Below the pieces are notes generated by a model. That model made no database searches, was not told the origin of the DNA, and saw only the letters and a list, made by a program, of their open reading frames with translations. DNA of 64,000 nucleotides, taken from positions 1 through 64,000 of the forward strand of contig NZ_ATXI01000010.1 of assembly GCF_000421605.1 (NCBI RefSeq), written 5' to 3'. Positions 1 through 64,000 of this stretch are shown here, piece after piece (position 1 is the first letter of the stretch; each line of letters begins with the position of its first letter). Source of the DNA: Thermodesulfobacterium thermophilum DSM 1276 (GTDB lineage Bacteria > Desulfobacterota > Thermodesulfobacteria > Thermodesulfobacteriales > Thermodesulfobacteriaceae). A program made the position numbers and the translations under genes.

Positions 1-675
1 TTGGAGTGGATAGCAGAGAGGACGTTGCCGTGGAGTTATCAGAAGGCACCGTACATTAAGAAGTTAGGTTGGAAGGGGATAGTGGATGGAGAGGGGACGA
101 GTTTATACAGTGTGGGACCGCTTGCGAGGTTTAACGTGGGGAATGGATTTGACACACCTGGTGCGCAGGAGGCGTATGAGGAGATGGTAGAGTTTTTTGG
201 AGGAAAGCCTGTGCATAACATACTGGGTTATCACTGGGCGAGGGCGATAGAGTTGTTGCATTGTGCGGAGAAGGTGAAGGAGCTTGCGTCAGACGAGAGT
301 ATCACAGCTCCTGACGTGAGGCAGGAGTTAGGTGAGGCAGTAGGAGAGGGAGTAGGGATTGTTGAGGCAGCGAGAGGAACGCTTATCCATCATTACAAGA
401 CAGATAGTAAGGGTATAGTAACTGACGCAAACATCATAGTTGCGACCACCCACAACAAAGGGCCTATGAACATAGCGATCAAGAGGGCGGCAGAGAATTT
501 TATCAAGGAAGGAAAGGTAGATGAGGGAATTTTGAACCTGGTAGAGATAGCTTACAGACCCTATGACCTTTGTTTTGCCTGTTCTACTCACACCTTACCT
601 GGGAAGTTGCCTGTGCAGATAGACATCTACACCAAGGACGGAGAGCTGGTAAAAAGTTTGAGAAACTTTAAATAA
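1..675 (+). CDS. NiFe hydrogenase large subunit, C-terminal part (cut by window edge)
   Basis: This is the C-terminal 224 residues of a NiFe hydrogenase catalytic subunit of the group 3 (MvhA/FrhA-like) type; the gene begins before the window, so the TTG at base 1 is not its start. The family splits or forms H2 at a Ni-Fe site held by two CxxC pairs. Visible marks are SVGPLARFN, EAARGTLIHHY and the C-terminal ligand motif DLCFACSTH (D189 to H197). The usual motif is DPCxxCxxH, so Pro is Leu here. The 27 residues after H197 should be removed by an endopeptidase, and one is encoded just downstream. The first CxxC pair and the partner subunits lie outside the window. The family call is firm; the exact subgroup is inference. 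Confidence 0.93.
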   Translation: MEWIAERTLPWSYQKAPYIKKLGWKGIVDGEGTSLYSVGPLARFNVGNGFDTPGAQEAYEEMVEFFGGKPVHNILGYHWARAIELLHCAEKVKELASDESITAPDVRQELGEAVGEGVGIVEAARGTLIHHYKTDSKGIVTDANIIVATTHNKGPMNIAIKRAAENFIKEGKVDEGILNLVEIAYRPYDLCFACSTHTLPGKLPVQIDIYTKDGELVKSLRNFK

Positions 676-701
676 GTTGTGTTTCCGTAGGAAGAATTTT
701 T

Positions 702-728
702 AAAGGGGGCTTTATAGCCCCCTTTTTT
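702..728 (+). terminator. Rho-independent terminator after hydrogenase gene
   Basis: A 9-bp stem (AAAGGGGGC at 702-710 with GCCCCCTTT at 717-725) closes a 6-base loop and runs into a T tract. It lies 27 bases after the hydrogenase stop codon and separates that transcript from the maturation protease. Confidence 0.9.
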
Positions 729-756
729 ATTTTGATAAGTAGTTTATAATTAAACT

Positions 757-1206
757 ATGCAGAAAAAGGCCATAGTTATAGGAATAGGCAACCCTAACTT
801 TAAAGACGATGGGGTTGGGTATAAGATAGTAGAACAGCTGGAAGGTTTGGTAGATACTGTTTGTTTGCTTAACACAGACCTAAAGGTAATAGATGCGATG
901 TTAGGGTATGACGTTGCTATCATAGTTGATGGAGTAAAGATAGGAGTTGAACCTGGGACGATAGTTGAGATTGACCCGTTTAAAACCTTTGATAAGGTTT
1001 ATGCCAGCGGTACTCATAGTCTTACAGTTTTTGAGGTAATAAGGATTGGTTATCAAGTTTTTCAAGAAGAAATGCCTAAGGAGATAAAGATCATCGGGGT
1101 AGAGGTAGAAGACATAGATACTTTGGATAGAGATTGTAGCCCTAAGGTTAAGGCAGCCATTCCTAAGGTAGTAGAGATTATCAAAGAATATTTAGGGCTA
1201 ATTTAG
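757..1206 (+). CDS. Hydrogenase maturation protease (HybD/HycI family)
   Basis: A 149-residue nickel-dependent endopeptidase that trims the C-terminal tail of a hydrogenase large subunit after Ni insertion. The N-terminus carries the family signature GIGNPNFKDDGVG. The acidic residue in this motif, the Asp of the VDG segment and the His of GTHSL correspond to the three Ni-contacting residues known from HybD. Length is normal for the family (about 150-160). It follows the large subunit, its likely substrate, but a terminator lies between them, so it may have its own promoter; a TATAAT stands at 745-750, only 6 bases before the ATG, and I see no good -35. Its 3' end overlaps the convergent phosphate transporter gene by 26 bases. 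Confidence 0.93.
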   Translation: MQKKAIVIGIGNPNFKDDGVGYKIVEQLEGLVDTVCLLNTDLKVIDAMLGYDVAIIVDGVKIGVEPGTIVEIDPFKTFDKVYASGTHSLTVFEVIRIGYQVFQEEMPKEIKIIGVEVEDIDTLDRDCSPKVKAAIPKVVEIIKEYLGLI

Positions 1207-2122
1207 TCAACAGAAACGCAAGGGTTACTGAAGTCGTAAGTGTAAATACCCAGTTGATACCTATTTTTTTGATCAGGTCTAATTTGATGGTTTTAAATCC
1301 TTTGGTGAGGCCAACACCAGTTATCCCACCTATGATGCAATAGGTGGTTGAGATAGGCATCCCTAATAAAGTAAAAGAAAAAATACATAATCCTGCCCCA
1401 AACTGAGCTACAAAACCTGAAAGAGGGTCTAAAGAGGTAATGCCTTTTCCTACGGTTTCTATTACCCTGTGGCTGAGTAAAACAGCTCCCAGAAAGATAA
1501 GGGTTGAGGCGATAAAATAGAGTAATACTTTATTTAAGCTTAATCCTGTATACATCACCGGACCAAGGACTGTTGCCAATTCATTAGCTCCGGTATTATA
1601 AGAGATGAGGGAAGAACTTATTAATAAGAAAATCTTTAAAAGGTTTTCTATCCTAAAAAAAGGCAACCTGGAAGTAATCCTGATCACCAGTTTGTATAGA
1701 AAAAAGCTTACTAAACAGGCTATTATAGGTGAGATAAGCCAGGAAACCACTATCTTTATTAGAGAAAAAACGTTAACACTGAGGTTTAGAGCCAAACCAC
1801 TACCGATAAGGCTTCCTATGATAACCTGATGGGTAGATAGAGGAAGTTTTCTCCAGTTGGAAAAAAGTATTAACAATGCCGATAACAGCAGTGAGAGGGT
1901 TAAACTAAGAGGAGTGGTTTCTACAAGGGATTTACCTACGGTTTTCATCACTTTATCTCCGTTAAATAAAACCCCAAGAAAAACCAGCACCCCAAAAAGA
2001 AGTACAGCCCTTTTAAATCGGATTATCCCTGCTCCGATCGAGATACCAAGAGCGTTTGAAGCGTCGTTTGAACCTATACCAAAGGCAATCAAAAGGCTGG
2101 CTATGATGGCAATTTCTATCAT
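1181..2122 (-). CDS. pit: PiT-family inorganic phosphate transporter
   Basis: A 313-residue integral membrane protein of the PiT family, which moves phosphate across the inner membrane coupled to H+ or Na+. The two duplicated signature segments are visible: GSNDASNALG near residue 17 and YNTGANELATVLGP in the second half, each followed by runs of hydrophobic helices. It is short compared with E. coli PitA (about 500) but typical for the compact bacterial and archaeal PiT class. It is the last gene of a minus-strand operon after a DUF47 protein (13-base gap) and a CBS protein; the PiT-DUF47 pairing is common and points to a regulated phosphate uptake unit. Family members can also carry sulfate or metal-phosphate complexes, so substrate is inferred. 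Confidence 0.92.
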   Translation of the reverse strand: MIEIAIIASLLIAFGIGSNDASNALGISIGAGIIRFKRAVLLFGVLVFLGVLFNGDKVMKTVGKSLVETTPLSLTLSLLLSALLILFSNWRKLPLSTHQVIIGSLIGSGLALNLSVNVFSLIKIVVSWLISPIIACLVSFFLYKLVIRITSRLPFFRIENLLKIFLLISSSLISYNTGANELATVLGPVMYTGLSLNKVLLYFIASTLIFLGAVLLSHRVIETVGKGITSLDPLSGFVAQFGAGLCIFSFTLLGMPISTTYCIIGGITGVGLTKGFKTIKLDLIKKIGINWVFTLTTSVTLAFLLTKLALNIL

Positions 2123-2135
2123 AGATAAGGGAGGA

Positions 2136-2792
2136 CTACCTTAAACTAAGGTCTAACAAATAAAGATAATCGCTTGCATCCTCTATGACGTCGCTAACAG
2201 ACACAAGAGCATCAACAAAGTCAGACATAATCTTTCCTTCCCAGTAGTTAGTAATCTTACATAAGTTGCAATTTCTTATCTTTTCTATAAGTTCCAACTT
2301 GATTTCATCTACCTTTTTTTCTAAAATTCTTATGGCAAGATTTCTTTCTCTGATGTTGTCTTTAGTCCAGAGTGCCTCAAAGGATTTTATCAGGATCTGA
2401 CACATCTCAACGTTGATGTGGGCTATCCTTAAACACTCTTCTTCTATGTTTTTATAGGTGAGTCCATAGAGGTCAGAATTTAAGATGTAGCGATACTCAA
2501 AGGCACAAACTTTCATATGGTCAAAGGCTTTTTCGATGATTTCGATAAAGTTGCAAAGGTTAGGTCTTATGTAAGGTAAAAAAGCCCCCTCATAGATGAT
2601 ACCTATGATCTCTCTTTTAAGAGAGTCTGCCTCTCGTTCAAGATTTTCTATACAATAGGTTTGTTCAAAACTCTCTTGAAGCAAGGTCTCTTTTAGACAT
2701 TCTGTAGCAGCACAAAGGGTTTTAAGGTATTCTTGAATTTTGGTTATGGCTTTTTTTTCTAACTTTCCTCCACCTAAAAGTTTTTCAAGCAT
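2136..2792 (-). CDS. DUF47 / PhoU-like regulatory protein
   Basis: A 218-residue all-helical, PhoU-related protein of the DUF47 (TIGR00153) family. It is rich in Glu/Lys heptads, and the run of helical segments with scattered acidic residues (for example ENLEREADSLKREI near residue 50) fits the E/DxxxD metal-binding pattern of PhoU folds. Genes of this family nearly always sit beside PiT transporters and are thought to modulate them. Here it lies directly before the PiT gene and 15 bases after the CBS gene. A ribosome-binding site GAGAGGG precedes the ATG. The family call is good; the mechanism is unknown. Confidence 0.85.
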   Translation of the reverse strand: MLEKLLGGGKLEKKAITKIQEYLKTLCAATECLKETLLQESFEQTYCIENLEREADSLKREIIGIIYEGAFLPYIRPNLCNFIEIIEKAFDHMKVCAFEYRYILNSDLYGLTYKNIEEECLRIAHINVEMCQILIKSFEALWTKDNIRERNLAIRILEKKVDEIKLELIEKIRNCNLCKITNYWEGKIMSDFVDALVSVSDVIEDASDYLYLLDLSLR

Positions 2793-2807
2793 ATCTTTAA
2801 CCCTCTC

Positions 2808-3209
2808 TTATTTTTTAGCCTGTTCTATTAAAACATTGTACAAAACATCAAAAAAAGACACCACCCCTATGATTTTTTTGTTTTCATCAGTGATAAAAAC
2901 ACGCGCTATGTTATGTGAGTTCATGATCTCTAAGATTTTTTCTAAGGGGGTGTCTTGAGAAACACAGAGAACAGGCTTCGAGGCTATGTCACCTATTTTT
3001 ATCTTATGAGGGTCCAGATTCTTAGCTAATACCTTAAAAATGATATTTCTTACCGTAACTACCCCATAGGAATCATCATGATTTTTAGGTAAGACTAACA
3101 ACGACCTGATACGTTTGTCAATCAACCTTTCTATAGCATCATAAACCGTAGCGTCTGCAGATATGGTTTCAAGTTTTTTATTCATGATGTCTTTGGCTAC
3201 TTTTCCCAT
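2808..3209 (-). CDS. Two-CBS-domain protein
   Basis: A 133-residue protein that is essentially a CBS pair, a module that binds adenosyl nucleotides or other ligands and signals to a partner. The first CBS unit opens with KDIMNKKLETISADATVYDAIERL and the second follows IASKPVLCVSQDTPLEKILEIM. I chose the ATG at 3209 over the one at 3221 because a purine-rich GGGGGGAG lies just before it and because family members normally start a few residues before the DIM motif. It is the promoter-proximal gene of the CBS-DUF47-PiT operon, so it may sense energy state for phosphate uptake; that role is inference. Confidence 0.85.
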   Translation of the reverse strand: MGKVAKDIMNKKLETISADATVYDAIERLIDKRIRSLLVLPKNHDDSYGVVTVRNIIFKVLAKNLDPHKIKIGDIASKPVLCVSQDTPLEKILEIMNSHNIARVFITDENKKIIGVVSFFDVLYNVLIEQAKK

Positions 3210-3246
3210 CTCTCCCCCCATAGTGTTTTAATTGTTTATAAAATAC

Positions 3247-3274
3247 ATTATAAATTTGACAAATAAAAAATCAA
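3247..3274 (-). promoter_or_regulatory. Sigma70-type promoter of the CBS-DUF47-PiT operon
   Basis: On the minus strand a -35 TTGATT (3274-3269) and a perfect -10 TATAAT (3252-3247) are separated by 16 bases. Transcription would start near 3240, about 30 bases before the CBS start codon. Confidence 0.55.
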
Positions 3275-3345
3275 TAAAATACTGAGAAAACTGTGATTTG
3301 ATAGAAAGGATTTTAAGAGGAAATTAAACAGGAATTTCTAAAGAA

Positions 3346-3417
3346 TGGGCGGAAGAGGATTTGAACCTCTGACCCCCGGCTTGTAAGGCCGATGCTCTCC
3401 CCCTGAGCTATCCGCCC
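3346..3417 (-). tRNA. tRNA-Val (anticodon UAC)
   Basis: A complete cloverleaf of 72 nt reads on the minus strand. The acceptor stem GGGCGGA pairs with TCCGCCC, the anticodon stem TCGGC/GCCGG holds loop CTTACAA with anticodon TAC, and the T loop is TTCAAAT. The discriminator base is A, as expected for valine. CCA is not encoded. Confidence 0.97.
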
Positions 3418-3436
3418 GTAAAAAGAATATAGTCTA

Positions 3437-3464
3437 AAAATAATATAAAATAGGGTTTTGTCAA
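3437..3464 (-). promoter_or_regulatory. Promoter of tRNA-Val
   Basis: On the minus strand a perfect -35 TTGACA (3464-3459), a 16-base spacer and a -10 TATTTT (3442-3437) lie about 20 bases before the tRNA. The perfect -35 matches the other two tRNA genes in the window. Confidence 0.6.
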
Positions 3465-3558
3465 TAGTTTTTTGGTTAAACTATGTATAAGAAACTATTT
3501 TTTTGCTTTTGAATAGACCTATAAATGAGAGGATAAAAACTAAAAGAGGTTAGGTTAT

Positions 3559-4065
3559 ATGTTTAGAGAAGAGGTTTTTCATCTATTTTTGGTTGAGGCA
3601 AGCACCCCTGAGTTAGCCTTCTCTCAGGTTTTAAAATTTCTTTCAACCTATCAGTTAGTAAGATATGATGAAATTAAGGTCCTGGAAAAAGAAACCTTAG
3701 GTTTAAGAGACCCTAGTTTTTGGGAAACCTTAGAAAAAGGACTTACAAAAAATTTAGAAGTGTTAAAAAGTTTTGTAGATGATTTAAACCAGGAAGGCTA
3801 TGTTAATATAAAAGACCTTTTGTTTCTTCCTCAAGGTTATCTTAGCAAGATATTTCACCTGATAGCTCATCTTCTGGACGGGTTTTTTGGGATAGATTTT
3901 TATTTTTATAACCTGGTTGAAGACTCTCATTTTATAAGTCATCAACTAAGGCAAAAACTTAAAAAAGAGGAAACAGGCTATTTTCTGGTCCCAGTTAAAG
4001 CTTATTTTGACGAAAAAATCTATTCTTTTGAAACTATATCACCTAAGAAATTTTTTAAAATTTAG
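3559..4065 (+). CDS. Hypothetical protein, 168 residues
   Basis: I do not recognise this protein. It is soluble in appearance, with no signal peptide or clear membrane segment, and is rich in Leu, Phe and Lys. The N-terminal third (EASTPELAFSQVLKFL) looks helical, the middle has GYLSKIFHLIAHLLDGFFGIDFYFYNL, and the C-terminus is basic (PKKFFKI). An AGAGG ribosome-binding site lies about 10 bases before the ATG. It stands alone on the plus strand between tRNA-Val (opposite strand) and the convergent rhodanese gene, with a terminator hairpin after it. Length and start signal suggest a real gene; no function can be offered. Confidence 0.7.
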   Translation: MFREEVFHLFLVEASTPELAFSQVLKFLSTYQLVRYDEIKVLEKETLGLRDPSFWETLEKGLTKNLEVLKSFVDDLNQEGYVNIKDLLFLPQGYLSKIFHLIAHLLDGFFGIDFYFYNLVEDSHFISHQLRQKLKKEETGYFLVPVKAYFDEKIYSFETISPKKFFKI

Positions 4066-4100
4066 AGATATGAAAGATAGCTTTTTTATCAGATCTTTTT

Positions 4101-4146
4101 CCAGGAGAGGTATGTCTAAGAACCTCTCCTGGAAGTTTAGTTTTTT
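4101..4146 (+). terminator. Hairpin terminator between convergent genes
   Basis: A perfect 11-bp inverted repeat (CCAGGAGAGGT 4101-4111, ACCTCTCCTGG 4122-4132) with a 10-base loop lies 35 bases after the 168-residue gene. On the plus strand a T run follows at 4141-4146, 8 bases beyond the stem, so it is a slightly offset terminator. The minus strand lacks a T tail. Confidence 0.55.
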
Positions 4147-5443
4147 AGTCCTTAGGTTCTATTTTGTATTTTCCGTTTTCAAAACTCACGTTAGCGTTGA
4201 GATAATAGGCCTTAAACCCTGCTCTTTTTAAAATATTATAAGCCATTTCAGCCCTAATACCTGTTGCACAATGAATAATTATGGTTTTGTCCTTAGGGAT
4301 TTCGTTTAATCTTTTTTCAAGTTCTCCCAAGGGGATGTTTACCGCATGGGGGAAGCTACCTTCTTGAGTTTCGTTTACTTCTCTTACGTCAAGGATGAAG
4401 TAGTTAGCAGGTAGGGTAGGAGATTTAAGTAGTTTTTTAAACTCTTCCACAGAGAAGGTGCCAGGCCTGGGTTTATGAACATAAACTATCTTAGAGGAGG
4501 GTTTCCCTACTTCAACCTTACCTCCTGCTTTTTTCCAGGACTCTAATCCGCCAGGAATGTAGGCTATGTTGGTGTATCCCCAGTTTTTAATGATATTGAT
4601 AGCTAATAAAGCTCTTTCGTCTTTTTCATCATAAACGAAGATGGGAGCGTTTTTCTGTTTAGGAAATTGCTTTTTAGCAGCTTTAAGTTTTTCAAGAGGA
4701 AGGTTTACTGCCCCAGGTATGTAGCCTTTTTCTGCCAAGGTCTTAGGCCTCAGGTCTATAAGCACAAAAGATACTCCCTGAGAAATTTCTGAAAGGATAT
4801 GTTGAGGTTCTACTGCTACTGGGAGGCCTGCTTTTTTCCAGGCAGGTATACCTTCTACAAAGCCTTTAACGTTTGCATATCCAAGAGAAGCGGCCACACT
4901 GACCGCCGCAGGGGTTAACGCTCAGCGTGGACCTTCACAATATACCACAGCTAAAGCTTGCTTATCTTTCAAGACTTCAGGTAGTTTCTTCCCAAACTGA
5001 GCCAAAGTAAGGTTGATAGCCCCAGGTATATGTCCTTCAGCATACTTGGCAGGAGGTCTAACATCTATGATCAACGCTGACTTTTGTTCTACCAGTTTCT
5101 TGACCTCCTCTAAACCTATTCTTTTTTCTTCTGGAAACTTAACCGGAGGTTTTACTGCTATGATAGAGGCATATCTTTTACCGTCTTTTTCTGTATAGAC
5201 AACCTTTATAGGGGTGCCTTTGTTAAGTTTGTTTAAAGGTTGGTCCCAGTAAAGCACCTTTACCTTGTCGTCAAAAAACACGTCAAGATTTTGACCGGTA
5301 TCAAGTTGAAGAAGCCCAGCTTTTTGAGAAATGGAAATAAGATTGCCCCAAAGTTCATTAGGGGCTGAAACCTTGTGACACCCAGGTTGAACACATGAAG
5401 GAAGAGCCTGTTTGATCCCTGGCTCTCCTGGAGCAGAAGTCAT
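4145..5443 (-). CDS. Exported multi-domain rhodanese with in-frame TGA, probable selenoprotein
   Basis: Read through the TGA at 4922-4924 this gene gives 432 residues with three rhodanese domains. Rhodaneses move sulfane sulfur using a catalytic Cys. From the ATG at 5443: a C-x4-CH motif (C17-H23), a small beta-rich region (about 33-99), rhodanese 1 (about 105-210) with loop C169-E-G-P-R-U174, rhodanese 2 (IFVYDEKDER) with no catalytic Cys, and rhodanese 3 with the active loop HCATGIRAE. The TGA sits where homologues have the second Cys of YCxGPxC, and both halves share one frame. A SECIS-like hairpin follows. No ribosome-binding site is properly spaced for the ATG at 5443. Upstream codons encode a signal-peptide-like stretch (KKYLVALGVSSLFFSLSIGI) that joins an ATG at 5516 only if one T (5510) is removed. 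Sec is favoured; a gene with two lesions is the alternative. Confidence 0.75.
4890..4921 (-). other. SECIS-like hairpin after the in-frame TGA
   Basis: After the TGA (4924-4922) come 12 bases, then a five-pair GC stem (GCGGC 4909-4905 with GCCGC 4894-4890) closing the 10-base loop GGTCAGTGTG. The loop begins 17 nt after the TGA and starts GGUC. The E. coli fdhF SECIS, as I remember it, has its loop 17 nt after UGA and contains GGUC. Two consecutive GCG alanine codons, unlike the GCT/GCC-rich neighbours, make the 5' arm, which suggests selection on RNA structure. Confidence 0.65.
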
Positions 5444-5559
5444 CTCCTTTATCCCTATACTTAAACTAAAAAATAAAGAGGAGACTCCTAAGGCTACCAG
5501 ATACTTTTTATTTCATAAAATGGGACCTATAAATGTGGTGTCTATAGAACCAAGAGGTC

Positions 5560-7089
5560 CTATTCTTGCCAGAGGTTTTTTTCTAAACTGCGGTATTGAA
5601 TGGCCTCTGTGATGTGATGTTTTAAGATAATCTCAGATTGTTCTAAATCAGCTATCGTTCTTGCTACCTTGAGTATTTTGTGAATGGCCCTTGCAGAGAA
5701 ACTAAATTTTTCTGCGGCTTTTTCCAAAAACTCCTGAGCCTTAGGTTCTAAGATACAGTATTTTTTGATTTCTTTAGATTTAAGCTTAGCGTTGGTTTTA
5801 AGTTGAGTTCCATAGCGTCTTTCTTGGATTTTTCTTGCAGCTAATACCCTTTCTTTTATTTCTGCTGAGCTAATCTGAGGTTTGTCTGCAGTTTTTAGTA
5901 GGGCCTTGTAGTCTACAGAGGGGACTTGTAGGTGGATGTCTATTCTATCAAGGATTGGGCCTGAGATTTTGTTTCTATACTTTTTAACCTCCTGAAAGGT
6001 GCACTGACAGGGTTTGGTAGGGTGTCCGTAATAACCACACTTACAGGGGTTCATCGCACAAACCAGCATAAACTTAGAAGGATAGGTTACGGTAAAGTTG
6101 GCTCTGGTTACGGTAACCTGTCCGTCTTCTAAAGGTTGTCTAAGGGCCTCTATTACGTCTTTTCGAAACTCTGGGAACTCGTCAAGAAAAAGCACTCCAT
6201 TATGGGCTAAACTTATTTCTCCTGGTTTAGGATGGGTACCTCCTCCTATCATCCCAGCCTCAGAGATACCAAAATGGGGATTTCTAAAAGGACGATGGTT
6301 GATAAAAGGTCTTTCAGGGGTTAATAGGCCTGCTACCGAGTAGATCTTGGTGGTTTCAAGTGCTTCTTGATAGGTAATAGGGGGAAGTATGGTAGGGAGC
6401 CTTTGGGCAAGCATGGTTTTTCCTGCACCAGGTGGCCCTATCATCAACACGTTGTGCCCACCTGCCGCAGCTACCTCAAGGGCTCTTTTAGCCATCTCCT
6501 GACCAAATATTTCTGAGAAATCTTCTTCTAACCTTAGTACCTCAAGGTCAACCTCTTTTTTCGGATGTAAAGGCACAGTTCCTTCTCTTAGGTAATCAAC
6601 CACCTCTCTTAGGTGGGTTACTCCTACCACCTTAAAATCACGCACCAGAGAAGCTTCTAAATAGTTATCCAGAGGCAACACAATCTCGCAAAACCCCAAC
6701 TCTTTAGCCTTTAACACAGAGGGTAATATCCCTTTTGTAGCCTTAACCGTTCCGTCAAGGGAAAGCTCTCCTAAAAAGGCTTTGTTAGCTAAAGCCTCCT
6801 TAGGGATTATCTCCATACCAGCCAATATCCCCAAGGCCATCGCCAGATCAAATCCACTTCCTTCTTTTTTAAGGTCTGCAGGAGCTAAGTTTATGGTAAC
6901 CTTTTTTTGAGGAAAACTAAACCCTGAGTTTTTTAAAGCAGACCTGATGCGTTCTCTACTTTCTTTGATAGAGCTGTCTGGAAGCCCTACGATGGTAATC
7001 CCTGGAAGGCCTCGCGAAAAATCTACCTCGATGTCTACAGGAAAGGCTTCGATACCTAAAACCGTAAAACTTAAAACCCTGACAAACAT
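5560..7089 (-). CDS. comM: YifB/ComM-family Mg-chelatase-like AAA+ ATPase
   Basis: A 509-residue protein of the YifB/ComM family: an N-terminal Lon-protease-like (ChlI) fold, a central AAA+ module and a C-terminal Mg-chelatase domain. Walker A is visible as GPPGAGKTM, followed by NGVLFLDEFPEF (Walker B), and a Cys cluster CKCGYYGHPTKPCQC forms a likely zinc site. ComM is a hexameric helicase that promotes branch migration during natural transformation, and homologues occur widely in bacteria not known to be competent. The start MFVRVLSFTVLGIEAF fits the family. It is downstream of the F0 operon but separated from it by a strong terminator. Family call certain; role in this organism inferred. 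Confidence 0.95.
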   Translation of the reverse strand: MFVRVLSFTVLGIEAFPVDIEVDFSRGLPGITIVGLPDSSIKESRERIRSALKNSGFSFPQKKVTINLAPADLKKEGSGFDLAMALGILAGMEIIPKEALANKAFLGELSLDGTVKATKGILPSVLKAKELGFCEIVLPLDNYLEASLVRDFKVVGVTHLREVVDYLREGTVPLHPKKEVDLEVLRLEEDFSEIFGQEMAKRALEVAAAGGHNVLMIGPPGAGKTMLAQRLPTILPPITYQEALETTKIYSVAGLLTPERPFINHRPFRNPHFGISEAGMIGGGTHPKPGEISLAHNGVLFLDEFPEFRKDVIEALRQPLEDGQVTVTRANFTVTYPSKFMLVCAMNPCKCGYYGHPTKPCQCTFQEVKKYRNKISGPILDRIDIHLQVPSVDYKALLKTADKPQISSAEIKERVLAARKIQERRYGTQLKTNAKLKSKEIKKYCILEPKAQEFLEKAAEKFSFSARAIHKILKVARTIADLEQSEIILKHHITEAIQYRSLEKNLWQE

Positions 7090-7105
7090 CTTAGCCTATC
7101 AAAAC

Positions 7106-7147
7106 AAAAAAGAGGACCATAAGGTTTGGCCCTATGGTCCTCTTTTT
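7106..7147 (-). terminator. Strong terminator of the F0 ATP synthase operon
   Basis: An inverted repeat AGAGGACCATA (7111-7121) / TATGGTCCTCT (7132-7142), extended by A/T pairs and flanked by A runs on the left and T runs on the right, gives a terminator with T tails on both strands. On the minus strand it follows atpE by about 20 bases. Confidence 0.9.
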
Positions 7148-7168
7148 TATCCTAAACTTATATAGCTG

Positions 7169-7558
<390 letters not shown>

Positions 7559-7626
7559 TTAAAAATTTTAATTTTTAAATAAAACACTTGCCAGAAGGCT
7601 CAAAAACCCCCTGACAAAGCTTCTTT

Positions 7627-8379
7627 TTAATGGTGTTCCTCAACAGCACCGGCAAAGTAGGCCAAGCTTAAAAGAACAAAAATCAAAGTCTGAATAAGAC
7701 TTACCAGCACACCTAATATCATGATCGGAAGAGGAGCAAAAAACTTACCTGCAAGCATCGTAAGAATCCCAAGCAAAAGCTCTTTAGATACTAAGTTTCC
7801 AAAAAGTCGGACAGAAAGAGAAATAATCCTTCCCACATGGCTAAAAATTTCAGCAGGAAGCATAAGAGGAGCCAACCAAGGAATAGGACCTAAGAAGGTC
7901 TTAAAATAGGCAAGCCCTTTAAACCTTATTCCTAAGAAATGGTAATAAACGATGGTAATTAAGGTTAAACCAAGGGTTACGTTAAGATTAGCGGTGGGAG
8001 ACATAAACCCAGGTATAAGCCCTAAAAAGTTGCAGAAGAGAATGTAAAGGGCATAAAAAACGATCAAAGGAAAAACCAAAGGCACCAGGTTAGGGCCATG
8101 CCCATCACCGTGAGGTACGTTTTCCTTGGTAAAGTTGTAGAGGGTTTCGATCACAAACTCCCAGAAATTCTGAACCCCTTTTGGTATAAACTCCATCTTT
8201 CTTGTGCCTATATAGGCTAACACGATAAGCAAAATACACACAAAAAAGCTGTGGACCATGTGAGGAGCAAGCAACTTGGCCAAAGGCCCATAATGGGCTG
8301 CCTCTTCATAGTAATGAAACCCAGAAGGAAGACCAAGCTTTTCTAAAATAAGACACAAAAACAGTATAGGATGTTCCAT
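7627..8379 (-). CDS. atpB: F0F1 ATP synthase subunit a
   Basis: A 250-residue membrane stator protein that forms the two half-channels for ion passage through F0. The essential Arg is present in SLSVRLFGNLVSKE, and the conserved C-terminal helix LIQTLIFVLLSLAYFAGAVEEH is intact. Five or six hydrophobic segments can be followed. An acidic/histidine C-terminus (AVEEHH) is usual. It lies 11 bases after atpI and 83 bases before atpE. No F1 or b-subunit genes are near. Confidence 0.96.
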   Translation of the reverse strand: MEHPILFLCLILEKLGLPSGFHYYEEAAHYGPLAKLLAPHMVHSFFVCILLIVLAYIGTRKMEFIPKGVQNFWEFVIETLYNFTKENVPHGDGHGPNLVPLVFPLIVFYALYILFCNFLGLIPGFMSPTANLNVTLGLTLITIVYYHFLGIRFKGLAYFKTFLGPIPWLAPLMLPAEIFSHVGRIISLSVRLFGNLVSKELLLGILTMLAGKFFAPLPIMILGVLVSLIQTLIFVLLSLAYFAGAVEEHH

Positions 8380-8390
8380 AACCTGACCCC

Positions 8391-8834
8391 CTAAGTTAAT
8401 ATTTCTTTTTTTTCTTTTTTCATAAACCAGAGGAACTTGATAAAACTATAAACCGTAAGGCTAAGATAAACCAAACCAAACGCAGAAATCAAAAAAACAG
8501 GATGAGCCCCAAGATGGGCTATCAAAAAATAAACCACTATGGCAGTTGCCAAAAGTTTAAGATAGATCTTTGCTATGTAGACGTGGCGCTCTTTGTTATA
8601 GAGATTTTTCTGGTCTGAAGAAAAGATTTCCTGAATTTTTTTTACAAAGGCAATTCCTTCTTTTTTGGTGGTCCTAAAGTTTAGAAAACCTAAAATCCCA
8701 CCTGCCAAGAAGGAAAAAGTTTCCACCAGACCACCCCATACTAAATGGATGGAAATCGTCGCAACAACCACCAGCCCAAGGATTAACCTCTCTGCCTCAC
8801 CAAAAAACCTTTCAGGACTTACTTCCTTTATCAT
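8391..8834 (-). CDS. atpI: ATP synthase subunit I
   Basis: A 147-residue membrane protein with four hydrophobic segments (near residues 18-34, 37-52, 89-108 and 113-132), matching the AtpI family that assists c-ring assembly or ion supply. Its gene overlaps atpZ upstream by 23 bases and precedes atpB, the normal position of atpI in F0 operons. Sequence conservation in this family is weak, so the call leans on topology and position. Confidence 0.8.
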   Translation of the reverse strand: MIKEVSPERFFGEAERLILGLVVVATISIHLVWGGLVETFSFLAGGILGFLNFRTTKKEGIAFVKKIQEIFSSDQKNLYNKERHVYIAKIYLKLLATAIVVYFLIAHLGAHPVFLISAFGLVYLSLTVYSFIKFLWFMKKEKKEILT

Positions 8835-9081
8835 TTTTACCTATATCCTTTGTCCTCTTCTTGGTATACCAGATAAGGTTCTTAATCCCCCCTATCGCCC
8901 CAAAAATGATAAAAATAGTCGTAATCCACGGAGAAGTCCTTCCATGTAAAAGCTTCTCCTCTATCAGCCAGCCTACCACCGCTCCTGCTATCACCGAAGA
9001 AACTACAGCAATCCCGATGGTAAAACTTTCGGCTAAAACCTCTAACAAAAATTTAAAAGCACTATCCTTCTTCTCTTTCAA
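8812..9081 (-). CDS. atpZ: AtpZ/AtpI-like small membrane protein
   Basis: An 89-residue protein with two membrane helices (TIGIAVVSSVIAGAVVGWLIEE and ITTIFIIFGAIGGIKNLIW) and charged ends, as in AtpZ-type F0 accessory proteins. In the family it works with AtpI in ATP synthase assembly or Mg/Ca supply. It is the first gene of the F0 operon. A TTGACA on the minus strand at 9153-9148 may mark the promoter, but the matching -10 is poor. Confidence 0.8.
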   Translation of the reverse strand: MKEKKDSAFKFLLEVLAESFTIGIAVVSSVIAGAVVGWLIEEKLLHGRTSPWITTIFIIFGAIGGIKNLIWYTKKRTKDIGKNDKGSKS

Positions 9082-9206
9082 CTTACATACATTTAAAACA
9101 TAATTTCTAAAAAATCAACCAGCAAAAAACTACAAAATCAGGCGTATTGTCAAAAATACAATTAATTTTATGTTTTTAATTTTATTTTTTATAAAATTTT
9201 TTAAGT

Positions 9207-12200
9207 TTACTGGGCTGTTCTTTTACTCGCAGAAAATTCCTTTACCTGTTCGGCAAAAGCCTCTATCCTCATCCTGGTGCCAAGGGACTTCTGTCCGTCG
9301 CAAGGAACGGTAAGCACAGGCAACCTTTTCCCTTCTCCTTCTTTAATCCTTTTTAACAGGGCAGAAACCACATTCCCTGGCATACAGGCAAAAGGAATAA
9401 CGTTTACTATTCCCGAAACCCCGTTATGGGAATACTCTACCGCCTTTCCTACAGAAAGCAACACCTCTCCTCCTTCATACCTTATGTCCACATACCTTTG
9501 GGTAAGTTTCATCAGCTCCTCAACCGACAACTCTTCAGCCGTATCAAGGATGTCCTTAAAAACAGACACAAACTTTTCTTCTTCCCACCTCAGATATCTG
9601 CTTTCAAGCACGTACCTGAAGTAGGTCTTAAAAAGTCCAAGCCTTTTAGCCCAGTTTTTGGAGGTGTAGTTGATAAAATGGATCCACTCGGTGATAGGAG
9701 GAAGCCAGACCTCCAAACCTAAGTCCTCTAAAAACCTGTATAGGTCTTCGTTAGCAAACCGGTTGCTTCTAACATAGATCTCTCCTACCACCCCTACCTT
9801 GGGCTTTTTCTGGGTATCAACTTCTAAACCGGCAAACCGGTTTTTAAGGTCTAAGAGCACAGAAACCAGGTCTTCTCCTTTTTCTATAGCTTTTTCTATC
9901 TGATTAAGACCCTCTTGATATAGCCTTTCTACCTCTTGTTTGTCTTTCGCATATGGTCTTATTTCTCTAAGAAGTTTATTTAGCACGTCTACCGCTACTA
10001 TCCCTTTCCAGGCAACCTTCATAAAGGTTTTGCCTAAAAGGTCTAAGTCCTGGTAAAAACTCATGTCCTGTTGCAAAGAATAGACAGGAAGTTTAACGTC
10101 TAAATCTCGTAAGATCTTCTGGTGAAGTTTGTTATACTGACCAAACCTGCAAGGCCCACCGCTGTTTGGCATAAAAAATACGCTTTTTTCAGGGTCAAAC
10201 CCTGGTTGATTTATCAGCTTGATGAGGTCCCCTGTGGTAAGGATGGTAGGATAGCACTCCTTGCCTGAGGTATACCTTCTCCCAAGCTCAAGGCTTTGTT
10301 CGTCTGGTTCTGGAAGCACCTTGGCCTCAACCCCGCAGGCTCTGAAAGCCGCTGCCAGGGCTACCGCATGGTCGCACATGTAAGGAATGTAGATGGTCCT
10401 TTTTTCTTTGGGGGTTGCCTTAAGGAAAGTAAAACTTCTCTTTAGCTCGTAAGGTTTCACCTTATCCCTGATACTGTCTACAAAGGCCTCTAATCTTGTT
10501 ACCACCCCAGCCTCAGCGCTGTGTTCATCTACCTCTATCTCTATGAAAGGTTTACCTCCCATCAGTTCCTCAAAAAAGTGCTGGATAAAAGAGTCTGGCC
10601 CACAAGAGAAGTTGGTAAAAAACACGGGAAAAAGGTTAGGGGTTTCCCTTATAAGATGGGCTGCCAGCAAAAACCTTTGCCCATATTCCCAGTACATCTC
10701 CGAAAGAGGTTCAAAGACCTTTGGATTGTCTAACTCTTCTAAAGGTAGCATGTCTACAGGCAGGCCGACTATACCTAATTTTTTAATTTTATAGTGTATG
10801 CCTAAGTTAGCACCTGGGTCAAAGGCATTGTAAGGCCTTCCTACGATGACAAGCACCACGTCCTCTTTAAACTGAGACAAAATCTCTTTTCCTCTCTGTT
10901 TTAGCCAGTGATGAAACTCTCTCTGGGCTTCCTCTCCTATCTTCCAGGCCCTTTTAGCCTCTTTTTCTGAGACCCCAAGCATCCTTGCCAGGTCTTTAAC
11001 TTCCTGGTTTATCAAAAAAGCAGGACGCCCTAAGTGCAACACCGGATTTATTACCTTTACCCCAAGGTCTTCGAACCTGAAGGTTGCAGGACTTATCCAA
11101 GGAACGCTCTGTACATAGGGACATACCTTGCCTACCTCAAAAGCCGGATGCTCAGGAGGAAGGTCGGTTATCTGCGGAAGAAAAAGGGTTTTAACCCCTT
11201 TGTCTAAAAGCTCTTTGATATGCCCTATGGCTATCTTTATAGGAAAACAGGGCTCACCTGGGGTTATCTCACAGCCTACTTTGATGATTTTTTTAGAGGT
11301 CTGAGACGAAAGCACCACCTGATAACCTAACTCCTGAAAAAAGGTGGCAAAAAGAGGCAACCACTCATAAAACTGAAGGATAAGAGGAATACCGATGGTT
11401 TTGTCCTGGCTTTTTTCTTTTTCCACAGGTTTTACATAGGAGATAAGCTTTTCAAATCGCTCTAAGGTAAGGTTGGGGATGTTTTCCTGAGGTTTTCTCT
11501 GGTCAACCTCATACTTTTCGCACCTTCCTCCGTAGTAATAAGGGAGAGACCCATCTATCGTTACCCTGTGGATCTCACACTGGTTAGGACATTCTTTGCA
11601 CTCAAAGGCCTGGATCTGATAGTTAACCTTGGTTAAGTCAAACCCTTTAAACCGGGTTTGTCCCCGGGTTTCTTCCTTAGCAAGAAGGGCTACTCCAATA
11701 GCTCCTGTGACCTCATGGTGAGGAGGCACTATCACCGGTTTGCCAAGCACTTTTTCAAAGGCAGCCACCACCCCCTGGTTAAAAGCCACCGCCCCCTGGA
11801 AAAACACCTTTTTCCCTATTCTTCTGTCCTCTACCACCTTATTCAGGTAGTTATGCACTATGGCATAACAAAGCCCTGCAATCAGGTCTTCCTTAGGGAG
11901 GCCTTGCTGCTGGTAGTGTAAAAGGTCTGACTGCATAAAAACAGTGCATCTTTCTCCCAGCTTAAGCGGGGCTGAGCTCTTTAAGGCGATTTCTCCAAAC
12001 TTTTCTATCGGGACCCCAAGCTTTACCGCCTGTTCCTGAAGAAAAGACCCTGTGCCTGCTGCACAGGCTTTGTTCATCGTAAAGTCTGAGATGGTTCCAT
12101 TTTCTAAGTATATATATTTAGAGTCTTGCCCTCCTATCTCAAAGATGGTGTCAACTTCTGGGTCTATGAAAAGGGCTCCGTAAGCCTGTGCGGTGATCTC

Positions 12201-13406
12201 ATTTCTTACGACATCAGCCCCGATAAAGTCTCCTATCAGGTATCTTCCAGAACCTGTGGTCCCAACACCTTTTACCACCACGTTTTCCGGAAGCTGTTTT
12301 TTTAACTCTAAAAGGCCTTTTTTGATGCTTTCAAGAGGTTTTCCCTGATGAAGAAGATAAACCTTGGCTATAAGTTTTCCTTCCTGGTTTATGGCAACAA
12401 GCTTGGTGCTTACCGACCCCACATCCACTCCAAGCCATACCTCCTGGGGTTTTCCCGGTGAGGCGGTAGTTTCTATCAAAAACCTCTGTTTAAGCCTTTC
12501 TGAGATCTCAAGCGACTTAAAAGGTGTTAACACCTCATACCTTGGCGGAGAATAGGTTCTTTCTTTAAGATAGGCCTTTAAGAGGTCAGACCCTCGATAT
12601 TCTGACGTAGCTTTACCTTCAAGCCCATAGAGGGCAGCCCCTATCGCCCCCATGATCCTGAAATGCTCGGGGATGATAAGCTCGTTATCTTTTAGCCTTA
12701 AGATTTCTTTTATCGCCCTTCTTACCCCTAAGTTTGCCGCAACCCCTCCTTGAAAAACCAAAGGAGGAAGGATCTCCCTTCCCTTGGCCAAGTTGCTTCT
12801 CAGGTTTCTGATGATGGCAAAACAAAGCCCTGCGATGATTTCCTGGTCAGGCACCGCTGCCTGCTGAAGGTGTATCATGTCAGACTTGGCAAAAACGGTG
12901 CATCTTCCTGCTATTCTTGGCACGTTTTGAGCCTCTACAGCAAGCCTTGAAAACTCCTCTATCGTATACCCAAGCCTTGCAGCCTGTTGCTCTAAAAAAG
13001 ACCCTGTACCTGCGGCACACAGGGTGTTTAACGCAAAATCTTCTATCTCAGGCACACCCCTTTCATGGGTGATGAAAATAAGCTTTGAGTCTTCCCCTCC
13101 GATGTCTATGATCGTCTTTACCTCAGGATGAAAAAAGGTAGCTGCCTTGGCATGGGCCATCACCTCGTTTACAAAGGCACACCCAAGTATCTGAGAGATG
13201 GTTTTACCAGCCGTTCCGGTGCAGGTAATCCCAGAGAGACTCTCTTTCCCAAACTCCTTTTCCACCTCGGTTAAAAGCCTTTCTGCCGTTTCTATAGGCT
13301 GACCGTGGGTTTTTTCGTACCTCCAGAAAAGAAGGTTTTTATTCTCATCAAGGACTGCTACCTTGGCTGTTCCTGACCCTACGTCAAGCCCTACATATCG
13401 TGTCAT
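9207..13406 (-). CDS. Giant acyl-CoA dehydratase activase (BcrAD/BadFG ATPase, DUF2229)
   Basis: A 1399-residue protein with two ASKHA ATPase modules in tandem. Module 1 opens at residue 2 (TRYVGLDVGSGTAKVAVLDE), module 2 near 325 (WLGVDVGSVSTKLVAI). Each has the Fe-S-ligand motif of 2-hydroxyacyl-CoA dehydratase activators: CAAGTGSFLEQQA with GRCTVFAKSD in the first, CAAGTGSFLQEQA with ERCTVFMQSD in the second. A Cys-rich linker (ECKECPNQCEIH) leads to a DUF2229/HgdB-like C-terminal half with EITPGEPCFPIKIA and a late VPFACMPGN. The family uses ATP to drive an electron to low potential onto a partner enzyme. No dehydratase or benzoyl-CoA reductase genes are nearby, so the substrate is unknown. 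I chose the ATG at 13406, with AAAGGGGG upstream, over the TTG one codon earlier. Confidence 0.9.
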   Translation of the reverse strand: MTRYVGLDVGSGTAKVAVLDENKNLLFWRYEKTHGQPIETAERLLTEVEKEFGKESLSGITCTGTAGKTISQILGCAFVNEVMAHAKAATFFHPEVKTIIDIGGEDSKLIFITHERGVPEIEDFALNTLCAAGTGSFLEQQAARLGYTIEEFSRLAVEAQNVPRIAGRCTVFAKSDMIHLQQAAVPDQEIIAGLCFAIIRNLRSNLAKGREILPPLVFQGGVAANLGVRRAIKEILRLKDNELIIPEHFRIMGAIGAALYGLEGKATSEYRGSDLLKAYLKERTYSPPRYEVLTPFKSLEISERLKQRFLIETTASPGKPQEVWLGVDVGSVSTKLVAINQEGKLIAKVYLLHQGKPLESIKKGLLELKKQLPENVVVKGVGTTGSGRYLIGDFIGADVVRNEITAQAYGALFIDPEVDTIFEIGGQDSKYIYLENGTISDFTMNKACAAGTGSFLQEQAVKLGVPIEKFGEIALKSSAPLKLGERCTVFMQSDLLHYQQQGLPKEDLIAGLCYAIVHNYLNKVVEDRRIGKKVFFQGAVAFNQGVVAAFEKVLGKPVIVPPHHEVTGAIGVALLAKEETRGQTRFKGFDLTKVNYQIQAFECKECPNQCEIHRVTIDGSLPYYYGGRCEKYEVDQRKPQENIPNLTLERFEKLISYVKPVEKEKSQDKTIGIPLILQFYEWLPLFATFFQELGYQVVLSSQTSKKIIKVGCEITPGEPCFPIKIAIGHIKELLDKGVKTLFLPQITDLPPEHPAFEVGKVCPYVQSVPWISPATFRFEDLGVKVINPVLHLGRPAFLINQEVKDLARMLGVSEKEAKRAWKIGEEAQREFHHWLKQRGKEILSQFKEDVVLVIVGRPYNAFDPGANLGIHYKIKKLGIVGLPVDMLPLEELDNPKVFEPLSEMYWEYGQRFLLAAHLIRETPNLFPVFFTNFSCGPDSFIQHFFEELMGGKPFIEIEVDEHSAEAGVVTRLEAFVDSIRDKVKPYELKRSFTFLKATPKEKRTIYIPYMCDHAVALAAAFRACGVEAKVLPEPDEQSLELGRRYTSGKECYPTILTTGDLIKLINQPGFDPEKSVFFMPNSGGPCRFGQYNKLHQKILRDLDVKLPVYSLQQDMSFYQDLDLLGKTFMKVAWKGIVAVDVLNKLLREIRPYAKDKQEVERLYQEGLNQIEKAIEKGEDLVSVLLDLKNRFAGLEVDTQKKPKVGVVGEIYVRSNRFANEDLYRFLEDLGLEVWLPPITEWIHFINYTSKNWAKRLGLFKTYFRYVLESRYLRWEEEKFVSVFKDILDTAEELSVEELMKLTQRYVDIRYEGGEVLLSVGKAVEYSHNGVSGIVNVIPFACMPGNVVSALLKRIKEGEGKRLPVLTVPCDGQKSLGTRMRIEAFAEQVKEFSASKRTAQ

Positions 13407-13608
13407 CAAACACCCCCTTTAAGGGTTTTAAACCTTTTGATTTAAAAATTCTCCCAGTTTAAATTTTAAGTAAAATTTTTTAAGAGTAAAGTTTTAAAAA
13501 GTTTGGTCTTTGGGTGGCAAGTTTTTTGATTGTTTATAAGCCTTAGCGTGGTAAAATAAAGATTTTAATAATAAAGATTTAGGCCTTTCGGGGTGAAACC
13601 AGAGGGAA

Positions 13609-14916
13609 TTGGGGTTTAAGGTGGAGGCTACAGTTAGGATAGAAAAGGTGGTTTTTGGGGGAGAGGGCTTAGGCAGGCTCTCTGACGGTAAGGTGCTTTT
13701 TGTGCCTTATTCCTTGCCTGGGGAACTGGTTAAGGTTCGGGTGGTTAAGGACTTAGGCGATTATGCCGAGGCTGAGATAGTGGATATCTTGGAGCCTTCC
13801 CCTGACAGAAGGTCTCCTCTTTGCCCATACTATGGGGTTTGCGGGGGTTGTCAGTTTCAGCATGCAACCTATCAAGCCCAGTTAAGCCTTAAACAGGCCA
13901 TCCTTTTTGAAACCTTTTCCCGAGCCGGATGGAAGGAGGACATACCTTTAGAAGGAGTGATACCCTCTCCTAAGGAGTTTTTTTACCGCAACAGGCTTAG
14001 GCTTCATGTTGAGGCAGATGCCTTTAAGATGGGTTTTGTAAAAAGAAAGTCCCACGAGGTCCTTAAGATAGAAAGGTGCTTTCTTGCAGAAGAGGTGTTA
14101 AACAAGGTGCTTTTTGATCTGTATCAAAGTCCTGTCTGGATAAGGCTTTCTGCCTATAGCAAAAGGGTAAAGATAGAGTCTTCTCCTTTAGAAGGCAAGG
14201 CTACCCTGATTTTCTGGACGGCTTTAAAGCCAGGTAAAGAGGACCTAAAAGAGCTTGCCTCACTTTCTAGTCTTAAGGCCTGTTTTTACTGGAGGAAAGG
14301 GCGTCATCCAGAAGGCCCTTTCCCAGAAGGGGCCTCTTTTGGTGGAAGAAGGCTTTTTAAAGGGTTAGACCACCTGGTTTACTACGTTCAGCCAGGGGTT
14401 TTTGTGCAAACCAACTGGGAGATAAACTTAGCCATCATGGACACCATCAGGTCCTGGCGCCTTGATTACGAAACTGTCCTTGACCTACATTGCGGGATGG
14501 GAAACTTTATCTTAGCCCTGATATCTTCTGAGACCACCAAAGCCCTCGGGGTAGACACAGACCTGAGGGCCATAGAAGACGGGCTTTACACCGCCGAGAA
14601 AAACGGGATAGACGGAAGGCTTGACCTTCGTCAGATGAGCTCAACTGAAGCCCTATATCAGGCGATAAAACAGGGAGAAAGGTTTGACCTCGTTTTAGTT
14701 GACCCTCCTCGCGGAGGCTGTAAAGAGATCTTGAGGTTTTTACCTGAGGTAAATAAAAGGTATTTGGTTTATGTTTCTTGCGATGCTCCTACCTTGGTAA
14801 GGGACCTTAAGATCTTAAGAGACCTGGGATATCTTCTTAAGAAGGTTTATCTTTTTGACATGTTTCCTCAGACCTATCATTTTGAGGTGCTTTGTCTTCT
14901 TGAGAGGAAAGGGTAA
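13609..14916 (+). CDS. 23S rRNA (uracil-5-)-methyltransferase, RlmD/RumA family
   Basis: A 435-residue SAM-dependent methyltransferase of the TrmA/RlmD family. An N-terminal TRAM domain (VEKVVFGGEGLGRL, GELVKVRVVK) precedes a 4Fe-4S Cys set CPYYGVCGGCQFQH, and the catalytic half has DLHCGMGNF, LVDPPRGGCKEIL and the nucleophile region YVSCDAPTLVRDL. Homologues methylate uracil C5 in 23S rRNA (U1939 or U747) or tRNA; the exact target cannot be decided. The TTG at 13609 follows GAGGGAA, so I keep it, though a GTG at 13621 is possible. Its 3' end overlaps the convergent trmJ-like gene by 80 bases. Confidence 0.92.
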   Translation: MGFKVEATVRIEKVVFGGEGLGRLSDGKVLFVPYSLPGELVKVRVVKDLGDYAEAEIVDILEPSPDRRSPLCPYYGVCGGCQFQHATYQAQLSLKQAILFETFSRAGWKEDIPLEGVIPSPKEFFYRNRLRLHVEADAFKMGFVKRKSHEVLKIERCFLAEEVLNKVLFDLYQSPVWIRLSAYSKRVKIESSPLEGKATLIFWTALKPGKEDLKELASLSSLKACFYWRKGRHPEGPFPEGASFGGRRLFKGLDHLVYYVQPGVFVQTNWEINLAIMDTIRSWRLDYETVLDLHCGMGNFILALISSETTKALGVDTDLRAIEDGLYTAEKNGIDGRLDLRQMSSTEALYQAIKQGERFDLVLVDPPRGGCKEILRFLPEVNKRYLVYVSCDAPTLVRDLKILRDLGYLLKKVYLFDMFPQTYHFEVLCLLERKG

Positions 14917-15661
14917 TCTCTTTTCCCAGCGCCCAGAGGAGTTGTCTGCAAAATCCCTGGATGATTTTTACCTCCTTTGAGGTAAGTTCAAGCCTTGAGA
15001 GGAACCTTCGGATGTTTGTGTGCCAGAGCACCTTGTTTTCATGAGGGATGTAGTCTATGGCTTCTAAGGTAGCCTCGATTATTTTATACATGATGGTAAG
15101 TTCTTGCTGGGTTGCAAGCTGAGGTTTTGGGAAGATAGGATTGCTTGCATGCTGAAAGATTTCGTAAAGGATGACTACCACAGCCTGGGCTACGTTTAAA
15201 GAGGCCTGCTCTGTGGTAGGGATGGTAACCACCTTATCACACAGCCCAAGGTGTTCGTTTGAAAGCCCAAACCTTTCGTTGCCAAAAAGAATGGCGACCC
15301 TGTTTTTAACCGAAAGCTCACAGAGATAAGGGGCTATTTCCTTAGGGGTGTGATAGACCATCCTTCTTCTGCCAAGCCTTGCGGTGGTCCCAACCACGTA
15401 CTGAAAGTCCCTTAACGCTTCTTCAAGGTCCTGAAAGACCTTCATGTTTTCTACTATTGGGAGGCCACCTTTGGTAGCCATGGCTCTTATTTTTTCCTGG
15501 TCAAGACTTTCTGGGTTTACCACGATTAGGTTAGGCACCCCGAAGTTGGCACAGGCTCTCGCCGTAGCCCCGATGTTTTCAGGATACATCGGGTTTACCA
15601 GCACCACCGCCAAGTTTTCAAGGTTAGCCTTTTCAGGCTTGGCTACAGGACGTACTTGCAT
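14837..15661 (-). CDS. trmJ: tRNA/rRNA 2'-O-methyltransferase, TrmJ/SpoU family
   Basis: A 274-residue SpoU-class (SPOUT) methyltransferase. The knot signature is clear: NPMYPENIGATARACANFG at the N-terminus, then LFGNERFGLSNEHL and IPTTEQASLNVAQAVVVILYE. This set matches TrmJ, which methylates the ribose of residue 32 in tRNAs; a C-terminal helical extension also fits. The frame is open further upstream to 15721, but that would run into tRNA-Phe, so I place the start at the ATG 15661, with CAGG about 9 bases before it. The gene lies directly downstream of tRNA-Phe on the same strand. Confidence 0.88.
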   Translation of the reverse strand: MQVRPVAKPEKANLENLAVVLVNPMYPENIGATARACANFGVPNLIVVNPESLDQEKIRAMATKGGLPIVENMKVFQDLEEALRDFQYVVGTTARLGRRRMVYHTPKEIAPYLCELSVKNRVAILFGNERFGLSNEHLGLCDKVVTIPTTEQASLNVAQAVVVILYEIFQHASNPIFPKPQLATQQELTIMYKIIEATLEAIDYIPHENKVLWHTNIRRFLSRLELTSKEVKIIQGFCRQLLWALGKEITLSSQEDKAPQNDRSEETCQKDKPS

Positions 15662-15691
15662 CAGGACCTGAGGAAGAAAGAGATTTGGAGG

Positions 15692-15764
<73 letters not shown>

Positions 15765-15776
15765 GACCTGATATTA

Positions 15777-15805
15777 AACATACCCTAAAATTGGACTTTT
15801 GTCAA
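15777..15805 (-). promoter_or_regulatory. Sigma70-type promoter of tRNA-Phe
   Basis: On the minus strand TTGACA (15805-15800), exactly 17 bases, then TATGTT (15782-15777). The start would fall near 15770, a few bases before the tRNA. The trmJ-like gene may be read from it too. Confidence 0.75.
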
Positions 15806-16117
15806 CTTTTTATCCCCTAAAAACTTACCAAATTTTTGGCAAAAAGTTTTTTTTCTACCCTTGCTCGAGCCTTTCTGTGAAAAATTTTTCCAGATGCCAG
15901 CCATCCTATAGATTGAAAGGTTGAAAAACCCTTAGTTTTGCCCTCCCAAAAGTCTTGCTAAAATTTAGTTTAAGAGTATATTTGGCAAGGTTTATTCTGA
16001 GTAATTTTTCCAAACATATTTTTTTTAAAAAATATCTTGTAATAACTAAATTTTATATTAAAATAAGCTAAGTATATTTAAATAGATTAAAAACAAACTT
16101 AAAAGGGGTGATGGATT
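15806..16117 (+). other. Intergenic region before the Rrf2 gene
   Basis: These 312 bases hold no credible gene. The last 100 bases are very AT-rich. A possible plus-strand promoter for the Rrf2 gene is TTGTAA (16037-16042), 16 bases, TAAAAT (16059-16064), placing transcription start near 16071. I see no convincing hairpin or riboswitch. Confidence 0.4.
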
Positions 16118-16573
16118 ATGTTTAAGCTTTCAACCAAGGGCAGGTATGCGGTAAGGGCGATGTATGAGATAGCCAAGGCTTATCCTAACGGGGTGACGTT
16201 AGAGGAGATTTCTGCCAGTCAAAACATCTCCCGGGTTTATTTGGCCCAGATTTTAAACCGGTTGCGTCAGTCAAGGCTGATCAAGTCTTCTCGTGGTCCT
16301 GGGGGAGGTTATGTTTTAAGAAAGCATCCAGACGAGGTTTCTCTTTATGAGATCCTTGAGCCTCTTGAGGGGCCTGTTTGTATTGCCTCCTGCATCGACC
16401 CAGGAGAAGGGTGTGAGGATGTAGAGGAGTGTGTGGCTTATCCCATCTGGAAAAAGATCGGGCAGTACATCGAGTGTTTGCTTAAGCAGGTCAAGCTGGG
16501 AGACCTGTTGAGGGTTGAGACTGAGAAGGACAAGAAAAAGCTGGTGGAAACGATTACCGCCGGCTGTTGCTAA
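16118..16573 (+). CDS. Rrf2-family (IscR-like) Fe-S transcriptional regulator
   Basis: A 151-residue DNA-binding regulator of the Rrf2 family. The winged helix is clear: KLSTKGRYAVRAMYEIA, ISRVYLAQILNRLR (recognition region) and the wing RGPGGGYVLR. The dimer-helix region carries C92, C99 and C105, matching the three cluster-binding Cys of IscR, plus extra Cys at 88 and 120 and a C-terminal GCC. The family senses Fe-S status, nitric oxide or redox state, or acts as the cysteine regulator CymR; the Cys set here favours a cluster. The start has GGGGTG upstream. No isc or suf genes are adjacent, so targets are unknown. Confidence 0.92.
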   Translation: MFKLSTKGRYAVRAMYEIAKAYPNGVTLEEISASQNISRVYLAQILNRLRQSRLIKSSRGPGGGYVLRKHPDEVSLYEILEPLEGPVCIASCIDPGEGCEDVEECVAYPIWKKIGQYIECLLKQVKLGDLLRVETEKDKKKLVETITAGCC

Positions 16574-16683
16574 GGCCTTGGTTTGGCCCCTGGTTTGTTG
16601 AGGTTTTTGAGCCTTAAGTTTTTAAGGTTAGATGTTTTTTTAACCTAAGTAAGGTTGATAGGGGATGTTTTTGAGGGTGAGAG

Positions 16684-17241
16684 ATGGGTAGGTGGTTTAA
16701 TCAGGTTTTTTCCAGGGCTAAGAGGTTAAGTTTTCCGGTAGAGGATAGAAGGGTTTTGCAGAAACTTTTGCCAGGTGAGCCTGTGGTTATTTCTGGCTGG
16801 GTTCTCTGTGGGAGGGATGCTACCCATCGTAGGATTCTTCAGGCTTTACAGGAGGGAAGTTTTCAGTTTGATTTTACCAACCAGGCGATGTATTATGTGG
16901 GTCCAACCCCTGCACCAGAGGGAAGGGTGATCGGGGCTTGCGGGCCCACTACCTCAGGCAGGATGGATGCCTACATGGAAGATTTTCTCTCCCTTGGGGT
17001 TGCTGCAACCATCGGAAAGGGTAAAAGAAGTCCTCAGGTGGTTGAGCTTATGAAAAGGCATCAAGCGGTTTATCTTGCCACCTTTGGAGGGGCAGGGGCC
17101 TTCCTCTCTCAGTTTGTAGAAAAACTGGAGTTTATCGCCTGGGAAGACCTTGGGCCAGAGGCCTTTTTCAGGATAAAGGTAAGGGACTTTCCTGCGGTGG
17201 TGATAAACACCGTTTCTGGGGAAGACTTTTATTCTTTTTGA
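16684..17241 (+). CDS. Class I fumarase / tartrate dehydratase beta subunit
   Basis: A 185-residue protein matching the beta (C-terminal) half of Fe-S-dependent class I fumarases. Family marks are PGEPVVISGWVLCGRDATHRRI near residue 30, YYVGPTPAPEG, GPTTSGRMDAY and the GGAGAFLSQ segment. With its alpha subunit it interconverts fumarate and malate. The alpha subunit is not in the window, although two-subunit fumarases usually have their genes side by side. It sits between an Rrf2 regulator and a UPF0280 gene. It could equally be the beta part of an L(+)-tartrate dehydratase-like enzyme. Confidence 0.88.
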   Translation: MGRWFNQVFSRAKRLSFPVEDRRVLQKLLPGEPVVISGWVLCGRDATHRRILQALQEGSFQFDFTNQAMYYVGPTPAPEGRVIGACGPTTSGRMDAYMEDFLSLGVAATIGKGKRSPQVVELMKRHQAVYLATFGGAGAFLSQFVEKLEFIAWEDLGPEAFFRIKVRDFPAVVINTVSGEDFYSF

Positions 17242-17349
17242 GGGTAAGGTATATTGCTTTGCGCCTTAAAAGAAGAGGTGTCTTTAAGAGGTTTGGAAAA
17301 GGTTTTATAAAAAGGTTTAAATCTTTTTGCGAGGTTTTTTTCCCGGGTT

Positions 17350-18135
17350 ATGAGCCAAAGTCAGGAGGAAGAAAAGCAGGCTTCTTTAGACCCTTACGGT
17401 CAGGTTCCCTTTTATCGCACCTTAGTTGCCACAGACCTTTGTAAGTTCCGGGTGGTTTACAGGCAGACAGACCTTCTGGTTCTGGCAGAAAGGGACTTGA
17501 GCTTAGAGGTGGGAAGGATTGTGAGGGAGGTAAGGCTTCCTCTTGAGTCTTATGTCCTTACTCATCCTGAGTTTTTGGTGAGTCTGAGTCCTTTGCCTGT
17601 TGACCCTGAGGCACCTGAGGTGGTTAAGGAGATGTTTTTTGCAGGGAGGGTGGCAGGGGTTGGGCCGATGGCGGCGGTGGCTGGGGTGATTGCTGAGAAG
17701 GTGGGAAGGGCTGTCCTGGAGAGAGGGCTTAGCTCTCAGGTGGTGGTAGAAAACGGGGGAGATGTGTTTTTGTGGTTGAAAAAGGAGGCAAGGGTTTGTT
17801 TGTTTGCCGGCATTGATTCTCCCTTTTCTAACAAGGTATGTGTGGTTGTGCCTGCCAGGTTTATGCCCTGTGGGGTTTGTACCTCATCAGGCAAAATCGG
17901 GCATAGTTTAAGTTTGGGTAAGGCTGACGCTATAACGGTTATCCATAAAAAGGCCTCGATAGCCGATGCCCTGGCTACAGCTCTGGGAAATTTGTTAAGA
18001 AAAGAGCAGGATTTTGAAAAGGTTTTAAATCAGGCCAGGAAGGTAGAAGGGATTTTAGGGGTTATAGGGGTTTTGGGAGAAAAACTTTTTGTTTGGGGAA
18101 AAGGCATAAGGCTTGAACCCCTCAAAATTTATTAA
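17350..18135 (+). CDS. UPF0280 (COG2122) family protein
   Basis: A 261-residue protein of the UPF0280/COG2122 family, distantly related to ApbE. Typical segments are AGVGPMAAVAGVIAEKVG, VVENGGDVFL, MPCGVCTSSGKIGHSLSLGKADAITVIHKKASIADALATALGN. In Methanosarcina a COG2122 gene has been genetically tied to homocysteine formation from sulfide at low sulfide levels; that role may or may not hold here. The start ATG is 108 bases after the fumarase beta stop. The family call is firm, the function not. Confidence 0.9.
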   Translation: MSQSQEEEKQASLDPYGQVPFYRTLVATDLCKFRVVYRQTDLLVLAERDLSLEVGRIVREVRLPLESYVLTHPEFLVSLSPLPVDPEAPEVVKEMFFAGRVAGVGPMAAVAGVIAEKVGRAVLERGLSSQVVVENGGDVFLWLKKEARVCLFAGIDSPFSNKVCVVVPARFMPCGVCTSSGKIGHSLSLGKADAITVIHKKASIADALATALGNLLRKEQDFEKVLNQARKVEGILGVIGVLGEKLFVWGKGIRLEPLKIY

Positions 18136-18467
18136 TCTAAAAATAGGTATGGCTAAAAATTTAAGAAAAAAGGTTAATTTTGGCAAAAAATGAAGGATGA
18201 TAAGTGTAACGGCTTTTAAGATGGATTTTTTTGTTGTTATTTAAGGAAAACTCGCTAAAATGCTTCTTGACAAAATGTTTTGTGTGTAGTATAAAGCAAC
18301 GTATGGAATGTGATCTGTTCTTTGGAAGGATGTAGGGTTAGGAAGAAGGTTTGGTTTTTACAGGGTTGACAAAAAGAGGTTTTGTGTTTAATTTTTAACG
18401 AGGTGTTTGTTTTTTAAGGGTTTGAAAGCTAGGGTTTAAAAAAAAGAAAAAATAAAGGAGGTGTGGC
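18136..18467 (+). other. Long leader/promoter region of the porin gene
   Basis: This 332-base stretch has no gene. It holds a consensus promoter (18267-18295) and a second TTGACA at 18366-18371 with a weak -10 17 bases on, then AAAGGAGG before the porin ATG. From the first promoter the untranslated leader would be about 165 nt. I see no recognisable riboswitch. Confidence 0.6.
18267..18295 (+). promoter_or_regulatory. Near-consensus sigma70 promoter of the porin
   Basis: TTGACA (18267-18272), a 17-base spacer, TATAAA (18290-18295). This is the closest match to consensus in the window and fits a highly expressed outer-membrane protein. Confidence 0.8.
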
Positions 18468-19772
18468 ATGAAGGTAGCAAGATGGAAGGTTTTAGGTGTG
18501 GCAGGTGCTTTGGTTTTGGGCTATGCAGCCACCACCCAGGCTGCTCAGATCAAGGTGGATGAGGATACCTTTGCAGACTTTGGTTACAATATGAAGATCA
18601 TGTATCAGAAGTTTGATGAAAGAGAAAAGGGAGATGCAGGTTGGAAAAAGAATGTTTTTGACATCAAGGATTCTCGTTTTTACATCTCCGGTCAGGTAAG
18701 CAAGATGGTTCAGTTCTACGGAGAGTGGAATGCCTCTGGTGCTTATAAAGAGCCAACTGCTGGATATGCTAAAGACAACAAGGTAGGTTTAGGAGAGGCT
18801 GGGGTTAACTTTGTGTTTATGCCTGAGCTTCAGGTAAGGGCTGGTAAGGTTAGGGTGCCTTTTACCAGGTATCAGATGACCTCAGGTTACAGCCTTATCA
18901 TCCCTACTGACGCCTGGTATGATAAGGGTGGTGCAGGAGCTAACGGAGTCTTTAAGAATATTATAAAGGATATTGCAGAGGATAAGGATAGAGGTATTGA
19001 GTTTACCAATCCTTTAGATCTTATCGGTAAGGCAGACGGTGGTTTGGTTGTGCATGGAGACATCGCAAACGGAATGTTCAGGTATAACGTGGGTGTGTTT
19101 AACGAGGATAAGAGAAAAGATGAGGCTTTTAAAGGGTTGCAGTGGGTTGCCAGGGTTGAGTTTACTCCAACTATGCTTGGGTATGCCCCAGAGTCCACCA
19201 CCTCTCCTCACGGAAAGGTTAAGGATACCTACCTTGGTAAAAAGGACGTCCTTACCATAGGTTTGGGATATTACAAAGAAAAATTGTATGATAAAGAATA
19301 TACAAATTACAAATCTTTAGAGGTTGATGGTTGGACGGCAGACCTTTTCTTTGAAAAGAAGTTTGGCTGCTGGGTGCCTAACCTTCAGATCGGCTACATC
19401 AAGTTAAACGACAGCCATTTCTATAACGATATAAGTTCAAATGTATGGAAAAAAGGAGATACCAGTCTCTGGTATGCCCAGGGACAGCTTCTTTATGATG
19501 CGGTGGTTGGGTTTGGAAAGCCAGCCCTTGCCATCAGGTATGAAAACGTAGAGGCAGATGGCGTTTATACTACAAATTATACTACAAAGAAAGACTTTGC
19601 CTTTGACCGCTGGGGGGTTGCTTTTAACTACTATCTCAAAGGCCAGGCTGCAAAGGTGTCCCTTGGGTTTGACAAGGTAGAATACGACGACGCTGCCAAG
19701 GCTTTCTTGAAGTATTCTGAATACGAAGACTCCATTACTGACTACTACCTCTACATCCAGACGATGTTCTAA
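18468..19772 (+). CDS. Outer-membrane porin (phosphate-selective porin O/P-like)
   Basis: A 434-residue exported beta-barrel. A signal peptide (KVARWKVLGVAGALVLGYAATTQAA) ends near residue 26; the mature part has alternating hydrophobic/polar strands rich in Tyr, Gly and Asp and ends in Phe, as outer-membrane proteins do for Bam recognition. The segment DSRFYISGQVSKMVQFYGEWN and RAGKVRVPFTRYQMTSG resembles Porin O/P family barrels. It has a consensus promoter, a strong AAAGGAGG ribosome-binding site and two terminators, all consistent with a major porin. Substrate specificity cannot be read from the sequence. Confidence 0.85.
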   Translation: MKVARWKVLGVAGALVLGYAATTQAAQIKVDEDTFADFGYNMKIMYQKFDEREKGDAGWKKNVFDIKDSRFYISGQVSKMVQFYGEWNASGAYKEPTAGYAKDNKVGLGEAGVNFVFMPELQVRAGKVRVPFTRYQMTSGYSLIIPTDAWYDKGGAGANGVFKNIIKDIAEDKDRGIEFTNPLDLIGKADGGLVVHGDIANGMFRYNVGVFNEDKRKDEAFKGLQWVARVEFTPTMLGYAPESTTSPHGKVKDTYLGKKDVLTIGLGYYKEKLYDKEYTNYKSLEVDGWTADLFFEKKFGCWVPNLQIGYIKLNDSHFYNDISSNVWKKGDTSLWYAQGQLLYDAVVGFGKPALAIRYENVEADGVYTTNYTTKKDFAFDRWGVAFNYYLKGQAAKVSLGFDKVEYDDAAKAFLKYSEYEDSITDYYLYIQTMF

Positions 19773-19785
19773 AGAGGAAGTTTAA

Positions 19786-19807
19786 AAGGCAGGCCCTGGC
19801 CTGCCTT
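19786..19807 (+). terminator. First hairpin after the porin gene
   Basis: A perfect 10-bp inverted repeat AAGGCAGGCC / GGCCTGCCTT with a 2-base centre, 13 bases after the stop codon. No T tail follows, so it is a stabilising or partial terminator hairpin. Confidence 0.55.
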
Positions 19808-19821
19808 ACTCTTAAGATTTT

Positions 19822-19857
19822 AAAGGGGGCAACTTTGGTTGCCCCCTTTTTTGTTTT
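19822..19857 (+). terminator. Strong rho-independent terminator after the porin
   Basis: A 12-bp stem (AAAGGGGGCAAC 19822-19833 with GTTGCCCCCTTT 19838-19849), a 4-base loop and a T-rich tail. It ends the porin transcript before the convergent trmN6-like gene. Confidence 0.92.
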
Positions 19858-19891
19858 TAATCCTTTTTTTACCTCTTTCTTGATCCCTCTT

Positions 19892-20626
19892 TTAAACCTC
19901 TTCCAACATCTCCCTTACCTCGGTGGTGTAAGGGCCACCTTTTTCCTGGTAGATAAAAAGAGGAGGTAAGACCAGGGTTTCTTCTCCTGCCTGTTTTACC
20001 GCCTCAACGAGCAAAAACCGAGCCTGATCTCCTGGATAGGAATGGACAAACCTTAACACCTTGGGCTCAAGCCTTGCCTGTTTAAGTCCTGCTATAAGCT
20101 CAGCTGTCCTTAAGGCGGTAAAGATTAAATACAACCTCCCCCGGTTTTTCAAGACCCCTGCCACAGCCTTTAAAAACTCCTTTAGCCCTGCCCTGGTCTC
20201 CCTTTTGGCAAGGTTTTTAAGTTCATCTGGGCTTTGTCTTCCACATCCAGGTTTGAAATAAGGTGGGTTTGAAAAAACCACGTCAAAAACTTCATTTTTG
20301 AAGGGATTTTTTCCGATATCCCCTTTTACCGGAAAAATCGAGTTTTCTAAAAGATTTTTCTCTGCGTTAAGTCTTAAGCACCGCAAAAACAGAGGGTCAA
20401 GTTCAACGGCAAAGATCCTGGCCTTAGGTTGTTTTAGGGCTGCCATCAGGGAGATGATCCCAGACCCTGCCCCAACCTCAAGGGCCTTTTCTCCAGGCTT
20501 AACCTTGAGAAAATGTCCTAAGAGCACAGAGTCTATCCCAAACCTAAAGCCCTTTTCTGGCTGGTAGACCTTGAGTTTTCCCTTAAAAAACAGGGTAAGA
20601 CTTAAGCCTTTTCCATCGTTTTCCAT
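19892..20626 (-). CDS. tRNA1(Val) A37 N6-methyltransferase-like protein
   Basis: A 244-residue class I SAM methyltransferase of the TrmN6/YfiC type. It shows FRFGIDSVLLGHFL near residue 25, the SAM loop VGAGSGIISLMAA, and the catalytic motif NPPYFKPG typical of adenine-N6 (and other amino) methyltransferases. E. coli TrmN6 modifies A37 of tRNA-Val. Its start overlaps the end of hemW by 25 bases, so the two are translated from one minus-strand transcript. Target assignment is inferred from family. Confidence 0.85.
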   Translation of the reverse strand: MENDGKGLSLTLFFKGKLKVYQPEKGFRFGIDSVLLGHFLKVKPGEKALEVGAGSGIISLMAALKQPKARIFAVELDPLFLRCLRLNAEKNLLENSIFPVKGDIGKNPFKNEVFDVVFSNPPYFKPGCGRQSPDELKNLAKRETRAGLKEFLKAVAGVLKNRGRLYLIFTALRTAELIAGLKQARLEPKVLRFVHSYPGDQARFLLVEAVKQAGEETLVLPPLFIYQEKGGPYTTEVREMLEEV

Positions 20627-21744
20627 AGGAGTTTTACCACCTGGTTGTGAAAAAGCCTTCCTTGGGAGGTCAGGCTAACCCTGTTTCCCTTTCTTTCTAT
20701 CAGTCCTTTTTCGATAAGGTTTTTTAAAACCCAAGGGTCTAAGTAGTAGCCAAACTTTGCACTCAGGGTCCTGAGGTCAATCCCTTTTTTCAGCCTTAGT
20801 CCCATAAAAACATACTCTTTGGCAAACTCAAGGGGGGTTAGGGTTTCTAAAGGGGTTAGGGGAAGTTTTTTTTGGTTAAGCAAGGTTTCTACATAGGCTT
20901 TTAGGTCTTGAGGGTTTTGCCATCTCAGGTTTGCTATCCTGGAAACCGCAGAAGGCCCAAGCCCAACATAGGGCTTTACCTCCCAGTAAAAGAGGTTGTG
21001 CTTGCACTCAAAACCTGGCCTTGCATAGTTTGAGATTTCGTATCTCACATATCCCTGGGATTCTAAGGTGTGTTCTATAAACCGGTAGAAAAGGTCTACC
21101 GGCTTGTTAGGAGAAAAGCCAGAAAAAGAGACGTCATGCTCAAGGGTTAGCTCGTAAAAGGAGAGATGGGTGGGAGAAAAGCTTAAGGCCTTTTTTATCT
21201 CCTCCTCTAAGGTCTTTAGTCCCTGGCCTTTCCATCCAAAGATAAAGTCTACAGAAAGGTTTGAGAAAAGGGAGGAGGCATTCTCAAGGGCCTTTAAGGC
21301 GGTTTTAAGATGATAGGTTCTTTTTAAGGTTTTTAGTCCCTTTTCTGAGAGGCTTTGCACCCCTAAGCTTAACCGGTTAAACCCGGTCTCAACAAAACCT
21401 TTTAGTTTTTCAGGGGTTATGGTGTCAGGGTTTGCCTCAAGAGTTAACTCAACCGGGGTGAACCTAAACTGAGAGGAAAGAAACTCAAAGAACTCCTGAT
21501 AAAACCCTGGTGACAGAAGGGAAGGGGTGCCTCCTCCTGCATAGAAGGTGGTGATGTTAAGGGCCGTTCCTGAGAGTTTTTCCACAAAGTCTTTGAGGTA
21601 TAAGACCTCGGTCTTTACAGCCTTAAGGTAGGTTTTTTCCTCTTCAGATGAAGGGACATGTGGAAGAGAATAAAAGTCGCAATAAGGACACTTTTTTACA
21701 CAAAAGGGAACGTGCAGATAAAGGGCAACCCTGATAAAGGCCAT
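20602..21744 (-). CDS. hemW: HemW-like radical SAM protein
   Basis: A 380-residue radical SAM protein related to oxygen-independent coproporphyrinogen oxidase. The cluster motif CVKKCPYC starts about residue 15, followed by FYAGGGTPSLL, LEANPDTIT and RLSLGVQS. The sequence fits HemW, now regarded as a haem-binding chaperone rather than an oxidase, since it lacks the HemN N-terminal extension. It is upstream of the trmN6-like gene. A siroheme decarboxylase subunit at 31806-32300 suggests haem is made by the Ahb route, which has no need of HemN. Confidence 0.9.
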   Translation of the reverse strand: MAFIRVALYLHVPFCVKKCPYCDFYSLPHVPSSEEEKTYLKAVKTEVLYLKDFVEKLSGTALNITTFYAGGGTPSLLSPGFYQEFFEFLSSQFRFTPVELTLEANPDTITPEKLKGFVETGFNRLSLGVQSLSEKGLKTLKRTYHLKTALKALENASSLFSNLSVDFIFGWKGQGLKTLEEEIKKALSFSPTHLSFYELTLEHDVSFSGFSPNKPVDLFYRFIEHTLESQGYVRYEISNYARPGFECKHNLFYWEVKPYVGLGPSAVSRIANLRWQNPQDLKAYVETLLNQKKLPLTPLETLTPLEFAKEYVFMGLRLKKGIDLRTLSAKFGYYLDPWVLKNLIEKGLIERKGNRVSLTSQGRLFHNQVVKLLWKTMEKA

Positions 21745-21866
21745 GAGGTTTTTTACTTTTTATTATAGGCTACCCCTTTTAGTTTAGCAAGGTTTTCACA
21801 GGGGCTTTTTCTTAAATTTTTACCTTGCTATTTTAAAATCGGCAAAAAGGTTATAAAATAGAAAAG

Positions 21867-22967
21867 ATGAAGACCTTTTTTCGGTATCACCTTAGAGAAT
21901 ATCTGTTTTATACTTCTGTTTTTTTCTTTCTTTTTAGTGTTATCATCACCCTGGTAAAGGGCATCTTTGGGCTTCAGAAGTTTTTTGAGTTAAACCCGAG
22001 TTTAAAAGAGATGTTTTTAAACTTTGGGCTCCTTTTTCTTCAGCTTACCTCTTTTATCTTGCCTCTTTCTGTTTTTTTGGGGGTGATGTTTGGGGTTCAC
22101 AGGTTTAAGGAGGACCGGGAGCTTCTGGGGTTTTTTAGCCTGGGGTTCAGGTTTAGCGATTTTCTGAAACCTTTGTGTGCCTTTATGCTTTTAGGGTTTG
22201 TGCTGCTTTTTTTGGCCCATTTCTTGCTAGTACCTTATGCCAAAAAACTACAGAAAACGATGAGGTTTGAACTTACCAAAAGGCAGTTTGAAGAGCCTTT
22301 GCCAGAAAAACGGGCTATACCTCTGGGAGAAAACCATGTGATCTATGTGGAAAAGGCAAAAAAGCAGGATAAAGCACACGAGTTTGAGAGGGTGTTTCTT
22401 GTAGAAAAGGGGGCTGAAAAAAAGCAGGTTTTTCTGGCAGAAAAAGGAAGGTTAGACCCTAAGGAAGGGGTTTTTACCCTTTATCAGGGAGAAGGCTTTT
22501 CTCTGGGTAAGGACAAAACGGTTGAGGTTTTCAGGTTTGGGGAGTATCAGTTTTTTCTGATGGTAAAAGAAGGTGAGCAAATGGTTGAGTTTGGAAGGGG
22601 GGAGCTCAGTTTTCCAGAGCTTAAGGCAAGGTTAAAGGAGGTTGAGAAAAACAGGCGTCAGTGGTTTAGATATCTTACCGAATACTGGGACAGGTTTTTC
22701 TATCCGTTAAGTTTGTTTCTGGTGGTTTTTCAGGGGTTTTTGGCGGCAATTTTTATGAAAACCCACAACCGGTTTCTGGTGTTTTTCACCGCGGTAGCCC
22801 TTTATGTGGTGTTTTATGTGGGGTATCAGCTGTGCCATTCTCTGGCAGAAAATGGAAGGGTCTATCCGGTGGTAAGTTTTCTGGTGTTTTATCTGGTGTT
22901 TGGGGCTCTGGTGGGGTTGGAGGCCTGGTTTTTGTTTAAAAAGAAACGTCATCAGGTTTACCTATGA
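21867..22967 (+). CDS. lptF: LptF/LptG family permease (first of pair)
   Basis: A 366-residue inner-membrane protein of the YjgP/YjgQ family. Three helices near the N-terminus, a periplasmic beta-rich region (about 130-260) and three C-terminal helices match the LptF/G layout. With LptB ATPase it extracts lipopolysaccharide from the inner membrane. It overlaps the second permease by 4 bases (ATGA), as is usual for the heterodimer pair. Which one is LptF and which LptG is set by order only. Confidence 0.88.
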   Translation: MKTFFRYHLREYLFYTSVFFFLFSVIITLVKGIFGLQKFFELNPSLKEMFLNFGLLFLQLTSFILPLSVFLGVMFGVHRFKEDRELLGFFSLGFRFSDFLKPLCAFMLLGFVLLFLAHFLLVPYAKKLQKTMRFELTKRQFEEPLPEKRAIPLGENHVIYVEKAKKQDKAHEFERVFLVEKGAEKKQVFLAEKGRLDPKEGVFTLYQGEGFSLGKDKTVEVFRFGEYQFFLMVKEGEQMVEFGRGELSFPELKARLKEVEKNRRQWFRYLTEYWDRFFYPLSLFLVVFQGFLAAIFMKTHNRFLVFFTAVALYVVFYVGYQLCHSLAENGRVYPVVSFLVFYLVFGALVGLEAWFLFKKKRHQVYL

Positions 22968-24067
22968 GGCTTAAGCCAAGGACTTATCAACTTTATGTAT
23001 GGCAAGAGGTTTTCAGGGTTTCGCTGGTGTTACTGTCTATCTTTCTTGGTTTTTATCTGGTGATAGACTTTTTTGAGAGGTTAGGGGATTTTCTTAAGTT
23101 TGGCAAGCCTTTTTATCTGTTTGGAAGGTATGTCTTCTGGAAGAACCTGGTTAACCTTTATGAGGTTTTCCCGTTTGTGGTGGGGTTTTCTGGGGTTTTA
23201 ACCCTTTTTATCTGGGCTAAGACCAACGAGCTTCTGGGTTTTCTTTCCTTAGGTGTGGCTAAGGGGGTGTTGCTAAGAGAGACAGGAAAGGCCCTTTTAG
23301 GCATAGGGATTTTGGGAGGGGTGTTTCTTAACCTTGTTTTGCCTTATGCCACGTTTAATGCTCTTTATACCTGGGAGTATAAGATCGTTGGCAAAAAGAA
23401 ACAGCAGGTAGTTTTGGGAGACCAGATTTTTTTTACAGGGGATGACTGTTATCTTATAGCCAAGCCTCTTGAGCCCAAAGGGGAATACTTAGGTGAGGTT
23501 ACGGTTGTGGTTTATGATAAGGATAAAAGGGTTTTAAGTCTGATCTGGGCAGAAAGCGGGTATTATAGCCAAGGAAGGTGGGTATTAAAAGAGGTGGTGC
23601 AACAGAGGAGGGAAAAGGGGTTTTCTCCTGAGTTTTTGCCTCAGGCTTTTTACCGGTTTTCCTTTGAGCCAGACACCTTAACCACGGTGAAAAAGCCTGT
23701 CTATTTTCTTTCTATCCCGGAGCTTATAGAAAGGGCAAGGTTTTTAGCCAAGATAGACAGTCCTTATCAGGAGGTGGTGGCAGAACTATTTCTTAAAGGG
23801 TTCTATTTGTTTGTGCCTTTTTTACTTGCGGTGTTTTCTGTTTTTGCCTTTTTAAAGTTTTTTGTGCCAAACGACTGGAAAAAGGGGGCCTTTTTAAGTA
23901 TAGGGCTTTTCTTTTTGAATTTGGTGTATTTTCTGTTTTTTCAGACCTTGCTTAGAAAGGGGTTTATGGTAGGGATTCCGGCTCTTGTTGTCTGGGGTTT
24001 AGCTGGTCTTTTCTGGTATTTTTGGCAGGCTTATCTTGTTTTTTTGAAAAAATCTGGTAAAAATTAG
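22964..24067 (+). CDS. lptG: LptF/LptG family permease (second of pair)
   Basis: A 367-residue paralogue of the preceding gene with the same six-helix and periplasmic jellyroll layout; the N-terminus starts [20 protein letters not shown] and the C-terminal helices end in a basic tail. It completes the LptF-LptG heterodimer for LPS transport, showing the cell has an LPS-type outer membrane. The acyl carrier protein gene follows after 28 bases, so lipid synthesis and LPS export genes may share a transcript. Confidence 0.88.
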
Positions 24068-24095
24068 AGAAAATCTTGCAACAGGAGGGCTTTTT

Positions 24096-24332
24096 ATGTC
24101 TATAGAAGAAAAGGTGATTGACATCATCGCTCAAAAACTTAATCTTTCTAAAGATCAGGTCAAACCAGAGGCTTCTTTTATCGAGGACTTAGGGGCTGAT
24201 TCCCTTGATTTGGTAGAGCTTGTTATGGCTATGGAAGAGGCCTTTGGGATGGAGGTGCCTGACGAGGATGCCGAAAAGTTAAGAACCGTGCAGGATGTCA
24301 TCGACTATGTAAAAGCCAAGGTAGGAAACTAA
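24096..24332 (+). CDS. acpP: Acyl carrier protein
   Basis: A 78-residue acidic carrier protein. The phosphopantetheine attachment Ser lies in [15 protein letters not shown] (about residue 37), and size and charge are classical. It carries growing acyl chains for fatty acid synthesis. It precedes fabF, and the enzyme that would load it, AcpS, is encoded two genes further on in the same run. Confidence 0.97.
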
Positions 24333-24351
24333 GGGGTTTAGGAGATTAAAC

Positions 24352-25593
24352 GTGAGAAAGCGGGTAGTAGTCACCGGTGTTGGGACGGTTAACCCTCTTG
24401 GGATAGGGGTTGAAGAGACCTGGAAAAACATCAAGGCAGGTAAATCTGGTATCGGCAGGATTACCAAGTTTGACCCGTCTTCTCTTCCCAGCCAGATTGC
24501 TGGGGAGGTAAAGGGGTTTAAACCTGAAGAGTTTATGTCTTCAAAGCTGGTATCTCGTATAGATACCTTTATTCAATATGCTTTGGCCTCAGCCAGGATG
24601 GCTTTAGAGGATGCAGGTCTTCCTTTAGAGGACCTTGGGCCTGAGGTGGGCTCAGTCATCGGGGTAGGGATGGGTGGAATAGGTCAGGTAGAATACTACA
24701 CCCGTATTTTTGACGAAAAGGGATACAAAAGGGTGAGTCCCTTTTTTATCCCTATGATCATCCCTAACATGGCAGCAGGTCAGGTGGCCATCAACTTTGG
24801 GGCCAAAGGGCCTAATCTTGCGGTATGTACCGCCTGTGCAGCAGGCAACCATGCGATAGGAGAGGCCTATCGGTTGATAAGAGAAGGGCAGGCAACCATC
24901 ATGATCTGTGGGGGGACAGAGAGCATGATCACCCCCTTGACCATAGCAGGTTTTTCTGTGATCAAGGCCCTTTCTACCAGAAATGATGAGCCTGAAAGGG
25001 CTTCTCGGCCTTTTGATGCCAGCCGGGATGGTTTTGTGATTGCAGAAGGATGTGGAATTTTAGTCCTTGAGGAGCTTGAGCATGCCTTAAAAAGAGGGGC
25101 CAAGATATATGCAGAGCTGATAGGCTATGGGTTAAACGCAGATGCCTATCACATGACCGCACCTTCTCCTGACGGCGAAGGGGCGGCAAGATGCATGGAG
25201 CTTGCGTTAAAGGACGCAGGGATCTTGCCTCAACAGGTAGACTACATCAACGCCCATGGCACAAGCACACCTCTTAACGATGTGGCAGAGACCAAGGCCA
25301 TAAAAAAGGTTTTTGGAGATCATGCCTACAAGCTTATGGTTTCTTCCACCAAGTCTATGACAGGACATCTTCTTGGGGGTGCCGGGGGGCTTGAGGCGGT
25401 TTTAACGGTTATGGCTGTTTATGAGGGGATAGCACCTCCTACGATCAACCTTGAAAACCCAGACCCTGAGTGTGACCTTGACTATGTGCCTAACCAGGCA
25501 AGAAAGGCAGATATCAGGATAGCCATGTCAAATGCCTTTGGTTTTGGAGGCACCAACGCCACGCTGGTTTTTAAAAAATGGGAGGGAAAATAA
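24352..25593 (+). CDS. fabF: Beta-ketoacyl-ACP synthase II
   Basis: A 413-residue condensing enzyme that extends acyl-ACP with malonyl-ACP. The catalytic triad is visible: Cys in VCTACAAGNHAIG (about residue 163), His in YINAHGTSTPLND and His in TKSMTGHLLGGAGG. It starts with GTG, with AGGAG 7 bases before it. It sits 19 bases after acpP, the standard acpP-fabF pairing. Confidence 0.97.
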   Translation: MRKRVVVTGVGTVNPLGIGVEETWKNIKAGKSGIGRITKFDPSSLPSQIAGEVKGFKPEEFMSSKLVSRIDTFIQYALASARMALEDAGLPLEDLGPEVGSVIGVGMGGIGQVEYYTRIFDEKGYKRVSPFFIPMIIPNMAAGQVAINFGAKGPNLAVCTACAAGNHAIGEAYRLIREGQATIMICGGTESMITPLTIAGFSVIKALSTRNDEPERASRPFDASRDGFVIAEGCGILVLEELEHALKRGAKIYAELIGYGLNADAYHMTAPSPDGEGAARCMELALKDAGILPQQVDYINAHGTSTPLNDVAETKAIKKVFGDHAYKLMVSSTKSMTGHLLGGAGGLEAVLTVMAVYEGIAPPTINLENPDPECDLDYVPNQARKADIRIAMSNAFGFGGTNATLVFKKWEGK

Positions 25594-25597
25594 ACCG

Positions 25598-26041
25598 ATG
25601 AAGATTGCCATTGCTTCAGACCATGCCGGATATTTTTTAAAAGAAAAGATAAAAGATTTTTTAGCCAAAGAAGGGCATGAGGTGGTAGATGTAGGGTGTT
25701 ATTCTCATGTGGCGGTGGATTATCCTGAGTATGGGGTTAAGGCAGTGGAGAAGGTGTTACAGGGTGAGGTGGAAAGGGGGATCCTTATCTGCGGGACAGG
25801 GATAGGGATGAGTATTGTGGCCAACCGGTTTTCTGGGATAAGGGCAGCCCTTTGTCATGAGCCCTTTTCTGCCAAGATGGCAAGGCTTCACAACGACGCC
25901 AACGTGCTTGTCCTTGGCGGAAGGATGATTGGGGACGGGATGGCGGTTGAGATCGTAAAAATCTTTTTAGAAACACCTTTTGAGGGAGGAAGACACGAGC
26001 GCAGGCTCGAACTTATAGAAAAACTTAAAAACCTTAGATGA
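25598..26041 (+). CDS. rpiB: Ribose-5-phosphate isomerase B
   Basis: A 147-residue RpiB/LacAB-type isomerase interconverting ribose 5-phosphate and ribulose 5-phosphate. The start KIAIASDHAGY, the Cys loop ILICGTGIGMSIVANR and DANVLVLGGRMIG are diagnostic. The open frame extends upstream into fabF, but the ATG at 25598 gives the family start and lies 4 bases after the fabF stop. Its own stop overlaps the acpS start by 4 bases. Confidence 0.95.
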   Translation: MKIAIASDHAGYFLKEKIKDFLAKEGHEVVDVGCYSHVAVDYPEYGVKAVEKVLQGEVERGILICGTGIGMSIVANRFSGIRAALCHEPFSAKMARLHNDANVLVLGGRMIGDGMAVEIVKIFLETPFEGGRHERRLELIEKLKNLR

Positions 26042-26418
26042 ACCTAATTGGCATAGGGGTAGACTTAGTATACTTACCAAGGATAGAGAAAATTTATTCT
26101 ACCTATCCACAGCGGTTTTTAGAGAAGGTCTTTCATCCTAAAGAGGTATCCTTAGCGTTAAAACGCAAAGATATCTCGGTCTATTTAGCTTCATGCTTTG
26201 CGGCTAAAGAGGCCTTTTACAAGGCTTTAGGTGGGTATCAACCCTTTGTCTGGCAAGAGATAAGCCTTCTCAGAGACCCCCAAACAAGAAAGCCGTTCAT
26301 AGAGTTAGAAGGCAGGGCTTTAGAGGTTTTTAAAGATAGAGGCGGGAAGGACTGTGTGGTTAGCCTTTCTCATGAAAAGGATTATGTGGTATGTATGGTA
26401 GTAATAACTGGAGGATAA
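26038..26418 (+). CDS. acpS: Holo-[acyl-carrier-protein] synthase
   Basis: A 126-residue phosphopantetheinyl transferase that activates ACP. The magnesium-binding segment GIGVDLVYLPRIEKI at the N-terminus and FAAKEAFYKALG in the middle are standard. Its ATG overlaps the rpiB stop codon. It is followed by the nnr gene, the same neighbour as in many bacteria. Confidence 0.94.
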   Translation: MNLIGIGVDLVYLPRIEKIYSTYPQRFLEKVFHPKEVSLALKRKDISVYLASCFAAKEAFYKALGGYQPFVWQEISLLRDPQTRKPFIELEGRALEVFKDRGGKDCVVSLSHEKDYVVCMVVITGG

Positions 26419-26441
26419 CTGGATAGGAGAGGGGTAGGGTT

Positions 26442-28010
26442 ATGCAGGTGGTAAAGGCCTCTGAGATGAAGGAACTTGACGAATGGTTTATAAAGGAGGT
26501 AGGGGTTCCGGCTGAGGTGTTGATGGAAAGGGCGGGGCTTTCTGTGGCTGAGGCTATTTTTGAGACCTATCCGGTAGAAACCTACGGCAGTGTGCTTGTG
26601 GTGTGCGGGCCAGGAAATAACGGTGGAGACGGGATGGTATGTGCCAGGCACCTGGTAAACCTTGGCTATGAGGTCGAGGTGGTGCTTCTTGCAGAAAAGG
26701 AAACCTATCAGGGGGAGGCCTTGACCAATCTTAAGGTCCTTGAAAACTTAGGTTTTATGCCAGAAGAGGTGGGGTATATCGTTGAGTTTAGAAAGGTGCT
26801 TTATGATTTTTCTCCTGAGATAATAGTGGATGCCATCTTTGGGACAGGGCTTAAAAGGCCTATCGAGGGAAATCTGGCTGCCATCGTTGAGGAAATAAAC
26901 CTTTATCGAGAAAACAGAGGTTGTAAGGTGGTTGCGGTAGACATGCCTTCTGGGGTGTGTGCTGATACAGGTGAGGTTCTTGGAACAGCTGTAAAGGCAG
27001 ACCTTACCGTTACGTTTGAGCTTCCCAAGTTAGGACAGTTTTTTTATCCGGGAAAAGAGTATGTAGGAAGGCTTAAGGTTTGTCCTATTGGGTTTTTCAA
27101 ACCTTTGGTGGAAAAGAAGGCGCCTAAGAGGTATTTGATAGATTTGGAGTGGGCCAAAAAGGTATTCAGGCCGCGTAAAGGTTATACCCATAAAGGGCTT
27201 TTTGGACATCTTCTTGTGTTAGCAGGAAGCAAGGGTAAGAGTGGGGCTGGGTTGCTTTCTGCTCTGGGTGGTTTAAGGGCAGGGGCTGGGCTTGTGACCT
27301 TGGCCTCAACCAGGAGTCTTCAGCCGGTATATGCATCTATGCTACCTGAGGCTCTGACTGCAGGGCTTGAAGAAGGCCCGAGAGGAGAGGTTAGTTATGC
27401 CAATCTTGAGTCCTTGCTTGACCTTTGCGAAAAGAAAACCGCCTTGGTGGTAGGCCCTGGACTTGGTTTAGGGGAAGAGGTAAAAAGGCTTTTCTGGGAG
27501 TTGTTAGAAAGGGTCAAGGTTCCGGTGTTGATCGATGCAGACGGGTTAACCATAGCCTCTGAAAAACCAGAAAGACTTAAAGAGCTTCCCTGTCCAAAGG
27601 TGCTTACTCCCCATCCTGGAGAGGCTGAAAGGTTACTTAAACTTTCTAAGAGAGAAATCCTCAGAGATCCTGTTACTGCGGCTAAAAAACTGGTTGAACT
27701 TACAGGTGCGGTGGTGGTGCTAAAGGGACCACATACGGTGATTTCTTCCCCTGACGGAAGAGAGGGGATTTCTGTCTGGGATGTGCCTGGGCTTTCTCAG
27801 GGAGGCACAGGGGATGTGCTTTCTGGGGTGATAGGAGCCTTGATGTCTCAAAGGTATGACCTTTTTGAGGCAGCTTGCTTGGGGGTGTTTTTACATGGAT
27901 GGGCAGGAGAGAAGCTTGCCTCTGAAAAAGGGCCTTTCGGGTATCTGGCTTCAGAGGTAGCTAACAAAATCCCAGAAGTTTTAAAGGAGTTAAATAATGA
28001 TAGACCTTAG
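26442..28010 (+). CDS. nnr: Bifunctional NAD(P)H-hydrate epimerase / ADP-dependent dehydratase
   Basis: A 522-residue metabolite-repair enzyme. The N-terminal epimerase half (about 1-215) has VVCGPGNNGGDGMVCARHL and AVDMPSGVCADTGEV; the C-terminal kinase-like dehydratase half has KGLFGHLLVLAGSKGKSGAGLL, LTPHPGEAERLL and SQGGTGDVLSGVIGAL. It restores damaged hydrated NAD(P)H. The length is normal for the fused form. The stop overlaps the PilZ gene start by 14 bases. Confidence 0.95.
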   Translation: MQVVKASEMKELDEWFIKEVGVPAEVLMERAGLSVAEAIFETYPVETYGSVLVVCGPGNNGGDGMVCARHLVNLGYEVEVVLLAEKETYQGEALTNLKVLENLGFMPEEVGYIVEFRKVLYDFSPEIIVDAIFGTGLKRPIEGNLAAIVEEINLYRENRGCKVVAVDMPSGVCADTGEVLGTAVKADLTVTFELPKLGQFFYPGKEYVGRLKVCPIGFFKPLVEKKAPKRYLIDLEWAKKVFRPRKGYTHKGLFGHLLVLAGSKGKSGAGLLSALGGLRAGAGLVTLASTRSLQPVYASMLPEALTAGLEEGPRGEVSYANLESLLDLCEKKTALVVGPGLGLGEEVKRLFWELLERVKVPVLIDADGLTIASEKPERLKELPCPKVLTPHPGEAERLLKLSKREILRDPVTAAKKLVELTGAVVVLKGPHTVISSPDGREGISVWDVPGLSQGGTGDVLSGVIGALMSQRYDLFEAACLGVFLHGWAGEKLASEKGPFGYLASEVANKIPEVLKELNNDRP

Positions 28011-28377
28011 AAGGTTTCCAAGATGCCCTACCAGGATTAAGGCTTATTTGCCGGGGTCTGAAGAGGCATACGAGGTGCTTAATGTTTCTTACAAGGGATG
28101 TTTTATCCGAACCGATAAGCTTATTCCTTTACGGAAGATGATTCTTTTTGAGATAGAAATCCCTGAGGTAGGGGTGATCCCTATTTATGGGCTGGTGGTC
28201 CATCATGGCACAGAAGAGCAGCCAGGGTTAGGGATAGAGATCCTGGACATCGAACGAGAGGTTTTACCGGTGTGGAACTATTATCTAAAAGCTCTTTTAA
28301 ACATAGAGGAGGCCAAAAAGGTTTATCAAAGATATTTGAAAACCTCTCAAAAGGTTGAAAATCCTCAGTCTGAGTAA
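27997..28377 (+). CDS. PilZ-domain protein
   Basis: A 126-residue single PilZ domain. The c-di-GMP contact motifs are present as RRFPRCPTR near residue 5 (RxxxR) and NVSYKGCF (N/DxSxxG) near residue 30. Such proteins act as c-di-GMP receptors for motility, pili or exopolysaccharide. It overlaps nnr and is followed by the prepilin peptidase gene, so a link to type IV pili or secretion is plausible. Confidence 0.82.
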   Translation: MIDLRRFPRCPTRIKAYLPGSEEAYEVLNVSYKGCFIRTDKLIPLRKMILFEIEIPEVGVIPIYGLVVHHGTEEQPGLGIEILDIEREVLPVWNYYLKALLNIEEAKKVYQRYLKTSQKVENPQSE

Positions 28378-28383
28378 GGTTTG

Positions 28384-29184
28384 ATGTTTAGTTTACTCGA
28401 GGTCTCTTTGATAGCGGTCTTGGGTTTAGCATTAGGTAGTTTTTTAAACGTGGTTATCTACCGGTGGTCAGAGGGTTTGTCTGTACTAAGGCCTGTCAGG
28501 TCTTTTTGTCCAAGGTGTAAAACTGAGCTTAAATGGTACCACAACATTCCTGTTTTGTCTTATGTCCTTCTTAAAGGACGGTGTGGCTTTTGTCAAAATC
28601 CAATACCTCTCACCTATCCTCTGGTAGAGGTCCTAACCGCGGTGGTTGGAGTAGCTGCTTATTTAAAGTTTAAACCCTGGTATGGCTGGGCTACCTTTTT
28701 GGTTTTCTGGGTTTGGTTGATAATCCTTCTGGTGATAAGTTTTATCGACCTGAGGGTTAAGGAAATACCAGATAAGCTCAGTTTTGGTTTGATGTTGGCA
28801 GGACTTACGGCAAGTTTGTTAGGACTAAACCCTCTGGTTGGTTTTGAAGAAAGTGTGGTTGGGATGTTAGCAGGGGCAGGCCTTCTTTTTCTGATAAACG
28901 AGGTATACTATCTTTTTGCTAAAAGAGATGGGCTTGGGATGGGAGATTTTAAGCTGATGGCTGGGATAGGGGCATTTTTGGGGTATAAAAGTTTTTACTG
29001 GGTGGTGTTGATAGCCTCTTTTTCAGGGATCTTAGCCTTTTTTTTGGCAGTTCTGTGGTATCGATTAAAAGGGAAGTCTAAAGACTTAAGCTTAAAGGCA
29101 GAAATTCCTTTTGGGCCTTTTTTAGCCCTTGGGGCTGGTGTCTACACCTTTTTTGCAGAATTTTTTAAGACTTTTCTATCTTAA
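28384..29184 (+). CDS. pilD: Prepilin peptidase / N-methyltransferase
   Basis: A 266-residue membrane aspartyl protease that cuts and methylates type IV prepilins or type II secretion pseudopilins. It has GSFLNVVIYR, two zinc-type Cys pairs (CPRC and CGFC), the first catalytic Asp in SFIDLRVKEIPD and the second in GLGMGDFKLMAGIGAFLG. A TTG lies one codon before the ATG used here. Pilin genes are not in the window. Its end overlaps the convergent kinase gene by 4 bases. Confidence 0.94.
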   Translation: MFSLLEVSLIAVLGLALGSFLNVVIYRWSEGLSVLRPVRSFCPRCKTELKWYHNIPVLSYVLLKGRCGFCQNPIPLTYPLVEVLTAVVGVAAYLKFKPWYGWATFLVFWVWLIILLVISFIDLRVKEIPDKLSFGLMLAGLTASLLGLNPLVGFEESVVGMLAGAGLLFLINEVYYLFAKRDGLGMGDFKLMAGIGAFLGYKSFYWVVLIASFSGILAFFLAVLWYRLKGKSKDLSLKAEIPFGPFLALGAGVYTFFAEFFKTFLS

Positions 29185-31283
29185 TTTGCCTTAACAAGGT
29201 TTTCTTGAGAAGGAATTTTGATCACGATCGAGGTTCCTCTATCTTTCTTTCTGTAGAAATTTATGGTTCCTTTATGAAGGTCTATGATGGAGTATACCAT
29301 GATAAGGCCTGTCCCTAAGTCTTTCAGGCTTAAAAGGTCTCCTTGGTTTATCTTTTCCACGACCTCTTGAGGCACTCCTTCTCCTGTGTCCTCTATTTTT
29401 AAGATTACCCAGCCTTCTTCTCTGGCAAGGGAGATTGAGAGTTCTCCTTTTTCCTGCATAGCCTTGATGGAGTTGTCAAACAGGTTTACCCATACACGTT
29501 TTAACTGAAACTTATCAAACCAGCATTCTCCTTCGTCCTCTACCTTAAGCCTAAATTTTACCTCAGGATAGGCTATCTCATACAGAGAGATTACCTCTAA
29601 CAGGCTTTCTAAGAGGGTGCCTTTTTCCAGATTTAGCTCAGGTTTTTTGGTAAAGTAATGAAAGTCTGTGGCAAGTTTGCGAAGTTCTTCGATGTATTTT
29701 TCGATGATGTTGGTGGTTCTAAGTAAGACCTCTTTTTTCTCTCCTTCTAAGGTTTTTTCAAGCTGTCTTTTCAACCTTTCTACAGAGAGTTTGATAGGGG
29801 TTAAAGGATTTTTTATCTCATGGGATACCCTTAAGGCTACCTCCTTCCAGAAAGAAAGTCTTTTTAGGCGTTCCTTTTCCTCTAAGTTTTCTACGATCAG
29901 AAGGTATTCGTAGGTTTTTAAAAATTCAAGCTTAAGAAGGGTAATCCCTAAGCTAAACTCTTTCTGTTCTGTAGACCAGGAAAGGGTGGTGTAAAAGGGG
30001 TTGATTAGGTCTATCTGGGATAAAAGGGCAGGAAGGTTGAGTTTGTCTATCAGGTCTTGCGGGGTGTTAACCTCATAGTTTTTTAAAAGATGGTTAAGAC
30101 TCTGGTTAGAGAACTTTACGGTTAGGTCAGGGGTAAGGACCAAGATCCCTACAGGCAGATTGTTAAGTACAGAAAGAAGGTAGCGGTTGTAGTTTTGGAC
30201 CTCCTCTTCGTATTCTTTGATCTTCTTTGTCATCTCGTTAAAAGCCTCTACCAGCCTTCCTACCTCGTCATCCAAAGGGGTAATACTTTTGAGTTCTTCC
30301 AAGTTGAAATCTTTTTTAGAAATCTTTTGGGCTGCGATCACCAGGTTTTGTAAAGGTTCAGTAAGGTTTCTACCAAGTTTACTTCCTACCCATACCCCTA
30401 CAAAAACCACCAAAAGTAAAACCAGAGCCCCTGCAGTCATCAAAAACTGTTTAAAGGTTCTAAAGTATCTTTTTTCTACCAGTTCCTTTTCTCCTGAAAA
30501 CTCTTCTAACCTTAGAAATTTACCGATGGCTAAGATAAGGGGTTGGCCTTTTGGGTCGTAAAAGGGGATAAACACCCTTAGATAAGGGCTTGAGTTAACC
30601 AGAGAGATTTCAGAAAGAGGGCTTTTAGAGGTTTTTAGTCTTTCAAGAAAAGAAGGGGCAATCCCGATCTTTTGAGAAATCTCAGAGGAATAGGTTCTCT
30701 TTTTTAGGTTGCCTTGCCAGTCAAAAACCTCTATAGAGTCTACCCTCATAAAATAACGATACCTTTCTCTCAGGACAGAGCTTTTAATTTCTTCGGTTTG
30801 GGAAAGATAATCGGTTATGATCTGTTGCCCTTTGCCAAGAAGGTCTCTTTCAAGGTCTTTTATGTAGTCCTCAGGTTTTAGAAGAACGGTTAACACCCTT
30901 TCTTCGAAAAATTCTTTAAGCCAGTAGTCTAAGGTTTTTTTAAAGAAAAGGAAACTTCCAAGCACAAGCACAACCGAAGGAAAAACGATAGAGATAAAGT
31001 AGATAAGAAAAAGCTTTACCTTAAGGCTTTTAGACACCTTTTTTATCTGGATTTCATAGAAAATCTTGATAACATACCTGAAGATAAAGTAAAGAAGAAG
31101 TAAGATAAGGATAAGGTTTATCTGAAACAGGAAAAACAGAAAAAGATTTTTTTGAGAGGTAGAAAACAAGGAAAAGTCAAAAAGGTTAAACTCAACCCAT
31201 AGAGAAAGGGTGAGGACTACCAGAAGTCCTAAAAAAACTTTGTGTTTCTTACAAAAAGCCTTAATCCTTGCGGTAGATAACAT
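29181..31283 (-). CDS. NtrY-like sensor histidine kinase
   Basis: A 700-residue membrane sensor kinase. N-terminal hydrophobic segments (about 17-33, 45-70, 91-112) are followed by an extracytoplasmic region, another helix near 280, a HAMP domain, a PAS domain (SVLNNLPVGILVLTPDLTV), the phospho-acceptor segment SHEIKNPLTPIKLSVERL and an HATPase domain (WVNLFDNSIKAMQEKG, IEDTGEGVP, LGTGLIMVYSIIDLH). The layout matches NtrY, nitrogen or redox sensors. The usual NtrX partner is not adjacent: the gene ends against convergent pilD. The preceding DUF4390 gene overlaps its start by 23 bases. Confidence 0.9.
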   Translation of the reverse strand: MLSTARIKAFCKKHKVFLGLLVVLTLSLWVEFNLFDFSLFSTSQKNLFLFFLFQINLILILLLLYFIFRYVIKIFYEIQIKKVSKSLKVKLFLIYFISIVFPSVVLVLGSFLFFKKTLDYWLKEFFEERVLTVLLKPEDYIKDLERDLLGKGQQIITDYLSQTEEIKSSVLRERYRYFMRVDSIEVFDWQGNLKKRTYSSEISQKIGIAPSFLERLKTSKSPLSEISLVNSSPYLRVFIPFYDPKGQPLILAIGKFLRLEEFSGEKELVEKRYFRTFKQFLMTAGALVLLLVVFVGVWVGSKLGRNLTEPLQNLVIAAQKISKKDFNLEELKSITPLDDEVGRLVEAFNEMTKKIKEYEEEVQNYNRYLLSVLNNLPVGILVLTPDLTVKFSNQSLNHLLKNYEVNTPQDLIDKLNLPALLSQIDLINPFYTTLSWSTEQKEFSLGITLLKLEFLKTYEYLLIVENLEEKERLKRLSFWKEVALRVSHEIKNPLTPIKLSVERLKRQLEKTLEGEKKEVLLRTTNIIEKYIEELRKLATDFHYFTKKPELNLEKGTLLESLLEVISLYEIAYPEVKFRLKVEDEGECWFDKFQLKRVWVNLFDNSIKAMQEKGELSISLAREEGWVILKIEDTGEGVPQEVVEKINQGDLLSLKDLGTGLIMVYSIIDLHKGTINFYRKKDRGTSIVIKIPSQENLVKAN

Positions 31284-31809
31284 CGAAAGGAAGGGTGTTT
31301 TCTGCCTTTAAACGGATTTTATGCTGTTTTTTGGTAAACCTTAAGTCTTTAGAAAGATGGGTTTGGTAGGTAATTTCTACGTTGGTTTTAAGATAAAGGT
31401 TTGAGAGGTCGTTTTTAACCTGAAACCTTAAGGGATAGGAGTCTAAAAACTGGATTTTTAACACCAGGTCTTCTGGATTTTCAAAGCTTTGTATTCCAAA
31501 GTTGTCTTCTAAAAAATAGAGGTTTTCTTCTGGGCTGTAATAGAGCTTTTGCACATATAACTCTTTATGGATGAGAACGTCAGGTAAAAGAAAACGTTTT
31601 TTAAACACATCAAAGGAAAACCTGAGGTAAACCGGATTTTTCTGTTCCTTTAGAGACAAAAGTATCTCCTGTGTGGGAAAATCCTGGTAGAAAAGACTCA
31701 GGATAAGCTGATTTTGAAAACGGTAAACCTTGATCTTAGCTATCTTAAACCCAAACGCAGGGCTGATAAAACAGAAAAAGAGGATGAGGGTTAAGAGAAT
31801 TTTCTTCAT
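31261..31809 (-). CDS. DUF4390-type exported protein
   Basis: A 182-residue protein with a clear signal peptide (KKILLTLILFFCFISPAFG) and a beta-rich mature domain (IYYSPEENLYFLEDNFG region). DUF4390 genes are commonly found just upstream of NtrY-like kinases, as here, with a 23-base overlap, so it may act as a periplasmic partner of the kinase. No catalytic motif is visible. The family name is a recollection of pattern and context and is less certain than the export signal. Confidence 0.65.
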   Translation of the reverse strand: MKKILLTLILFFCFISPAFGFKIAKIKVYRFQNQLILSLFYQDFPTQEILLSLKEQKNPVYLRFSFDVFKKRFLLPDVLIHKELYVQKLYYSPEENLYFLEDNFGIQSFENPEDLVLKIQFLDSYPLRFQVKNDLSNLYLKTNVEITYQTHLSKDLRFTKKQHKIRLKAENTLPFDVIYRKD

Positions 31810-32300
31810 AGGGTTAAGTCATACCTTGCGTGTTGTCTTACGATTTCCTTTTGGGTAAAAAGAACTTCATATTCTTTAAGTCCAAACTCCTCGGAAATCC
31901 CTTTTATAAGAGATAAAACCTCTTCTCTGGATTTGCCGTGGACCATCGTGTAAAGGTTATAAGGCCAGTCAGGATAGGTTTTTCTAAGGTAGCAATGGGA
32001 GATATAGGGTCTTTGAGCTAAGGCTTGGCCTACCTCTTCTGCCCTTTCTTCTTCTACCTTCCAGGCAACCATGGCGTTACCTTCTATACCTGCAAGGTTG
32101 TGCCTTAAAGTAATCCCAAGTCTGGTGATTACCTTTTTTTGGAAAAGACTTTTTATAGCCTCAAAAACCTCTTTCTGAGAAAGGTTGTGCTTTTTAGCTA
32201 TCTCCAAAAAGGGCTTTTTACAAATCGGAAGCCCAGCAATCAACTCTTTTAAAACCAGTAACTCTGTCTGAGAAAGCTCGAGCTTCTTCAAAGGTACCAC
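31806..32300 (-). CDS. Siroheme decarboxylase subunit (AhbA/AhbB, Lrp/AsnC-like)
   Basis: A 164-residue Lrp/AsnC-fold protein with an N-terminal helix-turn-helix and a C-terminal sensor-like domain. The motifs GITLRHNLAGIEGNAMVAWKV and SHCYLRKTYPDWPYNLYTMVHGKS are those of siroheme decarboxylase subunits (AhbA/AhbB, NirDLGH family), which turn siroheme into 12,18-didecarboxysiroheme for haem or haem d1. The second subunit is not in the window. The Ahb pathway is normal in sulfate-reducing bacteria and archaea. It could supply haem to the NrfHA cytochromes. Its stop overlaps the DUF4390 start by 4 bases. Confidence 0.85.
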   Translation of the reverse strand: MVPLKKLELSQTELLVLKELIAGLPICKKPFLEIAKKHNLSQKEVFEAIKSLFQKKVITRLGITLRHNLAGIEGNAMVAWKVEEERAEEVGQALAQRPYISHCYLRKTYPDWPYNLYTMVHGKSREEVLSLIKGISEEFGLKEYEVLFTQKEIVRQHARYDLTL

Positions 32301-32631
32301 CTTTTTGTATTTTAAGATAGCATCTAACTAAGATTTTTCAACCAACAAAGACAAGGCTCTAAAATCTAAACTAATCTACAACCTCCTTTTTTATTTTCTT
32401 TAAACCAAGACAAAAGACTTTTGGTAGGCTATCCCATTTCTTTTTATCTATAACCCATAACCCTATAATCAGCTGATTTTGGTAGGTATGCTCAAGTTGG
32501 GTCATCCCTATTGACAAAAAACTGTTTCTGTATTAACCTCCTTTTAGTAATACTTTTTAACAATTTTTGTGTTTTAGTGTTAGGGGTTTTTCCGGGTTGG
32601 TCGAGAAATAAGCTTATTTGGAGGAGGCAGG
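32301..32631 (+). other. Divergent intergenic region before exbB
   Basis: No gene is seen in these 331 bases. A TTGACA lies at 32511-32516 but the -10 region is poor at normal spacing. A perfect 14-bp palindrome AAATAAGCTTATTT (32606-32619) abuts the strong GGAGGAGG ribosome-binding site of exbB. No Fur box of the classical form is evident. Confidence 0.4.
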
Positions 32632-33057
32632 ATGGAGTATCTTAGTTGGTTGGTAGATTATGGGATCATCGGGTTTTTACTGGTGTTAAGTGTGATATCT
32701 ATAGCGATAGGTATAGAGAGAGTGGGTTATTATAAAAGGGTTGACCTTGCTAATTATAAACATCCCAAGGAGCTTGAGGTGGACTTAACGAGAGGACTTT
32801 ATGTGATCGCTACCGTAGGTGCCAACGCCCCTTATATCGGGCTTTTAGGGACAGTTTTAGGCATTATGTTTACCTTTTATACCATCGGTCAGGAAGGGAT
32901 GGTTGACAGCAAAAGAATCATGGTAGGTCTGGCTTTAGCATTAAAGGCAACGGCTGTGGGGCTCCTGGTAGCCATCCCCTCTACGGCTTTTTACAACTAT
33001 CTTTTAAGAAAGGTTAAAGAAAAGATAGCCTTATGGGAGATCCAGTCTAATCGATAA
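32632..33057 (+). CDS. exbB: ExbB/TolQ/MotA-family proton channel protein
   Basis: A 141-residue inner-membrane protein of the ExbB/TolQ family, of the short form without the long N-terminal periplasmic part. Helices lie near residues 10-27, 60-84 and 100-122; the segment YIGLLGTVLGIMFTFYTIG and the following GLALALKATAVGLLVAIPSTAFYN are diagnostic. With ExbD it converts proton-motive force into movement of TonB. The gene has a GGAGGAGG ribosome-binding site and heads an exbB-exbD-tonB operon. Confidence 0.93.
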   Translation: MEYLSWLVDYGIIGFLLVLSVISIAIGIERVGYYKRVDLANYKHPKELEVDLTRGLYVIATVGANAPYIGLLGTVLGIMFTFYTIGQEGMVDSKRIMVGLALALKATAVGLLVAIPSTAFYNYLLRKVKEKIALWEIQSNR

Positions 33058-33072
33058 CCAAAGGGTGTTTTG

Positions 33073-33453
33073 ATGGAAGAAAAAGAGTTTGACTACATAA
33101 ACGTGATTCCTTTGGTAGACATCATGCTGGTTCTTTTAACGATAGTTCTTGTTACCGCTACCTTTATCGTGCAGGGCAGTATTCCTGTAAACCTTCCTAA
33201 GGCCAAAAACGTTGAGACTTCTGAGATAAGAAGTTATCAGATAACCCTTACTAAAGAAGGAGAGGTATTTTTTGAAGGAAGAAAGGTAACCCTGAAAGAG
33301 CTTGAGGACCTGGTAGGAAGTTTAAAAGGAGAGGTTCAGATTTCTATCTTAGCGGATAGATCCTCTCAGGTGCAAGGGTTGGTTGACCTCCTTGACTTGT
33401 TTAAAAAACACGATATAAAAAGGGTTTCTATAAAAACCGAAGTAATAAGATAG
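33073..33453 (+). CDS. exbD: ExbD/TolR-family protein
   Basis: A 126-residue protein with a short cytoplasmic N-terminus, one membrane helix holding the essential Asp (VDIMLVLLTIVLVTATFI) and a periplasmic domain. It is the partner of ExbB in the energy-transducing complex. The ATG at 33073 is preferred over the TTG one codon before. tonB begins directly after its stop codon. Confidence 0.93.
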   Translation: MEEKEFDYINVIPLVDIMLVLLTIVLVTATFIVQGSIPVNLPKAKNVETSEIRSYQITLTKEGEVFFEGRKVTLKELEDLVGSLKGEVQISILADRSSQVQGLVDLLDLFKKHDIKRVSIKTEVIR

Positions 33454-34206
33454 ATGGTTTCGATAAAACATTTTTCTACATCCTTTTTTTTGCATCTTTT
33501 TATTTTGCTAAGTTTTTTAACATTTTTCAGGCTAAGTGAAATAGGAAGGGCTAAATACATAGAAATAGACCTTGAAGCCTATTCAGGCTCTCAGCTTACC
33601 CAAGAAAAATCCAAGCAGGCGTTAACTACCGAAAAAACTGCAAAACCTTTTCAACCAACCCAAAACCAACAAGAAAAGTCTCTTTCTGTAAAAGAAGAAG
33701 TAACTCATTTTACTCCTAAAGAAGAAAATGCAGTTTCTGAGGTTGTCCCATCTAAAGAGAGTAGAATACCTAAGGAAACTTTTTCTCAAACGTCTTCTTC
33801 TCATGGATCAGGTAGTGGAGTTTCTCAGTTTGTTAGTTCAGCTAAAGAAAGGACTTCTAAACCGAGTGAGGGGCAGGAAGGTTTTTCTGGCTATTCAGAG
33901 AAAAAAGATCAAGAGAAGATAGCCCAGCATTTTCTTTCCCAAAAGTTTTCTATCATCTCTGACATCGTAAGAAAACATCTGCAATATCCCTATTTAGCAA
34001 GAAGGATGGGATGGGAGGGTAAGGTGGTAATTTCCTTTGTGCTAACCAGACAGGGAGAAGTAAAAGAGGTTAGGGTGGTTAACTCTTCTGGTTATAAGGT
34101 TTTAGACGAAAATACTCTTGCTACTTTGCAGGGGTGTGCTAAATATTTCCCGGTACCACCGGTAGACGTAAAAATTACCCTTCCTGTAGTCTATAGATTG
34201 AATTAA
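33454..34206 (+). CDS. tonB: TonB-family energy transducer
   Basis: A 250-residue protein: an N-terminal signal anchor (about residues 8-25), a long low-complexity Ser/Glu/Lys/Thr-rich periplasmic linker (about 45-155), and the TonB C-terminal domain (about 165-250) with VRKHLQYPYLARRMGWEGKVVISFVLTRQGEVKEVRVVNSSG and a final LPVVYRLN. It passes energy to outer-membrane receptors; no receptor gene is in the window. The linker lacks the usual Pro-Lys/Pro-Glu repeats. Confidence 0.92.
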   Translation: MVSIKHFSTSFFLHLFILLSFLTFFRLSEIGRAKYIEIDLEAYSGSQLTQEKSKQALTTEKTAKPFQPTQNQQEKSLSVKEEVTHFTPKEENAVSEVVPSKESRIPKETFSQTSSSHGSGSGVSQFVSSAKERTSKPSEGQEGFSGYSEKKDQEKIAQHFLSQKFSIISDIVRKHLQYPYLARRMGWEGKVVISFVLTRQGEVKEVRVVNSSGYKVLDENTLATLQGCAKYFPVPPVDVKITLPVVYRLN

Positions 34207-34245
34207 AATAAGTATTAGCTTTTTTAAAAAACCAGGGAAGAGTTG

Positions 34246-36227
<1,982 letters not shown>

Positions 36228-36249
36228 TTATCCTTCTCCCTAAATAAGT

Positions 36250-37452
36250 TTATTTTAAGCAGGAAATAAGGTGGCCAAGTTTTTCTTTTTTGGTTTTAAG
36301 GTAGTTGTAGTTTTCTGGTCTGGGAGGTATTTCTATAGGAACTCTTTCTACTATCTTCATTCCATACCCTTCAAGTCCTATGATTTTCCTTGGGTTGTTA
36401 GTCATGAGCCTTATTTGTTTTATACCAAGGTCTCTTAAGATCTGGGCTCCTATTCCGTAGTCTCTAAGGTCTGGTTTGAACCCTAACGCTAAGTTGGCTT
36501 CTACTGTATCTTTTCCTTCGTCTTGAAGTTTATAAGCCTTTAATTTGTTTAAAAGACCTATTCCTCTTCCCTCTTGTCTGAGATAAAGGATAACCCCTTT
36601 TCCTTCTTTGCCTATCATTTCCATAGCTTTTTTAAGTTGAGGCCCGCAATCGCATCTCAGTGAGCCAAAAACATCTCCGGTTAGACATTCAGAATGCACC
36701 CTTACCAAGATGGGATTTTCGTCTATCTCCCCCATGACCAAGGCTATGTGGGTGGCGTTATCTATAAAGTTTGAGTAGGCTATCAACTTAAAGGTACCAA
36801 AGGCAGTAGGCAATAAGGTCTCTACCTCTCTTTTAACCAAAGATTCGTTTTGGATACGGTAGGCTATAAGGTCTTTGATGGTGATTATTTTTAGCCCAAA
36901 TTCTTCGGCAAATTTTTCTAAGTCAGGAAGTCTTGCCATGGTGCCGTCGTCTTTCATAACCTCGCAGATAACTCCAGCTGGTTTGAGACCAGCAAGTCTT
37001 GCCAGGTCTACGGCAGCTTCTGTATGTCCAGCCCTAACCAGAACCCCTCCTTTTCTGGCTATGATGGGAAAAACATGACCAGGGGTAATAAAGTCCTGAG
37101 GGGTACTTTTATCGTCGATAACCAGCTTTATGGTATAAGCCCTGTCATAGGCAGAAATCCCTGTGGTGATCCCATGCCTTGCGTCTATAGATACCGTAAA
37201 GGCAGTTCCAAAAGGGTCTATCCCTCTTCTTGGTTGTAAAGGAAGTTGAAGCCTTTCTGCGATTTCCTGGGTGATGGCTAAACAGATAAGACCTCTTCCA
37301 TATTTAGCCATAAAATTGATGGCCTCAGGGGTTACCTTTTCAGCAGCCAAAATAAGGTCTCCTTCGTTCTCTCTGTCCTCATCATCTACCACGATGATAA
37401 GCTTACCCTGCTTTAAGTCTTCTAACGCTTCTTCCACAGTGCTTATAGGCAT
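36250..37452 (-). CDS. ribBA: Bifunctional DHBP synthase / GTP cyclohydrolase II
   Basis: A 400-residue riboflavin enzyme with both activities. Residues 1 to about 200 are 3,4-dihydroxy-2-butanone 4-phosphate synthase ([32 protein letters not shown]); about 205-400 is GTP cyclohydrolase II with the zinc Cys set in [15 protein letters not shown] and [10 protein letters not shown]. It starts riboflavin synthesis from GTP and ribulose 5-phosphate. I found no FMN riboswitch in the 100 bases upstream. Confidence 0.97.
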
Positions 37453-37554
37453 CTACTTTGCCTCCTTATTCTTTTAGAGGTTGTTTTAGGTTTTAATTTT
37501 GAAAAATCGTTTTAATATAATAAAACTCAATTAAATTTTAGCAACCATAAGCTT

Positions 37555-39111
37555 ATGCAAAAAATGAAAAAGATAGAAAGTTTAACCAAGTCTGCAACCT
37601 CTGTAACCATAGCAGTCTTTATCAGTCGTATTTTAGGGCTGGTAAGGGAACAGGTTCTTGCCTATTTTTTTGGGGCAGGAAAAAGTATGGATGCCTATGT
37701 GGTAGGTTATCGCATCCCTAACCTTCTAAGAGACCTTTTTGCTGAGGGGGCACTTGGGTCAGCTTTTGTTAAGGTTTTCAGCTCTACCTTAGAAAAAGAA
37801 GGGCCTGAAAAAAGTTTTAAGATAGCTCAAGTCATTCTTTCTAACCTCCTTTTGATTTTAGGGGGGATAGTAATCCTTGGGATGTTTAGTGCTGACTGGA
37901 TAGTAGGGCTTATTGCCCCTGAGTTTACCAAAGATCCGGCTAAGTTTGACCTAACGGTAAAACTTACTCAGGTTATGATGCCCTTTCTTCTTTTTATAAG
38001 CCTTTCCTCAGTTTTGGCAGGGATGCTTAATTCCTTAGGGGTGTTTTTTTTACCTGCCTTTTCGTCAAGTATCTTTAACATAACCTCAGTCTTAGTAGGG
38101 GTTTTAGGCTATTTTTTGTGTATAAGCCTTAACCTAAATCCTATCTATGCCATGGCAGTAGGGGTCACCTTGGGCGGGTTTTTACAGTTCTATTTTCAAT
38201 ATCCTGAGGTGAGAAAAAGAGGTTTTTCTTTCAGGTTTTCTCCTGATTTTAAGGACCCTTATTTTAAAGAAGTTTGCAGGTTGATCTTACCGGTAATACT
38301 TGGGCTTTCAGCCGTCCAGATAAACATCTTTATCAACACCTTTTTCGCCACCTCTTGCGGAGAAGGAGCGGTTTCTTGGTATAGTTATGCCTTCAGGATT
38401 ATGTATGTGCCTTTAGGACTTTTTGGGGTAGGGCTCTCACAGGCCTTACTTCCTGAGCTTTCAAGGGCTGTTGCCAGGAAAGATTTTGCCTCTGCCAAAG
38501 ACACCTTTTCTCGTGCGTTGGTGGTTTCTCTAAGCCTTTCTTTACCTTCAGCAGTGGGGCTTTACTTCTTGGCTCAGCCGGTGGTAGAGGTGCTCTTTGA
38601 AAGAGGAAAGTTTAGCAGTTTAGATACGATAAACACCGCAGAGATTTTAAAGATTTTAGCCCTGTCTTTGCCTTTTTACGGGCTCTCAAAAACTGCGGTC
38701 CCACTTTTTTATTCCTTAGGCAAAACGCTCATACCTTCTTTAGGAAGCATCCTTTCAGTGGTTGCAAATTTAATTGTAATACTTCTTACCATCAAAACCT
38801 TAGGGATAAAGGGAGTAGCTTTAGGAACCTCTCTTTCTATGGTTTTTCAGTGCATGTTTTTGCTTTTGGTTAGCTCCTTGCTTTTCAAACAAATTCCTTT
38901 AAAATTTTTATTAAGAAGTCTTTTTACCCTTGGGATAGCAGTTTTAGCCTTAAGTGGGATTTTAATTTTTTTAGCACATTTGGAATTTAACAGCTGGGTT
39001 TACCTTATTACAGCCATACCCTTAGGGGCCATCGTATTTTTAGGGACTTGTAAGATTTTAGGGCCTCAAGAGACCTACCTTTTTTGGGTTAAGCTGCTTA
39101 AAAGACGATAA
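37555..39111 (+). CDS. murJ: Lipid II flippase MurJ
   Basis: A 518-residue membrane protein with about 14 helices of the MviN/MurJ family, which flips lipid II for peptidoglycan synthesis. The N-terminal SRILGLVREQVLAYFFGAGKSMDAYVVGYRIPNLLRDLFAEGALGSAFV is diagnostic. A second ATG stands three codons inside the start used. It is followed after 23 bases by the phosphohexomutase gene. Confidence 0.95.
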   Translation: MQKMKKIESLTKSATSVTIAVFISRILGLVREQVLAYFFGAGKSMDAYVVGYRIPNLLRDLFAEGALGSAFVKVFSSTLEKEGPEKSFKIAQVILSNLLLILGGIVILGMFSADWIVGLIAPEFTKDPAKFDLTVKLTQVMMPFLLFISLSSVLAGMLNSLGVFFLPAFSSSIFNITSVLVGVLGYFLCISLNLNPIYAMAVGVTLGGFLQFYFQYPEVRKRGFSFRFSPDFKDPYFKEVCRLILPVILGLSAVQINIFINTFFATSCGEGAVSWYSYAFRIMYVPLGLFGVGLSQALLPELSRAVARKDFASAKDTFSRALVVSLSLSLPSAVGLYFLAQPVVEVLFERGKFSSLDTINTAEILKILALSLPFYGLSKTAVPLFYSLGKTLIPSLGSILSVVANLIVILLTIKTLGIKGVALGTSLSMVFQCMFLLLVSSLLFKQIPLKFLLRSLFTLGIAVLALSGILIFLAHLEFNSWVYLITAIPLGAIVFLGTCKILGPQETYLFWVKLLKRR

Positions 39112-39134
39112 ATATAAAAAATAAGGAGGTCAAA

Positions 39135-40505
39135 ATGAAAGTAAGTCCCTATATTTTTAGGGAATACGACATTCGCGGAAAGGTGGGGGAAGATTTTACC
39201 GAAGAGATAGTAAGAGAAATAGGAAGGGCCTATGGGACGATGGTTAGACGTAGTGGAGGAAAAAGGGTGGTTAGTGGAAGAGACGGAAGGCTTTCTTCAG
39301 AAGCCCTTCAAAGGTCTTTGATAGAAGGGATTTTATCTACCGGGGTAGAGGTTTTAAACATCGGGCTTACTCCTACTCCGGTGATGTATTATTCCCTTTT
39401 TCGTTTGTCAGAAGTTGACGGCGGTATACAGGTTACCGGTTCTCACAACCCACCAGAGTTTAACGGGTTAAAGATCTGCTTAGGTAAAGATACCCTTTTT
39501 GGCAAACAAATTCAAGCCTTAAGAGACCTGATAGAAAAGAAAGACTATGAAAAAGGTGAAGGGAAGGTGGAAACGATAGAGGTGCTTTCTGATTACGTAG
39601 AATATGTTAGTTCAAACGTTGAACTTAAGAGACCGGTAAAGGTATGTCTTGACCCTGGTAACGGGGTTTGTGCTCTGACAGCACCAGAGATTTTTAAACG
39701 TTTAAACTGCGAGGTTGAATGTCTTTTTTGTGAGATAGACGGAAACTTTCCTCACCATTTCCCAGACCCAGTCGTTCCAGAAAATCTGAAATGGCTAAAA
39801 GAAAAGGTAGTTTCTGAAGGGTATGAAGCTGGTTTTGGGTATGACGGAGATGGAGATAGGCTTGGGGTAATAGATGAAAAAGGTAACATCATCTGGGGAG
39901 ACAGGCTTCTTTATGTGTTTGCCAAGTTTTTACTTAAAAAACATCCTGGAGCTAAGGTTATCGCTGAGGTTAAGTGCTCGAGAACTTTGTTTGAAGGGGT
40001 AAAAAAGTTGGGAGGCCATCCTATCATGTGGAAAACAGGGCATTCCTTGATAAAAAACAAGATGAAAGAGGAGGGGGCTCTTCTTGCAGGAGAGATGAGC
40101 GGACACATGTTTTTTGCAGACAAATGGTTTGGTTTTGACGATGGGGTTTATGCCTCTCTCAGGCTGGCAGAAATCCTTTCTCAAACAGAACAGCCTCTAT
40201 CTGAAATCCTTAAAGAACTACCGGTTATGTATGCTACCCCAGAGATAAGGGTTGAATGCCCAGATGAGGTTAAGTTTAAGGTGGTGGAAAGGTTGGTGGC
40301 TAAGTTTAAACAAGAAGGACTTAACGTAATAGACATAGATGGTGCAAGGGTTGAATTTCCTGAAGGATGGGCCTTGGTTAGAGCCTCAAACACCCAACCG
40401 GTGTTGGTCCTAAGGTTTGAAGCTGAAACAGAAGGGTTTCTTGAAACTTTAAAACAGAAAGTTTATCAAGCCTTAGACGAAGTTTTAAAAGAAATAAACC
40501 CCTAA
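39135..40505 (+). CDS. Phosphomannomutase / phosphoglucomutase
   Basis: A 456-residue alpha-D-phosphohexomutase that moves phosphate between C1 and C6 of mannose or glucose. The phosphoserine loop QVTGSHNPPEFNGLK, the metal loop GYDGDGDRLGVID, the sugar loop GEMSGHMFF and the final RASNTQPVLVLRFEAE are all present, in the style of AlgC/PMM-PGM. It supplies sugar nucleotides for LPS or polysaccharides. AAGGAGG is the ribosome-binding site. Confidence 0.93.
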   Translation: MKVSPYIFREYDIRGKVGEDFTEEIVREIGRAYGTMVRRSGGKRVVSGRDGRLSSEALQRSLIEGILSTGVEVLNIGLTPTPVMYYSLFRLSEVDGGIQVTGSHNPPEFNGLKICLGKDTLFGKQIQALRDLIEKKDYEKGEGKVETIEVLSDYVEYVSSNVELKRPVKVCLDPGNGVCALTAPEIFKRLNCEVECLFCEIDGNFPHHFPDPVVPENLKWLKEKVVSEGYEAGFGYDGDGDRLGVIDEKGNIIWGDRLLYVFAKFLLKKHPGAKVIAEVKCSRTLFEGVKKLGGHPIMWKTGHSLIKNKMKEEGALLAGEMSGHMFFADKWFGFDDGVYASLRLAEILSQTEQPLSEILKELPVMYATPEIRVECPDEVKFKVVERLVAKFKQEGLNVIDIDGARVEFPEGWALVRASNTQPVLVLRFEAETEGFLETLKQKVYQALDEVLKEINP

Positions 40506-40516
40506 AAAGGAGTCTG

Positions 40517-40999
40517 ATGGAATCCTTCGAGCATCTACTCCAAATTCTTCCTATTCCTTACAAAACCAAAAAGGCCATACAAGCCTTGAAACTGGCTAAG
40601 TCTTTGTGGTCTAAGGTTTTAGACAGCGAATTAGTCTTATGCTCAAATCCTATAAGGTATGAAGAAGGTACCTTGGTTGTAGAGACCTCTGACTATTACC
40701 ATCTTCAACAGCTCCAACTAAAAGGTAGAGAAATTATCGAAGCTCTTGAAAAAGAAGTGCCTAAAAGAGAAAAACCTCTATTTGTTGATCTTAAGGTGGT
40801 GATAAATCCTTTGATCTTCGAAAGATTAGCTAAAAATAAACGGTTGGTAAATTCAAAAGATGGATTTTTAAAGATAAATCCCGAAGACATTAAAGAACTT
40901 GAAAAAACCTTACAAAACCTGAAAGACCCTGAACTTGCTAAGTTTTTTAAAGGATTATTAAAGACTTACTTCAAGGCTAAAAAGATTCAAAAAATTTAA
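40517..40999 (+). CDS. DUF721 (DciA-like) protein
   Basis: A 160-residue protein whose first two-thirds match the DUF721 pattern: a helical start, LAKSLWSKVLDSELVLCSNPIRYEEGTLVVETSDYYHLQQLQLKGREIIEAL. Some DUF721 proteins (DciA) load the DnaB replicative helicase in bacteria lacking DnaC; others are unstudied. The C-terminal third is Lys/Glu/Leu-rich and helical. It lies 11 bases after the phosphohexomutase gene. The assignment is by pattern and moderately sure. Confidence 0.6.
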   Translation: MESFEHLLQILPIPYKTKKAIQALKLAKSLWSKVLDSELVLCSNPIRYEEGTLVVETSDYYHLQQLQLKGREIIEALEKEVPKREKPLFVDLKVVINPLIFERLAKNKRLVNSKDGFLKINPEDIKELEKTLQNLKDPELAKFFKGLLKTYFKAKKIQKI

Positions 41000-41039
41000 C
41001 AAAATCAAACTTTCCAACCCAAAAACTTATAGATTTGAT

Positions 41040-41066
41040 AAAAACCCCTGGGGTAACCCCCAGGGG
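41040..41066 (-). terminator. Terminator of the small Lys/Ala-rich protein gene
   Basis: A perfect 9-bp stem (CCCCTGGGG 41045-41053 with CCCCAGGGG 41058-41066) and 4-base loop; on the minus strand it is followed by TTTTT (41044-41040). It lies about 18 bases after the stop codon. Confidence 0.9.
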
Positions 41067-41083
41067 AAGATGTCTAAGAAAGC

Positions 41084-41269
41084 TTACTTCTTTTCAGGAG
41101 CGGCTGCAGGAGCAGCTTCTTTCTTTTCTTCGGCTTTCTTATCGGCTTTCTTAGCTTTCTTGGCTTTCTTTTCTACCTTCTTTTCAGCTGCAGGGGCAGC
41201 CTGTTCAGCTGCAAAAACAGGAGATACTAAAAGAGCTAAAGCTGCAACTAAACCTAATACCTTTTTCAT
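41084..41269 (-). CDS. Small exported Lys/Ala-rich protein
   Basis: A 61-residue protein with a strong signal peptide (KKVLGLVAALALLVSPVFAA) and a mature part of only about 40 residues made almost wholly of Lys, Ala, Glu and Pro (KKAKKAKKADKKAEEKKEAA). It has an excellent GGAGGGAGGT ribosome-binding site and its own strong terminator, which argue for real and perhaps high expression despite the size. I do not recognise a family. The lysine-rich tail could bind nucleic acid, LPS or the cell wall; this is speculation. Confidence 0.75.
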   Translation of the reverse strand: MKKVLGLVAALALLVSPVFAAEQAAPAAEKKVEKKAKKAKKADKKAEEKKEAAPAAAPEKK

Positions 41270-41332
41270 AACCTACCTCCCTCCTTAAAGTTTTTTGTCT
41301 TGTATATTGGCAAAAAGGATGCCCAAATTTTT

Positions 41333-41441
41333 GAGGTTTGAAAATTAGGTTTTAAAAGGGGTTTTTACTGAGTAGAGGTTTGAAAAAAAGGGGTTTTGCA
41401 AAAATTGCACAGAGGTTTTTATGCAAAAATTACACAAGGTT
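41333..41441. repeat. Two pairs of short direct repeats upstream of the small gene
   Basis: GAGGTTTGAAAA occurs at 41333-41344 and again at 41375-41386; TGCAAAAATTGCACA starts at 41397 and a near copy TGCAAAAATTACACA at 41422. The first of the latter pair is an inverted repeat TGCAA-AAA-TTGCA. They occupy the gap between the nitronate monooxygenase and the small Lys/Ala-rich gene and could be regulator sites. Confidence 0.5.
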
Positions 41442-41443
41442 AA

Positions 41444-42556
41444 TTATTGCAAGGTTGGGTCTTCTTTTTGTCCGGTAAGGATGGCTATAAGGTCTTTTAC
41501 ACTGATGATCCCTTGTTTTTTAAGCAGATGTCCGTTTGCTCCGCTTATAAAGATACCTTCTTCGTAGTTTCCCATCCAGGCAGCACTCAGTTTCTCAGCT
41601 ATACAAAAACCTACCTGAGAGGCCTTTTCTCCTTTTTTGCAAGGGGTTAAACAGTTAGAGACACAACCTTTAAAATCCCGGTATCCTGCAAGGAATTTTT
41701 CTATAAAGGGGGTTTTGACTACCCTTAAAGGATATCCTACAGGTGAGTTGATCAGGATTATGTCTTCTGGGTTAAGTTTAAGGAGTATTTCTTTATAAAT
41801 CTGAGGGGCGTCACACTCATAGGTACAGATAAACCGGGTAGCAATCTGAACCCCTGAAGCTCCCAGTTCTCAATACTTCTTGATATCTTGATAGCTCCAA
41901 ACCCCACCGGCTACGATAACCTTAAGGTCTCCCCAGTTTTTGGCTTCTTCAAGCACCTCTGGTAACAAACTTTCTAATTGATATTCCTTTTTAAAGCAAT
42001 CTTCTTTATGAAATCCTTGATGTCCTCCTGAAAGAGGCCCTTCTAACACCACGGCATCTGGTAGTCTTTGGTAGCGTTTTTCCCAGGTTTGACAGATAAG
42101 CTTTAAAGCTCTGGCAGAAGAGACGATAGGTATCAGGGCTATGTCAAAACCTTTTACGTATTCTGGGAGTTTCAGAGGTAGCCCTGCTCCTGAGATGATA
42201 GCATCAGCCCCTGCCTCAGCAGCGTCTCTTACCACCCTTGGGTAATCTGTGATCGCACAAAGCACATTTACCCCGATAGCACCTCTACCTTGAGAAAGCT
42301 CTTTAGCCCTTTGAACAATCCTTTTTAGTGCCTCTCGGCTGTGGGTGTTTTCAGGTCCTATGGGTCTACCAAATTTGTCTTTTTTAACCAGCTCAGGAAA
42401 GCGATACCCTGTACCTACGGCTGAAACAACCCCCATCGCTCCTTCTTTAGCCACAGCTCCTGCTAAATTTTCCCAGGAGATCCCTACCCCCATCCCTCCT
42501 TGGATGATAGGCACATCTAAGGTGATTTTTCCTATGGTAAGTTTAGGTAAAGTCAT
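41444..42556 (-). pseudogene. Nitronate monooxygenase-family flavoprotein with in-frame TGA
   Basis: Read through the TGA at 41870-41872 (codon 229) this is a 370-residue FMN-dependent NMO/FabK-like oxidoreductase. Before the TGA: PIIQGGMGVGISWENLAGAVA, GVNVLCAITDY, EGPLSGGHQGFH and VIVAGGVWSYQDIKKY. After it, in the same frame, come ELGASGVQIATRFICTYECD, INSPVGYPLR, a Cys set CVSNCLTPC and GNYEEGIFISGANGH, ending at TAA 41446-41444. The downstream part is essential to the TIM barrel (phosphate-binding GASGVQIATRF). Homologues, as I recall, have Leu or another hydrophobic residue at the TGA site, so a nonsense change or sequence error is likelier than selenocysteine; only a weak hairpin follows. 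Neighbour of nadA. Confidence 0.65.
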
Positions 42557-42584
42557 AACCGTTTTTTCTCCTTACAAAACCATT

Positions 42585-43499
42585 TTATACTATTTCTAGC
42601 ATCCTTTTTACCGCATTGTAAGCCTTTATCCTTATTTCTTCTTCTACCACTACCTCAAACTCAAGGTTTTCTAAAGAGGCCAAAAGGTTTTCTAAGCTGA
42701 TTTTTTTCATCGAAGGGCAAATCATCTTTTCTGGGGCAGGATGATAAAATTTTTTGTCAGGGTTTTGTTGAGATAAAGGGTAGAGTAGACCTACCTCAGT
42801 TCCTATGATAAACTCCTTATTTGGGAGTTCTTTAGCTAATCTTAGCATTCCGCTGGTTGAGGCTACCCTGTCTGCCAAGTCTATAACCTCAGGTCTACAC
42901 TCAGGATGGGCGATAAAAAGGGCCTGAGGATGAGTTTTTTTGGCCTCTAACACCTCTTCAGGGGTAAGAAGATGATGAAAAGGGCAAAAACCTTCAAAGT
43001 AAACGATCTGTTTGTCAGGGTAAAACCTCTGGGTATAACGGGCAAGGTTCATGTCTGGAAGCATGATAATCTGTTTTTCTTTAAACGTCCCTACTACTTT
43101 TATTGCATTAGCAGAGGTACAGCATACATCACTTAAAGCCTTCACCTCTGCGGTTGAGTTAACATAGGTGACAACCGGTGCATCTGGATAGGCCTCTTTT
43201 AGGCGTAACACATCCTCTGGGGTTATCATGTCAGCCATCTCACAACAGGCACTTCCTACAGGTAAGAGGACCTTCTTTTTGGGTGATACGATTTTAGCGG
43301 TTTCTGCCATAAAATAAACACCACAAAAAACGATAACCTCAGCGTCGGTTTTACTGGCTTTAAGACTTAACTCTAAGGAATCTCCTCTTAAGTCTGCAAT
43401 GTCCTGTATCTCAGGAGGTTGATAGTTGTGAGCCAAAATGATAGCCTTTCTTTTTTCCTTTAACTCAAGGATTCGCTCTATGAGCCTCTGCCTTTCCAT
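42585..43499 (-). CDS. nadA: Quinolinate synthase
   Basis: A 304-residue Fe-S enzyme that condenses iminoaspartate and dihydroxyacetone phosphate to quinolinate for NAD synthesis. The three pseudo-repeats each supply a cluster Cys region: VFCGVYFMAETAK, DVCCTSANA and MICPSMKKISLENL; HPECRPEV and EVGLLYPL are also conserved. I take the ATG at 43499, with AAGGAGG before it, over the TTG one codon upstream. nadB and nadC are not in the window. Confidence 0.95.
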   Translation of the reverse strand: MERQRLIERILELKEKRKAIILAHNYQPPEIQDIADLRGDSLELSLKASKTDAEVIVFCGVYFMAETAKIVSPKKKVLLPVGSACCEMADMITPEDVLRLKEAYPDAPVVTYVNSTAEVKALSDVCCTSANAIKVVGTFKEKQIIMLPDMNLARYTQRFYPDKQIVYFEGFCPFHHLLTPEEVLEAKKTHPQALFIAHPECRPEVIDLADRVASTSGMLRLAKELPNKEFIIGTEVGLLYPLSQQNPDKKFYHPAPEKMICPSMKKISLENLLASLENLEFEVVVEEEIRIKAYNAVKRMLEIV

Positions 43500-43549
43500 C
43501 AAGCCTCCTTAAAGACTTAAATTTATCATTTTAGTAAAAATATACGATT

Positions 43550-44395
43550 TTAATTTATTTTTTCAAGCAAGTTTTTAAGGTTTTGGTAGCAGGAAAAAGG
43601 AACAGAGAGGTTGTTAAGCCCTTTACCAAGCTTTATGTCAGGTTTGTTAGCTCCGTGAAAATCACTTCCTCCGGTAACGATAAGGTCAAGTTTTTGGGCT
43701 GTTTCCAGCAAAAATCGGGTAAAATCCTGGTTATGTTCGGTATAGTAGGCTTCAACCCCCATCAAACCTATATCTTTCAGCCAGGATAAGTATTTATAAA
43801 GGTCGGTATAAGAGAGTTTTAAGGTAAAAGGGTGGGCTAAAACAGGTATACCTTTGGCCTGTTTGATTTGGTTGATTGCTTCTTCAGGAGAAAGTAAAGC
43901 CTTGGGTACATAAGCTAAGGCCCCCTTTTTTAGATATTTTTGAAAGGCTTCTTCAAAGGTTTTCACCACTCCCTTTTTAACCAGAAGGTTGGCAATATGA
44001 GGTCTTCCTATCTCTCCTTGGGCGATTTCTTCTAACTCTTCTAAGGTAATCTCTATTCCTGCTTGTTGAAGTTTTTCTATCATTTTTTGGTTACGGGTCT
44101 CTCTGGCTTTTTGTAAGACCTCTAAGGTAGACTGTATTTCAGGGACATCTGGTTGTAAAAAATAACCTAACAGATGAAAATGTCCTGGGCCTTCAAACTT
44201 AACGCTTATCTCTACACCACAGAGAAAAGGAAGGTCTACTTCTTTAGCAGTAAGATAGGCCTCATGAAGCCCTTGTGTGGTGTCATGGTCTGTAAGGGCT
44301 AAGGCTTGTAATCCCTCTTTCTTGGCTAAAATTATCAATTCCTTAGGGGAAAAGGTTCCGTCAGAGGCGGTAGAATGGGTGTGAAGGTCAACCAA
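43550..44395 (-). CDS. PHP-domain phosphoesterase
   Basis: A 281-residue PHP-family metal phosphoesterase of the COG0613 type. The metal ligands are visible in VDLHTHSTASDGTFSP, ALTDHDTTQG, LAHPFTL and GGSDFHGANKP. Relatives include RNase AM (YciV), a 5'-3' RNA exonuclease and 3',5'-nucleotide bisphosphatase. The gene lies 3 bases after pyrG in a minus-strand series. Confidence 0.9.
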   Translation of the reverse strand: MVDLHTHSTASDGTFSPKELIILAKKEGLQALALTDHDTTQGLHEAYLTAKEVDLPFLCGVEISVKFEGPGHFHLLGYFLQPDVPEIQSTLEVLQKARETRNQKMIEKLQQAGIEITLEELEEIAQGEIGRPHIANLLVKKGVVKTFEEAFQKYLKKGALAYVPKALLSPEEAINQIKQAKGIPVLAHPFTLKLSYTDLYKYLSWLKDIGLMGVEAYYTEHNQDFTRFLLETAQKLDLIVTGGSDFHGANKPDIKLGKGLNNLSVPFSCYQNLKNLLEKIN

Positions 44396-44398
44396 AAT

Positions 44399-46069
44399 CT
44401 AACCCCCTTTTTTCTTGTTTTGATAAGAGGCTTTGATAAAGGCCTTAAAAAGAGGATGGGGGGCAATAGGTTTAGATTTAAACTCAGGATGAAACTGCAC
44501 CCCTACAAACCAGGGATGGTCTGAGATTTCTACTATCTCTACCAGCTCTTCGTCAGGAGAAGTCCCTGTGATCTTAAGCCCGGCTTTTTCTAATTCCTCT
44601 CGATACCGATTGTTAAACTCATAACGATGTCTGTGTCTCTCAAAAATCTCATCTTGTTGATAAGCCTCCCAGGCTTTTGAACCTTTTAAGAGTCTGCAAG
44701 GATAAGCCCCAAGGCGCATCGTCCCACCAAAATCACAACCTTCTTCTCTTATTTCTATCTTGCCTGTGCGATAGTTATACCATTCTTTCATAAGATAGAT
44801 TACCGGGTAAGGGGTTTGGGGGTCAAACTCCGTAGAGTTTGCTCCTTTCCACCCAAGGACATTTCTTGCAAAATCTATCACCGAAAGCTGCATCCCTAAA
44901 CAGATCCCAAAAAAGGGAATTCCCTTTTCTCTGGCATACTTGATGGCTAAAAGTTTACCTTCAACCCCCCTTACTCCAAATCCTCCTGGGACAAGAATCC
45001 CGTCGGCATCTTTTAGGATAGAGGCTATGTTTCCCTCGGTAAGTTCATCTGAGTTTACAAACTTTAGGTTTACTCTTAGCTTGTTAGCGATGCCTCCATG
45101 CACTAAAGCCTCGTTAAGGGACTTATAAGAATCTTTCAGGTTTACGTATTTTCCCACGATGGCTATGGTTACTTCGTCCTCAGGGTTTTTATAGATTTTT
45201 ACTATCTCTTCCCAAAGGGAAAGGTCAGGCTCTCTGGTCCACATGTTTAGATATTCTATGATCTTTTTATCTAACCCTTCTTGATAAAATACCAGGGGTA
45301 TTTCGTAGATACATTCTACGTCTTTGGCAGTGATCACGGCATCGTCTTCTACGTTACAGAAAAGGGCTATCTTTTTCTTGATATCTGTAGGTAAAAACCT
45401 GTCAGTCCTGCATAGAAGGATGTCAGGTTGAATTCCGATGGCTCTTAGTTCTTTGACGCTGTGCTGGGTAGGTTTGGTTTTTAACTCCCCTGCGGTTTTG
45501 ATGTAAGGTACATAGGTGAGATGGATAAAAAGGGCGTTATCTTTACCAAGCTCATAGCCTAACTGTCTTATAGCCTCAAGAAAAGGAAGGCTTTCGATGT
45601 CTCCTACCGTTCCTCCTATCTCTACGATAGCTACGTCTACGTTGTCTTCTGCTAAACTTAAAATAGCTTGTTTGATTTCGTCGGTAACATGGGGTATGAT
45701 CTGGACGGTGCCACCCAAGTATTCCCCTTTTCTTTCTTTGGTGATGACTGAATAGTAGATTTTACCTGAGGTGTAGTTGTTTTTACTTCCCATCTGAGCC
45801 TGGGTAAATCGTTCGTAGTGGCCTAAGTCAAGGTCTGTTTCAGCTCCGTCTTCAGTAACATAAACCTCTCCGTGTTGAAAGGGGTTCATCGTCCCAGGGT
45901 CTACGTTGATATAAGGGTCAAGTTTTTGGAAGGTAACTCTTAAACCTCTTGCCTCAAGTAAAGCCCCTATAGCAGCCGCAGCAAGCCCTTTTCCTAAGGA
46001 GGAAAGTACTCCTCCTGTGATAAAAATAAACTTGGTATGGACTTTTATCCTGTTTCTTGGCTTTCTCAT
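44399..46069 (-). CDS. pyrG: CTP synthase
   Basis: A 556-residue enzyme aminating UTP to CTP with glutamine. The N-terminal synthase domain has [23 protein letters not shown] and [19 protein letters not shown]; the C-terminal glutaminase domain has the nucleophile in [14 protein letters not shown] and the His-Glu pair in VQFHPEF. The N-terminus runs about ten residues longer than usual ([11 protein letters not shown]), so a later start is possible. M24 peptidase lies 5 bases upstream. Confidence 0.97.
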
Positions 46070-46074
46070 GGTTT

Positions 46075-47247
46075 CTACACCTCTTTAAGAATTTTCCATT
46101 TGGTTGAGGTGGTGTTTAAACTTTTCAACCCGTCCTTGGTTACTAAAAAGGTTTCTTCAACCCCTATCACCCCAACCTCAGGAATGTGAAATTTAGGTTC
46201 TAAGGCTATCACCATGTTTTCTCTTATGGTCATTTTTTGTTTTTTCCCAAGGACAGGAGGTTCATCTATCTGTAAACCTACCCCATGGCCTATAAAACCT
46301 AAGTCTCCGTCAGAATACATAAAATAACTGCCAAGACCGGTTTTTTCAGCTAACTCCTTAGCTTTAGTAAAGATCTCATCTCCGTTTAAACCTGGCTTTA
46401 TGAAGTGCTTGAGTTCCTTTAAAATATAAAGACTTCCCTGATAAACCTCTTGGGCATAAGGCAGTTTTTTAAAACTAACCATCCTGGTCTGGTCTATGTA
46501 GTAGCCCTGGTAATAACCACTGAAGTCTATAAGAATAGGCTCATCTTCTTTTAAGATTTTCTTATAACTTGCCCCTCCCGGAAAACAAGGTACTCCCTCT
46601 CCTCCTTCTCCTGTATAAGAGGGAGTAGCTTTAAGACTTTCTTTACCCGAGATAAGGTATCCAAAGGTAAGTTCAAACCCGTTTAAAGACCTGGTAAAGC
46701 CTGGATGACCCAAAAGTCTCAGTTCTTTTTCCAAGATAGCACTTGCTTCTAATTCTTTAATTCCTGGTTTGAACTGAGGTAAAGCCCTTTTAAGAGCTTT
46801 ATCAAGCATCTTGCCTGCTTTTCGGATACATTCGATCTCATAGGGGGTTTTAACCGCCCTTGTTTCTAAGATAAGTTGGTCTATGGCAATAAAAGAATAA
46901 CCCTCAAGCAGTGCCTGATATCTTAAAAATTCTCTTGCAGGGATGTTTTCTTTTTCTATGCCTAACGAGCCCTTAGAACGAAGAGAAGAGATGATTAAAG
47001 GTAGTTCTTTTAAGCTTTTTATGGGTTCACAGGGAATTAACGTTTCCTTTCTGGCCCTCTCCCAAGGACGATTTACTAAAAGCTTAACTTCCTTAGGGCT
47101 TATCAAAAGAAATCCTTTGGCAAAGGTTCCGCTAAAATAAAAGATGTTGAGAGGGTTTATAATCAAGGCTAAATCGATTTGGTGCTGGTTAAGAAGTTGT
47201 TGAAACCTTTGGAGACGGAACTTTACTTCATCGGTTTGCAGGTTCAT
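46075..47247 (-). CDS. M24-family aminopeptidase (Xaa-Pro type)
   Basis: A 390-residue protein with an N-terminal creatinase-like domain and a C-terminal pita-bread metallopeptidase. The metal ligands occur in [16 protein letters not shown] (two Asp), [12 protein letters not shown] (His), ALEPKF (Glu) and [11 protein letters not shown] (Glu). It would remove N-terminal residues before proline. The start overlaps the end of the mltB-like gene by 20 bases. Confidence 0.9.
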
Positions 47248-48232
47248 CTTTTTTTTCTTGTTCCTTTTGTTCTGTTTGTGAAGAGGCTTCTTGTTCTGTT
47301 TTTTTTAACCTTTCGGCGATGGCTAAAACGGTGTTAGCATAGGGTTCACTTATGTTGTATTTCATGATAACTGTCTTTTTTTGTTCGATCGTGCCGTTAA
47401 AGGTATAGCCTTCTTTTTTTAGATAGTTCGCTATGCTGGCTAAGGCGTCTTCCATATTAAAGAGGTCTACCCTGCCGTCCTGATCCCAATCATAACCATA
47501 GATTACATAACTTTTGGGTACAAACTGGGGATAACCAAAGGCTCCAAAAATAGACCCTTTGATAGAAAAAGGATCCCATTGGTTTTGATAGCAGATGGTA
47601 AGAAAGTATAAAAGCTCGTTATAAGCCCAGTTACTTCTTTTAGCGATGATGTTTGAGTTTCTTTCGTCATCCAAAGAAATGGTTTCGTCATACACAAAGT
47701 TTTTAAGCAAATCTTTGTTCCCTGAAAGGGTAAGGCTAAAAAACACGTTAAATACAGGAAATTTTCCGGTGTTTTGTCCAAGATTGGTTTCAACCAAAAA
47801 AATCGCCACTATTACCTCTTTATCAACCCCAAAGGTTTTTTCCAAGTTTTCGAGAAACTCTAAGTTCTCTTTTAAAAAGTTTTTAGCCCGCTCAACCCTC
47901 TGGTCTTCTAAAAACTGGTGGTAAGGTAATTTGACTTCTTTCCAGGTAAGTCTTTTTATCATCAGGTTTGGAAGATAGGTAAGCTCAGGAGAAGAAAAAA
48001 CCTCTTCTATATATTCTTCAGGAACTTTACCTTTTAGGTCAATTTTTATGCGGTTTTTAAGGTCTTCTACATAAGGTTTAAGCAAAGGATCGTTAGCCAG
48101 AACTTTTACAGGTTTTACGGCAGGGTGAAAAAGGGTAGCTAACAGCCCTAATAATAACCCTAAAATTATTAGGGAAAAGCTCCAGACTACCCTGCTTTGG
48201 CTAAGTTGAGTAAAGAGCCCTTTAATATGCAT
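47228..48232 (-). CDS. Lytic murein transglycosylase B-like protein
   Basis: A 334-residue peptidoglycan-cleaving protein. After an N-terminal membrane anchor (about 18-36) it has the MltB core: FLVETNLGQNTGKFPVFNVFFSLT with the catalytic Glu, SIFGAFGYPQFVPKSYVIYG and the EF-hand-like loop YDWDQDGRVDLFN. The C-terminus is a Gln/Glu/Lys-rich tail. It overlaps aconitase by 46 bases and the M24 gene by 20, so the three are read together. Confidence 0.9.
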   Translation of the reverse strand: MHIKGLFTQLSQSRVVWSFSLIILGLLLGLLATLFHPAVKPVKVLANDPLLKPYVEDLKNRIKIDLKGKVPEEYIEEVFSSPELTYLPNLMIKRLTWKEVKLPYHQFLEDQRVERAKNFLKENLEFLENLEKTFGVDKEVIVAIFLVETNLGQNTGKFPVFNVFFSLTLSGNKDLLKNFVYDETISLDDERNSNIIAKRSNWAYNELLYFLTICYQNQWDPFSIKGSIFGAFGYPQFVPKSYVIYGYDWDQDGRVDLFNMEDALASIANYLKKEGYTFNGTIEQKKTVIMKYNISEPYANTVLAIAERLKKTEQEASSQTEQKEQEKKDEPANR

Positions 48233-50127
48233 TCTCTTTCCCTTTCTGTAAGTTCAGCTACTGCCCAAACCTCGCCTTTCCCTTTGATTATAATTTTAAC
48301 CCTTTTTTCCCCTTTTTCTATCAAGTTTCGGATGTTTTCTATGATAAAACTATCTCCCTGAGAGATTTTTTCATAGTCTGCCGGGTTTTCAAAGGTAAGA
48401 GGGAGGATGCCAAAGTTAATCAGGTTGCTTCTGTGGATCCTGGCAAAGGTTTTGGCTAACTTTACCCTTACCCCTAAATACCTTGGGGCTAAGGCTGCAT
48501 GTTCTCTTGAAGAACCTTGCCCATAGTTTTCTCCTCCCACAATCCCTACAGCCAATCCTTTTTCTTTGATTTCTAAAGATTTTTTAGCAAAATCTGGGTC
48601 TACGTTTTTGTAAACAAACTGGCTGATTGCCGGTAGGTTACTTCTTAAAGGTAAAATCTGGGCTCCAGCAGGCATGATATGGTCGGTGGTGATGTTATCT
48701 CCTACCTTTAACACAAAAACCCCTTCTAAGGTCTCAGGAATGGGATCAAACGGTGGAAGAGGAGCTATGTTAGGGCCTCTTATGATTTCTACCTTTTTGG
48801 CCTCATCTTCTGGTAGAGGAGGTATCAAAAGGGTGTCGTTTATAAGAAATTTTTCTGGAAGAACTACCTCTGGATATTCTCCTAATTCTCTTGGGTCGGT
48901 TATTACCCCTTTGATGGCAGAGGCTACCGCGGTTTCAGGAGAGACTAAATATACGAGATCAGGGCTTGTGCCAGAACGCCCTGGGAAGTTTCTGGTAAAA
49001 GTTCTGAGAGAGATGGAGTTGGTAGGAGGGGCTTGCCCCATACCGATACAACCTAAGCATCCACTTTGGTGAAGCCTTGTGCCTCCCTCTAACAGGGATT
49101 TTAATCCTGAAAGTACTACCAGGTTTTCAAGCACTTGAAGAGAACCAGGGTTTACCTCAAAGGAGACCTCAGGATGAACTTTATACTTCTCAAGTACCTT
49201 TGCCACAACTAGTAGGTCTTTTAACGAAGAATTGGCACAGGACCCTATGATAACCTGGGCCACAGGTTTACCTGCCTCTTCTGCAACTCTTTTTACGTTG
49301 TCAGGAGAAGAGGGACAGGCGCAAAGAGGTTCTAACTTGGAAAGGTCAACCTCTATGATTTCGTCATACTGAGCGTTTTCGTCAGGCAAAAGTTCTACAA
49401 AGTCCTGTTCTCTTCCCTGAGCTATCAGCCATTTACGGGTAATTTCATCAGATGGGAAAATACTGGTGGTTGCTCCCATTTCTGTACCTAAATTACAGAT
49501 GGTAGCCCTTTCAGGTACGCTAAGATACTTTATCCCAGGGCCAAAATACTCTAAAATTTTCCCTAAACCACCTTTTACCGTAAGTTTAGAAAGAAGATAA
49601 AGGGCGATATCTCGTGCCGTTACCCAAGGCTGAAGCTTTCCTTCTAAGTAGATTCCTACTATTTTTGGAGTTCTAAGATAAAAGGGCTTTCCTGCCATAG
49701 CCATGGCCACGTCAAGGCCACCTGCACCTATGGCAATCATTCCACATCCGCCAGCAGTAGGGGTATGGCTGTCAGAACCTAACAAGGTTTTACCAGGCCT
49801 GGCAAACCTTTCCAAATGCACCTGATGACAGATCCCGTTCCCTGGCTTAGAAAACCAAATCCCATAACGTTTGGCTATACTTTGTAAAAATCTGTGGTCG
49901 TCTGCGTTTTTAAAATCACTTTGTAAAATGTTATGGTCTACATAAGATACCGAAAGTTCAGTTTTTATTCTGTCTATACCTATGGCTTCAAACTCAAGAT
50001 AAGCCATCGTCCCGGTTGCATCTTGAGTAAGGGTTTGGTCTATCTTGATGGCGATTTCTTCTCCAGGCACTAAACGTCCAGACACTAAATGGTTTTCTAA
50101 AATTTTGTAAGCCAAAGGTTTCCCCAT
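48187..50127 (-). CDS. acn: Aconitate hydratase
   Basis: A 646-residue Fe-S hydratase converting citrate to isocitrate. The cluster Cys are in IGSCANSSLKDL and CLGCIGMGQAPP; GSDSHTPTAGGCGMIAIGAGG and GGENYGQGSSREHAALAPRYLGV are typical. Size and sequence fit the shorter bacterial aconitase class, related to homoaconitase and isopropylmalate isomerase large plus small subunit fused. With fumarase beta and PEP carboxylase it shows TCA-type carbon flow. Confidence 0.94.
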   Translation of the reverse strand: MGKPLAYKILENHLVSGRLVPGEEIAIKIDQTLTQDATGTMAYLEFEAIGIDRIKTELSVSYVDHNILQSDFKNADDHRFLQSIAKRYGIWFSKPGNGICHQVHLERFARPGKTLLGSDSHTPTAGGCGMIAIGAGGLDVAMAMAGKPFYLRTPKIVGIYLEGKLQPWVTARDIALYLLSKLTVKGGLGKILEYFGPGIKYLSVPERATICNLGTEMGATTSIFPSDEITRKWLIAQGREQDFVELLPDENAQYDEIIEVDLSKLEPLCACPSSPDNVKRVAEEAGKPVAQVIIGSCANSSLKDLLVVAKVLEKYKVHPEVSFEVNPGSLQVLENLVVLSGLKSLLEGGTRLHQSGCLGCIGMGQAPPTNSISLRTFTRNFPGRSGTSPDLVYLVSPETAVASAIKGVITDPRELGEYPEVVLPEKFLINDTLLIPPLPEDEAKKVEIIRGPNIAPLPPFDPIPETLEGVFVLKVGDNITTDHIMPAGAQILPLRSNLPAISQFVYKNVDPDFAKKSLEIKEKGLAVGIVGGENYGQGSSREHAALAPRYLGVRVKLAKTFARIHRSNLINFGILPLTFENPADYEKISQGDSFIIENIRNLIEKGEKRVKIIIKGKGEVWAVAELTERERECILKGSLLNLAKAG

Positions 50128-50160
50128 CTTTTCCTCCTTAGAAGATTTACTGAGGTTGTT

Positions 50161-50850
50161 TTACAACTCTCCAAAACACTCTGGGAAAAGGGCCTTAAAT
50201 TTTTCTAAGGTCTTTTCTACTTCCGGTTGTATTGACTTGAATTTTTCAGTTTTTAGCGAAAAAAGAACAAATTCAGAGATAGAAAAAGAGGTGTAAAGAC
50301 AAAACTCTTTAGGTTTAGGCTCAAAAACAAAGAAAAAGTTGGTAAGATAGGGGGTAATTTTTAGCAAGTCTTCGCTGTTACCATCTATCCTCAGGTTAAG
50401 GATTATATGTTTCGCCTTTAAAAAGGCAGGAAGCTCGGTTTTTCCTTCTGTGGTTAAAAGCTCTAAAAGGATATCTTGAGACACAACGATAGAATGTTTG
50501 GGAGAAACATCCATTAAAAACTCCGAAGGAAGATCTTTAGAAAGAAAGAGATAAAGATTTTTAACCAGTTTTAAGTCTATATGCTGAGAAATGATCTCCC
50601 TTAAGGCGTAAACAGAAAGGGTAAGTAAATACTCCCTTTTCCCGATTTCGTCAAACTTTATTCCGGTGGGGGTACGTTCTAAAAATTTATAAACCGGGCT
50701 ATCACTTGAGGCCTTTATCCTTAATGTAAGATAGAAAAGCTTAAAGGCCTCTTCTAAAGGCAGTTTCAGCTGTTGCTTAACTACCGACAAAAACTCCTTT
50801 GGCTTTTCTGGCAAGCTACCTATCCAGTTAAACTTCATGATGCCATACAA
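50161..50850 (-). CDS. Hypothetical protein, 229 residues
   Basis: I do not recognise this protein. It begins YGIMKFNWIGSLPEKPKEFLSVVKQQL, is soluble in appearance, and the central part (HSIVVSQDILLELLTTEGKTELPAFLKAKHIILNLRID) alternates strands and helices as in an alpha/beta or EAL-like barrel, but no catalytic residues of such families can be seen. AAGGA precedes the ATG. It lies between ispD and aconitase on the minus strand with small gaps, so it is probably co-transcribed. Confidence 0.7.
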   Translation of the reverse strand: MYGIMKFNWIGSLPEKPKEFLSVVKQQLKLPLEEAFKLFYLTLRIKASSDSPVYKFLERTPTGIKFDEIGKREYLLTLSVYALREIISQHIDLKLVKNLYLFLSKDLPSEFLMDVSPKHSIVVSQDILLELLTTEGKTELPAFLKAKHIILNLRIDGNSEDLLKITPYLTNFFFVFEPKPKEFCLYTSFSISEFVLFSLKTEKFKSIQPEVEKTLEKFKALFPECFGEL

Positions 50851-50867
50851 TCCTTAATAAAATAAGA

Positions 50868-51560
50868 TTAAAATAATGTTTCTATTTTACAATCAATTAA
50901 CTTTTCTGCAAGGATGAGGTCCTCTTTAAAGGTGATTTTAAAATTTAACCACGAACCTTCCACTACATAAACAGGATGGCCAAAATAGGTTAAAAGAGAG
51001 CTTTCGTCTGTGAACTCTAACCCCTTGGCTATGGCCTCATCAAGACAGGTTTTCAAAAGATTAGCCTTTATTCCCTGAGGGGTTTGGATATGAAATAGAT
51101 TTTCTCTGGGGACGTTAGCTTTTACGAGTTTATCTTCCACTAAGTTTAGGGTATCCCTTACAGGGATAGCCGGAATAGAGGCCCCGTAAGAAAGAGTAGC
51201 TTCTATCACATTATTTATAACAGATTCTGGAACAAAAGGCCTTACGGCATCATGCACAAGGAGGACTTTTGTTTCTGGAGGGGCTGTTTTAACCGCCTGA
51301 TAAACCGACCTCTGTCTGGTTGTGCCACCTTCTACGATTTTTAACACCTTTCTGAGGTTAAAGCTTTTGATCAGGTTTTTGGTATGTTCTAAATAAAGTG
51401 GGTGGGTAGCTATGATTATCCCGTCTACCTGAGGGGTCTTTTCAAAAGCTAAAAGGGTTCTTACTAAAAGAGGTATTCCCTTCAGGTCTAAGAACTGTTT
51501 GGGGAGGGATTCTCCCAGCCTTTCTCCTTTTCCTGCAGCAGGGAGTATAGCAACTACCAT
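50868..51560 (-). CDS. ispD: 2-C-methyl-D-erythritol 4-phosphate cytidylyltransferase
   Basis: A 230-residue enzyme of the MEP isoprenoid pathway, making CDP-ME. The CTP-binding VVAILPAAGKGERLGESLPKQFL, RQRSVYQAV, LVHDAVRPFV and TPQGIK motifs are all present. The open frame runs upstream into the divergent aroC gene, but the ATG at 51560 gives the canonical N-terminus and leaves a 70-base divergent promoter region. Confidence 0.95.
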   Translation of the reverse strand: MVVAILPAAGKGERLGESLPKQFLDLKGIPLLVRTLLAFEKTPQVDGIIIATHPLYLEHTKNLIKSFNLRKVLKIVEGGTTRQRSVYQAVKTAPPETKVLLVHDAVRPFVPESVINNVIEATLSYGASIPAIPVRDTLNLVEDKLVKANVPRENLFHIQTPQGIKANLLKTCLDEAIAKGLEFTDESSLLTYFGHPVYVVEGSWLNFKITFKEDLILAEKLIDCKIETLF

Positions 51561-51630
51561 ATGCCTTCTGATTTGTTTTTTTAGGTTTAGAATTATAATA
51601 AACAAAAACAGAAAATAAAGGGGAAAAGAC

Positions 51631-52725
51631 ATGTCAGGAAATAGTTTTGGGGTTTTATTTAGGGTTACCACCTTTGGAGAATCCCATGGTAAGGCCCTGG
51701 GGGCGGTGGTAGAGGGATGTCCACCTGGTTTAACTCTGTCAGAGGAGTATATCCAGAAAGAGGTGGATAAAAGGCGGTCTAAGGAGTTTATCGGGCAAAC
51801 CCCCCGTAAAGAAAAGGATCGGGTGGAAATTCTTTCTGGAGTTTTTGAAGGATATACGACAGGAACTCCGATAGGAATTGTAGTATATAACACCGACGTT
51901 AAATCTTCTGCTTATCAAAATCTTAAAGAGGTATTTAGACCAGGCCATGCAGATTTTACCTATCATATGAAATACGGAGGTTTTAGAGACTACAGGGGGG
52001 GAGGAAGAAGTAGCGGAAGAGAAACGGTGGTGAGAGTAGCTGCCGGAGCTATAGCTAAAAGAGTGCTTGAAGAATATGGAATTTCTGTGGTAGCCTATAC
52101 CATAGCTCTTGGTGGGGTAGTTGCTGAAAAAAGAGACCTTGAGTTTATTTATCAAAATCATCTTTATTGCCCTGATGAGGAGGCCTATTTAAGGATGTGC
52201 CAAAAGATTGAAGAAGCTGTTAAAGAGGGAGACTCTTTAGGCGGTGTGGTAGAGGTTTTAGCCAGGGGAGTCCCTGCAGGACTTGGAGAGCCAGTTTTTG
52301 ATAAACTTGAGGCTGATTTAGCTAAGGGTTTGATGAGTATAGGGGCGGTAAAAGGGGTAGAGGTGGGAACTGGTTTTAAGGCTGCTCAACTGAAAGGCTC
52401 TGAAAATAACGACCCTATCTCTTCTAAGGGATTTTTAAAAAACGATGCCGGAGGGATCTTAGGAGGGATTTCTTCAGGGCAAGATATAGTTTTAAGGGTT
52501 GCGGTAAAACCTATTCCCAGTATAAGAAAATCTCAAAAGACGATAAATCTCCAAAAAGAAGAGGTAGACCTTATCATAGAAGGAAGACACGATGTTTCTG
52601 CCATACCAAGGATCGTTCCTGTGGTAGAGGCTATGGTGAGGATGGTTCTTGCAGACCATCTTTTAAGACAGTTAGCCTATCTTGCCTTTCAGCAAAGATT
52701 ACGTTTCCCTAACTTTTGGGGTTAA
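51631..52725 (+). CDS. aroC: Chorismate synthase
   Basis: A 364-residue FMN-dependent lyase that makes chorismate from EPSP, the last shikimate step. [16 protein letters not shown] at the N-terminus, [37 protein letters not shown] and [13 protein letters not shown] are diagnostic. It is divergent from ispD and ends 17 bases before the convergent PEP carboxylase gene. Confidence 0.97.
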
Positions 52726-52742
52726 AGGTTTTTTAGGTTGGT

Positions 52743-54224
52743 TTAGCCTAAAAATTTACGCAGGTAACCTGCTTCTACTATCAAGCTGGTGGCTTGAGAA
52801 GAAAGTCCTTTTTTAAGGTTTTTAAGCAGGGTAGAAGTTACTTCTTTATGTTCCTCGTTTGGCTCATAGTTAAGATTTAAGGTGTTTAGAAGGTTTAGGG
52901 TTTTGATAAGTTTGTTTTTGACCTCTTCCGGCATAAGGTCTAAACATTTGGGATTAAAATATTGTAGAGATTTAGAAAAGTCAAACTCTAAGTTATGGTA
53001 GTAGTTTTTAAGTTCATGTAACTCTTCTTTGGTTAAAGCGTTTAACCCAAAGATTTCAGGGGGAAGACCTATAGAATAACAGGCAGCACAAAAGCTTATG
53101 ACCCTTGGGAGCACTATCCCATGGAGGCTTCTTGAGTAACCAAAAAGGCCGATGTGTAGTTTTCTCATCCTTCTTCTCGGCACAAATTTAGCTAATTCGT
53201 TTATCGCAGGAGCAATCGGGGCGATGGTAGCTTTATACTCTTCGGAAACTTTTTGGATTATTCCTTGACAAAATTCAAAGTCTACGTCTGAGATAGGATG
53301 TCTGATAAAAGTTTTTACTTTTTTGACCCCTGCAATCACATCCTCTACCGGAAAGTCATATTTAAAGGCAGACTGAACGGTAAAGGTTTCTACCGAAGAA
53401 TACTCAGAAAGAACCTTTTCTACGGTGTAAGGGGAAAAGTTTCCTCTAAAAACAGGAGTTCCTACCCCTAAAATAGGATAAACCTCTATGTCATGCTTTA
53501 AGGCAAAATTTTCTAATTTTTTTAAAGCAACTTTAACCCCTAAAACAGCACTTATAAGCCCATAGTTTAACGCTGGGTCAGATCGAGCTAAAAACACCCG
53601 AAGATAAGGTAAATTTTTGTTTTGAACATACTCTTCTAAGATTTGATCTATGTTGAAAAAGGATTCGATGTTTTCAAAAAGTGGAATAACGTTGATACTT
53701 TCAGGTAAAAAATCACCTACCCATTCAGCTACCGTGATGTCTCCTGGGTAAATAGGTTGATGTTGGAGACCAGCGATAAAGTTTTTGTAGTAATAATAAA
53801 CCCGGTTAAGTTCCTTGGCTGAGGTGGTCATCGGAAGGATTACCTCAAAAATCGGAGGAGGATGGTCCTTTAAAAAGATACGGGCTGCATCCATAGACCG
53901 AGGTATACTTTCTAAGGCCTCAACTAGGATTTTTGCCTCATCCTTTTCCACAGTAGGGTTAGGGATTCTAAGGGTGATAAAACAGTCTTTGCCTAAAAGA
54001 TGCTTTTTAAAAAAATTAGGATATTTACTATAAAGCTTTTTGACCACAAAGTCGTCTACCTCTTTGCCTTCACTGTCCCACATCTGTTCGTCGCAACCTA
54101 AATGAGAAAAGGCATAATAGGCCTCTTGGATCTCGTCTTCACCTGACATGTCAGGATGCTCTGCAAAAAAAGGCATGGAAACGTTGTCTGGATGTTGAGT
54201 AGACATCACCCTTGGAATCCTCAT
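52743..54224 (-). CDS. ppcA: Archaeal-type phosphoenolpyruvate carboxylase
   Basis: A 493-residue PEP carboxylase of the compact archaeal type, about half the length of the usual bacterial enzyme. The N-terminus RIPRVMSTQHPDNVSMPFF and internal LFGYSRSLHGIVLPRVISFCAACYSIGLPPEIFGLN are characteristic. It fixes bicarbonate onto PEP to give oxaloacetate. I chose the ATG at 54224 with AGAGGTGG upstream over the GTG at 54230. Its presence in a bacterium suggests old transfer from Archaea, although several anaerobic bacteria share it. Confidence 0.93.
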   Translation of the reverse strand: MRIPRVMSTQHPDNVSMPFFAEHPDMSGEDEIQEAYYAFSHLGCDEQMWDSEGKEVDDFVVKKLYSKYPNFFKKHLLGKDCFITLRIPNPTVEKDEAKILVEALESIPRSMDAARIFLKDHPPPIFEVILPMTTSAKELNRVYYYYKNFIAGLQHQPIYPGDITVAEWVGDFLPESINVIPLFENIESFFNIDQILEEYVQNKNLPYLRVFLARSDPALNYGLISAVLGVKVALKKLENFALKHDIEVYPILGVGTPVFRGNFSPYTVEKVLSEYSSVETFTVQSAFKYDFPVEDVIAGVKKVKTFIRHPISDVDFEFCQGIIQKVSEEYKATIAPIAPAINELAKFVPRRRMRKLHIGLFGYSRSLHGIVLPRVISFCAACYSIGLPPEIFGLNALTKEELHELKNYYHNLEFDFSKSLQYFNPKCLDLMPEEVKNKLIKTLNLLNTLNLNYEPNEEHKEVTSTLLKNLKKGLSSQATSLIVEAGYLRKFLG

Positions 54225-54263
54225 AACCACCTCTATAATAAAAAGTTTTTTTGAGGTTTCCGT

Positions 54264-54494
54264 TTAGTTAAAACTAACAGATGTTTTTAGTATTTCAAGC
54301 TCAATTTTCTCTTTAAGATGTTCCAGTAAATCGTTTACAAAAACAAGGTTGTTAGGGTGAAAATAGATTTTAGTCAAACCAGATTTAGGATCTAAGATGG
54401 TTAGACTTGAGAGATGGTCGTAGCCTTCAAGGATGAACTTGAAAAAGGCAATCTGAGAAGGATTAACCTTAACCAGAAACCACGCACTACACAT
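54264..54494 (-). CDS. DUF4911-type small protein
   Basis: A 76-residue protein with a ferredoxin-like alternation (FLVKVNPSQIAFFKFILEGYD, LTKIYFHPNNLVFVNDLLEHL) that resembles the DUF4911 family of deltaproteobacterial-type genomes. No function is known. The start has no ribosome-binding site and lies only about 6 bases past the T tail of the cold-shock gene terminator, so expression may depend on read-through. The gene is 39 bases before ppcA on the same strand. Confidence 0.65.
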   Translation of the reverse strand: MCSAWFLVKVNPSQIAFFKFILEGYDHLSSLTILDPKSGLTKIYFHPNNLVFVNDLLEHLKEKIELEILKTSVSFN

Positions 54495-54499
54495 TTAGT

Positions 54500-54527
54500 A
54501 AAAAGAAGGGGGGGGAGACCCCCTTCT
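54500..54527 (-). terminator. Terminator of the cold-shock gene
   Basis: A 9-bp stem (AGAAGGGGG 54504-54512 with CCCCCTTCT 54519-54527) with a 6-base loop; on the minus strand TTTTT follows at 54504-54500. It lies between csp and the DUF4911 gene. Confidence 0.88.
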
Positions 54528-54553
54528 GTGATTTTAAAAGTCAGAACTATGAT

Positions 54554-54790
54554 TTATTCGCTTTCAGGTGATCTTCCTGGATTGCCGCTGTTGACGACCT
54601 TTACCTTTGAAGCTTGCTCGCCTTTAGGACCTTGGACTACCTCAAACTCTACTACCTGTCCTTCTTTAAGGGTTTTAAATCCAGACATTTCTATGGCAGA
54701 GTAATGCACGAAAACATCTCCACCATCATCCTTGGAAATGAAACCATACCCCTTCTTCTCATCAAACCACTTAACCTTACCTCTAAACAT
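54554..54790 (-). CDS. Cold-shock domain protein
   Basis: A 78-residue CspA-family protein. RNP1 (KGYGFI) and RNP2 (VFVHYS) motifs are intact within [33 protein letters not shown]. Such proteins bind single-stranded RNA or DNA as chaperones. The strong AAAGGAGG ribosome-binding site and dedicated terminator suggest high expression. The C-terminus has an unusual [10 protein letters not shown] tail. Confidence 0.96.
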
Positions 54791-55018
54791 GTTACTAAAA
54801 CCTCCTTTAAGTTTTTCTATTAACCATACTTAACCTCAAAAAAAATATTTGTAAAGGGGTAAATTTTAAAATTTTAAAAATTTTTAAAAATAGTTTAAAA
54901 CTGAGGGTTTGTGTGGGATTGAGAAAAAGGTTGTCGTTTGATGAGTCTGAGAGGTATTTTTTTAGATTTGTTTAAACAGATTGCTATTTAAAAAAATAAA
55001 GCTAAAATTTTAAAATAA

Positions 55019-56257
55019 ATGGAAATTGGTATAAGGAACTTTTTGGCTTTTTTAGACTTTTCTGAAAATCCGATTAAGATTAAAAATTTCAGATATTTTA
55101 TTTTAGGACACTTTATTTCTTTTACCGGTTCTTGGACTTATAACACTGCTATTGTTTGGCTGGTTTATGAGCTAACCCGGTCTTCTTTTTATTTAGGTAT
55201 CTTTAGTTTGTTTAACTCTTTACCTACCTTTGTTTTTAGTTTTTTGGCAGGATTAATCATAGACCGATTTGACCGAAAAAAACTTTTAACCTGGGTGGTG
55301 TTTTTAGGGATTTTGCCTTCAGTTTTGTTGGGTTTCATTACTCAAGAGGGAAGGTTAAGTTTTTGGCTGGTAGTGTTGATAAACATGTTGGCTGTTAGTC
55401 TTGCTTCGGTGGATACCCCTTTGAGACAGGTGTTTATCAGCGAAATAGTTCCGTCAAACTACCTTACCAAAGCTATATCCTTCCAGGCTCTTTCTTTTAA
55501 TACAGCTCGGATGGTTGGTCCTTTTTTAGCAGGTCTTATCATTACCTACGGACAGCTTTATCAATGTTTTTATTTTAATGCCCTTTCTTATCTACCTTTT
55601 TTGCTCTTTCTTTTATTTTTTATCAAATATCAAAAATTCTATCAGATAGACCTTGACAACAGAAAAAATTTTATAGAGGCGTCTAAAGAGGTTTTTGATT
55701 TATTTAGAAAACAACAAGCACTACCTGCTGTTATAGGCATGGTTTTTAGTTTTACCTTTTTTGGTGCCTCTATTCTTATTCTATTTCCAATAATCGTTGA
55801 TAAATTCTTTGGAGGGGGTGGAAAAGAGTTTGGGCAACTTTCCTCTATGGTAGGTATAGGTGCAATCCTTGGGTCGGTTTATATAATTTTAGGAAAGGTA
55901 AAAAACAAGCTTTCTAAACTTTGGTCTTCTACCTGCATTTTTGCCTTAGGGGCTTTAGGGTTGGTGTGGTCTAAAATTTGGTGGTTGGCTCTTTTTTGTT
56001 GTCTACTTTTAGGTTTTTCTTTTACTAATTTTTATCCGATAGCTAACTCATACCTTCAAGAAAATACCCCTACAGAAATAAGAGGTAGGGTGATTAGTTT
56101 TTTTACCTTTTCCTTTTTAGGAGTGCATCCCTTAGGTAGTTTTTTAGCAGGGGTTCTTGCAGAAAAAGTAGGTTTAGGTTGGCTGGTAAGTTTTTATGTA
56201 TTAAGTTTAGTTTTGGTAAATTTTTTTCTTTTAAATATTGCTAAACTAAAAAAATAG
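55019..56257 (+). CDS. Major facilitator superfamily exporter
   Basis: A 412-residue membrane protein with about 12 helices, of the EntS/MFS_3 type of exporters. Between helices 2 and 3 lies AGLIIDRFDRKKLL, the MFS loop motif, and a matching PTEIRGRVISF is seen in the second half. The N-terminal 20 residues are cytoplasmic. Substrate unknown. The upstream 228 bases to csp are strongly AT-rich and hold divergent promoters I cannot place exactly. Confidence 0.85.
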   Translation: MEIGIRNFLAFLDFSENPIKIKNFRYFILGHFISFTGSWTYNTAIVWLVYELTRSSFYLGIFSLFNSLPTFVFSFLAGLIIDRFDRKKLLTWVVFLGILPSVLLGFITQEGRLSFWLVVLINMLAVSLASVDTPLRQVFISEIVPSNYLTKAISFQALSFNTARMVGPFLAGLIITYGQLYQCFYFNALSYLPFLLFLLFFIKYQKFYQIDLDNRKNFIEASKEVFDLFRKQQALPAVIGMVFSFTFFGASILILFPIIVDKFFGGGGKEFGQLSSMVGIGAILGSVYIILGKVKNKLSKLWSSTCIFALGALGLVWSKIWWLALFCCLLLGFSFTNFYPIANSYLQENTPTEIRGRVISFFTFSFLGVHPLGSFLAGVLAEKVGLGWLVSFYVLSLVLVNFFLLNIAKLKK

Positions 56258-56300
56258 TTTATTAATTTATTACACTTAATTTTTTAGAGAGGGTTTTAAA

Positions 56301-57746
56301 ATGGTAGATTTTGAGAAGATCATAAAAAACTTAAATTTTGCTGAGTGTGCTTTAGATTTAGGCTTGTATGTGATGGTTCTGGAACAGGATAAGGTGGTCT
56401 ATTTAAATAAAGTGGCTGAAGAAAATTTAGGTTATCCTAAGGAAGAAATCGCAGGAAAAGGAATAGGGAGCTTGTTAGTTTCTTCTCCTAACTTTATGAC
56501 AGAACTAAAAAAAGAACTTTTAAAAAAGCATAAACAAAAGACGATGGTTAAGTTTTTAACCAGACAGGGGAAGGTTGTTACTTTGGAGGCTTTATTTTAC
56601 AAGGTAGAGTTGACCCCACAGGAAACCCTCATTTTGATGGTAGGGAAAGACACCGAAGAGTTGATAGAATTAAGAGCCAAGATAGAAGAGTTGGAAAAAA
56701 ATCAACGGTTTTCCGAGTTTTTAAGAAGCTTAGTCCATGATTTTAACAACATTCTGCAAAATACCCTTAAGTACTTAAAAAACATAGAGGAAAACGTAGA
56801 CAAACCAGAAGAGGTTAAAAGGTATAAGTTTTTGGCAGAAAAAACCTTAAAATCTTGGATTGACCTTAACCGTTTGCTTATAGATTATACCAAAGGAATA
56901 AGAGATGTCCTTTCTTCCCAGTTAGAAATAGTTTCTTTTTTAAAAAACAATTTAGATATTTTTCAGATCATTGCCGGACCTAAAATTCAGATACAGCTCT
57001 CTTTAGGGTCTTTAGTAAACGTTTTTGTCCCAGGAGAAGAAACCTTTTGGAGGTATATCTTTTTAAATTTTATAAGCAATGCTAAGGATGCCATCGAAGA
57101 CGAAGGAGAGATAGAAATAGCACTATCTTTAAAAACCCTTGAAAAGAAATACTTGATAATCAAGATAAAAGATAACGGATGTGGTATACCTGAAGAAAAC
57201 TTAGAAAAAATTTTTATGCCCTTTTTTACTACCAGAAAGGAAAGCAGTGGCTTAGGCCTATTTTTGGTAAAAAATCATATCACAAGTTTGGGGGGAAATT
57301 TAGAGGTAGAAAGCAAGGTTAACGTAGGCACAACCTTTAAGATTTGGGTCCCTGCGCTGGGTGTGACCTTATTAAGCCCGTTGAAAAAATCGGAGATCAA
57401 AAAACTTAAAATCATCCTTCTGGAAGACGAACCAGAAATTTTAACAAGTATGCAAGAAATATTGGAAGGAGAAGGTCATCAAGTTTGGGCTTTTTCTAAC
57501 TATGAAGAATTAGAAAAAAACCTTGATAAAATTTCTTCTCCAGACCTTCTTATTACCGACTATCATATGCCAGGAATAAAAGGGTTTGAAGTCTACCAGA
57601 ATTTAAAACAAAAATTTCCAGACCTAAAGGTTTTGTTTTTGACAGGAGATTTGTTGTCTCTGGCAGAACTTCCCAGTTTTAAACTGCTTTTAAAACCCTT
57701 TACTGTAGAACAACTCTTGGCTAAGATTGAAGAAGTTATGCTATGA
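56301..57746 (+). CDS. Hybrid PAS sensor histidine kinase with receiver domain
   Basis: A 481-residue soluble hybrid kinase. An N-terminal PAS domain (about 10-125; VMVLEQDKVVYLNKVAEENLGYPKEEIAGKG) is followed by a phospho-acceptor helix SLVHDFNNILQNTLKYL (about residue 150), an HATPase domain (FISNAKDAIE, IKDNGCGIPEENLEKIFMPFFTTRKESSGLGLFLVKNHI) and a C-terminal receiver domain (IILLEDEPEILTSMQEIL; phospho-Asp in LLITDYHMPG). No DNA-binding output domain is present. Signal unknown. Its stop overlaps the xer start by 4 bases. Confidence 0.92.
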   Translation: MVDFEKIIKNLNFAECALDLGLYVMVLEQDKVVYLNKVAEENLGYPKEEIAGKGIGSLLVSSPNFMTELKKELLKKHKQKTMVKFLTRQGKVVTLEALFYKVELTPQETLILMVGKDTEELIELRAKIEELEKNQRFSEFLRSLVHDFNNILQNTLKYLKNIEENVDKPEEVKRYKFLAEKTLKSWIDLNRLLIDYTKGIRDVLSSQLEIVSFLKNNLDIFQIIAGPKIQIQLSLGSLVNVFVPGEETFWRYIFLNFISNAKDAIEDEGEIEIALSLKTLEKKYLIIKIKDNGCGIPEENLEKIFMPFFTTRKESSGLGLFLVKNHITSLGGNLEVESKVNVGTTFKIWVPALGVTLLSPLKKSEIKKLKIILLEDEPEILTSMQEILEGEGHQVWAFSNYEELEKNLDKISSPDLLITDYHMPGIKGFEVYQNLKQKFPDLKVLFLTGDLLSLAELPSFKLLLKPFTVEQLLAKIEEVML

Positions 57747-58639
57747 ACCGATGGTTAGAGGAGTTTTTAAAATATTTAGAAGTAGAGAAAAACTATTCAC
57801 CTCAGACTTTAAAGGCCTATAAAAAGGATTTAGAAGATTTTTTAAATCATTACCAGGCTTTAAACATAAAAGATTTTAAACATTTACAGCCTTTTCATCT
57901 AAGGCTTTATCTTGCGCACCTTAAAAAAACTAAAAAAGAACCTACTACCATCGCAAGGAAGGTAAGTGCTTTGAGAAGCTTTTTTAGGTTTCTTTCCAAA
58001 AAAAAGGTCATACCTAAAAACTTAATCCATTATCTCTCAACCCCTCGGGTCTTAAAAAAATTCCCTCGTGTTCCTACCGAAGAAGAACTGAACCAGATGA
58101 TAGAACAGGTAAAAGAGGATAACTTTCTTGGGCTTAGAAACAGAACGATTTTAGAACTTGGTTATGGCTGTGGTTTAAGGGTAGGGGAGCTTACCAATCT
58201 AACACTGAACCAGCTAAACCTGCAACTTAGGTTTTTAAGGGTCATAGGGAAGGGGAATAAAGAAAGGATGATCCCCTTTGGCAAGAAGGCACAACAGCTG
58301 TTAGAAAGATATCTGAGAGAAAGAGAAAAAGTACTTTTAAACTTAGGAAAAAATCATGAGTTTGTGTTTATCAACTCAAAGGGAGACAAGTTAACCGACC
58401 GAGGGGTTAGATACATACTTAAGACCTTAGGAAAAAGTTATGGAATAGAATACCTTCATCCTCATACTTTAAGACATTCTTTTGCTACCCATCTTTTAAA
58501 CTCAGGGGCTGATCTTAGGGCTATTCAGGAACTTTTGGGACATGCTTCCCTTCTTACCACAGAAAGATACACCAAGGTTAGTTATGAACATCTACTCAAA
58601 GTCTATCTTAAGTCCCATCCCCGGGCTAAAAAGGAATAA
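57743..58639 (+). CDS. XerC/XerD-type tyrosine recombinase
   Basis: A 298-residue site-specific recombinase. The N-terminal SAM-like DNA-binding domain (about 1-90) and the catalytic Arg in GYGCGLRVGELTNL, Lys in RVIGKGNKERMIP, HTLRHSFATHLL (HxxR), LGHASLLTTERY with the nucleophile Tyr are all present. Length and motifs fit XerC/XerD, which resolve chromosome dimers at dif, rather than a phage integrase. No dif-like site was recognised nearby. Confidence 0.93.
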   Translation: MNRWLEEFLKYLEVEKNYSPQTLKAYKKDLEDFLNHYQALNIKDFKHLQPFHLRLYLAHLKKTKKEPTTIARKVSALRSFFRFLSKKKVIPKNLIHYLSTPRVLKKFPRVPTEEELNQMIEQVKEDNFLGLRNRTILELGYGCGLRVGELTNLTLNQLNLQLRFLRVIGKGNKERMIPFGKKAQQLLERYLREREKVLLNLGKNHEFVFINSKGDKLTDRGVRYILKTLGKSYGIEYLHPHTLRHSFATHLLNSGADLRAIQELLGHASLLTTERYTKVSYEHLLKVYLKSHPRAKKE

Positions 58640-58657
58640 CCTGTAAAATCCATTTTC

Positions 58658-58696
58658 TTGATCTAAGTCAAAGAATTTTAAAAGATTTTTTATATT
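58658..58696 (+). promoter_or_regulatory. DNR/FNR-type operator and -10 of the nrfHA operon
   Basis: TTGATCTAAGTCAA (58658-58671) matches the TTGAT-N4-GTCAA form described for DNR/NnrR and differs by one base from the FNR box TTGAT-N4-ATCAA. A -10 TATATT (58691-58696) follows. The start near 58703 puts the operator centre close to -39, near the -41.5 position of class II activators. Confidence 0.65.
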
Positions 58697-58739
58697 TAGA
58701 ATTTTATAGGAAGATGCTTAAATCTTCTAAGGGGGCCTT

Positions 58740-59189
58740 ATGAAAAATAAGGTAGCTATAGGGGTAGTTTTCTTAGGGGTGGTTTTGTTTGTGGGTTTGT
58801 TAGGTATGCCTAAGCTTGTTGCCTATACCAGTAAAAATTCCTATTGCGCAAGTTGTCATGTGATGGAAGACCAAAGTCTATCTTTAAGAAAATCCGGGTT
58901 GCATAATCAACTTAATTGCATAGACTGCCATCTTCCTCATGACAATAAACTCAGACATTATTTTTGGAAAGGTGTTGACGGAACTAAGGATTTGGTAAAG
59001 TTTCACCTAAATCTTATACCAGAGGAAATTACCCTATCTTCTCATGGTAAAGTTTTGGTTCAGGAAAATTGTATAAGGTGTCATCAAGATATGGTTTCTA
59101 TGATAAACGTGAAAGACAGAAACTGCTGGGAATGTCATGTAAAGGTAAGACATAAATTGAGTAGCAGTTTAGAAGTTTTAGAAAAATAA
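58740..59189 (+). CDS. nrfH: NrfH-type tetrahaem membrane cytochrome c
   Basis: A 149-residue NapC/NirT-family quinol dehydrogenase that passes electrons from menaquinol to NrfA. An N-terminal helix (about 4-22) anchors it; four CxxCH haem motifs lie at C36-H40, C60-H64, C111-H115 and C129-H133. C39-H40-V-M42 gives the CxxCHxM form known for the first haem of Desulfovibrio NrfH. It ends 18 bases before nrfA. Confidence 0.95.
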   Translation: MKNKVAIGVVFLGVVLFVGLLGMPKLVAYTSKNSYCASCHVMEDQSLSLRKSGLHNQLNCIDCHLPHDNKLRHYFWKGVDGTKDLVKFHLNLIPEEITLSSHGKVLVQENCIRCHQDMVSMINVKDRNCWECHVKVRHKLSSSLEVLEK

Positions 59190-59207
59190 AATATAAGGGG
59201 GGATAAG

Positions 59208-60686
59208 ATGAAACGAAAGTCTTTGTGGTTAGGGTTAACCCTTATGGGGTTGGTTTCTTTGGTAGCAGGTTGTAAACCTCCTGAAAAAGCAAAAGATTTC
59301 CGTCAGGAAGCTTTTAAGATAGCTGAAAATGAGGTAGACCCAGAGGTATGGGGAAAAGCTTTCCCTCTTCACTATGAAATGTGGAAAAAAGAGTCTGAAC
59401 CTACTCCTGCAGGCTTAAGCAAGTATAAGAGAGGTTGGGATACTGATAAAATAGTGTATGATAAACTTTCAGAGTTTCCTTTTTTGGCTGTGCTTTATAA
59501 TGGCTGGGGTTTTGGTATAGAGTATAACGAACCAAGATCACATTATTACAGGATGATAGACATTCAAGAGATAGACCCTTCAAGGCCTAAACCTGGAGGA
59601 GTTTGTCTGACCTGTAAGACTCCCTATGCTGCTGACCTTGAAAAACAGTATGGGGCTAAATATTACCATACGCCTATTAAAGAAGTCGTGAGTTGGATAC
59701 CAGAAAAACACAGAAAACTTGGTGGCTCTTGTTTAGATTGTCATGACCCTAAAACGATGAATCTCCATATAAGATGGGCATTTACTTTAGGGAAGGCTTT
59801 AAAGGATTTAGGAATAGATGAAAAATGGTTAACCCATCAACAGATGAGAAGTTTGGTGTGTGCTCAATGCCATGTTACCTACGTAATCCCAAGGGACCAG
59901 GATATGAAGCCTACAGGTATCTTTTTCCCCTGGCAAGGCAGTAAATGGGGAGATATCAGTATAGAAAACATCATCAAGGTTCTAAAGAGCAACCCAGCTT
60001 ATGGAGAGTGGAAACAGGCGGTTACAGGGTTTAAGTTAGCTTTTATCAGACATCCTGAGTTTGAGCTTTATTCAAGAAACTCGGTGCACTGGAATGCAGG
60101 GGTTTCTTGTGCTGATTGTCATATGCCTTACAAAAGGATGGGAAGTTATAAGGTAAGTGAACACAGAGTAATGAGTCCTCTAAAAGATAACATGAGGTCT
60201 TGTAAACAATGCCATCCTCAAAGTGCTGATTGGTTAAAACAGCAAGTGATTGCCATTCAGGATAGGACGATTTCTGCCTACATAAGGGCAGGATATCAGA
60301 CAGCAGTAGCAGCCAAACTTTTTGAGAAGGTGCATCTGGCTCAAACTCAAGGGAAGACCATAGACCAGACTTTATACAACAAAGCTAAGGACCTTTATTT
60401 AGAAGCTATCTATAGGGTAATCTTTGTAGGAGCAGAAAATTCAGTAGGGTTTCACAACCCCACAGAGGCTATGAGGATTTTAACCGATGCTTTAGGATTT
60501 GCCTCTAAGTCAGAAGCTATTTTGAGAACAGTTCTTGCTAAAGCAGGAGTAGAGGTTCCTGCAAAAATAGACCTTGAGATTTCTAAATATATTAACAACA
60601 GAGGTGAAAAGAAACTTAACTTTAGGCCAGAGCAGGAGTTCAAAGACCCCTTTGGAATACAACAACTTTTTGAAGGGATGCTTTAA
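59208..60686 (+). CDS. nrfA: Ammonia-forming cytochrome c nitrite reductase
   Basis: A 492-residue periplasmic pentahaem nitrite reductase that makes ammonium from nitrite with six electrons. A signal sequence ends in VAGC, a lipobox, so it may be lipid-anchored. The catalytic haem motif is CLTCK (C133-K137), the special CxxCK of NrfA; four CxxCH motifs follow at C175, C218, C301 and C332. RHPEFELYSRNSVHW holds further ligands. The ribosome-binding site is GGGGGG. A terminator follows directly. Confidence 0.97.
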   Translation: MKRKSLWLGLTLMGLVSLVAGCKPPEKAKDFRQEAFKIAENEVDPEVWGKAFPLHYEMWKKESEPTPAGLSKYKRGWDTDKIVYDKLSEFPFLAVLYNGWGFGIEYNEPRSHYYRMIDIQEIDPSRPKPGGVCLTCKTPYAADLEKQYGAKYYHTPIKEVVSWIPEKHRKLGGSCLDCHDPKTMNLHIRWAFTLGKALKDLGIDEKWLTHQQMRSLVCAQCHVTYVIPRDQDMKPTGIFFPWQGSKWGDISIENIIKVLKSNPAYGEWKQAVTGFKLAFIRHPEFELYSRNSVHWNAGVSCADCHMPYKRMGSYKVSEHRVMSPLKDNMRSCKQCHPQSADWLKQQVIAIQDRTISAYIRAGYQTAVAAKLFEKVHLAQTQGKTIDQTLYNKAKDLYLEAIYRVIFVGAENSVGFHNPTEAMRILTDALGFASKSEAILRTVLAKAGVEVPAKIDLEISKYINNRGEKKLNFRPEQEFKDPFGIQQLFEGML

Positions 60687-60693
60687 GATAAAC

Positions 60694-60717
60694 AAGGGGG
60701 GAGAAATCCCCCCTTTT
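60694..60717 (+). terminator. Terminator of the nrfHA operon
   Basis: An 8-bp stem AAGGGGGG (60694-60701) / CCCCCCTT (60708-60715) with a 6-base loop and T tail, 8 bases after the nrfA stop. Confidence 0.9.
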
Positions 60718-60729
60718 ATAATTATTTTA

Positions 60730-61317
60730 TTAAGGTTCAATTTTTGTTCCTAAGAGTTCAAGAAATTTAGCCATCCACCAAGGATGAGCCGTCCAGGCGG
60801 GGGCAGTAACAATATTTCCGTCTACGCATACGTTAGTAAAGGTTTCGTTTACGTCACACCATATCCCACCAGCAAGCACTATTTCAGCTTTTACTGCTGG
60901 ATAAGCCGTAAGTTTTTTACCTCTTATCACGTCTGCTGCGGTAAGTAGTTGAGGCCCATGACATATGGCTGCGATGGGTTTGTTTTTTTCGGCAAAGTGT
61001 TTGACTATCTGGATGATTTTGTCGTTCAACCTTAAATATTCAGGAGCTCTTCCTCCAGGTATTACAAGGCCATCATAATCTTCTGGGTTTATACTATCAA
61101 AATCTGCGGTGATCCTAAAGTTGTGACCCCTTCTTTCTAAATAGGTTTGGTCTCCCTCAAAATCGTGGACTGCTGTTTTTACCACATCTCCAGGTTTTTT
61201 CCCAGGACACACTGCATCGACCTGATGCCCCACCATCTGAAGCATCTGAAATGGAACCATAGCTTCATAATCTTCCACATAGTCTCCCACCAACATCAGT
61301 ATCCTTTTGGCCCCCAT
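60730..61317 (-). CDS. DJ-1/PfpI-family protein
   Basis: A 195-residue protein of the PfpI/DJ-1 superfamily. The nucleophile elbow AAICHGPQLLTAADV holds the reactive Cys with His beside it; DGLVIPGGRAPEYLR and TAPAWTAHPWWMAKFLE are also conserved. PfpI-type members are intracellular proteases, others are glyoxalases or deglycases; which one is not decidable. It lies divergent from the initiator tRNA. Confidence 0.9.
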   Translation of the reverse strand: MGAKRILMLVGDYVEDYEAMVPFQMLQMVGHQVDAVCPGKKPGDVVKTAVHDFEGDQTYLERRGHNFRITADFDSINPEDYDGLVIPGGRAPEYLRLNDKIIQIVKHFAEKNKPIAAICHGPQLLTAADVIRGKKLTAYPAVKAEIVLAGGIWCDVNETFTNVCVDGNIVTAPAWTAHPWWMAKFLELLGTKIEP

Positions 61318-61409
61318 AACCTTACCCCCTTGTCAGGTATTTTTTAAAAAAAGATAAAATTAGAAAAGATTCTTTCAAGGTTTTTAATCATAAAAAACCT
61401 CTTTAAGCC

Positions 61410-61439
61410 TTGACATATTTAAAACTTTTATTATATTAT
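61410..61439 (+). promoter_or_regulatory. Promoter of initiator tRNA-Met
   Basis: TTGACA (61410-61415) followed by TATATT (61432-61437, 16-base spacer) or TATTAT (61434-61439, 18-base spacer). Transcription would begin near 61446, about 12 bases before the tRNA. Confidence 0.75.
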
Positions 61440-61458
61440 AAAGCACAGGTTGAAAGAT

Positions 61459-61535
<77 letters not shown>

Positions 61536-61640
61536 ATTTGTTTCTCTATCTGTAAACATTCTTACCAGGGGTTAAAAGCCTTACTTAGGTCTTCTTTTAT
61601 ACATAAAATATACATAAAAATTTTCGAAGAGGATTAGAAA

Positions 61641-62684
61641 GTGAAAAGTTTAGAGCGTATTAAAAAACAAGTGTTAAGGGCACTGGCTAAAGATAGGGCC
61701 TCTTTTTGGCAGCTGATAAACTATCAAGATGCTCATCTGGTAGATTTTTTGGAAGCTATCAAACAGCTTCTCCAGGAAGGTAAAATAAAATACGAAAAAC
61801 CTTATTTTTATCTTGCTGACGAGAGTTTACCAATTTTTCCATATGAAAGTCCAGGATGTCTTTTCTGCTCTCCCTTTGAACAAAGTCCTTTTTGGAGGCA
61901 GGTTTTAAAAGATTTTATAGAGATTACTAAGGACCGTCCTTTACCAACCAGTGATTTTGACCAGGGGTTTATAAAACCAGAAGATACGGTCAAAAGGACT
62001 GCTTTTATCTATGAAAGAGGTGATCTTGAAGGGACAGAGGTTTTTATCTTAGGAGATGACGATTTAATCTCTCTCAGTATGGCTCTTACTAAACTACCAA
62101 AAAGGATAGTGGTGGTAGAAATAGACGAAAGGATTAACAGATTTATCAAAGAAAAAGCAAACCTGATTGGTTATCAAAACATAGAGGTCTATAATTACAA
62201 CGTGATAGAAAAACTTCCTGCCGAGCTTTGTAAAAAGTTTGATATATTTGTCACAGACCCTGTAGAGACGCAGAAGGGGTTAAAACTTTTTGTAAACAGA
62301 TGTATCCAGTCTTTAAAAGGTGAGGGATCGGTGGGTTATATAGGGTTTACCCATCGAGAAGCTTCGTTAAAAAAATGGTATGACTTCCAAAAGTTTATCT
62401 TGGACTCAGGTTTTGTTTTAACTGATATTCTAAGGGATTTTACCACCTATCCTGAGGAAGAAAATCAATGGGAGGATTTTTACCGGACTTACAGGATTAT
62501 GAAAGAGTTTGAGTTGTCAATCCCGGAGGTAGATTGGTATAAGTCTTGTTTTGTTAGGTTTGAAGCTGTAGAAGATCCCAGGGTTTTAGACATAGAGGTT
62601 CCTGCTGATCTTGAAGAGCTTTATTTTGATGATGAATCCTGGGCAACTCCCTTACCTTCTTATTTAGAAAAAAATATAAAATAG
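61641..62684 (+). CDS. bpsA: BpsA-type branched-polyamine synthase
   Basis: A 347-residue aminopropyltransferase of the N4-bis(aminopropyl)spermidine synthase family (DUF43). An N-terminal winged helix (about 1-60) precedes a Rossmann-type domain with VFILGDDDLISLSMAL and the SAM-binding VVVEIDERINRFIKEKA; FDIFVTDPVETQKGL follows. The acidic GDDD motif is the active-site signature in the Thermococcus enzyme. It would add aminopropyl groups to spermidine to give branched tetra- or pentaamines, which protect nucleic acids in thermophiles. It starts with GTG? No: the frame begins with a GTG at 61641. efp follows after 10 bases. Confidence 0.88.
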   Translation: MKSLERIKKQVLRALAKDRASFWQLINYQDAHLVDFLEAIKQLLQEGKIKYEKPYFYLADESLPIFPYESPGCLFCSPFEQSPFWRQVLKDFIEITKDRPLPTSDFDQGFIKPEDTVKRTAFIYERGDLEGTEVFILGDDDLISLSMALTKLPKRIVVVEIDERINRFIKEKANLIGYQNIEVYNYNVIEKLPAELCKKFDIFVTDPVETQKGLKLFVNRCIQSLKGEGSVGYIGFTHREASLKKWYDFQKFILDSGFVLTDILRDFTTYPEEENQWEDFYRTYRIMKEFELSIPEVDWYKSCFVRFEAVEDPRVLDIEVPADLEELYFDDESWATPLPSYLEKNIK

Positions 62685-62694
62685 GGGTAAAGTT

Positions 62695-63258
62695 ATGGCT
62701 TATAGCACGTCAGATTTTAAGAGAGGTTTAAAAATAGAATGGGAAGGTAAACCCTATGAGATTTTAGAGTTTCAGCACGTTAAGGTGTCCAAAAACCAGC
62801 CTACGGTTAGAACCAGGTTAAAGGACTTGACTACCGGGAGGGTTTTTGAGGTAAACTTTCGTGCAGGAGAAAAGTTTGAAAAACCTGACTTACAAGAAAA
62901 GGAAATGCAGTTTTTATACAAAGAAAAAGGACAATATGTTTTCATGGATTTAGAGGATTATGACCAGGTTTATCTTAGAGAAGAAGATATAGGTCAGGCA
63001 GCAAAATTTCTCAAAGAAAACTTAAATGTTTATATCATCTATTATCGGGGGAAGGTGATAGGTATAGACCTCCCTAACATCGTAGAATTAGAGGTGGTAG
63101 AGACTGAGCCAGGGGTTAGAGGGGATACCGTTGGTTCTGCCACCAAGCCTGCTACCCTTGAAACCGGGGCTGTCATTCAAGTACCTCTTTTTATCAACAA
63201 AGGGGACAGGATTAAGGTAGACACCAGGACAGGAGAATATATCGAGAGGGCTGTATAA
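62695..63258 (+). CDS. efp: Translation elongation factor P
   Basis: A 187-residue three-barrel factor that helps ribosomes past polyproline. The start AYSTSDFKRGLKIEWEGKPYEILEFQHVK, the middle domain (EMQFLYKEKGQYVFMDLEDYDQV) and the C-terminal signature GVRGDTVGSATKPATLETGAVIQVPLFINKGD are standard. The tip loop is unusual: VSKNQP stands where most EF-P have PGKGxA, though the Lys that becomes modified in many bacteria is kept. No epmA, epmB or earP gene is in the window. The next gene begins immediately after its stop. Confidence 0.96.
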   Translation: MAYSTSDFKRGLKIEWEGKPYEILEFQHVKVSKNQPTVRTRLKDLTTGRVFEVNFRAGEKFEKPDLQEKEMQFLYKEKGQYVFMDLEDYDQVYLREEDIGQAAKFLKENLNVYIIYYRGKVIGIDLPNIVELEVVETEPGVRGDTVGSATKPATLETGAVIQVPLFINKGDRIKVDTRTGEYIERAV

Positions 63259-63471
63259 ATGCTTACTCTTAAAAAACTTCAAGAATTTAAAGAATACTTA
63301 GAAAGTGGAGCCTTTATAGAAGATTTTGAGATGAGACCTAAGGATGGCCAAGAAGAGATGTTAGATATGATAGAGACCCTTTTTCAGATTTGTGAGATAG
63401 CAGACGAGGTGATATCTAAACATTTTTACAGAAAATGGGGCGAAGAGTTGTTGAAAGGGTCTTCTGATTAG
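63259..63471 (+). CDS. Hypothetical small protein, 70 residues
   Basis: A short acidic, all-helical protein (LTLKKLQEFKEYLESGAFIEDFE, LDMIETLFQICEIADEVI). I do not recognise a family. It begins at the base after the efp stop and ends 2 bases before the next gene, so it is almost surely part of the bpsA-efp operon. Confidence 0.7.
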   Translation: MLTLKKLQEFKEYLESGAFIEDFEMRPKDGQEEMLDMIETLFQICEIADEVISKHFYRKWGEELLKGSSD

Positions 63472-63473
63472 AA

Positions 63474-63824
63474 ATGGTTTATTTTATAAGAGCAAGAAGT
63501 TATCATAAATATGCCCAAGATCTATTTAAAGACCTTCATCTTTATAAACAAAAGCCAGAGGAGTTTAGAAAAAAGGCTCAAGAGATTTTTCAAACAGGGC
63601 TTAAAGCCCTCTGGTCTCTTTCTCAGATAACCCCTCCAGATAATCCTCCATCTTTCCAAGAAATCTGGCAAAAAGCTATAGAAGCCATCGACCCAGAAGA
63701 CCAGGAAGCTCTTCTAAATATTAAAAGGATTACTTTTTCTGAAGAGCAAGATCTGGAAAAGGTCTATCAGTCTTTAAAGGATTTTTTAGCAATCCTTCAA
63801 AAAGCCCTCAAACCTATCCTTTAA
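63474..63824 (+). CDS. Hypothetical protein, 116 residues
   Basis: A helical, charged protein (YFIRARSYHKYAQDLFKDLHL, PEEFRKKAQEIFQTGLKALWSL). Helix-rich with an HEPN-like feel, but the Rx4-6H motif of HEPN RNases is not apparent, so this is no more than an impression. No signal peptide. It is the last complete gene of the window and is coupled to the 70-residue gene. Confidence 0.65.
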   Translation: MVYFIRARSYHKYAQDLFKDLHLYKQKPEEFRKKAQEIFQTGLKALWSLSQITPPDNPPSFQEIWQKAIEAIDPEDQEALLNIKRITFSEEQDLEKVYQSLKDFLAILQKALKPIL

Positions 63825-63904
63825 TCCATAGTTGCTGTTATTCTTGTGGTAAGAAAAATTTTTTTCTTGAATTTTTGTAATTCAATGTTATTGTGTGGGG
63901 AACT

Positions 63905-64000
63905 ATGAAAGATTTTTTACGGTCTTATAAATCTTACATTCTAATTCTGATTTTAGTTTTATTTGGCTGGGCTTTAGGTATCTGGTTTATCTGTTATAAC
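63905..64000 (+). CDS. Start of an unidentified membrane protein (cut by window edge)
   Basis: An open frame from the ATG at 63905 runs to the window end (32 codons). After KDFLRSYKS comes one hydrophobic helix (YILILILVLFGWALGIWFI), a signal anchor or signal peptide. GGGGA lies 4 bases upstream. The product cannot be named from this fragment. Confidence 0.6.
   Translation, partial: MKDFLRSYKSYILILILVLFGWALGIWFICYN

Follow-up and report, generated by a model that had tools for sequence, protein, structure and literature searches.

Why does a gene for a three-domain rhodanese carry a stop codon within its first active-site loop, and is the gene broken or read through? The question is raised by the minus strand of a 64,000-nucleotide stretch of DNA from the heat-loving sulfur bacterium Thermodesulfobacterium thermophilum DSM 1276; the whole stretch is called the window here. 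The locus looks like one member of a widespread, barely described enzyme family present in several bacterial phyla, and not like a broken gene.

An in-frame TGA in a rhodanese active loop

Read through the TGA, the coding region (4145 to 5443, minus strand) yields 432 amino acids, numbered from the ATG at 5443, and the TGA at 4924-4922 is its sole in-frame stop. The codon stands in the context V-V-Y-C-E-G-P-R-(TGA)-A-L-T-P-A-A-V and takes the sixth position in the active loop of rhodanese 1; as judged from the homologous column and from the selenocysteine (Sec) machinery of the genome, it would specify Sec as residue 174. The preliminary description had placed an in-frame TGA where homologs have the second Cys of this loop, with the frame going on into the rest of the fold, and both points are borne out: 66 of 100 homologs have a TGA there, and the read-through product contains three PF00581 stretches (172 bits; E value, 4e-51; curated Pfam cutoff, 22.2). 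The same read-through frame is found in the congeners G013 (98% identical), G006 (94%), and G010 (86%), and the homolog of Thermodesulfobacterium hveragerdense DSM 12571 (L051) is 94% identical. dN/dS against three congeners is 0.09 to 0.17 before the TGA and 0.12 to 0.15 after it; on this sequence comparison, purifying selection acts on either side of the codon. Independent genomes carry the same TGA, and close relatives, inspected for random lesions, keep it while their coding regions are otherwise free of stops.

When homologs were aligned for Cys/Sec alternation, as the preliminary description had proposed, the Sec174 column was found to hold 66 TGA codons, 23 Cys, and 11 Gly, the last with an altered loop representing a third form. 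On a tree of 97 rows, built with the loop columns left out, 9 Sec/Cys changes are needed, from 7 (Cys) to 8 (Sec) of which are unavoidable given the well-supported branches. One clade has a shortened rhodanese 1 loop (e.g., YCVG--GC or YDIG--GC) and mostly keeps the heme motif described below; it has 10 members on the tree, and the loop is found in L026-L028, L094, L100, L113, L114, L121, L124, L126, and L128. In one metagenome-assembled genome (G024:C46, locus L057), the homolog falls into two pieces where the frame shifts immediately ahead of the TGA, which probably reflects an indel made in assembly.

The SECIS hairpin and the Sec machinery

If the TGA is read as Sec, a SECIS element should follow it, and the preliminary description had named a GCGGC/GCCGC hairpin with a GGUC loop. 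The element is real and covarying, and the pairing register first given to it was wrong by two bases. In the homologous register, nucleotides 15 to 21 after the UGA pair with nucleotides 27 to 33 (GGCGGUC/GGCCGCU) in a seven-pair stem closed by the loop AGUGU; on the window this upper hairpin spans 4889 to 4907 of the minus strand, with arms at 4901-4907 and 4889-4895, the loop at 4896-4900, and a conserved loop G at 4899. The register first proposed was rejected, since it leaves only 63% of cells paired and is fully paired in 1 of 60 sequences, compared to 91% of cells for the homologous one. The hairpin lies at a fixed distance from the UGA in homologs. Its four inner pairs form in all 60 distinct Sec sequences compared to 35 to 83% in Cys forms, no gaps being needed. 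Bacterial SECIS hairpins carry a G within the first two loop positions, and here it stands at position 2 in 59 of the 60 compared to 9 of 23 Cys forms; the hairpin is thus lost in the Cys homologs. Among 49 of these Sec sequences, the 91% of paired cells compares with 78% in shuffled alignments and 33 to 53% in slid versions, and the covariation score of 0.381 compares with 0.138 after shuffling, with none of 500 shuffles as high; double changes are seen at pairs 15-33, 16-32, 18-30, and 21-27. Single-sequence folding of the hairpin region is uninformative (z = 0.31), and a search of the window and of the region around the TGA returned no SECIS family from Rfam. The GCG codons of the paired arm had been called untypical, and indeed GCG makes up 7% of the Ala codons in the window; three of the five GCG codons of the gene sit within seven codons after the TGA.

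The rest of the genome was searched for selA, selB, selC, and selD, as had been suggested. SelA, SelB, and SelD were all found by profile matches (618, 388, and 342 bits, respectively), together with a tRNA-Sec (anticodon, UCA; 80.9 bits), and the selD gene of this genome itself holds one TGA. Beyond this genome, tRNA-Sec is present in 22 of the 23 genomes that have a homolog. With the Sec/Cys alternation and the covarying hairpin, these findings make it almost certain that the UGA at 4924-4922 is decoded as Sec174 by SelB and tRNA-Sec at the downstream SECIS. Loss of the Sec machinery was considered as the cause of the patchy presence of the gene in the genus and was rejected, since tRNA-Sec occurs in 13 of 14 genomes and the gene in 4. 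The same genome also encodes a large molybdoenzyme (L149, G000:C12:37755-38639) with a 1018-amino-acid open frame and one in-frame TGA, which is probably a selenocysteine formate dehydrogenase.

Domain architecture and the missing start of the window copy

What kind of protein surrounds this residue? The N-terminal part contains a heme c attachment motif, CVQPGCH (CX4CH; residues 17 to 23, positions 5375 to 5395), whose C, C, and H are each kept in 93 to 94 of 100 homologs and are invariant in a 25-member N-terminal alignment. In most homologs the motif is CXXCH; the CX4CH form is common to Thermodesulfobacterium, G018-like, and Thermodesulfovibrio-like members, which make up one clade of the tree (besides the window protein, L021, L052-L055, and L098). 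Lys41, in an SxKA motif, is more than 90% conserved and might be a heme ligand; no conserved sixth ligand is obvious. The motif is followed by a predicted six-strand OB-like domain (residues 29 to 98, positions 5150 to 5359), which in AlphaFold2 models has CusF (2vb2) as its best Foldseek match (E value, 6e-4).

Three rhodanese domains follow, modeled by AlphaFold2 with a pLDDT of 93.9 and a pTM of 0.84. Rhodanese 1 (positions 4820 to 5125; best PF00581 stretch, 112-205) contains the Cys/Sec loop, in which Cys169 (positions 4937 to 4939) takes the canonical catalytic position as the partner of Sec174 and is found in 95 of 100 homologs. Rhodanese 2 (positions 4484 to 4819) keeps the fold in the model and has a YDEKD loop without a catalytic Cys, the start of the loop being without Cys in 92 of 100 homologs. 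Rhodanese 3 (positions 4148 to 4450) has the canonical loop C392-A-T-G-I-R-A, whose C, T, G, and R are invariant in all 100, including the catalytic Cys392 (positions 4268 to 4270). A fold search found no solved structure with the whole domain arrangement. In one subclade (L033, L035, L036, and L040-L042), the heme motif is absent and Sec is mostly kept in these paralogs, so heme is not needed for Sec; L040-L042 are separate Sec forms without the motif, which three Caldimicrobium-like genomes carry in addition to the form with the shortened rhodanese 1 loop.

The start of the gene is missing from the window copy. Compared to G013 and G006, about 63 bp are missing just upstream, including a GGGGG ribosome-binding stretch and the ATG, and the nearest remaining ATG is out of frame; the deletion zone corresponds to window positions 5444-5520. 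What is left is a signal-peptide remnant, NKKYLVALGVSSLFFSLSIGIKE (positions 5444 to 5512, minus strand), in frame and without a start codon of its own, where the relatives read MNKKYLVALG... with an ATG and an upstream GGGGG. The window copy may therefore be poorly expressed or mislocalized, and either an allele damaged not long ago or a fault of the assembly may lie behind it. The deletion does not touch the Sec site. Of the preliminary account of the protein the Sec reading stands; the heme c motif had been missed, and the 5' deletion of this strain has to be added. Its description as exported would hold for the homologs, whose N-terminal hydrophobic leaders were judged by eye, and is doubtful for the window copy, whose start codon is lost. 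As read from their sequences, the homologs are predicted to be exported proteins with a heme c motif, a CusF-like OB domain, and three rhodaneses.

Known relatives and a possible role in sulfur metabolism

The preliminary description had suspected that rhodanese-like selenoproteins were already listed in selenoproteome surveys, and they are: entries date from 2005 (Sargasso Sea, PMC1088965), and five forms are given in PMC13188914. Form 5, TsoB (NF045694), has the same loop, F-Y-U-A-G-L-T-U-V-R-S, so that Sec174 is the counterpart by homology of the second Sec in TsoB, and Cys169 that of the first. Of 59 family members, 20 match TsoB at an E value of 1e-20 or lower (best, 1.1e-27). However, TsoB is a fusion of a rhodanese with a DsbD-like part and has two Sec residues (UxxxxU), compared to CxxxxU in the window protein, which scores 65 bits against a TsoB cutoff of 805; TsoB itself has no match in the window genome at an E value of 1e-60 or lower. 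Form 1 (WP_010941598.1; Table 1 of PMC13188914) has the motif UxxS, which fits the U-x-[LM]-[ST] of our family, and Geobacteraceae (Geomonas and Citrifermentans) carry the Sec form. Compared by this motif only, form 1 may belong to the triple-rhodanese family; neither a heme nor a triple-domain description of it was found in the literature examined. Form 3, rhodanese_LYCAU (NF041203), is a one-rhodanese (seleno)protein whose Sec likewise lies in the region of the loop, and it matches domain 1 at 67 bits. Its spacing, however, is CxU, its only domain covers 126 positions, and the score is below its cutoff of 115 bits.

The best sequence and fold matches of the window protein are tandem rhodaneses, namely, Pseudomonas aeruginosa 1yt8, YnjE, and EanB, the structure entries of the last including a persulfided Cys412. 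Global TM-scores are low (0.2 to 0.3), indicating that the domain arrangement differs from all three. A functional analog is Sud, a periplasmic polysulfide-sulfur transferase of the rhodanese type that passes sulfane sulfur to polysulfide reductase; it is a single domain and is not known to carry Sec or heme. Its structure (1qxn, "sulfide dehydrogenase") matches the window protein in sequence at an E value of 5e-7. No NCBIfam model (June 2026) reaches its cutoff on the window protein, and the best NCBIfam matches across the 59 members are other rhodanese families. Hence, the novelty lies in the heme/OB/triple-rhodanese architecture; rhodanese selenoproteins were already known, with the same loop in TsoB.

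Genomic neighbors were examined next to the family members. In 8 loci (Thermodesulfovibrio-like and Geomonas), the family gene is directly followed by that of a multiheme cytochrome, mostly of ~630 amino acids with 8 to 9 CXXCH motifs, and in 7 Cys-form loci a PhsA-like molybdoenzyme lies within ~4 kb. The window gene has neither neighbor and no conserved operon. Upstream of it lies what we take, from its sequence, to be a ComM-like Mg-chelatase, and downstream an open reading frame without a Pfam match; a promoter and terminator scan gave hits at chance level only. The multiheme partner has no match in the window genome, and two PhsA-like proteins encoded away from the gene score below the family cutoff. 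Directly upstream of Thermodesulfovibrio-like members, a small single-rhodanese protein, probably exported, is encoded divergently (L054:5279-5821, L053:5277-5747, L052:5265-5735, and L098:5181-5678). Elsewhere in the window, positions 1181-3221 of the minus strand encode a Pit-type phosphate transporter (PF01384), a PhoU-like DUF47 protein, and a CBS-domain protein in a row.

What could such a protein do? We propose that it is a sulfane-sulfur oxidoreductase of the periplasm, with cytochromes as its electron partners. That the gene encodes a Sec174 selenoprotein whose homologs are periplasmic c-type cytochromes with three rhodaneses, linking sulfane sulfur to the respiratory chain, has in our judgment a somewhat better than even chance of being right; the heme motif, the leaders, the invariant CxTGxRA, the paired Cys and Sec/Cys of the loop, the high-confidence model of three rhodaneses, the cytochrome and PhsA-like neighbors, and the match to Sud all point this way. 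Against it count the absence of such neighbors at the window gene and of the multiheme partner from its genome, the paralogs that keep Sec without the heme motif, the want of an obvious conserved sixth heme ligand, and the loss of start codon and ribosome-binding site in this copy. The estimate covers the whole scheme, in which rhodanese 3 would draw sulfane sulfur from thiosulfate or polysulfide, bind it as a persulfide on Cys392, and hand it to Cys169 of rhodanese 1. Sec174 would then attack the Cys169 persulfide, releasing HS- and forming a Cys-Sec selenenyl sulfide, and electrons from the heme and partner cytochromes would restore the thiol and selenolate. The enzyme would act as a reductase or, in reverse, as an oxidase in sulfur disproportionation, with rhodanese 2 and the OB domain as structural or docking parts.

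The main rival is a thiol/disulfide or peroxide oxidoreductase in which CxxxxU is a redox switch and the rhodanese fold a scaffold. Uncharacterized selenoproteins are mostly thought to be redox active (PMC13188914), Cys and Sec form a redox pair, and the heme and cytochrome neighbors point to electron transfer; yet the canonical CxTGxRA loop of rhodanese 3 in all 100 homologs and the PhsA-type enzymes near Cys forms argue against it, and we regard this reading as unlikely, though deserving of weight. Considerably less probable is a role in selenite, tellurite, or selenium handling by chalcogen oxyanion reduction, modeled on ExtH of the Geobacter ext cluster, a rhodanese-like protein whose cytochrome/porin cluster has been linked to the reduction of selenite and tellurite (PMC5877670). 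A weak profile similarity speaks for it (window protein to the ExtH model NF040901, 16.7 bits; neighboring cytochrome to ExtN, 21.6 bits); against it, both scores are far below the 200-bit family cutoffs, and no porin was recognized among the annotated recurrent neighbor clusters.

Sec decoding is commonly incomplete, so the UGA could instead be a regulated stop, with a 173-amino-acid cytochrome-rhodanese and the full-length product both of importance; the truncated form would miss part of rhodanese 1, however, and the Cys homologs yield full length only, making this very improbable. Least of all do we credit a pseudogene or sequencing error, in which the TGA would be a nonsense mutation or a miscalled TGC/TGT: the strain does carry a 5' deletion and its genome is a 46-contig draft, but the same TGA recurs in congeners and across phyla, the SECIS covaries, dN/dS stays below 0.2 after the TGA, and the Sec machinery is present, and Sec/Cys alternation with purifying selection on both sides excludes such an origin for practical purposes.

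Returning to the sulfane-sulfur oxidoreductase, a broader proposal is put forward tentatively, with clearly less confidence than the narrower one: that a hitherto undescribed and widespread cytochrome c/OB/triple-rhodanese selenoenzyme family ties Cys/Sec sulfane-sulfur chemistry directly to heme electron transfer, and that through it thiosulfate, polysulfide, or elemental sulfur enters respiration or disproportionation in the periplasm. How the disproportionation of elemental sulfur begins is described as unknown in PMC8780430. Expression of periplasmic rhodaneses is on record for cable bacteria and, at a high level, for a sulfur disproportionator (PMC13047784). The family may be overlooked in surveys of the sulfur cycle, because the TGA likely splits its genes in annotation and no NCBIfam model covers it. 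A heme-linked Cys/Sec rhodanese that Thermodesulfobacteriota have in common with Nitrospirota offers a concrete candidate for a step of sulfur metabolism in the periplasm, and the natural pairs of Sec and Cys forms allow a direct test of what selenium contributes to sulfur transfer.
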